A DNA stretch of 40,802 nt, taken from contig JAHYJH010000018.1 in assembly GCA_019429185.1 (NCBI GenBank), positions 1 to 40,802 of the forward strand, in the 5' to 3' direction. The first letter of the stretch is position 1. The number at the start of each line of letters is the position of its first letter. Under the pieces are notes generated by a model. That model was not told where the DNA came from. It searched no databases and saw only the letters and a list, made by a program, of their open reading frames with translations. The DNA comes from Vicingaceae bacterium. GTDB taxonomy: Bacteria > Bacteroidota > Bacteroidia > Flavobacteriales_E > Vicingaceae. The position numbers and the translations under genes were made by a program. Below are positions 1-40,802 of this stretch, one piece after another.

Positions 1-36
1 GGCGATTAAAACAGTAAGTTTTATGAAAAAATAATG

Positions 37-44
37 TACATTTG
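37..44 (+). promoter_or_regulatory. Bacteroidota -7 box (TACATTTG)
   Basis: The octamer matches the Bacteroidota TAnnTTTG consensus and lies about 50 nt before the first ATG of the small ORF that ends at 378. A good -33 TTG is not visible within the 36 nt available upstream, so the call rests on the -7 box alone. Confidence 0.4.
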
Positions 45-96
45 TAGTGATTTAGGAAAATTGGTAAATGGGTTCTACGATTTTCTTTAAATCAAA

Positions 97-378
97 ATGA
101 AAAAAATGAATTTTTAGAACCCACCTAAAATTAAATATGCATTTCTTCAAAAAGTTTGTGCAGAGTTAGATATTAATCTAACAGTTCCTGATTATGAACT
201 TAATAAAAAAGATGAACCTTTAGCCCTTTTAGAAGAGAAAGAGGTTGTTTATGAGAATCCAAAAGATAAAGCGTTCTCAATATCATCAAACGACTTGAAA
301 ACACTAATTGACTTACTTGAAAAACAACAAAAGATTAATTCAGTTATTCTTAAAAAACTACAAGATTTACAAATCTAA
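97..378 (+). pseudogene. Small ORF interrupted by an early amber codon
   Basis: An ATG at 97 opens a frame (MKKMNF) that meets TAG at 115-117. The same frame then runs open for 86 codons to TAA at 376-378 and reads like a real protein: PKIKYAFLQKV near its start, an acidic middle, and a lysine/leucine-rich C-terminal helix (LLEKQQKIN). No ATG, GTG or TTG occurs in frame between the TAG and residue 60 of the open part. A second ATG at 68, in another frame, gives only MGSTIFFKSK before a stop. A TAnnTTTG box precedes it. I infer a broken gene or an unusual initiation site. The tail overlaps the end of the convergent gene by 12 nt. I do not recognise the family. Confidence 0.45.
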
Positions 379-1128
379 CTCTAGCCCATCGTAAGCCAGT
401 TCAATAAAACTTGGCAATTCTTTCATTACAGCATCGTGTTTTCCCATTAAATGACTGATGTGAATTAAATACGCTTTTTTAGGTTTCAACTTTTCGAGTA
501 ATTCAATCGCTTCTTCTAAATTATAGTGAGAAATGTGTTTTTCCTTTCTAAGTGCATCTAAAATAATAATTTCTGCTCCTTTTATTTTTTCTAGTTCAGC
601 TTCTTCAATTCTATTTACATCGGTAAGATAAACTAGTTTCCCAATTCTAAATCCTTTCACAGGCATTTTATAATGCCAAACATTTATTGGAGTAAATGTA
701 AGGTCTTTTATGGCAAACTCATCATCATCAAAAGTGTATAATTTTAATTCTGGAACGCCAGGATATTTGTATTCTGAAAAAGCATAATGAAATTCACGTA
801 TCAATGCTGATTGCACTTGAGAAGTTGCATAAATGGGCATTTCCATTTTTTGTTTAAAATTATATGCTCTAACATCATCTAATCCAGCAATATGATCTTT
901 GTGTTCATGTGTAAAAACAACTGCATCTAAGTGTTGCACATTTGCTCTAAGCATTTGTTGTCGAAAGTCTGGACCTGTATCAATAACAACAGTAGTGTTT
1001 TTGTGTTCAATTAGCACAGAGGTTCTTAGTCTTTTATCTTTAGGGTTTTCAGACAAACATACCTCGCAATTACAAGCTATAACTGGTATGCCTTGAGAAG
1101 TTCCTGTTCCTAAAAAAGTAAGTTTCAT
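367..1128 (-). CDS. MBL-fold metallo-hydrolase, PhnP-like
   Basis: A 253-residue metallo-beta-lactamase-fold hydrolase. The start MKLTFLGTGTSQGIP, the metal-binding THEHKDH motif (H74, H76, D78, H79) and later histidines (HISHYN, LIHISHLMG) fit the two-metal site of this superfamily. Cysteines 19, 21 and 24 (CNCEVC) resemble the extra zinc-binding cysteines of PhnP-type cyclic phosphodiesterases, so a phosphodiesterase role on a small cyclic nucleotide or phosphate ester is likely, but the substrate cannot be read from the sequence. No signal peptide is seen, so it should be cytoplasmic. The gene sits 85 bp downstream of a cysteine desulfurase on the same strand, with no strong terminator between, so co-transcription is possible. 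Its 3' end overlaps the small plus-strand ORF by 12 nt, and the shared segment carries a TAA on each strand. Confidence 0.88.
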   Translation of the reverse strand: MKLTFLGTGTSQGIPVIACNCEVCLSENPKDKRLRTSVLIEHKNTTVVIDTGPDFRQQMLRANVQHLDAVVFTHEHKDHIAGLDDVRAYNFKQKMEMPIYATSQVQSALIREFHYAFSEYKYPGVPELKLYTFDDDEFAIKDLTFTPINVWHYKMPVKGFRIGKLVYLTDVNRIEEAELEKIKGAEIIILDALRKEKHISHYNLEEAIELLEKLKPKKAYLIHISHLMGKHDAVMKELPSFIELAYDGLELDL

Positions 1129-1213
1129 GGTTTAATTAATGTAACGATGTGAAAATGTAACAATGTAAAAATAACTTCCAACCTCCAACTTTCATCTTCC
1201 AACCCTTCTTTAC

Positions 1214-2347
1214 TTACTTGTTAAACAATTCTTTAATTATTTTGATTGTATAATCAATTTCTTCTTTTGTATTAAATTTACTGAATGAAAAACGCAATGA
1301 AGGTTGGTTCAAATCAACTCCTAAATGGGATAACACATAAGAACCTACAGCACTACCCGATGAGCAAGCACTACCTCCAGATGTAGCTACACCTTCAATA
1401 TCTAAGTTGTAAATTAACATTTCATCCATGTCGGAATGAGGAAAACGTACATTCAAAACCGTATAAAGGCTATCTCCTAAAGGATCACCATTGAAATTAA
1501 CTTCGGGCAACGCTTTTTTCAATTCGTCTATCATGTAGTATTTCAATCCTTTAATATGATTTTCATGGCTTTCCATATCTCTATGGGCTATTTCCATTGC
1601 TTTTTCTAGTCCAACTATTCCTGCAATATTTTCAGTTCCCGCTCTCATATTTCGTTCTTGAGCTCCTCCCGTAATAATTGGTTTTAATTGTAAATTGGAA
1701 TTAACAAATAAGAAACCCGTTCCTTTTGGTCCATGAAATTTATGAGCTGAACACGTTAGAAAATCAATGTTTAAAGCCCTCACATCAAACCTATAATGAC
1801 CAATTGTTTGCACCGTATCTGAATGAAATAATGCTCCATATAATTTACATAAATCTGCTACTTTTTTAAGCGGTAGTAAATTTCCTATTTCATTATTCGC
1901 ATGCATTAGCGAAACCAATGTTTTTTTATCTTGGTTATCTTTTAAAAGTTGTTCCAAATGAGTTAAATCAACGTATCCTTTCTCATCAATATTCACAAGA
2001 CTTAAATCAACATTCTCGTTTTTTGATATCAAATTAGAAGTGTCAATTACTGCATGATGTTCAATAGCTGATGTAATAATATGCTTGACTTTCAAATCCT
2101 GAACAGCACTTCTCAATATCATATTGTCCGCCTCTGTACCTCCTCCTGTGAAAAAAATTTCTGCAGGAACTGCATTAATGTATGCCGCTACTTTTTTTCT
2201 TGCCTTTTCAATTATAGCCCTGCTACTCCTTCCAAAAGAATGAACAGAAGATGGATTTCCAAAATTATTTTCCATAACAGAAATCATTGCTGCAATAACT
2301 TCTTTATCCATAGCTGTTGTAGCTGCATTGTCTAAATATACTTTCAT
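1214..2347 (-). CDS. Cysteine desulfurase (NifS/IscS family)
   Basis: A PLP-dependent class V aminotransferase-fold enzyme of 377 residues that removes sulfur from L-cysteine as an enzyme persulfide for Fe-S cluster or thio-cofactor assembly. Visible hallmarks are the N-terminal YLDNAATT, the GGGTEADN substrate/PLP region (residues 68-75), the HHAV histidine stack around 97-100, the PLP lysine K203 in SAHKFHGPKG, the RAGTEN motif near 235-240, and the catalytic cysteine C328 in SGGSACSSGS. The SSGS context with its short lid is the IscS/NifS group rather than SufS. No iscU, iscA or thiI lies next to it, so the acceptor is unknown. The start is the ATG right before the conserved YLDNAATT. The 237-bp region upstream of it is filled by REP-like repeats. 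Confidence 0.93.
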   Translation of the reverse strand: MKVYLDNAATTAMDKEVIAAMISVMENNFGNPSSVHSFGRSSRAIIEKARKKVAAYINAVPAEIFFTGGGTEADNMILRSAVQDLKVKHIITSAIEHHAVIDTSNLISKNENVDLSLVNIDEKGYVDLTHLEQLLKDNQDKKTLVSLMHANNEIGNLLPLKKVADLCKLYGALFHSDTVQTIGHYRFDVRALNIDFLTCSAHKFHGPKGTGFLFVNSNLQLKPIITGGAQERNMRAGTENIAGIVGLEKAMEIAHRDMESHENHIKGLKYYMIDELKKALPEVNFNGDPLGDSLYTVLNVRFPHSDMDEMLIYNLDIEGVATSGGSACSSGSAVGSYVLSHLGVDLNQPSLRFSFSKFNTKEEIDYTIKIIKELFNK

Positions 2348-2380
2348 TTTTTTATTGTTACTTATTAATCTCTAGTTTAG

Positions 2381-2413
2381 CCTCTCCCAACCTTCCGCCA
2401 ACTGGCGGAGAGG
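2381..2413. repeat. Small intergenic palindrome (TCCGCC-type)
   Basis: A perfect 7-bp inverted repeat (TCCGCCA, 2-nt spacer, TGGCGGA) at 2394-2409 sits inside a wider imperfect stem (CCTCTC at 2381 with GAGAGG at 2408). A close relative (TCCGCCT/AGGCGGA) occurs at 8721-8735, so this looks like a dispersed mini-palindrome, not a gene-specific terminator. Confidence 0.6.
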
Positions 2414-2467
2414 AGTTTCCAACACGCAAAGCCAAAGTTAAGGGTTAATCTAATTTCCAATCGCTAC

Positions 2468-2568
2468 CGTCATTGCGAGGGAGGCACGACCGAAGCAATC
2501 TGTCCTTCGATTAGGCAGATTGCTTCAGCTCCAACGCTCCTTTCCATTTCCAAGGCTTCGCAATGACG
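2468..2568. repeat. REP-like inverted repeat (CGTCATTGCGAG family)
   Basis: The outer arms CGTCATTGCGA (2468-2478) and TCGCAATGACG (2558-2568) are exact inverse complements. Inner arms GAAGCAATCTG (2492-2502) and CAGATTGCTTC (2516-2526) are also complementary. Repeats with this 'cattgcgag ... gaagcaatct' signature are widespread in Bacteroidota intergenic DNA. It is non-coding and lies between the cysteine desulfurase and glmM. Confidence 0.8.
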
Positions 2569-2584
2569 TAACTCCTCCAACCTT

Positions 2585-3979
2585 TTAAACTAACTTAACC
2601 ATTCCCTCCACATCTTTAATAATTTGCTGAGCTAGTTCGTCTGCTTTTTCTTTAGTAGTATTTTCTGCATAAATTCTAATAATTGGTTCGGTATTCGATT
2701 TTCTTAGATGCACCCAACCATTATCGAAATGAATTTTTACGCCATCAATGGTATTAATTTCTTTATTTGTATATTTTTGTTGCAACTGAACCAACAGCTC
2801 ATCCACATTAATATCGGGAGTTAACTCAATTTTATTTTTCGACATTACATAATTCGGATAACTGTTTCTTAATTCCGAACAAGTTACATTGCTTTTCGCT
2901 AAATGCGTCAAAAACAAAGCAATGCCAACCAAAGCATCTCTGCCATAATGTAATTCAGGATAAATAATTCCTCCGTTACCTTCACCGCCAATAATGGCAT
3001 TTTCTTTCTTCATCATATCCACCACATTTACTTCCCCTACTGCCGAAGCAAAATAAACACCTCCTTGTTTTTCGGTAACATCTCGCAACGCTTTTGTTGA
3101 AGATAGATTAGAAACGGTATTTCCTTTTTGGTTTTGCAACACATAATCTGCAACGGCAACCAACGTATATTCTTCGCCAAACATTGCTCCATCTTCCGAA
3201 ACAATTGCCAATCTGTCCACATCGGGGTCAACTACAAAACCAACATCGGCCTTTTGTTTTTTCATTACCGAAGCAATTTCTGTAAGATTTTCTGGTAATG
3301 GTTCCGGGTTATGAGGAAAAATACCGTTTGGTTCACAGTACAATTCAATTACTTCTTTTACCCCCAAGGCTTTTAATAATGGTGGCAAGAAAATTCCACC
3401 TGTTGAGTTCACACAATCTATTGCTACAGTAAAGTTTTTAGCTTTTATAGCAGCTACATCTACCAAAGGCAAGTCTAACACTGCTTGTATATGCTTGTCT
3501 AAATAAGTGTTATCAACGGAATATGTTCCTAATTCATCGACATTGGCATATTCAAATTCATTGGCTGCTGCCATTCTCAGTACTTCTTCTCCATCGGTAG
3601 CAGAAATAAATTCCCCTTTTTCGTTGAGCAATTTCAACGCATTCCATTGTTTAGGATTGTGGCTGGCTGTAAGAATAATTCCTCCCGAAGCATTCTCCAT
3701 AGTTACCGCAACTTCTACTGTGGGTGTGGTACTCAAACCTAAATCTATCACGTTTATGCCTAAACCTTGCAAGGTTCCCACAACTAAATGCTGCACCATT
3801 TCGCCCGAAATACGAGCATCTCTACCTATTACTATACTTAGCTTGTTTTTATTAGCTCTTTTTTTTATCCAAGCTCCGAAAGCCGAAGTAAATTTTACAA
3901 TATCTAAAGGTGTTAAACCCTCATCGGGCATACCGCCTATAGTTCCTCTAATGCCCGAAATTGATTTTATTAATGTCAT
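2585..3979 (-). CDS. glmM: Phosphoglucosamine mutase (GlmM-type phosphohexomutase)
   Basis: A 464-residue alpha-D-phosphohexomutase, normal length for the family. It interconverts glucosamine-6-phosphate and glucosamine-1-phosphate on the path to UDP-GlcNAc, for peptidoglycan and lipid A. The start SISGIRGTIGG, the phosphoserine loop ILTASHNPKQWN (S106), the metal loop DPDVDRLAIV (around 250), the sugar-binding GEGNGGIIYP and the C-terminal phosphate-binding RKSNTEPIIRIY are all present and intact. The Bacteroidota enzymes of this branch are annotated as either GlmM or phosphomannomutase; the sequence alone cannot exclude PMM/PGM activity. A well-formed promoter lies just upstream (4024-3994), giving a leader of only about 10 nt. 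The divergent TPR gene begins about 100 bp away. Confidence 0.85.
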   Translation of the reverse strand: MTLIKSISGIRGTIGGMPDEGLTPLDIVKFTSAFGAWIKKRANKNKLSIVIGRDARISGEMVQHLVVGTLQGLGINVIDLGLSTTPTVEVAVTMENASGGIILTASHNPKQWNALKLLNEKGEFISATDGEEVLRMAAANEFEYANVDELGTYSVDNTYLDKHIQAVLDLPLVDVAAIKAKNFTVAIDCVNSTGGIFLPPLLKALGVKEVIELYCEPNGIFPHNPEPLPENLTEIASVMKKQKADVGFVVDPDVDRLAIVSEDGAMFGEEYTLVAVADYVLQNQKGNTVSNLSSTKALRDVTEKQGGVYFASAVGEVNVVDMMKKENAIIGGEGNGGIIYPELHYGRDALVGIALFLTHLAKSNVTCSELRNSYPNYVMSKNKIELTPDINVDELLVQLQQKYTNKEINTIDGVKIHFDNGWVHLRKSNTEPIIRIYAENTTKEKADELAQQIIKDVEGMVKLV

Positions 3980-3993
3980 AAGAAAATTTTTGG

Positions 3994-4024
3994 CAAATTT
4001 AGAATAAATCTAATGAACTAACAA
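3994..4024 (-). promoter_or_regulatory. Promoter for glmM
   Basis: On the minus strand TTG (4024-4022) is followed after 20 nt by TAAATTTG (4001-3994), a full Bacteroidota -33/-7 pair. The glmM ATG starts at 3979, about 14 nt beyond the -7 box, so the transcript should have a very short leader. Confidence 0.65.
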
Positions 4025-4083
4025 TCTAAAATTAACTGTTAACTACTTTTAAAAAATAAAACACAAAAAATAGCTTTCATTAA

Positions 4084-5529
4084 ATGAAAAAATTAATTTT
4101 ACAGTTGATTATGGAAGAAAACCTTGATTCATATAACGATGATGAAGATGATTACACTGCTTCACTGAATCGCTTTGAAAAAATGCTTACTGATAATGAA
4201 CATTACTTTTTTGATGTTGAAGAATTTGAAGATTTAATTAATCATTATCTTGATAGCAATGAATTGGAAAAAGCAAAACAAGTTATTGACATTTCTTTAG
4301 AACAACATCCCTCCTCTTCCACCCTAAAAATAAAACATGCTGAATACTTAGCTTCTACCCATAAGCCCAACAAAGCACTTGAAATTCTTAATTCTATAGA
4401 AACTTTAGAACCTTTTAATGCTGATAATTATTTGCTTAAAGCTAATATTTACAGTCAAATCAGGCAACATAACAAAGCCATAGAAACACTTTATAAAGCA
4501 TTGAAAATTACACATGAGCGTTCTGAAAAAGCTTCCATATTAATTCATATTGCCTTTGAATATGAAAATTTAAATCGCTACGACAAAGCCATTTCTATAT
4601 TAAAAGAAATACTCGCAGAAAATCCTGATAACGAAACTGTTTTGTATGAAATAGCTTTTTGTTTTAACCTCAAAGATGACCTAGAAAATAGCATCACATT
4701 TTTTCAAGAATTTATTGATGAACATCCATACAGTTATGCAGCATGGTATAACCTAGGCGTTATTTATAACCGGGCAGAATTATATGAAAAAGCCATAGAT
4801 GCTTATGATTATGCAATTGCCATTAAGGAAGATTTTGCCTCCGCCTATTTCAATAAAGCGAATGCATTAGCTCAATTAGGTTTATACAACAAAGCCATTG
4901 AAACTTACGAAGAAACATTTCAATACGAAGAACCAGATGCAATTACCTATTATTATATAGGTGAGTGTTATGAAAATACAGAAGAATTTCAAAAAGCATT
5001 AGCCAACTATCATAAAGCAACTAAATTAGATCCTTTTTGTGCTGATGCTTGGGCTGGAATTGCCGTAATTCATGACTTAAACGACAAAAAAAACGCTTCA
5101 CTTTTTTATATCAAAAAAGCAATAGATTTGGAATACAACAACTCCGAATTTTGGCATATTTATGCAGACATACTCTCAAAACAAGGTTATTATGATAATG
5201 CTATTGCTGCTTATTACAAAGTGATTGAAATGGACGAAGAAAATGAAGATGTTTGGTTAGACATTGCTCAATCTGCATTGATTCACGAAAATATAGAGAA
5301 AGCAATATCTTTGCTGCTTGAAGGAATTAAAAAACAACCTTCAAACTATTCGCTTCGTGCACGTTTAGCATGTTATTACCTTCAATTGGGGCAACTAAAT
5401 CAAGCGTCAGAACTACTTATTAGCACACTCACAAACGAACCAGATTTGATTGATGAAATAATCGATTTTTATCCTGAAGTACTAAATTATCCTCAAATAA
5501 TAGAAATCATAAAAACCTTTAGTAAATAA
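4084..5529 (+). CDS. Tetratricopeptide repeat protein
   Basis: A 481-residue protein made almost entirely of TPR helices. Repeats with the W-LG-Y-A-F-A-P pattern are clear from about residue 70 to the end, for example AAWYNLGVIYNRAELYEKAIDA and neighbours. The N-terminus is strongly acidic (SYNDDEDD), with the VEEFEDLINHYLD segment usual in Bacteroidota members. There is no signal peptide or membrane segment, so it is probably a cytoplasmic scaffold; partners are unknown. Two starts are possible: the ATG at 4084 or the ATG at 4111 (MEENLDSYNDDEDD). The second gives the acidic start I would expect for the family, so the first nine codons are doubtful. The stop is directly followed by the ATG of the next gene with no spacer, so the two are almost certainly translated from one mRNA. 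Confidence 0.85.
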   Translation: MKKLILQLIMEENLDSYNDDEDDYTASLNRFEKMLTDNEHYFFDVEEFEDLINHYLDSNELEKAKQVIDISLEQHPSSSTLKIKHAEYLASTHKPNKALEILNSIETLEPFNADNYLLKANIYSQIRQHNKAIETLYKALKITHERSEKASILIHIAFEYENLNRYDKAISILKEILAENPDNETVLYEIAFCFNLKDDLENSITFFQEFIDEHPYSYAAWYNLGVIYNRAELYEKAIDAYDYAIAIKEDFASAYFNKANALAQLGLYNKAIETYEETFQYEEPDAITYYYIGECYENTEEFQKALANYHKATKLDPFCADAWAGIAVIHDLNDKKNASLFYIKKAIDLEYNNSEFWHIYADILSKQGYYDNAIAAYYKVIEMDEENEDVWLDIAQSALIHENIEKAISLLLEGIKKQPSNYSLRARLACYYLQLGQLNQASELLISTLTNEPDLIDEIIDFYPEVLNYPQIIEIIKTFSK

Positions 5530-6312
5530 ATGAATTTTGAATTAACACACATCCCCGAAAGGGATAACAAACCCAGAAACAATGGTTTAACCATGATGAT
5601 GGACAAAGGACTTAGCTGGCGACAAGCAGAAAATTTTGTTGATGCCAATGCACATCTTACTGATTTAGTAAAGTTAGGTTTTGGAACTTCTTATGTTACC
5701 AATGACTTGGAAAGAAAAATTGATATTTATAAAGCCGGAAACCTAAATGTTTACTTGGGAGGAACGCTCTTTGAAGCTTTTATTGTTCGTAATAAATTTG
5801 AAGATTACAAGCGACTATTAGATAAGTTTAAAATAGATACTTGTGAAGTTTCTGATGGATCAATTATTTTACCTCACGACAAAAAATGCGAATACATTAC
5901 TGATTTAGCTAAAAATTACACCGTATTATCTGAAGTTGGCTCCAAAGAAGCAGGTATTTTTATAAGCCCTGCAAAATGGATTTCCATGATGAAAGGTGAA
6001 TTAGACGCAGGTGCTTGGAAAGTAATTGCTGAAGCTAGAGAAAGTGGAACTGTTGGCATTTATAGACCAAACGGCACTGCTCATGTTGCTTTAGTAAACA
6101 AAATTATTGCTAAAGTAAAACTCGAAAACGTGCTTTGGGAAGCTCCTTTAAAAACGCAACAAGTTTGGTTTATTAAGCAATTTGGTACAAATGTTAACTT
6201 AGGAAACATTTCCCCAAATGAGGTTATTGCCCTTGAATGTTTAAGATTAGGATTACGAGGAGATACCTTTTTTGATTTTTTGCCTAAAGAAATAAACACC
6301 GAATTTCATTAA
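5530..6312 (+). CDS. comA: Phosphosulfolactate synthase (ComA family)
   Basis: A 260-residue protein of the ComA family, which joins sulfite to phosphoenolpyruvate to give (2R)-phospho-3-sulfolactate. The features I recognise are the N-terminal RNNGLTMMMDKGLS, the FGTSYVTNDLERKIDIYK segment, NVYLGGTLFEAFIVRNK, EVSDGSIILP, VGSKEAGIFI and the C-terminal LGNISPNEVIALECLRLGLRGDT. In archaea the product leads to coenzyme M. Bacteroidota have no coenzyme M, so here it more likely feeds another sulfonate, such as sulfolactate or cysteate for capnine-type sulfonolipids; that is inference. The downstream phosphatase and dehydrogenase (comB, comC) are not nearby. The gene starts at the base after the TPR stop codon. 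Confidence 0.88.
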   Translation: MNFELTHIPERDNKPRNNGLTMMMDKGLSWRQAENFVDANAHLTDLVKLGFGTSYVTNDLERKIDIYKAGNLNVYLGGTLFEAFIVRNKFEDYKRLLDKFKIDTCEVSDGSIILPHDKKCEYITDLAKNYTVLSEVGSKEAGIFISPAKWISMMKGELDAGAWKVIAEARESGTVGIYRPNGTAHVALVNKIIAKVKLENVLWEAPLKTQQVWFIKQFGTNVNLGNISPNEVIALECLRLGLRGDTFFDFLPKEINTEFH

Positions 6313-6331
6313 TTTTATTTTTATTTAACAA

Positions 6332-6628
6332 ATGGAAATAACACCTGCTGAACTCAAAAATCTATTAGCGGAAAACTCAACAATTCAACTCATAGATATA
6401 CGAGAAGATTATCAATTTGAAGATTTTAATATTGGTGGCATCAATATACCTTTAGACAAAATAATAGCAAATAGAGACAAAATAGACACCTCTAAAAAAG
6501 TTATATTTATTTGCAATACAGGTAGAAAATCAGCTGCTGTTATACACACTTTAAAGGTAAAATACCATATCAATAATCTTTATAATGTTAAAGGTGGTAT
6601 GGAAAGTTACGCAGAAGAATGTTTTTAA
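6332..6628 (+). CDS. Rhodanese-like domain protein
   Basis: A single rhodanese domain of 98 residues. The family's ID(I/V)RE near the N-terminus (IDIREDYQF, residues 21-29), the proline-bearing IPL loop and the active-site loop CNTGRKS with catalytic C61 are all present. Such proteins carry sulfur as a cysteine persulfide; the physiological acceptor is unknown. The C-terminus (VKGGMESYAEECF) stops earlier than I would expect for a GlpE-type protein, which normally continues about 8-10 residues past the GG(I/M)xxWAxE segment. The stop codon coincides with the first bases of a MITE-like repeat (from 6626 or 6631), so insertion of that element probably clipped the tail and supplied the stop. It follows comA by 19 nt and may be in its operon. 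Confidence 0.88.
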   Translation: MEITPAELKNLLAENSTIQLIDIREDYQFEDFNIGGINIPLDKIIANRDKIDTSKKVIFICNTGRKSAAVIHTLKVKYHINNLYNVKGGMESYAEECF

Positions 6629-6630
6629 AT

Positions 6631-6775
6631 AGAGTTTGTCCATAATGTCCGATATCTTCGTTTTTCTCGACCTTCAAATCAGTCATGTACAAAAGTACAC
6701 TTCTGATTTTCGGTTCATCGAAACCTCGATCTCGAACATTCTAAACCAAACTCTTGACTTTAAAGACAAGCACTA
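6631..6775. repeat. MITE-like repeat, copy A
   Basis: A 145-bp non-coding element whose left end (AGAGTTTGTCCATAATGTC) and right end (inverse complement AGTGCTTGTCTTTAAAGTC) form imperfect terminal inverted repeats. Further copies lie at 37873-38071 and 39664-39775. Copies A and B share internal text, including a GTAC-nnnn-GTAC mini-hairpin and the 'catcgaaacctc' segment. No ORF is present, so any mobility would need a transposase in trans. Confidence 0.75.
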
Positions 6776-6813
6776 AGCAGATATAAATACATTAACGAAC
6801 TCATAGCAACTTT

Positions 6814-7737
6814 ATGATAAACAGAAATCTTAAGGATTATTTATTCATTACGCTTAAAGGTATAGCCATGGGAGCAGCAGATGTTGTTCCTGGAGTTTCT
6901 GGTGGAACGATTGCTTTTATTTCAGGAATTTATGAAGAATTACTTGAAACCATTAGCAGCTTTAATTTACAAGCATTAAAAGTATTAACCAACCAAGGTA
7001 TTAAACCTTTCTGGAAATACATCAACGGCAATTTTATTACTGCTCTTTTGTTTGGAATTGCCATCAGCATTATTTCGTTGGCAAAACTGATTACCTATTT
7101 GCTTCAAAATCATTCATTATTACTTTGGGGATTCTTTTTTGGGTTAATCGTTGCCAGTGTATTCTTGGTAGGTAAAAAAGTAGTTGAATGGCAGCTATCT
7201 CGTGTATTAGCCATAATTGTAGGGACTGTAATCGCTTATTTTATAACTATTTTAAATCCCATGGAAAATCCTGATACACTTTGGTTTGTGTTTATTTCAG
7301 GAGCAATTGCCATTTGTGCAATGATTTTACCCGGAATTTCAGGGAGTTTTATTTTACTATTGCTGGGTTCCTACGAACTAATTCTTTCTTCAATTAAAGA
7401 TTTTAAAATTACCACTATACTTACTTTTATTGTGGGTTGTGTGGTTGGATTACTTTCTTTCTCTAAATTTTTAAATTGGTTGTTTAAAAAATACCACGAC
7501 ATTACTGTTGCTATATTAACAGGCTTTTTAATTGGTTCTTTAAATAAAATTTGGCCTTGGAAAGAAGTGTTATCTACCAGAGAAAATTCTAAAGGTGAAA
7601 TTGTTCCGTTTATAGAAACCAATGTTTTGCCCAACCAATTCCATGAAGAACCGCAAATAATGGGCGTTATTATACTTGCTCTTGTTGGTTTTGGCTTAAT
7701 TTTCGGATTAGAGAAATTGGCTGAAAAAGCCCCCTAA
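6814..7737 (+). CDS. DUF368 / PopT-type undecaprenyl-phosphate transporter
   Basis: A 307-residue polytopic membrane protein of the DUF368 family. The diagnostic start KGIAMGAADVVPGVSGGTIAF and the mirrored second motif MILPGISGSFILLLLGSYE (around residues 170-190) are both present, as expected for a protein with two inverted repeats; about eight to ten hydrophobic segments can be counted. DUF368 (PopT) members, like DedA proteins, flip undecaprenyl phosphate back to the cytoplasmic leaflet for reuse in peptidoglycan and surface-polymer synthesis. The gene is followed after 4 nt by an MltG-like lipoprotein, so both products probably serve cell-wall turnover. A MITE-like repeat lies upstream, and no clear TAnnTTTG promoter is seen between the repeat and the ATG. 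Confidence 0.9.
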   Translation: MINRNLKDYLFITLKGIAMGAADVVPGVSGGTIAFISGIYEELLETISSFNLQALKVLTNQGIKPFWKYINGNFITALLFGIAISIISLAKLITYLLQNHSLLLWGFFFGLIVASVFLVGKKVVEWQLSRVLAIIVGTVIAYFITILNPMENPDTLWFVFISGAIAICAMILPGISGSFILLLLGSYELILSSIKDFKITTILTFIVGCVVGLLSFSKFLNWLFKKYHDITVAILTGFLIGSLNKIWPWKEVLSTRENSKGEIVPFIETNVLPNQFHEEPQIMGVIILALVGFGLIFGLEKLAEKAP

Positions 7738-7741
7738 ATAA

Positions 7742-8311
7742 ATGATTGAAAATATCCGAAAATATATTTTTGTACAAAGACTGGTACTATATATGTCAAT
7801 TATTACTTTTTTGACAGTAACCTCTTGCTCGACAAATAAGACATTCAAGTGGACTAACGGGAATATTTTCAAAGCAGAAAAACTTGGACTTGACACAGCA
7901 CAGGTATTAATCCTTGCTTCATTAGTGGAGAAAGAAACAGGACTTAAGAATGAAAAAGGAAAAATTGCTCGAGTTTACCTAAACCGAATTGAAAAAGATA
8001 TGCTTTTACAATCAGACCCAACAGTAAAATATGCGATTGGAGATACATCTCTAAAAAGATTACTGAAACAACATATTGAAATTGATTCTCCATACAACAC
8101 TTATAAATACAGAGGGCTACCTCCAAAACCAATTTGCAAACCAACAAAAGAAACAATCATGGCAGTTTTAAAATGTAAAAAACACGAATATTTGTATTTC
8201 TGTTTAGCACCTGACCTCAATGGAAAACTTAACTATGCTTCAACATATGAAGAACACTCAAAGAACGCTAAATTATACATAGATGCTTTAAATAAAAAAG
8301 CAATAAAATAA
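7742..8311 (+). CDS. Minimal MltG-like endolytic transglycosylase, lipoprotein
   Basis: A 189-residue protein matching only the catalytic C-terminal part of MltG (YceG). The segment LASLVEKETGLKNEKGKIARVYLNR contains the family's catalytic glutamate (E63 or E65), followed by LQSDPTVKYA, IDSPYNTYKYRGLPPKPIC and the AEHxxNAxxY-like end (YEEHSKNAKLY). Full MltG is about 340 residues with a transmembrane helix and a LysM-like domain; these are absent. Instead it has a lipoprotein signal: a basic n-region, a hydrophobic stretch (LVLYMSIITFLTV) and a VTSC lipobox with C29, so it should be anchored to a membrane facing the periplasm. MltG cleaves nascent glycan strands to set their length. The start at 7742 supplies the charged n-region; the internal ATG (residue 18) would not. 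It is coupled to the DUF368 gene upstream. Confidence 0.85.
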   Translation: MIENIRKYIFVQRLVLYMSIITFLTVTSCSTNKTFKWTNGNIFKAEKLGLDTAQVLILASLVEKETGLKNEKGKIARVYLNRIEKDMLLQSDPTVKYAIGDTSLKRLLKQHIEIDSPYNTYKYRGLPPKPICKPTKETIMAVLKCKKHEYLYFCLAPDLNGKLNYASTYEEHSKNAKLYIDALNKKAIK

Positions 8312-8720
8312 AAATCCCACGTACATATTATAATACATTACTTTCTATCGAATTTATTAATTACTCAACTTTCGCAAGTAAGCAAAAGCATTAAGAATCA
8401 ATAAAAAAATAATATATTTATTTTGTTATACCACTGAATATCAATAACTTTTATTTGTGAAACCAACAAAAAAAACATATGTTGGGCAACAAAAATATAG
8501 CAATAGTTTCAGAAGAAAATGACGTTTTTAGTACGAGTAAAAAAGTCATAACAACAATTTTAAATGCTAAGATTAGGAGAAGCAATTTAATATGGATATT
8601 AAGCCGCAGGTATCGACCTTTGATAAATTTCGCTAGTTTTTTTAACTGTTAAAATTAGTGAAGGCAAAAGAAAGCAACCCTTGAACTACAAAACAACAAA
8701 AGAGAAACTAAGCTTTTTCC

Positions 8721-8735
8721 TCCGCCTAAGGCGGA
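8721..8735. repeat. TCCGCCT-A-AGGCGGA palindrome
   Basis: A perfect inverted repeat with 7-bp arms and a 1-bp centre, related to the one at 2394-2409. Confidence 0.6.
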
Positions 8736-8824
8736 CTACAAAGCACCAAACTATCAGGGCTTGGGTTGTGTGGCAATTTTATCAGTAAAAAAACAAGAAA
8801 TTTATCAGAAGTCTTGATTTTTTG

Positions 8825-8850
8825 TTTCTTTTTTATCAAGAAAAAAGAAA
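8825..8850. repeat. Perfect 10-bp inverted repeat
   Basis: TTTCTTTTTT (8825-8834) and AAAAAAGAAA (8841-8850) are exact inverse complements around a 6-nt loop. Without a GC-rich stem it is a poor terminator; it is more likely part of a dispersed repeat. Confidence 0.5.
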
Positions 8851-8871
8851 AAGTTAAAAGCCTCGCTGTCC

Positions 8872-8883
8872 CGATAGCTATCG
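8872..8883. repeat. CGATAGCTATCG palindrome
   Basis: A 12-bp perfect palindrome preceded by TCC, the core of a short palindrome common in Bacteroidota spacers. Confidence 0.5.
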
Positions 8884-8972
8884 AGATTAGTTGATGAAAA
8901 ATAGTAAACGGAAAATTTGTCGTACACCCATTTTAAACCTTATCCGTAATTTTACCAAAAACTACTCAAATT

Positions 8973-10529
8973 ATGCTGAAAAAAATAATTGCTCTTGCGA
9001 TGCTGTTTACTTTTTGTATTCATCATTCTTTTGCTCAACAAGATTCCATTGCACTAAAATATGCTGCGACTATTACTCAAGCAGATTTAAGTAAACACTT
9101 ACACATTATCGCTTCTGATGAATATGGAGGAAGAGAAACAGGCAAAGAAAGCCTTATTAAAGCTGCCACTTACATTAGCGATTTTTATAAGCAAATTGGC
9201 ATTCCTCCAATAAAAGATATTGCTTATTATCAAACCTATAAAGTGGGTTTACAAGATGCTGCAGGTATTTCTATTACCTATAATGATAAAACATTCTTAC
9301 AAAATAAAGACTTCTATACTTTTCCTACCTATCTTAAAAACAATCAAATTAATGCCGAAGTAGTTTTTGCAGGCTATGGCATTGACGATTCTCTTTACTC
9401 TGATTACTCCAACCTTGATGTAAAAGGAAAAGTTGTAATTATTCTAAATGGCGAACCTAAAAATAAAAGCGAACGCTATTGGGTTTCCAATACAGATACC
9501 CCTTCTAAATGGAGCAACAAAAGAAATAATCCTAAAGTTGCTACAGCAAAAGAAAAGGGTGCTTTGGCATTACTTATCATTAATGAAAACACACCCGAAA
9601 TGATAAAAACCTACACCCATTTTATTGAAAGCGAAAAACTAAAAGTGCTTGATAAACCTGAGATAGATTACGATTTTCCAAATTTTTATATTTCATCCGA
9701 AATGGCTGATGAAATTATCGCAAAATCATCACAAAAAATTAAAGAAAAAATAAATAACAAAGGTATTTCCCAAAGCTTTGCTGTTAAAAACAAGCTAAAC
9801 ATAAACATCAATAAAAAAATAACTATTTCTGATGCTCATAATGTATTAGCGTATATTGAAGGAAGCGATTTAAAAGATGAATTGATAATTTTAAGTGCTC
9901 ATTACGACCATATTGGAGAACATAATGGTAAAATTTTTAATGGTGCTGATGATGACGGTTCTGGAACGGTAGCCATAATGGAAATTGCCGAAGCGTTTGT
10001 CAAAGCAAAAAAAGATGGCAATGGACCAAGAAGAAGCATCTTAATATTAAATGTTTCCGGAGAAGAAAAAGGCTTACTAGGTTCTAAATATTATACCAAC
10101 TACCCTGTTTTCCCTTTAGAAAATACGGTTGCCAACCTCAATATTGATATGATAGGAAGGTTAGATAAAAAACATGCTGATAACGAAAACTATGTTTACA
10201 TTATTGGTTCCAACATGCTTAGTAATGATTTGCATGAAATCAATGAAAATGCAAATGCTACTTATACTCAATTAGAATTGGATTATGAATTTAATACCAC
10301 TAAAGATCCAAACAGATATTATTATCGTTCTGACCATTACAACTTTGCTAAAAACAACATTCCTGTAATATTTTACTTTAACGGAGTACATGAAGATTAC
10401 CATAAAGAAACCGATACGGTGGATAAAATTATTTTCTCTAAAATGGAGAAAATTACCCGATTGGTTTTTCATACTGCTTGGGATTTAGCCAACAGAACCG
10501 AGCGTATTCAATTGAATGTTTCTGAATAA
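8973..10529 (+). CDS. Secreted M28-family zinc aminopeptidase with PA domain
   Basis: A 518-residue exported peptidase. A signal peptide (MLKKIIALAMLFTFCIHHSFA, cut before Q22) is followed by a protease-associated-type region (roughly 95-270, with VVFAGYGIDD and KGKVVIILNG) and an M28 catalytic domain. The two-zinc site is complete: H310 (SAHYDH), D327 in GADDDGSG, E364/E365 in SGEEKGLLGS, D392 in NIDMIGR and H477 in EDYHKETDT. Members remove N-terminal residues from peptides outside the cytoplasm. No T9SS sorting domain follows, so it is probably periplasmic or reaches the surface by another path. Its stop codon abuts the ATG of the amidotransferase gene, an unusual operon partner. The start at 8973 is fixed by the signal peptide. 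Confidence 0.92.
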   Translation: MLKKIIALAMLFTFCIHHSFAQQDSIALKYAATITQADLSKHLHIIASDEYGGRETGKESLIKAATYISDFYKQIGIPPIKDIAYYQTYKVGLQDAAGISITYNDKTFLQNKDFYTFPTYLKNNQINAEVVFAGYGIDDSLYSDYSNLDVKGKVVIILNGEPKNKSERYWVSNTDTPSKWSNKRNNPKVATAKEKGALALLIINENTPEMIKTYTHFIESEKLKVLDKPEIDYDFPNFYISSEMADEIIAKSSQKIKEKINNKGISQSFAVKNKLNININKKITISDAHNVLAYIEGSDLKDELIILSAHYDHIGEHNGKIFNGADDDGSGTVAIMEIAEAFVKAKKDGNGPRRSILILNVSGEEKGLLGSKYYTNYPVFPLENTVANLNIDMIGRLDKKHADNENYVYIIGSNMLSNDLHEINENANATYTQLELDYEFNTTKDPNRYYYRSDHYNFAKNNIPVIFYFNGVHEDYHKETDTVDKIIFSKMEKITRLVFHTAWDLANRTERIQLNVSE

Positions 10530-11099
10530 ATGATGGAAAAAGTTTTAGTACTCGATAATTACGATTCTTTTACCTATAATTTAGTGCATTATATTGAGGC
10601 TCTTGATTATGAAGTGGATGTTTTTAGAAACGATAAAATTTCCATTGAAACCGTTGGTGCTTACGAAACGATAATTCTCTCTCCCGGACCAGGTTTACCT
10701 AAAGATGCAGGAATATTATCAGAAGTAATAAAAACCTATGCTCCAACCAAAAAAATATTAGGTGTTTGCTTAGGTATGCAAGCTATAGCAGAAGTTTTTG
10801 GTGGAAAATTGGAAAATTTATCTCATGTTTTTCACGGTGTAGCAAGTCAGTTAAACGTTATTGATACTACTGACAAACTTTTTGAAAATTTACCGCAACA
10901 ATTTGAAGTTGGCAGGTACCACAGTTGGGTAGTTACTCAAAACAATTTTCCTAGTGAACTAAAAATTACAGCAGTAGAAGAAAACAAGCAAATTATGGCA
11001 TTAAGACATGTAACGTATAACTTATATGGTGTTCAATTTCATCCTGAATCTATTCTTACGCACTATGGTAAAGAATTAATTGCTAATTTTTTGAGGTAA
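10530..11099 (+). CDS. Anthranilate / aminodeoxychorismate synthase glutaminase (TrpG/PabA)
   Basis: A 189-residue class I glutamine amidotransferase. The start LVLDNYDSFTYNLVHY, the SPGPGLP oxyanion strand, the nucleophile C80 in GVCLGMQAIAE and the catalytic pair H171/E173 in VQFHPES are complete. It supplies ammonia to chorismate for either tryptophan or folate. TrpG and PabA cannot be told apart here: no trpE, trpD or pabB is adjacent, and many bacteria use one subunit for both. The start could be either of two ATGs at 10530 and 10533; the first directly follows the peptidase stop. A diverged duplicate of its last 21 codons lies 971 bp downstream (12011-12073). Confidence 0.92.
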   Translation: MMEKVLVLDNYDSFTYNLVHYIEALDYEVDVFRNDKISIETVGAYETIILSPGPGLPKDAGILSEVIKTYAPTKKILGVCLGMQAIAEVFGGKLENLSHVFHGVASQLNVIDTTDKLFENLPQQFEVGRYHSWVVTQNNFPSELKITAVEENKQIMALRHVTYNLYGVQFHPESILTHYGKELIANFLR

Positions 11100-11105
11100 A
11101 TATTT

Positions 11106-11372
11106 CTAATCTTTAGTCAGTTCACAAGCCGTGGTAGTCGTTGTTGTTGTCGCTGGCCCATTACCGGACTGGCTAGTGAAAGTTGTAGTAGTTGAAGCAT
11201 TTTCGCAATCTTTATTAAAACCATTCAATCCTCCTGGTTTTGATGATGTTTCGCTTGTTACAGAAAGTACAGCCCCAGATGAATCTTTACAAGTACACGT
11301 AGAAGTCTTACTGCATGAGGCACAAATTGACAATACTATTGCTAATCCAATAATTGTTTTAAATTTTTTTAT
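11106..11372 (-). CDS. Small lipoprotein-like ORF, AUA at the expected start
   Basis: Read from 11372 the frame encodes KKFKTIIGLAIVLSICASC (after an ATA codon), a textbook lipoprotein signal peptide with an S-I-C-A-S-C region, followed by a Cys/Ser/Thr-rich mature part (TSTCTCK, runs of threonine, a final CELTKD). The mature segment has no recognised domain. An in-frame TAA directly precedes the ATA, and no ATG, GTG or TTG occurs until TTG at 11333, which would remove the signal peptide. Either translation starts at AUA or the start codon has been lost. It faces the trpG/pabA gene tail to tail and lies within the accessory block bounded by the duplicated trpG/pabA end. Confidence 0.5.
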   Translation of the reverse strand: MKKFKTIIGLAIVLSICASCSKTSTCTCKDSSGAVLSVTSETSSKPGGLNGFNKDCENASTTTTFTSQSGNGPATTTTTTTACELTKD

Positions 11373-11477
11373 TTATTGTTTTTATATTTTTTTAATATTT
11401 ACCTAACCTACTTTTCTTTTTCGAGCATTTAATTGGAATAGGAATGAGTAATATGCAGCTTGTTAGTAAACCGTTTA

Positions 11478-11915
11478 TTAATGTTTATTCAATTCTCTTT
11501 GAAGCTCTTTTATTTTTTTTCTCCTCTTTACAACTTCTGTAAAAATTTCATTTTCTTCTTCTCTTAAATTCTCTATTTGATTCCAGCATTTTTCTACATC
11601 ATCAACAAGTCCCAATTTACCACAACTTTCTTTTATTTTTTTCAACTTTTTAAAAGCAGGTTTAACAATTGAATCATGGTATAACTTCGACTTTGTAAAT
11701 GGAGTTTCTTCATTAATGTAAAAATAAAAATCTTTCTCTCTTAATTTTAACCCTTCATTTTCTAACTCAAGACACTCTATTAATCCTTTCCAATATATCT
11801 CAAAACATTCACAATTTTCTACTTTTAAAGTATCTAAATTTACATCTAAAACGGATTCATCCGTACAACTAATGCTAAGAATAAGAATAGAATATATTAA
11901 AATAAGTTTTTTTAA
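11478..11915 (-). CDS. Lipoprotein-like ORF without a canonical start codon
   Basis: An uninterrupted frame of about 145 codons beginning (after a TTA) with KKLILIYSILILSISCTDES, a clear lipoprotein signal with an SISC lipobox. The mature part is helical and charged, with cysteines (ENCECFEIYW, LIECLELE, ESCGKL, EKCWNQIENL) and a coiled-coil-like lysine/glutamate tail (VVKRRKKIKELQRELNKH). No ATG, GTG or TTG lies near the N-terminus in this frame. A TACATTTG box at 11939-11932 would start transcription only about 10 nt before the TTA. A one-base change in the run of seven A's after the TTA would put an ATT in frame. I do not recognise the family. Confidence 0.5.
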   Translation of the reverse strand, partial: LKKLILIYSILILSISCTDESVLDVNLDTLKVENCECFEIYWKGLIECLELENEGLKLREKDFYFYINEETPFTKSKLYHDSIVKPAFKKLKKIKESCGKLGLVDDVEKCWNQIENLREEENEIFTEVVKRRKKIKELQRELNKH

Positions 11916-11931
11916 TTTATTTTCTTTACCC

Positions 11932-11939
11932 CAAATGTA
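11932..11939 (-). promoter_or_regulatory. -7 box TACATTTG upstream of the start-less lipoprotein ORF
   Basis: The octamer matches TAnnTTTG on the minus strand, 16 nt before the first lipoprotein codon. No good -33 element was found. Confidence 0.4.
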
Positions 11940-12001
11940 GTAATTCTATTTTAATCACTCTATTTTTAATTTATTATTAGAGCTGTGGGGTTTTAACAAT
12001 C

Positions 12002-12073
12002 CTTTAATTCCATCCTGAATCTATTCTTACCCAACATACCAAAGAAATCATTACTAATTTTTTGAAAGACTAA
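12002..12073 (+). pseudogene. Fossil of a trpG/pabA 3' end
   Basis: The frame ending at TAA 12071-12073 encodes HPESILTQHTKEIITNFLKD, the C-terminus of a TrpG/PabA glutaminase. The first 20 nt (12011-12030) are identical to 11040-11059 in the intact gene, then the copies diverge but stay alignable (HYGKELIANFLR versus QHTKEIITNFLKD). Similarity reaches a few codons further upstream, where the intact V-Q-F reads L-stop-F. It is non-functional by itself and marks the far boundary of the accessory DNA at 11100-12001. Confidence 0.8.
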
Positions 12074-12085
12074 ACTCCAAAAACA

Positions 12086-13504
12086 TTATCTCTTCACCAC
12101 TTTAGTAGTATAAACCAACTTCTCAGATTGAAGTTGTAATACATACATTCCGCTAGGAAGTGCAGAAATATCGAGTTTTCCTTTTTCAATACGTTTTTTC
12201 AGCAGTTCTTTTCCATGAAAATCAACTATAATTGCCACATAAATCTTGCTATCAGAAAATTCAATATTTAAAATAGATGAAGTTGGGTTCGGATATATGT
12301 TAACCATTTCTTTTTTCATATTAGTTACTATATTAGTAATTAATAATACAAAAGGAGCAGATATTTCACTGCATCCATCAGTATAAAACACTTCTACTTC
12401 ATAATTTCCAGGTGCTGTTGCTGTAATAGAAACCACATTGCTATTTGGAATTGGGTTGCCATCTAAATACCATTGGTAACTTACTCCTATTGTTGAGGAA
12501 GTCAACACATTATTATTATCCATAATTGTTGGAACAGGATTTGGCGTGCAAGACTGGTTATGATTTATTCTCGATGAATTTTGCAAAGAATCATTAAACT
12601 CAACAAAAGCATCACAATCTCCTTTCAACGTATAATCTAACCAAGGATTCACAAAATCAAAGGTAACTTGATGTTGTTGCGTTCTTGTTATTGAAATACC
12701 TGTAGAAGATGTTCCTTCACCAAAATCGCAATTAAAATTAGCGTTAGCAAAATAACAATGTCCACCACCAATAATAGTTATAATAGTTTTACAAGCAGAA
12801 GCCAACGAATCATACATAGGAATATGATGATCAACAGGCGGAGTAACACCATCTTGAGCTCCAGATAAAATTAAACTCGGTACAGTTACTGTTTTGGCAG
12901 AATTAATAGAAGAAACCCCATTACTTGTAGATTCGGCTGGTGCTAAACCAATTAGCGTATTGAAATAAGTCGTATTAGATTGTACCAATGAATCTGCTGC
13001 TAAAAATGCAGCTCCACCACCCATAGAATGTCCCATTAATGCTGTTTTTGGAGCTACTCCATTATGGAAAATAGAACTTACTGTTGCTCCTTCTAGTTGC
13101 ATTTGATGAACTAAAAATTGTAAATCCCAACCAAATTTCTGATGGTCTGTACCAAGGATATTTCCTTCCGTTCTCGGAAAAACCATAATGTAACCTCTTG
13201 GAACAAATTCTGTCCATAAATTCTCATAAGCACTCCAAGCCATCACAAATCCATGTCCGAATACAATTACAGGATATTGCCCCGAAGTCATAGCCACATT
13301 TGTTCCCGCAGTTGCAGCCGGATAATAAATTTCTGTTTCTATACTGCGGTTATTTCTATTGGCATCCTGAAAAGTAATAGTGGTATGCCCAATTTGATGT
13401 TGCGAAAACAAAGCGGTTGATGAAAACAGTAATACAAATAATAAAATAAAAATAAAAACATCTTTCTTTGTGGTGTTTTTTAGAATAGTTTGTAATTTTT
13501 CCAT
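12086..13504 (-). CDS. Secreted alpha/beta hydrolase with T9SS sorting domain
   Basis: A 472-residue exported hydrolase. After an N-terminal hydrophobic signal (FIFILLFVLLFSSTALFSQ) comes an alpha/beta-hydrolase domain with the oxyanion VFGHGF, the nucleophile S160 in GHSMGGG, an acid at D218 (SGAQDGVTPP) and H249 (GGGHCYF), so the triad is complete. Residues about 315-390 form an Ig-like adhesion module (YQWYLDGNPIP ... GNYEVEVFYTDGC), and residues from about 400 form a type A T9SS sorting domain (VNIYPNPTSSILNIEF ... LPSGMYVLQL ... KVVKR). It should be delivered to the cell surface or medium. The fold and GHSMGGG motif resemble dienelactone-hydrolase, chlorophyllase and cutinase-like esterases; the substrate is unknown. 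It begins 12 nt after the trpG/pabA fossil, in the opposite orientation. Confidence 0.88.
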   Translation of the reverse strand: MEKLQTILKNTTKKDVFIFILLFVLLFSSTALFSQHQIGHTTITFQDANRNNRSIETEIYYPAATAGTNVAMTSGQYPVIVFGHGFVMAWSAYENLWTEFVPRGYIMVFPRTEGNILGTDHQKFGWDLQFLVHQMQLEGATVSSIFHNGVAPKTALMGHSMGGGAAFLAADSLVQSNTTYFNTLIGLAPAESTSNGVSSINSAKTVTVPSLILSGAQDGVTPPVDHHIPMYDSLASACKTIITIIGGGHCYFANANFNCDFGEGTSSTGISITRTQQHQVTFDFVNPWLDYTLKGDCDAFVEFNDSLQNSSRINHNQSCTPNPVPTIMDNNNVLTSSTIGVSYQWYLDGNPIPNSNVVSITATAPGNYEVEVFYTDGCSEISAPFVLLITNIVTNMKKEMVNIYPNPTSSILNIEFSDSKIYVAIIVDFHGKELLKKRIEKGKLDISALPSGMYVLQLQSEKLVYTTKVVKR

Positions 13505-13609
13505 AACATTTAGTTTAAATTAGTGATGTAAAATTAATCTGTGTTGTTGTTTAAAAAAATTCCCGTATTTTTATCAAAATAAGATGAGTTTTGGTAACCC
13601 CTCTAAAAA

Positions 13610-15088
13610 ATGGAATTTCTAATTCAAAAAATAAGTACCTGTTGTAGTACTCAGCAATTAAATTTGTTTGAGTCATATTTAGCTGCCAAAAATCAACTGC
13701 TTTCACAGAAATTAATTCATCATATAAAAAAAACTCCTAACCAAACCTTAGATTATTATTGCGAAGCCGTTTATGGAAATGGCTCCAAGGAAACTTTAAA
13801 AAAATTCAATCAACTCAACCATCACACGCTCAACTATTTTTCTTTTATCAGTCAACATTTTCCCACTTTTCTTAGCCAAAATGTGAGTGAAATTGAATGG
13901 CTCATTTACCATGAAGAACACAACAAAGCCATAGAAAAACTAAAATTATTGGTTGAAGTAGCCAAAAAGTTTGAAGATTACGGGTTGTTAATCCACTTGT
14001 TTGAAATTACGCAACAAAACAAACTGCTTTCGACAACAATAGGGAAACAATTAAATTTAGAAAGTAGCAAAGAGCATTTAACGCTTTTTAGCGATTTAAG
14101 AATATTACTGCAAAAACAAGATGAACTTACATCTACTACACTTATTGAAGAACAAAAAGTTGTAAACCCAAAAGACTTAGCTTTTTTTAAAAATCATTTT
14201 AATTCCAATTCTCTTTCTATTCAACTTATTGCCCGACAATCCTACTTAAACTTACTCAGCAGCTATAACCACAAATCTTTTTACGATAAAAACACCCTTG
14301 AATTAATTGAATACACCAAAAAATTAGCTGAAAAACATGCTTATTTAATCATAGCTCAGCATAGAGAAAAATTGATGAGTTTAGATTATATGTTAGTTAA
14401 ACATACTCGACTAACATTAAGTGAGAAAGAAATAAACAAAACCTGTTCTTCCATCATTAACAAGTGGAAAAAATTTTATCATGCCAACAATCAGCTCGAT
14501 TCTGGATTAATGTTGGCACTTAGTATTAAAGGTAGTTTTTTTATTACCGATTATTTCTGCAAACCGCTAAACGAAAAACTTCAAAATGAAGTAAAAGAAA
14601 TTATTAGCTTGTTTGAAGAATTGAGCAACAAACTCGATTGGGAAAAAGTGAGTTACCTTAAATACATTAATTTTTATAATGTTTATGCCATGTTTCTTAT
14701 TTTAGATAATCAGGAAAAAACAAGCATTAAGCTCATTGAAAAAGTGCTGCACGAATACCAACAAAAGACGTTCAAAAAAATGTACGATGGTTTATTTGTA
14801 GTGCTTTTAATGGCTCATTTTCAAAATAAAAGTTTTGATGAAGTGGTAGAGAATTACAGTCGCTATAAAAAACTCACTAAAAACTTTGTTTCCATGGAAG
14901 AAAACGACTTGGTAATAAAAGCCATTTATTACATCGCTCAACTAAAAATTGCACCGAAAAACCAATATGAGAAAAAATTAACTAGCGTATTGCAAACCTT
15001 AAAAAGCAATCCTCATCTTAACAATAACTTATTGTTGGTGGAGAGGATGATGGAGGATATGACTTCGCATAAGTTTATTAACACTTGA
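13610..15088 (+). CDS. Hypothetical all-helical TPR-like protein
   Basis: A 492-residue protein with no signal peptide or membrane segments. It looks entirely alpha-helical: an N-terminal bundle (QQLNLFESYLAAKNQLLSQK) followed by irregular helix pairs with TPR-like spacing (HNKAIEKLKLLVEVAKKFEDYGLLI and similar). The overall architecture (about 100-residue head, then a degenerate TPR solenoid of similar length) recalls the 512-residue protein encoded at 38074-39612, and both may belong to the same Bacteroidota-specific family; the resemblance is weak and by eye only. It is divergent from the T9SS hydrolase with about 105 bp between, and convergent with the HEPN-type gene. Function unknown. 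Confidence 0.75.
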   Translation: MEFLIQKISTCCSTQQLNLFESYLAAKNQLLSQKLIHHIKKTPNQTLDYYCEAVYGNGSKETLKKFNQLNHHTLNYFSFISQHFPTFLSQNVSEIEWLIYHEEHNKAIEKLKLLVEVAKKFEDYGLLIHLFEITQQNKLLSTTIGKQLNLESSKEHLTLFSDLRILLQKQDELTSTTLIEEQKVVNPKDLAFFKNHFNSNSLSIQLIARQSYLNLLSSYNHKSFYDKNTLELIEYTKKLAEKHAYLIIAQHREKLMSLDYMLVKHTRLTLSEKEINKTCSSIINKWKKFYHANNQLDSGLMLALSIKGSFFITDYFCKPLNEKLQNEVKEIISLFEELSNKLDWEKVSYLKYINFYNVYAMFLILDNQEKTSIKLIEKVLHEYQQKTFKKMYDGLFVVLLMAHFQNKSFDEVVENYSRYKKLTKNFVSMEENDLVIKAIYYIAQLKIAPKNQYEKKLTSVLQTLKSNPHLNNNLLLVERMMEDMTSHKFINT

Positions 15089-15145
15089 TATCTTCATCTA
15101 TACAACAATTATTGTTTTTTCATTATCTCTAAATCTTTTAAAAAC

Positions 15146-15835
15146 TTATTTTTCTTGATAAGTATTTATTTTCTTGATATAATCAAATATTTTTTGAAAT
15201 AATACCCTCGAGGCTTGAATAAGGGATTCGTTTATACTACCGTCTTTAATTGTGAAAGAATAAATCCTCTTTTTTGGTCGCATCATTTGAATCGTATCAC
15301 CTATTAACAACGAATCACACTTTTCTACTAATTTGTGTATTGTTGAATTATTATCAAAATAACCTTGGTTATGAACAATAGAGTTTCTTAACAAATAACA
15401 ATTCTTAACAGTTTGCCATTCAGGATTTAATAGATTTGTTTTTAATTCTATAGTTTTTAATAAATAGGTCTTTGCTTTATCTATATCACTATGTCCTTTT
15501 AAATCATTTATTGAGAATTTTTGATAGTTATAGTTTTCAATTAATAAACAAATTCCTCGTAATTCATGCTCTATTAACGATATAATTTGAACTAAAAAAG
15601 ATGAATAAAAAGTATTTGAAAGAATTGTTGTTGATAATATATTTACCTCGTCTTGATTATTTTTACCCTCCTCTAATTTTCCCTGAATACTTGCCTCGGA
15701 TATTAATTTTGAAAGATACTCCTCCATCAAGATATTATAAGCATTTAAACTATCTATTTTTTCTTCAATACCTTGAAACTTTAAATCCCAATAATGCATT
15801 ATTTCTGGTCTGGGTACTTTGTTGAAGTTAAACAT
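15146..15835 (-). CDS. HEPN-domain-like protein (possible RNase)
   Basis: A 229-residue soluble, mostly helical protein. The segment CYLLRNSIVHNQG contains an R-x4-H motif (R150, H155), the active-site signature of HEPN ribonucleases, preceded by a long helix with the conserved-looking SLIEHELRGICLLI. HEPN proteins act as RNases in toxin-antitoxin and abortive-infection systems, or as nucleic-acid-binding helpers. No MNT antitoxin is directly adjacent, but the AbiEii nucleotidyltransferase lies 1.2 kb away. A TATATTTG box (15880-15873) lies about 40 nt upstream of the ATG. The very low-GC codon use and the position beside an AbiE module suggest a defence or stress islet. The RNase assignment rests on one motif. 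Confidence 0.65.
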   Translation of the reverse strand: MFNFNKVPRPEIMHYWDLKFQGIEEKIDSLNAYNILMEEYLSKLISEASIQGKLEEGKNNQDEVNILSTTILSNTFYSSFLVQIISLIEHELRGICLLIENYNYQKFSINDLKGHSDIDKAKTYLLKTIELKTNLLNPEWQTVKNCYLLRNSIVHNQGYFDNNSTIHKLVEKCDSLLIGDTIQMMRPKKRIYSFTIKDGSINESLIQASRVLFQKIFDYIKKINTYQEK

Positions 15836-15872
15836 ATGTTTTTTTGTTTGTTAATGATAAATATAAAGTTAT

Positions 15873-15880
15873 CAAATATA
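15873..15880 (-). promoter_or_regulatory. -7 box TATATTTG for the HEPN-type gene
   Basis: Matches TAnnTTTG on the minus strand, about 38 nt before the ATG at 15835. No -33 element at normal spacing was seen. Confidence 0.4.
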
Positions 15881-16004
15881 AAAATAAATAACTCATTACT
15901 AATATTTTTCAATAAATCCTTCACAAAACAAACTCACAATACAAATTAAAAAACATTATTCTTAAAGGACTCTGTTAGGTATTTAATGAAAATATTTTCA
16001 CACA

Positions 16005-16168
16005 AAACAAATCCTTAATTTTGTCTTATGGCATTTGAATTAATATCCGATTTTCAACCCACAGGCGACCAACCCGAAGCTATCAAACAATTGGTGGAAG
16101 GTTTACAAAAAGGGGCTAAAGCACAGACATTACTTGGAAAAAAATGTGCTGTCATTATTATAAATTGA
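16005..16168 (+). pseudogene. Duplicated, truncated uvrB 5' end with its promoter box
   Basis: Positions 16005-16137 align without gaps to 18119-18251, which is the uvrB leader plus its first 36 codons, with about 10 mismatches in 133 bp by hand count. The copy keeps the TAATTTTG box (16016-16023) and the ATG (16028). It encodes [20 protein letters not shown], then a segment of which [14 protein letters not shown] is close to the usual UvrB sequence, then departs and stops at TGA 16166-16168 after 46 codons. It lacks the Walker A motif, so it cannot work as UvrB. The fragment's GLQKGAK looks closer to typical UvrB than the intact gene's GLKKRAK, so the fragment may be the older copy. It bounds the AbiE module on the left. 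Confidence 0.9.
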
Positions 16169-16298
16169 CTCATCAACGATTGCTTTCGTGAGAAGGTGTT
16201 ATATCACCATATAAGCTCTTGCAAAACATGTGTTTATGCTTAAGGAGGTGTAACAAAGTAGATTAAGGCGGATTCTAGAAAATAATTGTAATTATTTA

Positions 16299-16329
16299 TT
16301 TGTTTTTTCACATATAATTGCTATTTTTG
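16299..16329 (+). promoter_or_regulatory. Promoter of the AbiE operon
   Basis: TTTG (16299-16302) and TATTTTTG (16322-16329) are separated by 19 nt, an excellent Bacteroidota promoter. Transcription should start near 16335, directly at the palindrome 16337-16357. Confidence 0.75.
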
Positions 16330-16336
16330 AAATAAT

Positions 16337-16357
16337 TAATCGGATAATATCCGATTA
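16337..16357. promoter_or_regulatory. 21-bp perfect palindrome, likely AbiEi operator
   Basis: Two 10-bp arms, TAATCGGATA (16337-16346) and TATCCGATTA (16348-16357), are exact inverse complements around a single A. The site sits immediately after the -7 box, at the predicted start of transcription and 20 bp before the abiEi ATG. AbiEi-family antitoxins are known to repress their own operon by binding inverted repeats, so this is the natural operator; that link is inference. Confidence 0.7.
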
Positions 16358-16377
16358 TCATACAAAATAATTACAAT

Positions 16378-17016
16378 ATGGATTTTAGAACGGTAATAAA
16401 GGAATATGCTGAAGCTCCGATAACTAGACATTTAATTTTAGAATTACTAAGTGATTATCAGAGACCAAATGATAAAATTAGTGAGCTACTTAAGAGCAAA
16501 GAGCTTATTTCTATTAGAAGAGGACTCTATATAACTGGCCCTAAAATGGACTTAACAACACCAGAACCTTTTCTAATAGCGAATCACCTTAGAGGGCCGA
16601 GTTATGTATCATTAGAGTCTGCATTGTCTTATTGGAACATGATACCAGAAAGAGCTTATGAAATAAGTTCAGTAACCATAAAAACTTCAAAGTTATATAA
16701 AACTCCTGTTGGACGATTTAATTACCAACAATTAAAGATTCCTTATTATTCTTATGGAATAAAAAACATAAAATATTCACCTAAGCAAACCATGTTAGTT
16801 GCCTCACCTGAAAAAGCTTTGTGTGACAAAGTTGTGCTTACACCCCAAATTTATCTTAGAAGCATCAAACAAACACGAGAATTTTTACTGGAAGATCTTC
16901 GTATGGATAGTGAAGTATTAGGCACATTAGACACGAAAGTTATGGAATTATGGATTAAAAATGCTCCTAAAAAAAGTAGTCTAAAAATGCTAATTAAAAC
17001 GCTGATAGAATTATGA
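16378..17016 (+). CDS. abiEi: AbiEi-family type IV antitoxin / autoregulator
   Basis: A 212-residue protein with the AbiEi layout. An N-terminal winged-helix region (residues 1-60, ending in the conserved SIRRGLYITG wing) is followed by a C-terminal domain with PSYVSLESALSYWNMIPE and SPEKALCDKVVL. In AbiE systems this protein represses the operon and counteracts the AbiEii toxin without forming a stable complex (type IV). The ATG at 16378 lies 20 bp after the palindrome. Its stop overlaps the abiEii start by 4 nt (ATGA), giving translational coupling. The gene lies inside a 2.1-kb insertion flanked by two copies of the uvrB 5' end, so it is very likely acquired. Confidence 0.9.
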   Translation: MDFRTVIKEYAEAPITRHLILELLSDYQRPNDKISELLKSKELISIRRGLYITGPKMDLTTPEPFLIANHLRGPSYVSLESALSYWNMIPERAYEISSVTIKTSKLYKTPVGRFNYQQLKIPYYSYGIKNIKYSPKQTMLVASPEKALCDKVVLTPQIYLRSIKQTREFLLEDLRMDSEVLGTLDTKVMELWIKNAPKKSSLKMLIKTLIEL

Positions 17017-17870
17017 TAAAAGAGTGGATAGCCGAATATAATCCTCAAAATGAAGAAGAAATGGTAGCTGCATTACGAGAGATAATGCAAGAAATTACTT
17101 TGGCAGGTTTATCAAGAACTGATTTTTTTGAGAAAGCAGCTTTCTACGGAGGAACCGCTCTCCGGATTTTTTATGGGTTAGATAGATATTCAGAAGATTT
17201 GGATTTTTCTTTACTTAAACCTGATTCTAATTTTTCAATTGAGCCATATTTCAAAGCGATTATATATGAATTTAAGTCATTGGGACTGACTGTTGGTATT
17301 AAGGAAAAGAAAAAAACTAACCAAACAGCTATTGATTCTGCTTTTCTGAAAGCTGAAACAATTTGGCAAGAAATTGTACTAGAAGACATCATCAAAGAGA
17401 TTGGAGTGCGTTCTAACAAGACGTTGAAAATAAAAATAGAAGTTGATCGACAGCCATCATTAAATTTCAAAACTGAAGAAAAGTTATTACTCCGTCCATT
17501 TTCTTTTTACGTGAAATGTTTTACCAAACCAAGTTTATTTGCAGGTAAAATGCATGCTCTGCTATTTAGAAAGTGGAAAAATAGAGTTAAAGGAAGGGAT
17601 TGGTATGACTTAGAATGGTATATCAAAAAAGGAATTCCTTTGGATGTAAATCACTTTTTAACTAGGGCAAAAGATACAAATGACTGGCAAGAAGATAGCA
17701 TTTCTAACGAACAGATTCTCGAGCTATTAGATACCAAAATCAAATCAGTTTCTTTTAGCAATATTAAAGAGGATGTTGTTAGGTTTATCCAAAATGATGC
17801 TATTTTAACTATTTGGAATCCTGAATATTTCAAAGATTTAATAGAGAAAATTAAATTTGAGAACACTTGA
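17013..17870 (+). CDS. abiEii: AbiEii/AbiGii-family nucleotidyltransferase toxin
   Basis: A 285-residue toxin of the AbiEii nucleotidyltransferase family. The signature FYGGTALRIFYGLDRYSEDLDFSL carries the GG loop (G46-G47) and the paired acids D62 and D64 of the nucleotidyltransferase site. The C-terminal conserved block KMHALLFRKWKNRVKGRDWYDLEWYI is intact. Members of this family stop growth, some by adding nucleotides to tRNA 3' ends; the substrate of this branch is unknown. All key motifs are present, so the toxin looks functional. Its end overlaps a HigA-like fragment by 14 nt. With AbiEi it forms a complete abortive-infection-type toxin-antitoxin pair. Confidence 0.92.
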   Translation: MIKEWIAEYNPQNEEEMVAALREIMQEITLAGLSRTDFFEKAAFYGGTALRIFYGLDRYSEDLDFSLLKPDSNFSIEPYFKAIIYEFKSLGLTVGIKEKKKTNQTAIDSAFLKAETIWQEIVLEDIIKEIGVRSNKTLKIKIEVDRQPSLNFKTEEKLLLRPFSFYVKCFTKPSLFAGKMHALLFRKWKNRVKGRDWYDLEWYIKKGIPLDVNHFLTRAKDTNDWQEDSISNEQILELLDTKIKSVSFSNIKEDVVRFIQNDAILTIWNPEYFKDLIEKIKFENT

Positions 17871-18048
17871 TCTTAGCAAAAGGTCAATACTTGAGAATTG
17901 CAAGATAAAAAACAAAGACCTTGTTTCATATTTTGGTAGCAAAAGTTTAGTTAGCGAAGTGTTGAATAAGAAGCGAGAACTAACTCTAAAAATGATTAAA
18001 TCACTTCATAAAGGACTTGGAATAGCTTATGAATTACTTATTACTTGA
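17857..18048 (+). CDS. HigA-type HTH antitoxin fragment (C-terminal half)
   Basis: A 63-residue frame beginning at a TTG and overlapping the abiEii end. The segment KNKDLVSYFGSKSLVSEVL followed by KKRELTLKMIKSLHKGLGI closely follows the C-terminal HTH of HigA-like antitoxins (COG5499 type), which are usually 120-140 residues. The N-terminal half, which normally contacts the toxin, is missing, and no HigB gene is present. It may be a relic of a second toxin-antitoxin pair joined to AbiE, or a small DNA-binding protein translated by coupling to abiEii. The strong hairpin at 18071-18103 follows 22 bp after its stop. Confidence 0.65.
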   Translation: MRTLDLSKRSILENCKIKNKDLVSYFGSKSLVSEVLNKKRELTLKMIKSLHKGLGIAYELLIT

Positions 18049-18070
18049 AATCAAAGAAATCTAATCACTT

Positions 18071-18108
18071 AAACCTGACAGGTCTTAAAGACCTGTCAGG
18101 TTTTTTTA
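18071..18108 (+). terminator. Rho-independent terminator after the AbiE module
   Basis: 16-bp arms AAACCTGACAGGTCTT (18071-18086) and AAGACCTGTCAGGTTT (18088-18103) form a near-perfect hairpin followed by a T-run (to 18107). The AACCTGACAGGT motif also recurs, diverged, at 20185-20217, so it may double as a dispersed palindrome. Confidence 0.85.
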
Positions 18109-18118
18109 TAGTTCCATC

Positions 18119-18251
18119 AAACAAATCCTTAATTTTGCCTCATGGCATTTGAATTAATATCCGATTTTCAACCCACAGGCGACCAACCCGAAGCCATCAA
18201 ACAATTGATAGAAGGGTTAAAAAAAAGAGCTAAAGCACAAACATTACTTGG
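18119..18251 (+). repeat. Right copy of the 133-bp uvrB 5' direct repeat
   Basis: Aligns without gaps to 16005-16137 at an offset of 2114 bp. It includes 23 bp upstream of the uvrB ATG, the promoter box and the first 36 codons. Confidence 0.9.
18130..18137 (+). promoter_or_regulatory. -7 box TAATTTTG, nearly leaderless uvrB
   Basis: The TAnnTTTG box ends 4 nt before the uvrB ATG, so transcription should begin at or within a base or two of the start codon. The same box and spacing occur in the truncated copy at 16016-16023. Confidence 0.55.
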
Positions 18252-20166
18252 TGTTACAGGCTCCGGAAAAACATTTACCATCGCTAATGTTATTCAGCAA
18301 GTTCAACGTCCCACTTTGATTTTAAGCCATAACAAAACACTTGCAGCTCAATTATACAGCGAGTTCAAACAATTTTTTCCACACAATGCCGTAGAATATT
18401 TTGTTTCCTACTACGATTATTACCAACCTGAAGCCTATTTGCCTGTTACCGATGTGTATATCGAAAAAGATATGTCTATTAACGATGAAATTGAAAAAAT
18501 GCGTTTGAGTACAACAACCGCATTGCTCTCTGGCAGACAAGATGTAATAATAGTAGCTTCCGTTTCTTGTATTTACGGTATTGGTAACCCTACCGATTTT
18601 AAAGAAAACATTGTAAAACTTAAAGTAGGTGATGTTATCAGCAGAAATAAATTTTTGCTTCAATTGGTGCAGGCAATGTATTCTCGCACTGAAGCCGATT
18701 TTCAGCGAGGAAATTTTAGAGTGAGAGGAGACACCATAGATGTCTATCCTGCTTACGCAGAAATTGCGTATCGTATTTATTTTTTTGGAGATGAAATTGA
18801 AGAAATAGAATCTTTTGACCCAATTAATGGTGGAATACTTGAAAGTTTTACCTACTTAAACATTTATCCTGCAACCATTTTTAATACAACACAAAACACA
18901 CTAAATCAGGCAATAAAAGACATACAAGACGACCTATTTAATCATTTAATTTTTTTAAAAGAAATTGGTAAACACGCAGAAGCTAAGCGTTTGGAAGACC
19001 GTGTAACTTACGATATGGAAATGATGCGTGAATTAGGTTACTGTTCAGGAATTGAAAATTACTCTCGTTATTTTGATAGGAGAGCTCCGGGTTCTCGTCC
19101 TTTTTGTTTGTTAGACTATTTTCCCAACGATTTTTTAATGGTGATTGATGAAAGCCATGTAACGGTTTCGCAAATTGGAGCCATGTATGGTGGGGATCGT
19201 TCTCGTAAAGAAAATTTAGTAGAATACGGTTTTAGATTACCTTCTGCAATGGATAACCGACCACTGAAATTTGAAGAGTTCCATCAATTGTTAAACCAAA
19301 CCATTTATGTAAGTGCTACTCCTGCCGATTTTGAGTTAAAAGAATCTGAAGGAATTGTAGTAGAACAAATTATTCGCCCAACAGGATTATTAGAGCCGGT
19401 TATAGAAATTCGTCCGAGTTTAAATCAGATTGATGATTTGATGGAAGAAATAAATAGCAGAGCAGAAAAAGACGAGCGTGTGTTAGTAACAACATTAACC
19501 AAACGAATGGCTGAGGAGTTAACCACATATTTTGATAACAATGGGTTGCGATGTCGATACATTCATTCTGATGTAGATACCATTGAGCGTGTTGAAATTT
19601 TGAGAGACCTTAGAAATGGATTATTTGATGTGTTAATAGGTGTAAATTTATTAAGAGAAGGACTAGATTTGCCCGAAGTTTCGTTAGTTGCTATTTTAGA
19701 TGCCGATAAAGAAGGGTTTTTACGTTCGGAGCGTTCTCTTATACAAACCGCAGGAAGAGCTGCAAGAAATTTAAACGGATTAGTGATTATGTATGCCGAT
19801 AAAATTACGAAATCTATGCAAAAAACGATGGATGAAACAGACAGAAAAAGAACGAAACAACTACAGTACAATGCAGAACACAACATTGTACCTACAGCTT
19901 TAAACAAAAGCAAAACCAGTGGCGATAAAACCATGTTTGGCAAATCAGCTTCACCAGATAATTTCTATTTATTAGATAATATTAGTCAACAACCTAGTGT
20001 AGCAGCCGACCCAGTAGTTCAATACATGAGCAAGCCTCAACTGGAAAAATTGTTGGAAGAAACGCAAAAAAGAATGAAAGAGGCTGCCAAGCAAGAAGAC
20101 TTTTTAGAGGCTGCCAGACTAAGAGATGAAATGATGGAGTTGGGGAGAATGATAAAGGAACTATAA
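18142..20166 (+). CDS. uvrB: UvrABC excinuclease subunit B
   Basis: A full-length 674-residue UvrB, the damage-verifying helicase of nucleotide excision repair. Visible parts are Walker A GVTGSGKTFT (residues 37-46), the beta-hairpin region YYDYYQPEAYLP, the DESH Walker B (VIDESHVTVSQIGAMYGGD), the helicase motifs GVNLLREGLDLPEVSLV and QTAGRAARN, and a C-terminal UVR domain (EAAKQEDFLEAARLRDEMMEL) that binds UvrC. uvrC lies at 36013-37800, far away as usual. A TAATTTTG box 4 nt before the ATG suggests a leaderless mRNA. A truncated duplicate of its 5' end lies 2.1 kb upstream, separated by the AbiE module. In the duplicated part, residues 23-31 differ between the two copies. Confidence 0.98.
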   Translation: MAFELISDFQPTGDQPEAIKQLIEGLKKRAKAQTLLGVTGSGKTFTIANVIQQVQRPTLILSHNKTLAAQLYSEFKQFFPHNAVEYFVSYYDYYQPEAYLPVTDVYIEKDMSINDEIEKMRLSTTTALLSGRQDVIIVASVSCIYGIGNPTDFKENIVKLKVGDVISRNKFLLQLVQAMYSRTEADFQRGNFRVRGDTIDVYPAYAEIAYRIYFFGDEIEEIESFDPINGGILESFTYLNIYPATIFNTTQNTLNQAIKDIQDDLFNHLIFLKEIGKHAEAKRLEDRVTYDMEMMRELGYCSGIENYSRYFDRRAPGSRPFCLLDYFPNDFLMVIDESHVTVSQIGAMYGGDRSRKENLVEYGFRLPSAMDNRPLKFEEFHQLLNQTIYVSATPADFELKESEGIVVEQIIRPTGLLEPVIEIRPSLNQIDDLMEEINSRAEKDERVLVTTLTKRMAEELTTYFDNNGLRCRYIHSDVDTIERVEILRDLRNGLFDVLIGVNLLREGLDLPEVSLVAILDADKEGFLRSERSLIQTAGRAARNLNGLVIMYADKITKSMQKTMDETDRKRTKQLQYNAEHNIVPTALNKSKTSGDKTMFGKSASPDNFYLLDNISQQPSVAADPVVQYMSKPQLEKLLEETQKRMKEAAKQEDFLEAARLRDEMMELGRMIKEL

Positions 20167-20184
20167 AACTCCTAACAAACTATA

Positions 20185-20217
20185 AAACCTAACAGGTTTT
20201 TGAAACCTGTTAGGTTT
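20185..20217. terminator. Hairpin after uvrB (AACCTAACAGGTT family)
   Basis: 15-bp arms AAACCTAACAGGTTT (20185-20199) and AAACCTGTTAGGTTT (20203-20217) with a 3-nt loop. It is related to the hairpin at 18071 and probably a dispersed palindrome that also slows transcription after uvrB. Confidence 0.6.
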
Positions 20218-20224
20218 AGGTAAC

Positions 20225-20260
20225 AAAAAACCCTTGAGAAATACATCTCAAGGGTTTTTT
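20225..20260. terminator. Bidirectional terminator between uvrB and the OMP gene
   Basis: AAAAAACCCTTGAGA (20225-20239) and TCTCAAGGGTTTTTT (20246-20260) are exact inverse complements with a 6-nt loop. The A/T runs at both ends make it work for both convergent genes. Confidence 0.85.
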
Positions 20261-20281
20261 TAGTTTATTAAATTCTACTTC

Positions 20282-21097
20282 TTAGAAGTGGAAAATTAAG
20301 TTAATTTGTCCTGATCCACCAAAGATACCACCACCATTGTTGTCAGTATCTAATTGGAAAGAAGAACCGCTACCTGAAGTAATGAAAGTTTCAGTATCAA
20401 CTGAACTAGTTGCAGCATTCCATTGCTCTACTTCAACTTCTCCTTCTCCTATAGATTGGAAACCTAATCCCCAACCATATTCAGCACCTAAAGATACTTT
20501 AGGAGCAATAAACCACTCTACCCCAAGAAAACCTCTTAATCCAAAACCAAAAAATGATGGATTTGTAGTTTCAATTACTCTAGCACCTGGGTTTGTGGCA
20601 CTAACTGGTAAATCAAAATCTGTTTCAGAAGAACTTGATCCAAAAGAGATTAAGATTTCTCCTCCATAATATCCTTGAATTCTTGTATTACCTTTTCTTT
20701 TTTCAAAACCACCACCTAAAGTTAGATTAAAGTTAGAAGTTTTGAAATCATCAGTTAAATAAACAGGAGCAAAATTTGTAGATGTATCAGTATTAGTTTC
20801 TTGGCTAGTAGAACCAAATCCTATTCTTAATCTACCTCTGTAAGCAGTAGTTTCATCTTTGTAATATTTTCCTACAATAGAAAAATCATTAGTTTGCCAT
20901 GCTGCATTCATGGAATTATTAGTTGTTCCATTAGCAAAATTACCAAAGTAGTCAATAAATGGAGCAGCATCAAAACCTAAAGCCCAATCACCAGCTTCTG
21001 GTAAAATTGCTTCTCCTTTTTTAGATGTTAAACCATCTTGAGCGAATGTCGCAGTAGCTATTATTAATGAAGCTACAAATAATACTTTTCTTTTCAT
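20282..21097 (-). CDS. Outer-membrane beta-barrel protein
   Basis: A 271-residue exported protein with a clear signal peptide (MKRKVLFVASLIIATATFAQ). Alternating strands ending in aromatic residues (RGRLRIGFGS, FNLTLGGGFEKRKGNTRIQGYYGGEILISFG, FGLRGFLGVEWFIAPKVSLGAEYGWGLGF) and a C-terminal phenylalanine (GQINLIFHF) are the hallmarks of an outer-membrane barrel. Low-complexity Ser/Thr/Asp loops (QETNTDTSTN, GSSSSETD) are probably surface-exposed. A strong promoter (TTG, 21 nt, TAAGTTTG) lies about 60 nt upstream, and an efficient terminator follows, so it is probably abundantly and independently expressed. Its ligand or role is not evident. Confidence 0.85.
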   Translation of the reverse strand: MKRKVLFVASLIIATATFAQDGLTSKKGEAILPEAGDWALGFDAAPFIDYFGNFANGTTNNSMNAAWQTNDFSIVGKYYKDETTAYRGRLRIGFGSTSQETNTDTSTNFAPVYLTDDFKTSNFNLTLGGGFEKRKGNTRIQGYYGGEILISFGSSSSETDFDLPVSATNPGARVIETTNPSFFGFGLRGFLGVEWFIAPKVSLGAEYGWGLGFQSIGEGEVEVEQWNAATSSVDTETFITSGSGSSFQLDTDNNGGGIFGGSGQINLIFHF

Positions 21098-21160
21098 TGT
21101 TAATTGTTTTTAGTTAAACTTAAATTTAGTTATTAATTAATTTACTTTTTAAAACTTGGG

Positions 21161-21192
21161 CAAACTTACAACATTTTTTTTTAATTATGCAA
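21161..21192 (-). promoter_or_regulatory. Promoter of the OMP gene
   Basis: On the minus strand TTG (21192-21190), 21 nt, then TAAGTTTG (21168-21161). The start of transcription should be near 21155, giving a leader of about 57 nt that is rich in A/T. Confidence 0.65.
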
Positions 21193-21409
21193 GTTTTTTA
21201 TTATTTTATTAACAATTGTTAATAGTTATAAACAAGGTGTTAATAACTATACAGTGTTAATTATCAGAAACAAAAGTATTTATTTTGTGCTAAAATGTCT
21301 TTTAACACCAAAAAAATAACTTTTTTTTAACATAAAAAAAACATCAACAATGTGTTCAAATTAGCTCGAAAGCTTTTGATTTCGGCATATAGAAAAGATT
21401 AAGAAAAAA
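21193..21409. other. Intergenic spacer, no gene seen
   Basis: Very A/T-rich DNA upstream of the OMP promoter, with repeated 'gttaataact/aacaattgtt' stretches but no ORF or RNA gene that I can support. Confidence 0.5.
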
Positions 21410-21438
21410 AAATACGGCATAAGATATATGCCGTATTT
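21410..21438 (-). terminator. Terminator of the pyrophosphatase-YceI gene
   Basis: Arms AAATACGGCAT (21410-21420) and ATGCCGTATTT (21428-21438) with a 7-nt loop. On the minus strand the stem is followed by a run of T (plus-strand A's at 21404-21410), placing an intrinsic terminator about 48 bp after the stop. Confidence 0.8.
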
Positions 21439-21485
21439 CTTTGTCTCAAATAAACTTTTAAGAAAAAAGCCTATTACATTATGTT

Positions 21486-24302
21486 TTATTTCTCAGTTTC
21501 ATCTACAACCTCTTCTTTTTCTGGATTTAATTCAAAAGAGAATTCAACTGTTACTTCTTCACCTAGGATTCCTCCACCATACGTTAAACCGTAATCGTTT
21601 TTATTTATTACCATTTTACCGTTAAATGCAGCAGAAGGAAATCCCCAAGGAGTTTCTTGTTGTCCCAAATAATTAAAAGTAAAAGCAACATCTTTGGTAA
21701 CATTTAACATCGTTAATTTACCATTTGCTACATAATGGTCGTCCTCAATTATAATATTATCTGAAACAAAAGTAATTGATGGATATTTAGCTACATCAAA
21801 CATTTCATCGCTTCTCAAGTGTTTATCTCTTTTTTGATTTCCTGTATAAATAGCATTTACATCCAATTTAATTTCGATTGTTTTCGCATCAAAATCAACA
21901 TTGCCATTTACTTTTTGGAAACTTCCTTTTGAAGTAGCCAATAAGTGTCGGATAGAAAAATCTACATAAGCATGAGCTTCATCTAAAATCCATAGTCCTT
22001 TTAATTCATTTATGTCGTTTGCTGGTTTTACTTCTTCTGCATCTAAGGCTTCCATTAACTCAGAGGTTACTTCAGTTCCTTTTTCTTCAAAAGATTCAGT
22101 TGTATGCCCACCTAAAATAGGTGCAATTACCAATCCTATCAAACAAGTTAATTTAATTAAAATATTCATAGATGGACCAGAAGTGTCTTTGAATGGATCT
22201 CCAACAGTATCGCCAGTTACAGCCGCTTTGTGAGCATCAGAACCTTTATAAGTCATTTCGCCATTAATTTCAACACCTGCTTCGAAAGATTTTTTGGCAT
22301 TATCCCATGCCCCACCAGCATTGTTTTGAAATACAGCCCAAAGCACACCAGAAACAGTTACCCCAGCCATATAACCACCTAACATTTCAGCAATCAATTT
22401 ATTATCGTATCCTAATAACATAGGCAACACAACAATTAAAATAGGAAATCCAATAGTTAAAACACCTGGCAACATCATTTCTCTCAATGCAGCTTGTGTA
22501 GAAATTTCAACACATTTACCATATTCAGGTTTTCCTGTGCCTTCCATAATGCCTGGAATTTCTTTAAACTGTCTTCTTACTTCATACACCATATCCATGG
22601 CGGCTTTTCCAACTGAGTTCATGGCTAATGCAGAGAACACCACTGGAATCATACCTCCAACAAATAACATGGCTAAAACAGGTGCTTTAAAAATATTAAT
22701 TCCATCAATACCAGTAAAAGTTACATAAGCTGCAAACAATGCTAATGAAGTTAATGCTGCAGAAGCTATCGCAAAACCTTTACCAGTTGCAGCCGTTGTA
22801 TTACCTACTGAATCTAAAATATCGGTACGAGTTCTAACTTCTTTAGGTAATTCGCTCATTTCAGCAATACCACCAGCATTATCAGAAATTGGTCCGAAAG
22901 CATCAATGGCTAATTGCATTGCTGTAGTAGCCATCATAGCTGATGCAGCTAAAGCTACACCGTAAAAACCAGCTAATGCATAAGACGCCCAAATTGCACC
23001 TGCAAATATTAATACGGTTGGAAAAGTTGAAATCATTCCTGTTGCTAAACCAGCAATTACGTTAGTTCCTGCACCAGTACTTGATTTTTGTACAATTGCC
23101 ATCACAGGTTTTGTTCCTAAACCAGTATAGTATTCAGTAACAGATGAAATTACGCCCCCAACTACTAAACCTACTATGGTTGCATAAAACACTCTTATTG
23201 AAGAAATGCTTTTTGATCCTTCTCCAAAGAAATCCATTTGCATGGTTTCTGGCAACATAAATTTCACCAAAACAAAACAAGAAATTGCAGTTAATGCAAT
23301 AGAAACCCAGTTTCCAACATTCAACGCTCCTTGAACTTGTTTTTCTTTAGCATCGTTATTTTTAATTTTCACCAACATTGTTCCGATAATAGAAAATAAA
23401 ATACCGAAACCAGCAATTGCCATTGGTAATAAGATTGGTCCTATTCCTCCAAATACATCTTTAATAGCTCCATTCATATCTAAAATGACATAATTACCCA
23501 ACACCATAGCGGCTAATACAGTTGCAACATAAGAACCGAATAAATCTGCTCCCATACCTGCCACATCTCCCACATTATCACCAACATTATCAGCAATAGT
23601 AGCTGGATTACGAGGGTCATCTTCTGGAATTCCTGCTTCAACTTTACCAACTAAATCAGCTCCAACATCGGCAGCTTTGGTATAAATACCTCCACCAACT
23701 CTTGCAAACAAGGCAATTGATTCAGCTCCTAATGAAAATCCTGCTAAGGTTTCCAACACAATAGTCATTAATTCTGATGGCGTTTTCATAACACCATCAA
23801 ACATGGCTGATTCCCATACTCCATTCATAAAATAATGAAAAAAGAAAATAAAGAAAGCCGTTAATCCTAAAACAGCTAAACCTGCAACACCTAATCCCAT
23901 AACAGTACCGCCACCAAAAGAAACTTTTAATGCTTGTGGCAAACTTGTACGAGCAGCTTGTGTTGTTCTTACGTTGGTTTTTGTAGCTATTTTCATTCCC
24001 ATATTTCCTGCTAATGCAGAAAAAAATGCTCCAAAAATAAAAGCTACCACTATTAATATATGTGTAGTTGGAACTAAAAATGAAATACCCGCAAGAACTA
24101 TACTTGCTCCAATAACGAAGAAAGTTAATAATCTATATTCAGCTTTAAGAAAAGCTAATGCACCTTCATAAATGTAATCTGAAATTTCTTTCATTTTACC
24201 ATCGCCAGCATCTTGTTTTAATACCCACGCTCTTTTGGCCGCCATAAAAGCTAACCCTATCAATGCCATAACAATTGGCAAGTAAATCATCATTGAACCC
24301 AT
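21486..24302 (-). CDS. hppA: Membrane ion-pumping pyrophosphatase fused to a YceI domain
   Basis: A 938-residue protein in two parts. Residues 1-732 are a complete membrane pyrophosphatase: the N-terminus [11 protein letters not shown], the core [18 protein letters not shown] followed by [29 protein letters not shown] (A and G at the discriminating positions, as in K+-dependent enzymes), and the end [35 protein letters not shown] has the glutamate placement I associate with Na+-type pumps, but Na+ versus H+ is not certain. An acidic linker (733-768) then leads to a full YceI domain (769 to about 930): [57 protein letters not shown]. YceI domains are lipocalin-like and bind polyisoprenoids. 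M-PPases have both ends outside, so the YceI part should be periplasmic. No stop or internal start separates the parts. Confidence 0.93.
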
Positions 24303-24307
24303 ATCTT

Positions 24308-24363
24308 TTTATTATTATTAGTTTTATTAATTATTATTAATTATTATTAATTATTGTTAATTA
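24308..24363. repeat. Imperfect 10-bp TTAATTATTA tandem repeat in a leader
   Basis: Several imperfect copies of TTAATTATTA lie between the TACTTTTG box (24386-24379) and the hppA ATG, so they would be part of the untranslated leader. Confidence 0.55.
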
Positions 24364-24378
24364 TTTTTTTAAGGACGG

Positions 24379-24386
24379 CAAAAGTA
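24379..24386 (-). promoter_or_regulatory. -7 box TACTTTTG for the pyrophosphatase-YceI gene
   Basis: Minus-strand match to TAnnTTTG, about 76 nt before the ATG. No clear -33 element. Confidence 0.45.
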
Positions 24387-24426
24387 TATAAATAATATTT
24401 AATGTGAAAATGTGTTGATGTGAAAA

Positions 24427-24451
24427 TTAGTAGTTAGTAGTTAGTAGTTAG
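24427..24451. repeat. Heptamer tandem repeat TTAGTAG (about 3.5 copies)
   Basis: TTAGTAG repeats at 24427, 24434 and 24441 followed by TTAG. It lies between pdhB and the hppA promoter. One of four intergenic arrays here with a 7-bp period. Confidence 0.7.
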
Positions 24452-24541
24452 TTCTGCGAAAATTTGCAAAATCTGTGGGAGAAAATGTGTAAGTGTATAA
24501 ATTTTCAAATAACTAATCCCTTATACCTAACCCCTAATTAC

Positions 24542-25519
24542 TTATTTATACATTACCTGTTTAACTGCTTTAATGATTTTATCTACACTTGGTAAATATG
24601 CTTCAATTAATGGTGGAGAAAAACTCATTGGAACATCAGCACCAGTAACCCTAATTACAGGTGCATCTAAATAATCGAAAGCATCTTTTTGAACTTTAAA
24701 AGCAATTTCAGAAGCAATGCAGCCCAAAGGCCAAGATTCTTCAACACAAACCAATCGGTTGGTTTTTTTTACTGATTCTATTATTGTTTTAAAGTCGATT
24801 GGACGAACGCTTCTTAAGTCGATAACTTCTGCATTAATACCTTCTTTGGCTAATTCTTCCGCTGCGGTTTTCACCAATTTCATCATTTTTCCAAATCCAG
24901 CTATGGTAACATCTGTTCCTTGTTTTACGACATCAGCAACACCAATTGGAATAATGTATTCGCCATCAGGAACCAATCCTTTATCGCCATACATTTGTTC
25001 AGATTCCATAAAAATTACAGGGTCGTTATCTCTAATAGCTGCTTTTAGTAATCCTTTGGCATCGGCTGGATTTGAGGGGACAACCACTTTTAATCCAGGA
25101 CAGTTAGCATACCAGTTTGCAAAATCTTGAGAATGTGTTGCTCCTAACTGACCAGCTGAGCCTGTCCCTCCTCTAAAAACAATAGGAATGGTTAGTTGTC
25201 CTCCAGACATATTATGCATTTTTGCTGCATTGTTCACAATTTGATCAATGGCTACCAATGAAAAGTTCCATGTCATATACTCAACAATGGGTCTTAATCC
25301 ATTCATAGCTGCACCAACAGCAATTCCTGTAAATCCATTTTCGGCAATTGGAGTGTCTATCACTCTTTTGGCTCCAAATTCGTCCAACATTCCTTTGCTT
25401 ACTTTATATGCTCCATTATATTCAGCTACTTCTTCTCCAATTAAAAAAATTGTTTCATCCTTTCTCATTTCTTCACACATAGCCTCATTTAATGCTTCTC
25501 TAAATTGTATTTCTCTCAT
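24542..25519 (-). CDS. pdhB: Pyruvate dehydrogenase E1 component, beta subunit
   Basis: A 325-residue transketolase-like E1-beta subunit. Recognisable are the start REIQFREALNEAMCEEMRKD, the IGEEVAEYNGAYKVSKGM thiamine-diphosphate interface, DTPIAENGFTGIAVGAAMNG, the SGGQLTIPIVFRGG loop, HSQDFANWYANCPGLKVVVPS and the C-terminal RVTGADVPMSFSPPLIEAYLP. With E1-alpha, E2 and E3 it converts pyruvate to acetyl-CoA; those partners are not in the window. The ADVPMSF(S/A)P...E ending favours pyruvate rather than branched-chain substrates. The leader region upstream carries an 11-unit heptamer array. A candidate -7 box (TAATTTTG) lies beyond the array at 25665-25658. Confidence 0.93.
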   Translation of the reverse strand: MREIQFREALNEAMCEEMRKDETIFLIGEEVAEYNGAYKVSKGMLDEFGAKRVIDTPIAENGFTGIAVGAAMNGLRPIVEYMTWNFSLVAIDQIVNNAAKMHNMSGGQLTIPIVFRGGTGSAGQLGATHSQDFANWYANCPGLKVVVPSNPADAKGLLKAAIRDNDPVIFMESEQMYGDKGLVPDGEYIIPIGVADVVKQGTDVTIAGFGKMMKLVKTAAEELAKEGINAEVIDLRSVRPIDFKTIIESVKKTNRLVCVEESWPLGCIASEIAFKVQKDAFDYLDAPVIRVTGADVPMSFSPPLIEAYLPSVDKIIKAVKQVMYK

Positions 25520-25531
25520 AGTTTTAGTTTT

Positions 25532-25607
25532 TCAATGGTCAATGGTCAATGGTCAATGGTCAATGGTCAATGGTCAATGGTCAATGGTCAATGGTCAATG
25601 GTCAATG
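25532..25607. repeat. Heptamer tandem repeat TCAATGG (about 11 copies)
   Basis: Ten perfect TCAATGG units start at 25532 and recur every 7 bp to 25601, followed by a partial TCAATG. The array lies 13 bp upstream of the pdhB ATG, probably inside its mRNA leader. Because 7 is not a multiple of 3, the array reads through all frames; the frame it creates on the opposite strand is not taken as a gene. Confidence 0.95.
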
Positions 25608-25657
25608 ATCGGTCTTCAGTTTTCAAATTATCCATTATCAATTTTTAATTGAGGGGG

Positions 25658-25665
25658 CAAAATTA
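25658..25665 (-). promoter_or_regulatory. Candidate -7 box TAATTTTG for pdhB
   Basis: Minus-strand match to TAnnTTTG, the only one seen upstream of pdhB. If used, the heptamer array is transcribed as part of a roughly 130-nt leader. Confidence 0.35.
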
Positions 25666-25684
25666 TTAAATTAACTTTTATAGA

Positions 25685-25713
25685 TTGTCTTTTTATTTAA
25701 AAAGGTAATTTTG
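25685..25713 (+). promoter_or_regulatory. Promoter of the acyltransferase/deacetylase operon
   Basis: TTG (25685-25687), 18 nt, TAATTTTG (25706-25713). The ATG follows at 25733, so the leader is about 15 nt. Confidence 0.65.
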
Positions 25714-25732
25714 ATTTAAATTTAAAGGTTTA

Positions 25733-26668
25733 ATGAACTCCAATAAAGAAAAATATAAAATATGGTGTGAAGGTAATAATTCCATTCCTTTATTCTACAG
25801 ATACACCTATTATCAGACACTTTTTGGAGATAATTGGGATGTTATTCTCGATTGTAGAGGCGAAAACATTGTTGGTGTTATGCCTTTTGTTTTAAGAAGT
25901 AAATTTGGATTTAAAAAAATTAATCCCGAATTATTGTTTCCCTACCAAGGTATTTGGATAAATTATCCTGATAATCAAAAAAATGCAACAAAAATAAGTT
26001 TTGAAAAAGAGGTAATTACCAACATCATTAACCAACTTCCAACAGTTGCTTTTTTTAATCAACAATTTCATCCTAATTTTACGAATTGGTTACCTTTTTA
26101 TTGGAAAGACTATCGTCAAACCACTCGTTATACCTATATCATAGAAGATATTTCTAATTTGGATGTTGTTTTTAATGACTTTAAAGACAAAACAAGAAAT
26201 AGTATTAAAAAAGCTGAAAAAAAATTTTCAGTATGTAAATCAACGTCCATTGATGATTTTATTGCTTTTAAAAGTGAAAACAACAACTTAAATCCTTCAA
26301 ATTTAACAGGTTTAAAGCGAGTTATTAATTTTGCATTTGAACAACATTCTGGCGAAATATTAGTGGCTAAAAACAATGATGGAGTGGTTTGTTCCTCCAT
26401 TTTTTATGTATGGGATGAATTTGCTGCATATTTACTTCAATCTATTAACAATAAAAAAATAAACTATTCGGGAGCCTCATCATTACTAATTTGGGAAGCC
26501 ATAAAAAACACTTCTTCAAAAGCAAAATCATTTGATTTTGAAGGAGGAATTATTGAGCCTGTCGAATCTTTTTTTAGAGGTTTTGGAGGAATACAAACCC
26601 CTTATTTTGATATTAGTAAAACCAATTCCTACTTACTTAAAGCACTGAATTATAGCGTAAAAAAATGA
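25733..26668 (+). CDS. BioF2/FemAB-like GNAT acyltransferase, paralogue 1
   Basis: A 311-residue protein with the two-lobed acyltransferase fold of the FemAB / BioF2-like group. The second lobe contains DKTRNSIKKAEKKF, EILVAKNNDGVVCSSIFYVWDEFAAYLLQ and the SLLIWEAIK ... FDFEGGIIEPVESFFRGFGG block that marks this family, where the end of the second GNAT domain binds the acyl donor. Such proteins join amino acids or acyl groups to lipid-linked or surface polymers; the substrate is unknown. The gene overlaps the next by 4 nt (ATGA), and its product is paralogous to the next, with far higher similarity in the first half than in the second. A polysaccharide deacetylase follows, so an envelope-polymer modification operon is likely. 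Confidence 0.85.
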   Translation: MNSNKEKYKIWCEGNNSIPLFYRYTYYQTLFGDNWDVILDCRGENIVGVMPFVLRSKFGFKKINPELLFPYQGIWINYPDNQKNATKISFEKEVITNIINQLPTVAFFNQQFHPNFTNWLPFYWKDYRQTTRYTYIIEDISNLDVVFNDFKDKTRNSIKKAEKKFSVCKSTSIDDFIAFKSENNNLNPSNLTGLKRVINFAFEQHSGEILVAKNNDGVVCSSIFYVWDEFAAYLLQSINNKKINYSGASSLLIWEAIKNTSSKAKSFDFEGGIIEPVESFFRGFGGIQTPYFDISKTNSYLLKALNYSVKK

Positions 26669-27603
26669 GTAATAAAGCATTGTTTAGCCAATATTGTTCT
26701 GACAACAAAAACCTGCCTTATTTTTTCGACTATGCGTATTATCAAACCATTTATGGTAATAACTGGGATGTTATTTTAGTTGAAAAAGGTGGCGTTGTAA
26801 TGGGTATAATGCCTTTTATTATTCATAAAAACAAAGGTTTTAACGTAATAAGACCTGAATTTTTAATCCCTTATCAAGGTATTTGGATAAATTATCCTAC
26901 AAATCAAAAATACAACACCAAAATAGGCTTTGAGAAAGAAGTTATTTCAAAAATAATTGAACAACTTCCTGATGTTGCTCTTTTTAGGCAACAATTTCAT
27001 CCTAATTTTACTAATTGGCTTCCTTTTTATTGGAAAGGTTATCAGCAAACTACTCGTTATACATTTATACTCGACACAAGTTTGCCCATAGATGAAGTTT
27101 ATGCTAATTTTCATAACAACACAAGAAGAGAAATTCAAAAAGCAGAAAAGGCACTTTTTATTGAAGAAGCAACCTCTATTTCAGATTTATACCAGTTAAA
27201 AGTGTTGGTTTATAAAGAGAAAAACAACTCAACTTATCCAATTTCATTAAAAACATTAGAAACAATCTATGGTTATTTTTCTAACAAAGAAACAGGAAAA
27301 ATACTTTTAGCTAAAGATAAAGACAACACAATTCATGCAGCTGTTTTTTATGTTTGGGATGCAGAAAGTGCATATTACCTTCAAGGTGCAAGTAACACGA
27401 AATTTAAAACTTCTGGAGCAATTTCTTTATTGCTTTGGGAAGCTATTAAAAGAACAGCTCTTTTAAATAGTCAAAAATTTAATTTTGAAGGCTCAATGGT
27501 TGAAAATGTACACCGTTATTTCGCTAATTTTGGCGGCAAGCAAGTTCCTTACTTTGAAATAAGTAAAACGAATCATCCTTTACTAAAATTATTACGCTAT
27601 TAA
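26665..27603 (+). CDS. BioF2/FemAB-like GNAT acyltransferase, paralogue 2
   Basis: A 312-residue tandem paralogue of the preceding gene. The first 135 residues are nearly colinear and mostly identical (for example PYQGIWINYP, QQFHPNFTNWLPFYWK, QTTRY), while the second half is much more diverged yet keeps RREIQKAEKA, GKILLAKDKD, FYVWDAESAYYLQGAS, SLLLWEAIKRT and FEGSMVENVHRYFANFGG. The latter block is closer to the family consensus than in paralogue 1, so this copy may hold the ancestral activity. It starts inside the stop region of paralogue 1 and its own stop overlaps the likely start of the deacetylase gene, so all three genes are translationally coupled. Confidence 0.85.
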   Translation: MSNKALFSQYCSDNKNLPYFFDYAYYQTIYGNNWDVILVEKGGVVMGIMPFIIHKNKGFNVIRPEFLIPYQGIWINYPTNQKYNTKIGFEKEVISKIIEQLPDVALFRQQFHPNFTNWLPFYWKGYQQTTRYTFILDTSLPIDEVYANFHNNTRREIQKAEKALFIEEATSISDLYQLKVLVYKEKNNSTYPISLKTLETIYGYFSNKETGKILLAKDKDNTIHAAVFYVWDAESAYYLQGASNTKFKTSGAISLLLWEAIKRTALLNSQKFNFEGSMVENVHRYFANFGGKQVPYFEISKTNHPLLKLLRY

Positions 27604-28537
27604 AAAATTTATTTTAAATATTGCTCAACTAGGTGCTTTTTTGTTTTCACATAAACAACTCATCCGTTTAAGTGGAAAAAAACTAATTCTACCCTTTTAT
27701 CATATTGTTAGTAACAACAACCCAACTCACATAGCTAATTTATATCCACATAAATCCATTTCTTCCTTTCGCAAAGATTTAGATTATCTTTTAAAACACT
27801 TTGAACCAATTTCTTTAAAAGAACTTATCGAAATAAAAAAAAATAATCTTCCTCTTCAAAAAAACTGTTTCCACCTTACTTTTGATGATGGTTTAAGTGA
27901 GTTTTATCACATTGTTGCTCCTATTTTGGTTGAAAAAAAAATCCCCGCTACGGTTTTTCTAAATAGTAATTTTATTGATAATAAAGCGTTGTTTTTTAGA
28001 TACAAAGCAAGCATTCTAGCTGATGAATTAACGGCTGATAATGTATTGGATTTTTCTTACCATCAAGAAAATGAATTGGATGAATTAGCAAAAATTTTTG
28101 ATATTCGTTGGGAAGATTATTTAACGGCTCACCAACCTTATTTAACAAGTGTTCAAATTCAAGAGTTAATCAATCAAGGATTTACTTTTGGTGCCCATAG
28201 CAAAAACCACCCTTTGTATAGTGAGCTGACTTTGGAAGAACAACTAGAGCAAACTTTGTCAAGTATTGAACTAATTACATCTCAATTTAAACTTGATTAC
28301 AACGTGTTTTCTTTTCCATTTACTGACGATAAAGTGAAAAAATCCTTTTTTGATGCGATAGCAAATAAAATAGATTTAACCTTTGGAAGTGCTGGTTTAA
28401 AAGAAGATAGTGTTAAAACGAATCTTCAACGTATCCCCATGGAAACAAAATTTGATGCTGAAGTTCATATTAAAATCCAATACGTTGCTTATTTAATTAA
28501 ACGAGTGATTGGAAAATGGATAATAAAACGAAAATGA
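27599..28537 (+). CDS. Polysaccharide deacetylase family protein
   Basis: A NodB-fold (carbohydrate esterase 4-like) enzyme. It shows LPFYHIVSN, the catalytic motif TFDDG (D82/D83 if counted from a TTG at 27641), ATVFLNSNFID, and HSKNH (H186/H190) for the metal, then FSFPF near the end. The region between motifs includes an insertion typical of Bacteroidota homologues. It probably deacetylates an N-acetylated sugar in a surface polymer. The start is unclear. TTG at 27641 is the first standard alternative codon. Upstream, the frame is open back to ATT at 27599 and reads KKFILNIAQLGAF, like a normal N-terminus. The ATT overlaps the stop of the previous gene (ATTAA), which suggests coupled initiation at a non-canonical codon. 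Confidence 0.85.
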   Translation: MKKFILNIAQLGAFLFSHKQLIRLSGKKLILPFYHIVSNNNPTHIANLYPHKSISSFRKDLDYLLKHFEPISLKELIEIKKNNLPLQKNCFHLTFDDGLSEFYHIVAPILVEKKIPATVFLNSNFIDNKALFFRYKASILADELTADNVLDFSYHQENELDELAKIFDIRWEDYLTAHQPYLTSVQIQELINQGFTFGAHSKNHPLYSELTLEEQLEQTLSSIELITSQFKLDYNVFSFPFTDDKVKKSFFDAIANKIDLTFGSAGLKEDSVKTNLQRIPMETKFDAEVHIKIQYVAYLIKRVIGKWIIKRK

Positions 28538-28576
28538 TTTACGATTTTAGATTTTAGATTTACGAATTACGATTTG

Positions 28577-28646
28577 TTTTTTGTTATTTGTTATTTGTTA
28601 TTTGTTTTTTGTTATTTGTTTTTTGTTATTTGTTATTTGTTATTTA
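28577..28646. repeat. Heptamer tandem repeat TTATTTG / TTTTTTG (10 units)
   Basis: Ten 7-bp units alternate between TTATTTG and TTTTTTG, starting at 28577. The last unit contains the stop codon (TAA on the minus strand at 28642-28640) of the dehydrogenase-like gene. It fills the gap between two convergent genes. Confidence 0.9.
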
Positions 28647-29860
28647 AGATTTACTGGACTTTCTTCTTTAACAAAATCCCTCAAGTATTCATACTTGGAA
28701 GTTAAATCACCGTTTTCACATATAGTTGCTCTTTTAATTATATCTTCATTATCATCTATTAAATGAGGTAGCACTTTATCAATAAATTCTCTACCAAAAT
28801 CAGCCGAAGCATCTTTTGGCAATTCACAAGGTAAGTTATCAACAGCCATAACTGTTATTGCATCAACATCATCAAAAGCAACTTCTTTTTCAGTGATAGG
28901 ATTGTATCCATACAAAGGCTCTTTAATGGTTGAAGGGCGAAGTGTAGATGCAATAGGGCCGTTGATATCACAACTAATATCTCCTATAACTTTTATTTTA
29001 AAGCTGGGTAATTTAGCGTCATTTCTTGAGAAAATAAAAGGGGCTTTGTTATCCCAAAAATGACCCGTTATGTACATATCGGCTACCTGAGCAAATGGCA
29101 AAAAGTTAGATTCAAATTCTTGAGGTCTTTCATAAAAATCTTTCTTAGAAAAAGGTTTTCCATCTTTACGTTTGTTGTAATCAAGAACAGATAATTGAGT
29201 AAAAACAGGTTTATCAAAATTACTTTTCAAAAAATCTTCTGCACTTACCTGTTGCATATTTAACTTAGTTAAAATTTCAATAATTCCACTAGAAACTCTG
29301 CCATCACCAGTAATCACAAGTTTAAAATTTTTGGGTAATGCAATATTGGAAAGTTCTTGTTCCATTTCATTTCTATCCGCACATAAATAGGCTCGTTTAA
29401 TATCAAACAACTTTGTTCGTTTTCCAAACGCATAAAATGTATTGTAACATCCAACTATTCCGGCATATTTACCAAAACCTATTAGTCTAACACCTGATGT
29501 ATTGGTTAATGCTTCATAATCAACCATCCGAATTTTTTTATTAATCATTTCAATTAATAAATTTCGATTATAAACTTGTTTTTTAATGGTATGAGAGAAA
29601 TATAAATAGGTTTTATTTGGAATTAAATCGTTAATAGGGACTTCTTTCACACCCATAAGCACATCGCAATCATTCAAATCATCGACCACCTCAACACCTT
29701 GTGCGATATATTCTTCATCAGAAAATCGTCTGATAGCACTTGACTGAACTACGAGCGAAATGGATGGAAAATGTTCCAAAATTTCTTTGCACTGAACTGG
29801 TGATAATGGCACACGCTCGTCTGGTGGTGTTTTTCCTTCTTTTAATACTCCTATCTTCAT
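28640..29860 (-). CDS. NAD(P)-dependent alanine/saccharopine dehydrogenase-like protein
   Basis: A 406-residue protein with the two-domain layout of the alanine dehydrogenase / transhydrogenase / saccharopine dehydrogenase (lysine-forming) superfamily. The N-terminal MKIGVLKEGKTPPDERVPLSP and the substrate-site lysine region VLMGVKEVP, LYFSHTIKKQ and MVDYEALT are visible. A Rossmann-like segment (KLVITGDGRVSSGIIEIL, about 185-205) and the C-terminal VIGDISCDINGPIASTLRPS ... DAITVMAVDNLPCELPKDAS complete it. This last block matches Bacteroidota proteins usually called NAD(P)-dependent oxidoreductase and resembling LYS1-type saccharopine dehydrogenase. The precise substrate is uncertain. A TACATTTG box (29888-29881) lies about 20 nt upstream. 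Its stop codon sits in the terminal unit of the heptamer array. Confidence 0.82.
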   Translation of the reverse strand: MKIGVLKEGKTPPDERVPLSPVQCKEILEHFPSISLVVQSSAIRRFSDEEYIAQGVEVVDDLNDCDVLMGVKEVPINDLIPNKTYLYFSHTIKKQVYNRNLLIEMINKKIRMVDYEALTNTSGVRLIGFGKYAGIVGCYNTFYAFGKRTKLFDIKRAYLCADRNEMEQELSNIALPKNFKLVITGDGRVSSGIIEILTKLNMQQVSAEDFLKSNFDKPVFTQLSVLDYNKRKDGKPFSKKDFYERPQEFESNFLPFAQVADMYITGHFWDNKAPFIFSRNDAKLPSFKIKVIGDISCDINGPIASTLRPSTIKEPLYGYNPITEKEVAFDDVDAITVMAVDNLPCELPKDASADFGREFIDKVLPHLIDDNEDIIKRATICENGDLTSKYEYLRDFVKEESPVNLK

Positions 29861-29880
29861 TTTTTACCTATTTAAAGGCA

Positions 29881-29888
29881 CAAATGTA
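29881..29888 (-). promoter_or_regulatory. -7 box TACATTTG for the dehydrogenase-like gene
   Basis: Minus-strand match to TAnnTTTG, 20 nt before the ATG at 29860; the -33 element is not evident. Confidence 0.45.
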
Positions 29889-29943
29889 AGTAATATCTCT
29901 CTAAATTATTAGGAATAATTCAACAACTTGAATCAAAAATGAC

Positions 29944-29951
29944 TAACTTTG
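29944..29951 (+). promoter_or_regulatory. -7 box TAACTTTG upstream of tmRNA
   Basis: Ends 23 nt before the mature tmRNA 5' end, which allows a short 5' trailer for RNase P to remove. A TTG at 29928-29930 is closer (13 nt) than the usual -33 spacing. Confidence 0.45.
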
Positions 29952-29974
29952 TTAAAGTTCTTTGATAACATTTT

Positions 29975-30375
29975 GGGGTCGTTTTTGGTTTTGACAGCAA
30001 GATGAATGGATATGTAAGCATGTCGAGCATTGTGAGTTGGCTCGTAAATATCGGCTCTCGAATCGCTAACTGGCGAAAATAACTATGCAATGGCTGCGTA
30101 ATCTCGACCAAGTCGGATTATACTTAATACTTACTCTTAGAGGGTAAGCACCATTAATCTCTCAACAGTTCTGTTCATTAATTGTTGTATTCGAGGTTTC
30201 AAAATTTTGAACTAGCTAAGTAAAATGCTTCAATTTACTGGCGAAACACAAGAAGCTTAAGTTTAAAATTGGCTGTCTTTAGCCTGTTTTATACCTAACA
30301 ATTAATTAAAGACTAAACATGAAGAAAGCGTATTGATTCCTTGTTTGGACGAGGGTTCGAATCCCTCCGACTCCA
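29975..30375 (+). ncRNA. ssrA: Transfer-messenger RNA (tmRNA)
   Basis: A one-piece tmRNA of about 401 nt. The 5' end GGGGTCG pairs with CGACTCC at 30368-30374 to form the acceptor stem, leaving A30375 as discriminator; CCA is not encoded. The T arm GGGTTCGAATCCC sits just before the 3' end. The tag frame at 30072-30101 reads GENNYAMAA followed by TAA, which is the Bacteroidota type of degradation tag with AMAA rather than the commoner ALAA end. With SmpB it rescues stalled ribosomes and marks the nascent chain for proteolysis. A strong hairpin terminator follows 6 bp later. Confidence 0.97.
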
Positions 30376-30380
30376 CAAAT

Positions 30381-30417
30381 AAAAACCGATTATATGCTAT
30401 ATAATCGGTTTTTTTTA
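30381..30417 (+). terminator. Terminator of ssrA
   Basis: Arms AAAAACCGATTATAT (30381-30395) and ATATAATCGGTTTTT (30399-30413) with a 3-nt loop and a T-run continuing to about 30416. Confidence 0.9.
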
Positions 30418-30466
30418 TACTTTTATTGTTTATTCCACAAGTTAATTATTACTAATTTATTTAACC

Positions 30467-31555
30467 ATGAAAAGAAGCTACGCTCTAATTTTATCATTAT
30501 TTATTACAGTTAATTTAGTTGCTCAAATTACAATCAGCGACAATGATATGCCTTCGGTAAATGACATTTACCACATGAGCATTACCACTAATTTACAAGG
30601 AAATAACCCTGCTCTTACAGGAACTAATTTTTTATGGGATTACTCTCAACTTCAAGCAACAATTCAGCGTTCTGATACTTTTGTTGCTGTAACCTCAACG
30701 CCTTTTGCTTATCAATTTTACTTCAATAACATTTTGCTTTATCCAAACCATAAAGCAAGTTACGCAATAAAAGGAAATGACATCAATTTTCAAGTGGTTT
30801 CAATGACTGATTTGTTTGATTTTTATAAAAACGCTACTTCTCAATATGCCAATGTTGGTTTTGGAGCTAACATTAATGGTGTTCCATCATCAACAAGAAG
30901 AATTCCTGTTGATGTGCAATATGTTTTTCCGCTCAACTACAACAACAATAATATTTCTTATTCTGAATTTTTAGTTTCCATACCAACAATTGGCGATTAT
31001 GGTCAATCTCAAGAGCGTATTGACACTGTTGATGGCTGGGGAAGTGTGATTACTCCTTTAGGAACTTTCAATTGCTTAAGAGTAAAATCTATTTTAAACA
31101 TTACGGATACGCTTTACACCTCTCAGTTTGGAATAGGAATGAGCTTTCCAAGACCACAACAAATTGAATACAAATGGTTGGCTGCTGGTTCTGGCGTTCC
31201 CGTACTAAAAATTACAACTACTGCTGGAGGTTCTCAAATAGAATATCAGGATAATTTGTTAGTTGGAATTGAAGAAATTAAATCGAATCCCATAAATTTC
31301 ACTCTTTTTCCTAATCCTGCAAAAGAATATGTTATTTTAGATTTTGAAGCATTAAAATCCTCAAGTATAACCATTGATCTGACTGATATAAACGGAAAAA
31401 AAATTAACCAATTATATAAAGGAACTACTCAAGTAGGAAATAATAAATTGATTTTATCCTTAAAAGAATCAATTCTTAGCGATGGAATCTACTTTATAGA
31501 TGTGCTTATCAACAACCGTTTGTCTCAAACAGAAAAGTTAATTATTAAAAAATAA
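30467..31555 (+). CDS. T9SS-exported protein of unknown function
   Basis: A 362-residue secreted protein. The signal peptide (MKRSYALILSLFITVNLVAQ) is followed by a beta-rich region with no recognised catalytic motif: ITISDNDMPSVNDIYHMSIT near the start and a DTVDGWGSVITPLGTFNCLRVKS segment typical of Bacteroidota surface proteins. The last 80 residues (NFTLFPNPAKEYVILDF ... ILSDGIYFIDVLIN ... KLIIKK) form a type A T9SS sorting domain, so the protein crosses the outer membrane and is probably attached to the surface or released. It is convergent with the LptF/G gene across a long inverted repeat. Function unknown. Confidence 0.88.
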   Translation: MKRSYALILSLFITVNLVAQITISDNDMPSVNDIYHMSITTNLQGNNPALTGTNFLWDYSQLQATIQRSDTFVAVTSTPFAYQFYFNNILLYPNHKASYAIKGNDINFQVVSMTDLFDFYKNATSQYANVGFGANINGVPSSTRRIPVDVQYVFPLNYNNNNISYSEFLVSIPTIGDYGQSQERIDTVDGWGSVITPLGTFNCLRVKSILNITDTLYTSQFGIGMSFPRPQQIEYKWLAAGSGVPVLKITTTAGGSQIEYQDNLLVGIEEIKSNPINFTLFPNPAKEYVILDFEALKSSSITIDLTDINGKKINQLYKGTTQVGNNKLILSLKESILSDGIYFIDVLINNRLSQTEKLIIKK

Positions 31556-31556
31556 T

Positions 31557-31717
31557 ATGCTTATCCGTTTGTTTACCTATTTTGGTAATTGATTTCTTTC
31601 CATTACCCCATCCCTAAAGGGTGTAAAGAAAATCAATTTGCTCCCTTTAGGGTTTGGGGTAATCAAATTGATTTTCAAACCATTGGAACTTATTTAGGTA
31701 AGCAAACGGATAAGCAT
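31557..31717. repeat. 161-bp element with 20+ bp terminal inverted repeats
   Basis: The left end ATGCTTATCCGTTTG-T-TTAC is the inverse complement of the right end (GTAAG-C-AAACGGATAAGCAT side) with a single mismatch over about 23 bp. A second, inner inverted repeat pairs ATTACCCCA-CCCTAAAGGG (from about 31604) with CCCTTTAGGG-TTGGGGTAAT (to about 31662). There is no ORF. It separates two convergent genes and could be a MITE-like element or an unusually long bidirectional terminator. Confidence 0.7.
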
Positions 31718-31733
31718 AAAAAATAATCACCTG

Positions 31734-32813
31734 TTATTTTGGAGCTATTTTCAACAGATAGATAGCGAGAATACCAAAAAGAATATTAGGCGTCCAAACG
31801 GCAATAAAGATAGATGCTCCAGAAGTTAAAGCAAAAGATGTGAAAATTTGCATAAACAAAATGTAGGCTGCACTAATTAACAACCCTACTCCAATGTGCA
31901 TTCCTATCCCTCCTCTTACTTTTCTGCTCGAAACAGCTACCCCAATAATGGTAAGAATAAATGTTGCGAATGGATAAGCTAAACGTGTTTGTCGTTCTAC
32001 TAAATATGTTGTTACTTTTTCTGAGCCTTTGAACTGTGCTTCTTCAATAAACTCATTTAATTTAAAAAAATCCATCGTCTGAACAAAGCTATTTCTGCGT
32101 TTAAATTCTTCTGGTTTTAAATTAATTACAGTATCTTTTCGCAAACCCGATGTAACAATTTCATCTAACCCTTTTATGTGTCTTTCATAATAATTATGTA
32201 TAGTCCATTTCTGAGCAATGCTGTCCCAAATAACATTATCAGCAAGTAATTTATAATTAAGTTCACCATTATTGTCAAAATTTTCGATTGAAAAATTCAT
32301 TCCTACATTCATTTCAGCATTAAAACTTGTCATATAAATATACGTTGTTTTACTAATTTGCATGTGAATATCTCTATCAAAATTTCTAAACGTATTTCTA
32401 TAATAAATTTCTTCGAAAGCCAACCGCTTCTTATTGGAATCGGGTATTAAAAAGTTATTTAAATAAAATGTGAATAGGGTTAGTAAAATGGATGCAATAA
32501 TGTAAGGACGGAGTAACCTGTTAAAACTAATTCCACTGGATAGAATGGCAATAATTTCGGAATTACTTGCCATTTTTGAAGTAAAAAATATTACTGAGAT
32601 AAAAATAAATAATGGGCTTAATTGATTTACTAAATAAGGAACATAGTTGATATAGTAATCAAAAAAAATACCGGAAACGGGTGCTTTTTTCTCAATAAAA
32701 TCCTGAAGTTTTTCAGATAAATCAAAAATTACAATAACAGGTATTATAAGAAGGATAGTAAAAAAAAAGGTTCCTAAAAATTTTTTTATGATATAGATAT
32801 CTAGTTTTTTCAA
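31734..32813 (-). CDS. LptF/LptG-family lipopolysaccharide export permease
   Basis: A 359-residue member of the YjgP/YjgQ family. The start MKKLDIYIIKKFLGTFFFT is the usual first helix. A group of hydrophobic segments (residues about 10-35, 55-75, 95-125) is followed by a periplasmic beta-jellyroll domain (about 130-265), and three further helices end the protein (TFILTIIGVAVSSRKVRGG onward). The motif SNSEIIAILSSGISFNRLLRPY is the conserved coupling region for the LptB ATPase. In Gram-negative cells these permeases pull LPS out of the inner membrane. Bacteroidota often carry one or two LptF/G genes apart from lptB; the partner is not visible here. It lies upstream of no obvious operon mate on the same strand except tgt, 164 bp before it. 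Confidence 0.9.
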   Translation of the reverse strand: MKKLDIYIIKKFLGTFFFTILLIIPVIVIFDLSEKLQDFIEKKAPVSGIFFDYYINYVPYLVNQLSPLFIFISVIFFTSKMASNSEIIAILSSGISFNRLLRPYIIASILLTLFTFYLNNFLIPDSNKKRLAFEEIYYRNTFRNFDRDIHMQISKTTYIYMTSFNAEMNVGMNFSIENFDNNGELNYKLLADNVIWDSIAQKWTIHNYYERHIKGLDEIVTSGLRKDTVINLKPEEFKRRNSFVQTMDFFKLNEFIEEAQFKGSEKVTTYLVERQTRLAYPFATFILTIIGVAVSSRKVRGGIGMHIGVGLLISAAYILFMQIFTSFALTSGASIFIAVWTPNILFGILAIYLLKIAPK

Positions 32814-32977
32814 ATTTCTTATTTCTTATTTTCGAGTATTCGGTCTTCTATCCTCACATTTCACCCTTTGTAAAAAATTCCAAATCTGCCTCGCAGATTT
32901 TCCTCTTAATCTCAAACCCTCAAGGGAAAAGGTAAACGCACATTGCCAATTTCCCATTTTACTTTTCTTATTTATTA

Positions 32978-34108
32978 TTAAAGTCTGGCAGCTAGTTGCT
33001 TTACCATTTTATTTTTCCAGGTTGTAAAATCACCTAACAAAATGTGCTCACGTGCTTCATTAACCAACCACAAATAAAAAGACAAATTATGTAATGTAGC
33101 AATTTGTGCTCCTAAAATTTCTTTAGAAATAATTAAATGACGAAGATAGGCTTTAGAATAAAAGCTATCAACGTGGCTTGTACCTTCATCATCAAGGGGG
33201 GAAAAGTCTGCTTCCCATTTTTTATTTTTGATATTGATGAACCCATTTTTAGTGAATAACATCCCATTTCTAGCATTTCTTGTAGGCATCACGCAATCAA
33301 ACATATCTATTCCTAATGCAATGTTTTCCAACAAATTAATTGGAGTACCAACACCCATCAAATAACGAGGTTTATCTTCTGGGAGAATATCAGTTACTAT
33401 ATCACACATTTCATACATTTCATCATCAGGTTCTCCAACAGAAAGACCACCAATAGCGTTGCCCTCTCTTTCAAAAGAAGCAATTTTTTCGGCTGATTGT
33501 TTTCTCAAATCCTTATACACACTTCCCTGAACAATAGGAAATAATGCTTGATTGTATCCATAATGAGGTTCGGTTTCATCAAAGCGTTCGCAACAACGCT
33601 TTAACCACCTATGTGTAAGGTGCATCGAATTTTTCGCATATTTATAATCGCACGGATAAGGTGTACACTCATCAAAAGCCATAATAATATCGGCACCAAT
33701 AGTTCGTTGAATATCCATTACATTTTCTGGAGTAAACAAGTGTTTTGAACCATCAATATGGGAAGCAAATGTTGCTCCTTCTTCTTTTATTTTTCTACGA
33801 GCCGAAAGCGAATAAACTTGATATCCGCCACTATCTGTAAGAATAGGTTTATCCCAATTCATAAACTGATGTAATCCTCCTGCTTGTTGAATTACTTCTA
33901 ACTTTGGTCTTAAATATAAATGATAGGTATTTCCTAAAATAATTTGTGCTTTTGTGTCTGAATTTAACTCATGTTGATGTACTCCCTTTACTGTTCCTGC
34001 TGTTCCTACAGGCATAAAAATAGGTGTTTTAATTACGCCATGTTCGGTTGTAATTTCTCCTGCTCTTGCTTTTGATTGTAAATCTTTTTTTTCTAATTTG
34101 AATTTCAT
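32978..34108 (-). CDS. tgt: tRNA-guanine transglycosylase
   Basis: A 376-residue Tgt that swaps guanine-34 for the queuosine precursor in tRNAs with GUN anticodons. The key motifs are intact: TDSGGYQVYSL with D92, AFDECTPYPC, GGLSVGEP and the nucleophile D271 in MFDCVMPTRNARNG. The structural zinc site is not: where bacterial Tgt usually has C-x-C-x-x-C before the YSRAYLRHL segment, this protein has DDEGTSHVDSFYSKAYLRH (residues 307-324) with no cysteine, although the final histidine H340 remains. This substitution appears to be a feature of Bacteroidota Tgt rather than a defect. A TATCTTTG box (34158-34151) lies about 42 nt upstream, divergent from the glycosyltransferase promoter. Confidence 0.95.
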   Translation of the reverse strand: MKFKLEKKDLQSKARAGEITTEHGVIKTPIFMPVGTAGTVKGVHQHELNSDTKAQIILGNTYHLYLRPKLEVIQQAGGLHQFMNWDKPILTDSGGYQVYSLSARRKIKEEGATFASHIDGSKHLFTPENVMDIQRTIGADIIMAFDECTPYPCDYKYAKNSMHLTHRWLKRCCERFDETEPHYGYNQALFPIVQGSVYKDLRKQSAEKIASFEREGNAIGGLSVGEPDDEMYEMCDIVTDILPEDKPRYLMGVGTPINLLENIALGIDMFDCVMPTRNARNGMLFTKNGFINIKNKKWEADFSPLDDEGTSHVDSFYSKAYLRHLIISKEILGAQIATLHNLSFYLWLVNEAREHILLGDFTTWKNKMVKQLAARL

Positions 34109-34150
34109 CTGTTTCCTACTTTATTAACTATCTTTAGCTAAAAACTTCGC

Positions 34151-34158
34151 CAAAGATA
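34151..34158 (-). promoter_or_regulatory. -7 box TATCTTTG for tgt
   Basis: Minus-strand TAnnTTTG match, 42 nt before the tgt ATG; part of a divergent promoter pair. Confidence 0.45.
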
Positions 34159-34182
34159 ATTATTTAGAATGGAGATACATCT

Positions 34183-34190
34183 TACTTTTG
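34183..34190 (+). promoter_or_regulatory. -7 box TACTTTTG for the GT2/sigma operon
   Basis: TAnnTTTG match, 17 nt before the ATG at 34208. Confidence 0.45.
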
Positions 34191-34207
34191 AGATTTGCGA
34201 ATAAAAT

Positions 34208-35359
34208 ATGGAAGAACTTATTAATAACAATTTTTCGTTTATACCTCCTTCATCATTATGGGATTACTTGGTTCTATTTTATGTAGTTGCTTTTATCACT
34301 CAACTTTTTATCATTTTATTTTTCTTTTCCCGTATTGCTTTCTATAAATCAATAGAACCAATTCAAAAAGAGCAAGCACCCATTTCAATAATCGTTTGTG
34401 CTAAAAATGAAAGAGAAAATCTACTAAACTTTTTGCCACTAATATTAAAACAAAATTACCCTGAATTTGAGGTAATTGTTGTCAATGATAGTTCTGTTGA
34501 CGATACGCAAGATGTGTTGAAAGCATTTACCTTACAACACAAAAATTTAAAAATTGTAACCGTACCTGATAGCGATCGTTTTTATGGTAATAAAAAATTT
34601 GCCCTGACATTGGGGCTAAAAGCAGCAAAACACCCCTTGGTTTTACTTACAGATGCAGATTGCAAGCCTGCATCATTGAATTGGTTGGCAAAAATGAGCT
34701 GCTACGCTGAAAACAAAAAAATTATGCTGGGTGTTGGGAACTATGAAAAACAACCTGGATTATTAAATAAGCTCATTCGTTTTGAAACTTTTTACACGGC
34801 AATACATTATCTTTCTTTCGCATTAGCAAAAATACCATACATGGGAGTTGGCAGAAATTTAGCTTATCATTCAGACTTATTTTTTAGTAACAAAGGATTT
34901 TCATCGCATTTACATATACTTTCGGGCGATGACGATTTATTTGTAAACGAAGTAGCCACAAACCAAAACACACAAATTTGCATAGATGAAGATGCTCAAA
35001 CGATTTCTGTTCCAAAAACCACTTACAAAAGCTGGATTCGTCAAAAAAGAAGACATTTTTTAAGTGGGTCTCATTATAAAATTCAACATCAAATACTGCT
35101 CGGAAGCATTATATTTTCTCAAACTATTTTTATAGGATTATTTTTTATATTGCTTTTTCATCCTCCTACTATCTATCTAATTATTAGTCTTTTTCTTATT
35201 CGATTTGTCACTCAACTTATTATTTTTAGGCTCTCCGCAAAAAAAATTGGTGGTTTAGACCTGATATTATTTTTACCATTTTTTGAATTGTTTTTTATTT
35301 TATTCAATCCTTTTTTAGTAATTTCAACATTTATAATTAAAAAAATAAAATGGAACTAA
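34208..35359 (+). CDS. Membrane-anchored family 2 glycosyltransferase
   Basis: A 383-residue GT-A fold glycosyltransferase. An N-terminal transmembrane helix (about 20-42) precedes the catalytic domain, which shows ISIIVCAKNERENL, VVNDSSVDDT and the nucleotide-sugar/metal D-x-D in LLTDADCKP (D149, D151), then LSGDDDLFVNE (acceptor acid) and RQKRRHF, the QxxRW-like motif of processive or lipid-linked GT2 enzymes. Two or three C-terminal helices follow (about 295-380). It probably adds sugars to a lipid-linked or surface glycan at the cytoplasmic face. Its last 10 nt overlap the ECF sigma-factor gene, so the two are co-translated. Confidence 0.9.
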   Translation: MEELINNNFSFIPPSSLWDYLVLFYVVAFITQLFIILFFFSRIAFYKSIEPIQKEQAPISIIVCAKNERENLLNFLPLILKQNYPEFEVIVVNDSSVDDTQDVLKAFTLQHKNLKIVTVPDSDRFYGNKKFALTLGLKAAKHPLVLLTDADCKPASLNWLAKMSCYAENKKIMLGVGNYEKQPGLLNKLIRFETFYTAIHYLSFALAKIPYMGVGRNLAYHSDLFFSNKGFSSHLHILSGDDDLFVNEVATNQNTQICIDEDAQTISVPKTTYKSWIRQKRRHFLSGSHYKIQHQILLGSIIFSQTIFIGLFFILLFHPPTIYLIISLFLIRFVTQLIIFRLSAKKIGGLDLILFLPFFELFFILFNPFLVISTFIIKKIKWN

Positions 35360-35958
35360 GCAATCATTTATCTCCAAAAGCTCAAATTGATTTTGAACTT
35401 GTTATCAGAGCTAGAGATTTTCAAGACGAAAAAGCTTATGCTGAATTGTTGCAAAAATATAAAGATTCCATTTTTTTTATGATGCTAAAAATGGTTAAAA
35501 ACCAAGATGATGCTGATGATTTAACCATTGAAGCTTTTGGAAAAGCCTTTAACCGTTTACATCAATACACTCCTGATTTTGCATTTAGCACTTGGCTTTT
35601 CAGAATTGCCACCAACAATTGTATCGATTTTATAAGAAAGAAAAAGATGGTTACTTTTTCTTTAGACAAAGGTTTTGAAGATAGTGAAGGCAATCAATCT
35701 ACATTTGATATTAAGGAATCTAATCTAGACCCCGAAGAACGTATTATTCGAAAACAAAAAATCAGAATTATGCGAGAAATTGTTGATCAACTTAAACCAC
35801 GCTATAAAGAATTGATTGTGCTACGTTATTTTAGAGAACTTACTTATGAGGAAATAGCTGAAACTACTGAATTACCCTTAGGAACAGTTAAAGCTCAACT
35901 TTTTAGAGCCAGAGATATGCTGTATAAATTATTACTCGCTAAAAAAGACAAGTTTTGA
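35350..35958 (+). CDS. ECF-type RNA polymerase sigma factor
   Basis: A 202-residue sigma-70 family factor with only regions 2 and 4. Region 2 contains YKDSIFFMMLKMVKNQDDADDLTIEAFGKAF and FSTWLFRIATNNCIDFIRKKK; region 4 contains LKPRYKELIVLRYFRELTYEEIAETTELPLGTVKAQLFRARDML. The linker has an acidic stretch (DKGFEDSEGNQSTFDIKE). No anti-sigma factor is encoded beside it, and it overlaps a glycosyltransferase gene by 10 nt. Homologues in Bacteroidota often stand alone, so regulation is probably by transcription or by an unlinked partner. The 54-bp gap to uvrC is filled by a heptamer array. Confidence 0.93.
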   Translation: MELSNHLSPKAQIDFELVIRARDFQDEKAYAELLQKYKDSIFFMMLKMVKNQDDADDLTIEAFGKAFNRLHQYTPDFAFSTWLFRIATNNCIDFIRKKKMVTFSLDKGFEDSEGNQSTFDIKESNLDPEERIIRKQKIRIMREIVDQLKPRYKELIVLRYFRELTYEEIAETTELPLGTVKAQLFRARDMLYKLLLAKKDKF

Positions 35959-36000
35959 TTCACCATTCACCATTCACCATTCACCATTCACCATTCACCA
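35959..36000. repeat. Heptamer tandem repeat TTCACCA (6 copies)
   Basis: Six perfect TTCACCA units start at the base after the sigma-factor stop codon and run to 36000. They form almost the whole gap between the convergent sigma-factor and uvrC genes. Confidence 0.95.
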
Positions 36001-36012
36001 TTGACAAACTTT

Positions 36013-37800
36013 CTACTTTTTATCAAAATAATCAAACACCACTTTTGCTCTTTTTTTGCTGACAACTTGTTCCAATTCTTGCAAAGTAGCTTTTTTAATA
36101 CGAACTACCGATTTAAACTTCCACAACAATTGCTGAGTGGTTTTGTAACCAATGCTTTCTATTTCGGACAATTCTGATTTAATAGCAGCTTTAGATCGTT
36201 TGTTGCGGTGATGCGTAATTCCAAAACGGTGTGCTTCATCTCTTAAATACTGTATAAGTTTCAACGATTCTGAAGTTTTGTTTAAATACAAAGGAACCGA
36301 ATCATTTGAAAAATAAATTTCTTCCAACCGTTTGGCAATGCCTATGATGGTAATTTTATTTCGCAAACCTAAATCATCTAAACTTTTTAAAGCGGCATTA
36401 AGTTGACCTTTCCCTCCGTCTATCACAATTAATTGAGGTAAAGATTGCTTTTCGTCAAGCAAGCGTTTGTATCTTCTAAAAACAATTTCGGTCATCGATG
36501 CAAAATCATCTGGTCCTTCAACCGTTTTTATGTTGAAATGACGGTAGTCTTTTTTGCTTGGCTTAGCATTTTTGAAAACAACACAAGCCGCCACAGGATT
36601 AGTTCCTTGTATGTTAGAATTATCAAAACACTCAATGTGCATTGGTTTTTCGGGCATACGCAAATCTTTCTGCAACTTTTCTAAAATACGGTCGGAATGT
36701 TTGGTTGGATTAACATTGGCTTGTTGTTTTTTTCGCTCTAATCTGTAATATTTTGCGTTGCGTTCCGAAAGTTCCAACAACTTTTTTTTATCGCCTCGCT
36801 GTGGAACGATAAATTTTATACTTTCATCTTCTAAATCTGGTAAAAAAGGAACGATAACTTCTTTCGATTGACTATCAAAACGCAACCTCAATTCTGCTAT
36901 TCCAATTTGCAACAATTCGTCATCAGTTTCTGCTAATTTTTTCTTTAATTCGATGGTATGCCCTTGAATGATAGCACCGTTAATCACTTTTAAATAGTTT
37001 ACATACGCATAGTTTTCGTCCGAAACGATAGAAAAAACATCAACATCATTAATGGTAGGACTTACCACAACCGATTTGCTTTGGTAATTTTCTAACATTT
37101 GTATTTTCTCTTTAATTAATTGTGCTTTTTCAAATTCTAATTTTTCCGAATAAGAATTCATTAACGGTTTTAAAAGTTTTGTTACACTATTTATATTCCC
37201 TTTAATAATTGCCTTAATTTCTTCTATGGTTTGTTTGTATTCCTCTTCCGCTTGTTGATTAACGCACGGAGCTTTGCAATTTCCGATGTGATATTCTAAG
37301 CAAACTTTAAACTTGTTGGCATTAATATTTTCTTCAGATAAATTAAAAGTACAATTTCTTAAAGAGTATAAACTTCTAATTAACTCCAACACCGTGTTCA
37401 TCATACGCACAGAGGCATAAGGACCAAAATAGAGCGATCCATCTTTTATCACATTTCGGGTAGAAAAAACCCTAGGAAAACGCTCATTTTTAATGCAAAT
37501 CCAAGGATAGGTTTTATCATCTTTTAATAAAATATTATATTTTGGTTGGTATTTTTTAATGAGATTGTTTTCGAGCAACAATGCCTCCAATTCCGAGCCA
37601 ACCACCAAAGTATTAATATCAGCAATCTGTTTAACAAGTAACGCTGTTTTTCCGTTTTCGTGTTGCTTGGTAAAGTAAGAAGAAACTCTGTTTTTTAGGT
37701 TTTTAGCTTTCCCAACATAAATAATCACTCCATCAGCATTAAAAAACTGATAAACACCAGGGGCTTTTGCCAATGTTGATATCGCTTGTTTTATACCCAT
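36013..37800 (-). CDS. uvrC: UvrABC excinuclease subunit C
   Basis: A 595-residue UvrC, the dual-incision nuclease of excision repair. It has the GIY-YIG domain (GVYQFFNADGVIIYVGKAKNLKNRV), a UVR motif that binds UvrB (SYSEKLEFEKAQLIKEKIQMLE), the RNase H-like C-terminal nuclease (ECFDNSNIQGT and LIVIDGGKGQLNAA with the expected acidic residues) and a helix-hairpin-helix tail (SIESIGYKTTQQLLWKFKS-like). The start is the ATG at 37800 (MGIKQAIS). A TTG three codons further out would lie within the TAATTTTG -7 box (37814-37807), so it is rejected. That box ends 6 nt before the ATG, so the mRNA has almost no leader. uvrB is at 18142-20166. Confidence 0.97.
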   Translation of the reverse strand: MGIKQAISTLAKAPGVYQFFNADGVIIYVGKAKNLKNRVSSYFTKQHENGKTALLVKQIADINTLVVGSELEALLLENNLIKKYQPKYNILLKDDKTYPWICIKNERFPRVFSTRNVIKDGSLYFGPYASVRMMNTVLELIRSLYSLRNCTFNLSEENINANKFKVCLEYHIGNCKAPCVNQQAEEEYKQTIEEIKAIIKGNINSVTKLLKPLMNSYSEKLEFEKAQLIKEKIQMLENYQSKSVVVSPTINDVDVFSIVSDENYAYVNYLKVINGAIIQGHTIELKKKLAETDDELLQIGIAELRLRFDSQSKEVIVPFLPDLEDESIKFIVPQRGDKKKLLELSERNAKYYRLERKKQQANVNPTKHSDRILEKLQKDLRMPEKPMHIECFDNSNIQGTNPVAACVVFKNAKPSKKDYRHFNIKTVEGPDDFASMTEIVFRRYKRLLDEKQSLPQLIVIDGGKGQLNAALKSLDDLGLRNKITIIGIAKRLEEIYFSNDSVPLYLNKTSESLKLIQYLRDEAHRFGITHHRNKRSKAAIKSELSEIESIGYKTTQQLLWKFKSVVRIKKATLQELEQVVSKKRAKVVFDYFDKK

Positions 37801-37806
37801 AAAAAA

Positions 37807-37814
37807 CAAAATTA
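37807..37814 (-). promoter_or_regulatory. -7 box TAATTTTG, near-leaderless uvrC
   Basis: Minus-strand TAnnTTTG match ending 6 nt before the uvrC ATG. It decides the uvrC start, since the in-frame TTG lies inside it. Confidence 0.5.
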
Positions 37815-37872
37815 ATCATTATAAAGTTGAAACATTCTATGCAACTTTTTGTTTTTCACTACGTATTTATTC

Positions 37873-38071
37873 AGAGTTTGTCCATAATGTCCGATATCTT
37901 CGTTATTCTCGACTTTCAAATCAGTCATGTACTTTAGTACACTCCTGGTTCTCAAGTCATCGAAACCTCAATCTCGAACATTACTCACAATATTAAATTG
38001 TTTTTTAGTTGTGTTCGTGAGTTCGCTTCGCTCAGTTCTGAACCAAACTCTCGACTTTATGGACAGACTCT
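37873..38071. repeat. MITE-like repeat, copy B
   Basis: A 199-bp element starting AGAGTTTGTCCATAATGTC and ending GACTTTATGGACAGACTCT, so the terminal inverted repeats are nearly perfect. It is longer than copies A and C; its interior contains parts found in each. Its right end supplies the TAA stop of the neighbouring minus-strand gene (38074-38076). No ORF is present. Confidence 0.8.
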
Positions 38072-38073
38072 AT

Positions 38074-39612
38074 TTAGTCTTTGCTAGAAAATTTAAGCTG
38101 AACTAAATATAAATAAGATTGATTATATAGATGAGAATCTATCCAGCTTAAAACGTCAAAAACGTCTAAAATTAATTTCTCATTAGAATCATTAAATAAA
38201 TCATTCAAATCCAGTTTCAATCTTTCAAGCATTTCGTTTGTTTCAGCTTTTGTCAATTCATTAAATTTATTGGTATAAAAAAAACAAATTAATAATTTCA
38301 AACTAGTTAAGCTACTTTTAACATCATCAATATCATTAAAATACTGTTTTGCAATAAAATTCAAGTAAATAAACTTTTTTTGCTCGAAGGCAATAATTAA
38401 AGACAAAATTTTTACAATAAATAGTTGAATAGAAATGCTTTTAAACTGCAATTCATTTAATGCTTTATTTGTCCAAAGATTTGCTTTTTCGAATTGATTT
38501 AACCCAATAAATGAAACAATTAAATGCAGATACAAACTAACTTTGGCAAAAATATGGATAGCTGTATCATATTTGACTAATCCCTCGAAAATGTTATCTT
38601 CGTAAGAACTGCTTTTTTCAAAGTCGCCTTTCTGGTTATAAAAAGCCAAACCAATATTTAAGTAAGTAAACAGCTTAAGTTTAATTAACCTATTAGTAGA
38701 GGAAAATCGATAAAAATCTAAAAGTTTGAGGCGTTCTTCTACTTTAGAGTGTTGTTTTTGAATAAAATGTGCAACTAATGAATTGTAAGTGTTGGATATA
38801 AAGCTTAATAAATTAATTTCCAACTGTTCAGGATTATCTTGATATAACTCAAGCCACTCTTCTTGTGTTTTGGTTGCTATTTTATAATCTTCTGAGAAGA
38901 AATAAAAATAAGCTTTTGTAGTAAGGATTAATTCATGATTATGAAAGGAGGCACTTTTGTTGTTCGATAAATTTAAAATGGTTTGTTTAAAATGGTTTAG
39001 TTTATCTGTTACTTCCTCTTCAGAAAAATTGTAAGATTCTCTGCTAACTAAAATAAGTTGGTTTCTCAATTGGTTAGTCTGAGAAAAAAGTAGGTATTCA
39101 TCTAATATTTTTTTTTCTTCGTCAAGCCCTGTTGTTGCAAAGTATTCCAACTTCCCTCTATCATACAGCTCTCTTACGACAAGTTGTTCTTTTTTTAAAC
39201 ACTCCAATAAATAAAGCTGTAAATCATATTTTTTAGCTAATGTTTTTGCCTGTTCTATTGTTTTTTGTGCCTGAATAAGTAAGCCTTTATCAAATAAGAT
39301 TTGAGCATTTTGAATATAATTAGTCACCTCATTTTCAACACTTTTTTTGTAGTGGTAAGCATTTAAACTTCGTAAAACCTGAAAATGAAGTTGGTGTTTC
39401 AAGTTTCTTAGGTTTTGAGTTAAGTCTTTTTCGTGGAGTAACTTCCTAAAGGTATCTTGATTAAAATTAACCAAGGAGTCGTAAATATCATACAATTGAA
39501 GGTATTTTAAGTCGTTTTTTTCGCCATGTCGTTTAGAAAAAATTTTAAAAAAACGCTTTTCGTTCTTTGTTAAACTTTTTACTAGCTCAAAAACAAAATC
39601 AGATTTAGACAT
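38074..39612 (-). CDS. Hypothetical all-helical protein (TPR-like solenoid)
   Basis: A 512-residue soluble helical protein. The start FELVKSLTKNEKRFFKIFSKRHGEKNDLKYLQLYDIYDSL resembles a Bacteroidota family of unknown function that begins 'K(L)SL(T/S)KxEKRxFK'. It is followed by a degenerate TPR-like solenoid (ILFDKGLLIQAQKTIEQAKTLAKKYDLQLYLLECLKKEQ and later helix pairs). It has no signal peptide and no catalytic motif. The layout is similar to the 492-residue protein at 13610-15088. The gene is bracketed by two copies of the MITE-like repeat; copy B overlaps its stop region, and copy C lies 52 bp upstream of its ATG. A TAAATTTG box (39624-39617) ends 4 nt before the ATG, suggesting a leaderless mRNA. 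Confidence 0.8.
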   Translation of the reverse strand: MSKSDFVFELVKSLTKNEKRFFKIFSKRHGEKNDLKYLQLYDIYDSLVNFNQDTFRKLLHEKDLTQNLRNLKHQLHFQVLRSLNAYHYKKSVENEVTNYIQNAQILFDKGLLIQAQKTIEQAKTLAKKYDLQLYLLECLKKEQLVVRELYDRGKLEYFATTGLDEEKKILDEYLLFSQTNQLRNQLILVSRESYNFSEEEVTDKLNHFKQTILNLSNNKSASFHNHELILTTKAYFYFFSEDYKIATKTQEEWLELYQDNPEQLEINLLSFISNTYNSLVAHFIQKQHSKVEERLKLLDFYRFSSTNRLIKLKLFTYLNIGLAFYNQKGDFEKSSSYEDNIFEGLVKYDTAIHIFAKVSLYLHLIVSFIGLNQFEKANLWTNKALNELQFKSISIQLFIVKILSLIIAFEQKKFIYLNFIAKQYFNDIDDVKSSLTSLKLLICFFYTNKFNELTKAETNEMLERLKLDLNDLFNDSNEKLILDVFDVLSWIDSHLYNQSYLYLVQLKFSSKD

Positions 39613-39616
39613 AAAA

Positions 39617-39624
39617 CAAATTTA
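39617..39624 (-). promoter_or_regulatory. -7 box TAAATTTG, near-leaderless gene
   Basis: Minus-strand TAnnTTTG match ending 4 nt before the ATG at 39612. Confidence 0.45.
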
Positions 39625-39663
39625 CAATAATTTATAATAATAAAATATAATTATTTACTAAAT

Positions 39664-39775
39664 AGAGTTTGTCCATAATGTCCGATTTATTCAAAGTATC
39701 TATTGTTTTTAAAGGTTTTCATGAGCTCACTTCGCTCGGTTCTGAACCAAACTCTCGACTTTATGGACAGACACT
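39664..39775. repeat. MITE-like repeat, copy C
   Basis: A 112-bp element, starting AGAGTTTGTCCATAATGTCC and ending GACTTTATGGACAGACACT, in the same orientation as copy B. It shares the 'cacttcgctcggttctgaaccaaac' right half with copy B but lacks the GTAC hairpin segment, so it is an internal-deletion variant. Confidence 0.8.
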
Positions 39776-39989
39776 AAATATTACAAGTTAGATATAAAAC
39801 AATATTTTAATAAATATACACTAATTTATAATTGAAAAAGATATAAATGATAAATTTACTACAAACTGAGTCAGAGTGAATGAAATTAAAATATAATATC
39901 ATGAAACGACCATGAGTAAAAGTTCCTCACACAAGAGAATGATTATAAAGTAAGTTCCATCCCGATAAAAAACAAATAAATATAAACAC
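39776..39989. other. Spacer upstream of the beta-propeller gene
   Basis: 214 bp of A/T-rich DNA with no recognisable gene. No clean TAnnTTTG promoter is seen at the expected distance. Confidence 0.4.
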
Positions 39990-40697
39990 ATGAAAAAATT
40001 TCTACTAATAACTTTTCTTGCATTGTCCCAATCACTGTATTCTCAAGATTTACAATGGTTTAGACAAATTTCAAATGTAAATGATGATATTGATGCTCAT
40101 GCAATGACTACTGACGCTACTGGAAATGTGTATGTTGGTGGTTCTTTTGATGATCAACCCGCACCTCAGGTTACTTTTTTTGGTGCTATAGAAACAACCA
40201 CACACGAACAAATGGGTTTTATTTCCAAATTTGATAAATTAGGTAATTTACAATGGACCAAAAAATTTGGGAGTCCTAACAGTACAACAGGATATAGTCC
40301 ATTAGCTATGGCAGAAAAGAATGGATTTTTATATGTAGCAGGAAGTTTTACCTATTCGTCTGCACCAGGTTTAGATTTTGACCCTGATGCAGGAACTAAC
40401 TACAGACAAAGTGGTGCTAGTTCTGCAGCCGATTTTTTTCTTGGAAAATATAATGCTTCCACGGGTGCAATGGTTTGGTGTTATACTGGCGGTAGTCCTG
40501 GCGGTGGAGGTTCTGATTTGCCTTATGGATTAGGGTTAGACAATAATGAAAACGTCTATATGATGGGGTATGTAAACAATGGCTCAACTGCCGTAAATTT
40601 TGATATAAAAAGTGGAACAGCACTCTCTGCAATGGGCAATGCTAACACAACACACATGTATTTGGTTAAATATACCCTTAAATCCGCAAGGAATTAA
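39990..40697 (+). CDS. Truncated secreted SBBP-type beta-propeller protein
   Basis: A 235-residue exported protein: signal peptide MKKFLLITFLALSQSLYSQ, then SBBP-type repeats (AMTTDATGNVYVGGSF, GFISKFDKLGNLQWTKKFG, LGLDNNENVYMMGYVNNGS, MYLVKYT). Relatives in Bacteroidota are several hundred residues longer and end in a T9SS sorting domain. Here the frame leaves the repeat pattern at YLVKYT and stops five residues later (LKSARN side), where the next conserved residues would be D-x-x-G-N. The repeat is cut in mid-blade, so the gene is probably disrupted at about 40670 by an insertion or rearrangement whose first 130 bp or so are at the window edge. The product is unlikely to be exported to the surface without the sorting domain. 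Confidence 0.75.
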   Translation: MKKFLLITFLALSQSLYSQDLQWFRQISNVNDDIDAHAMTTDATGNVYVGGSFDDQPAPQVTFFGAIETTTHEQMGFISKFDKLGNLQWTKKFGSPNSTTGYSPLAMAEKNGFLYVAGSFTYSSAPGLDFDPDAGTNYRQSGASSAADFFLGKYNASTGAMVWCYTGGSPGGGGSDLPYGLGLDNNENVYMMGYVNNGSTAVNFDIKSGTALSAMGNANTTHMYLVKYTLKSARN

Positions 40698-40802
40698 TTT
40701 GTTGTTTTAAAATTTATTTTTCAGCGTAAAATTAGTCTTTTCTGAAAAATTTTAGCTCTGTTTTTCTTTAGATTTCTGTTTTTCTGTGAGCTGAATTTTA
40801 AT
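40698..40802. other. Unassigned sequence after the break in the propeller gene
   Basis: 105 bp with a TAAAATT/AATTTTA inverted pair around 40729-40754, an AGCTC/GAGCT pair around 40754-40794 and two TCTGTTTTTCT-like units. It could be the edge of a mobile element, but no terminal repeat or transposase can be read before the window ends. Confidence 0.35.

Follow-up and report, generated by a model that had tools for sequence, protein, structure and literature searches.

Do two adjacent lipoprotein-type frames with no start codon in the usual place begin translation at unusual codons, or have both lost their starts while their coding parts stayed intact? The question arises in the window, the whole 40,802-nucleotide stretch of Vicingaceae bacterium DNA analysed here, which is the entire contig C174 of a 3.66-Mb genome (232 contigs, 96% complete). 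ORF1 (11372-11106) and ORF2 (11915-11478) lie on its minus strand, and both carry a lipoprotein-type signal peptide. The K-K of this peptide is preceded by ATA in ORF1 and by TTA in ORF2.

11106..11372, minus strand: ORF1, lipoprotein-type frame of 88 codons, with ATA at the expected start and with homologues
11370..11372, minus strand: ATA codon of ORF1, at the position of the homologues' ATG
11478..11915, minus strand: ORF2, lipoprotein-type frame, 145 codons long when counted from TTA and without a stop back to 11945; relatives not found in the collections searched
11913..11915, minus strand: TTA codon ahead of the ORF2 K-K, read from the sequence

ORF1 reads TAA, then ATA AAA AAA TTT AAA ACA ATT, with the in-frame stop abutting the ATA, and runs for 88 codons to its terminus at 11106. 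ORF2 reads TAG, then AAT TAC TAC ATT TGG GGT AAA GAA AAT AAA TTA AAA AAA CTT, and spans 145 codons counted from TTA or 155 from the upstream stop, with its terminus at 11478. From the upstream stop to the hydrophobic core, neither frame has an ATG, GTG or TTG. The earliest canonical start codon of ORF1 is a TTG at 11333, which is the 14th codon and falls within the signal peptide; that of ORF2 is a TTG at 11645, codon 101 of the stop-to-stop frame. At the local base composition, the chance of an open stretch is 1.4e-4 per frame for 88 codons and 1.7e-7 for 155 codons.

A sequence-only reading of this DNA had reported the K-K signal peptides after ATA (11372-11370) and TTA (11915-11913), the open frames of 88 and 145 codons and the missing ATG, GTG and TTG, and re-reading both minus-strand frames bears it out on all three points. 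The start-less pair is right as an observation and lies beyond chance. The same reading called the lipoboxes proper, which was generous: both frames satisfy the lipoprotein rule (basic n-region, hydrophobic core, cysteine after a small residue) and the cysteine motifs are present, but the lipoboxes are loose (CAS/C, SIS/C). ORF2 is called coding from its openness and signal peptide alone, and ORF1 additionally has homologues. A plus-strand frame of 98 codons (11110-11403) overlaps ORF1 and slightly exceeds it in length; homologues exist for ORF1 and none for this antisense frame.

One answer is that other codons serve as starts. In ORF1 the seventh and eighth codons are ATT and the 14th is TTG, and the open frame of ORF2 has an ATT at 11936-11934, seven codons above TTA. 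From the inner ATT or TTG, however, ORF1 would forfeit its K-K region or its signal peptide, and the ATT of ORF2 overlaps a TAnnTTTG box described below. Across the 330 bases upstream, in any frame, 0/15 ATG, GTG or TTG codons (ORF1) and 0/20 (ORF2) are open to the A-run, which also counts against this answer and excludes a start in another frame plus slippage over that distance. Initiation at such alternative codons is highly improbable.

The homologues of ORF1 bear directly on its missing start. Among 149 relatives, ORF1 matches its own genome and four others (G040, G129, G093, G074), and a scan of genome_contigs returns two loci, NORP85 (the G040 contig) and SZAS-23. The best homologue, from G040 in the same family, is 53-56% identical (E 7.2e-19) and has an ATG aligned exactly with the ATA of ORF1. 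G129 (E 9.8e-5), G093 (E 1.1e-4), G074 (E 9.5e-4) and SZAS-23, whose match is restricted to residues 1-32, are weaker; what these four have in common with ORF1 is chiefly the signal peptide and the TC.C region, which makes their kinship less certain. They too have an ATG ahead of K. The sequence-only reading had proposed comparing homologues for an ATG at this position, and it is there in 5/5 distinct homologues. ORF1 thus shows no odd start kept between species, and its close homologue in G040 carries a canonical start where ORF1 is altered.

ORF1 belongs to a group of small cysteine-containing lipoproteins. It fits the family pattern SC[SK]K ... TC.C ... C ... C, drawn from the invariant columns of an alignment of four sequences (A1). 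The signal peptide, SC[SK]K, TC.C and later cysteines are common to ORF1 and the Flavobacteriales/Bacteroidota lipoproteins of G040, G129 and G074, whereas ORF1 differs from them in having ATA for their ATG and a longer Thr-rich tail. ORF1 matched no model in Pfam, NCBIfam, PADLOC or PHROGs and nothing in plasmids. Its differences from G040 fall at the three codon positions 22, 24 and 27 times, and the single changes comprise 9 synonymous and 17 non-synonymous, which shows only weak constraint. At the G040 locus (L003), a short dispersed-looking repeat lies upstream of the homologue and recurs further on.

ORF2 has no credible relatives in the collections searched. It found only itself among the 149 relatives, nothing in plasmids, phages, genome_contigs or viral_contigs, and no match in NCBIfam, PADLOC or PHROGs; two Pfam hits are far below cut-offs, and two PDB matches are weak (E 0.088 and E 0.55). 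In a set of 395 genomes of the class, a match in G424 (E 3.5e-5, residues 7-54) has three stops inside and was judged to be chance. The TTA of ORF2 is one step from TTG and two from ATG. A TTG ancestor is plausible given that single step, and we infer a former canonical start for ORF2.

The two frames share an insertion of about 0.97 kb, located where a trpG/pabA-type gene has its 3' end.

10530..11099, plus strand: trpG/pabA-type glutamine amidotransferase gene (TIGR00566, 181.5 bits against a cut-off of 121.05)
11032-11094, plus strand: attached repeat copy, the last ~63 bases of the trpG-type gene, one half of a direct repeat
11095..12007, no strand: 913 bp that congener G004 lacks (971 bp when measured from one repeat copy to the other)
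12003..12065, plus strand: stranded trpG-type 3' end, 83% identical to 11032-11094 and followed by the congeners' downstream sequence
12086..13504, minus strand: converging gene that bears a T9SS type A sorting tail and sits directly next to trpG in four congeners

In 4/5 congeners examined (G001-G004), trpG and the 12086-13504 gene are adjacent and the site is empty; the fifth, G005, has a more distant trpG match and other downstream sequence. Against G004, the window aligns in two blocks, 9030-11094 and 12008-15055, that overlap by 58 bp. Because the congeners' downstream sequence follows the copy at 12003-12065, this copy is probably the trpG end that was originally there and has been displaced; the attached copy at 11032-11094 probably came with the insert. 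Such a structure would result from either integration at the 3' end or homology-anchored illegitimate recombination with DNA from a relative. No integrase was found within the insert.

Insertions in this genome do not generally duplicate gene ends. That idea was dropped after a survey of 11 insertion-like gaps between the genome's own sample (G000) and G004, in which 3/11 had an overlap of more than 50 bases, two of them in the window and the third in L085 on alignments shorter than 100 bases; the opposite comparison yielded a single weak case. Several further repeats were seen. The 5' end of uvrB (18142-20166) is duplicated at 16001-16137 and 18115-18251 (133-137 bp, 92%), flanking an insert at 16138-18114 with an AbiEi/AbiEii pair (16378-17016 and 17013-17870; PADLOC E 5.7e-77 and 6.7e-119), and G004 has a single copy of this 5' end and lacks the insert. 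A 143-bp repeat (25991-26133 / 26920-27062, 82%) lies in genes 25733-26668 and 26665-27603, tandem paralogues by appearance, and a 59-bp repeat (38014-38072 / 39718-39776, 92%) flanks gene 38074-39612. L086 carries a 46-bp repeat at 578 and 957 (93%) that terminates in TTTCTACTATTGTAGAT, presumably resembling a type V CRISPR repeat.

The stranded gene end offers a clock for the insertion. Compared with the attached copy and four congeners, 5/63 of its bases are private: one change creates a stop, and the others alter two residues of a conserved stretch. Three of the five are adjacent, which gives about 5% if they are taken as one event and 8% if all are counted, and the age estimate therefore stands on five changes, three of them side by side. 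In simulation, both frames stay open with probabilities of 0.12, 0.04 and 0.015 at 4, 6 and 8% neutral substitution, and of 0.007, 0.0006 and 0.0001 when 0.1 indel per substitution is assumed. Both frames would seldom remain open under such neutral change, which places the probable loss of the starts well after the insertion. For a large part of the time that has passed since the insertion, selection probably acted on the genes. Either a late start loss or continuing translation could follow such a period, and the simulation is equally compatible with both.

Unusual starts are not a habit of the sampled genes in this genome. The sample, 701,445 bases or 19% of the genome, was made up of the window plus another 60 stretches. 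Among the frames that fit the lipoprotein rule, an upstream start codon is present in 14 (directly before K in 10) and absent from 13; nine of the latter have a start shortly inside the match (within six codons in eight cases and at twelve codons in the ninth). Four frames in the 701 kb lack both an upstream start and one close inside: ORF1, ORF2, one at 27159 of the window, which opposes gene 26665-27603, and one at L074 4774, which opposes a 601-codon frame. In 12 of the 536 main frames with 85 codons or more, ORF2 included, no ATG, GTG or TTG occurs in the first 30% of the frame; its antisense frame keeps ORF1 out of this set. Of the other 11, two adjacent rows in L094 resemble one split gene.

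A comparison of main-frame pairs over 453,605 bases of G004, with five pairs without aligned N-termini left out, found a canonical start in 61/61 genes, 60 by rule and one by inspection (L015 13029-14465, whose ATG is within 2 residues of its partner's and was counted as canonical). Zero odd starts in 61 places the 95% upper limit near 5%, which is valid for shared genes; accessory genes on insertions are scarcely represented. An orthologue test not confined to main frames flagged 24/105 pairs, mostly antisense shadows, and was set aside. The 28 window genes start with ATG in 25 cases and TTG in three, and have A at -3 in 14.

Errors in the consensus or assembly are a further explanation, by which the true sequence would have canonical starts before the A-runs. 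The genome is a draft in 232 contigs, and NTA precedes AAAAAA at both sites. This would nevertheless require two independent errors, hitting two start codons within 550 bases. Starts of the form ATGAAAAAA are read intact elsewhere in the same genome, for example at 4084 and 39990, so the A-run start context is not misread as a rule. A-run errors are usually indels, and these would break the frame. An error of this kind is very unlikely.

A remaining explanation is low-level translation of both genes from AUA and UUA in an unstructured, A-rich context free of Shine-Dalgarno (SD) sequences, of the sort usual for this phylum, perhaps keeping expression low. Both frames are intact though the neighbouring stranded gene end has changed. 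ORF2 has A at -3 and -6, and a putative promoter element lies just upstream of it.

11932..11939, minus strand: TACATTTG, TAnnTTTG match 16 nt ahead of the TTA of ORF2

The sequence TACATTTG at 11932..11939 fits TAnnTTTG, the -7 promoter motif of Bacteroidota, and suggests that ORF2 may still be transcribed. The motif lies within 100 nt of 12/28 window genes, and the window is not enriched in it (73 found, 73.7 expected). A sigma70-type scan of 10900-12200 gave promoters no more numerous than in shuffles. A at -3 is reported as favourable in Flavobacterium johnsoniae (PMC6847099), but ORF1 carries T there and C at -6.

As described in PMC13009471, natural AUA or AUU starts occur in S. aureus infC, ccpN, citZ and cvfC1, with AUA in infC, ccpN and citZ at the start position, as in ORF1. 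Reporter tests there give roughly 10-30% of AUG, with ccpN reaching up to 30% in rich medium. The S. aureus starts follow extended SD motifs, and those of cvfC1 and ccpN are conserved between species (PMC13009471). No such motif is seen in the ORF1 or ORF2 leaders, and the ORF1 homologues have ATG instead. The ATG in all five homologues and the canonical starts in the 61 sampled genes also speak against translation from AUA and UUA.

UUA, moreover, is two bases away from AUG. In E. coli it reportedly initiates hardly at all, a result ascribed to Hecht et al. 2017. With an S. aureus-like SD absent and no A at -3 in ORF1, weak initiation is conceivable and goes unsupported. Translation of the pair from AUA and UUA is thus possible but rather doubtful, and it is the leading rival to start loss. 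The stronger proposition, that an SD-free bacterium truly initiates two adjacent imported lipoprotein genes at these codons and keeps expression low, is unlikely.

Recent loss of both starts is the favoured explanation and is somewhat probable. It builds on what the sequences show: two open frames without starts, ATG in the homologues of ORF1, and an insertion whose site is empty in congeners. Two lipoprotein genes would have entered with working starts on the ~0.97-kb insertion at the trpG-type 3' end and been retained under selection for a while. Later changes in the start codons would then have silenced both at initiation, leaving incipient pseudogenes with unbroken frames and little or no protein output; that the losses are recent and protein is absent is what we infer. 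ORF1 is probably a start-loss gene, and ORF2 may be assigned to start loss alongside it by analogy. Like other start-loss pseudogenes of bacteria, ORF1 combines an intact frame with a homologue's canonical start at the same place; here, in contrast, two adjacent genes are hit and other lesions are absent. That two starts should go while nothing else is damaged calls for coincidence or a shared cause, and the TAnnTTTG box before ORF2, the weak ORF1-G040 constraint and the small basis of the age estimate also weigh against start loss.

Of the two answers offered by the sequence-only reading, lost starts with intact coding parts fits better because of the homologues' ATG, the genome's canonical starts and the absence of the insertion from congeners, and it may hold for ORF2 too. 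Non-canonical initiation in an A-rich, SD-free context is conceivable but has gained no positive evidence.

If the pair is truly initiated at AUA and UUA, UUA would join the start codons in use; to our knowledge, it is not an established natural start. Translation of these genes would mean that SD-free initiation in the phylum tolerates codons ignored by annotation and that catalogues of small lipoproteins are incomplete. Whether or not these genes are translated, a start-less frame from a draft genome should be compared with homologues and congeners before it is interpreted as having a non-canonical start. If the genes are untranslated, they would be a clean case of accessory genes silenced at initiation, in which damage to the frame has not yet begun.
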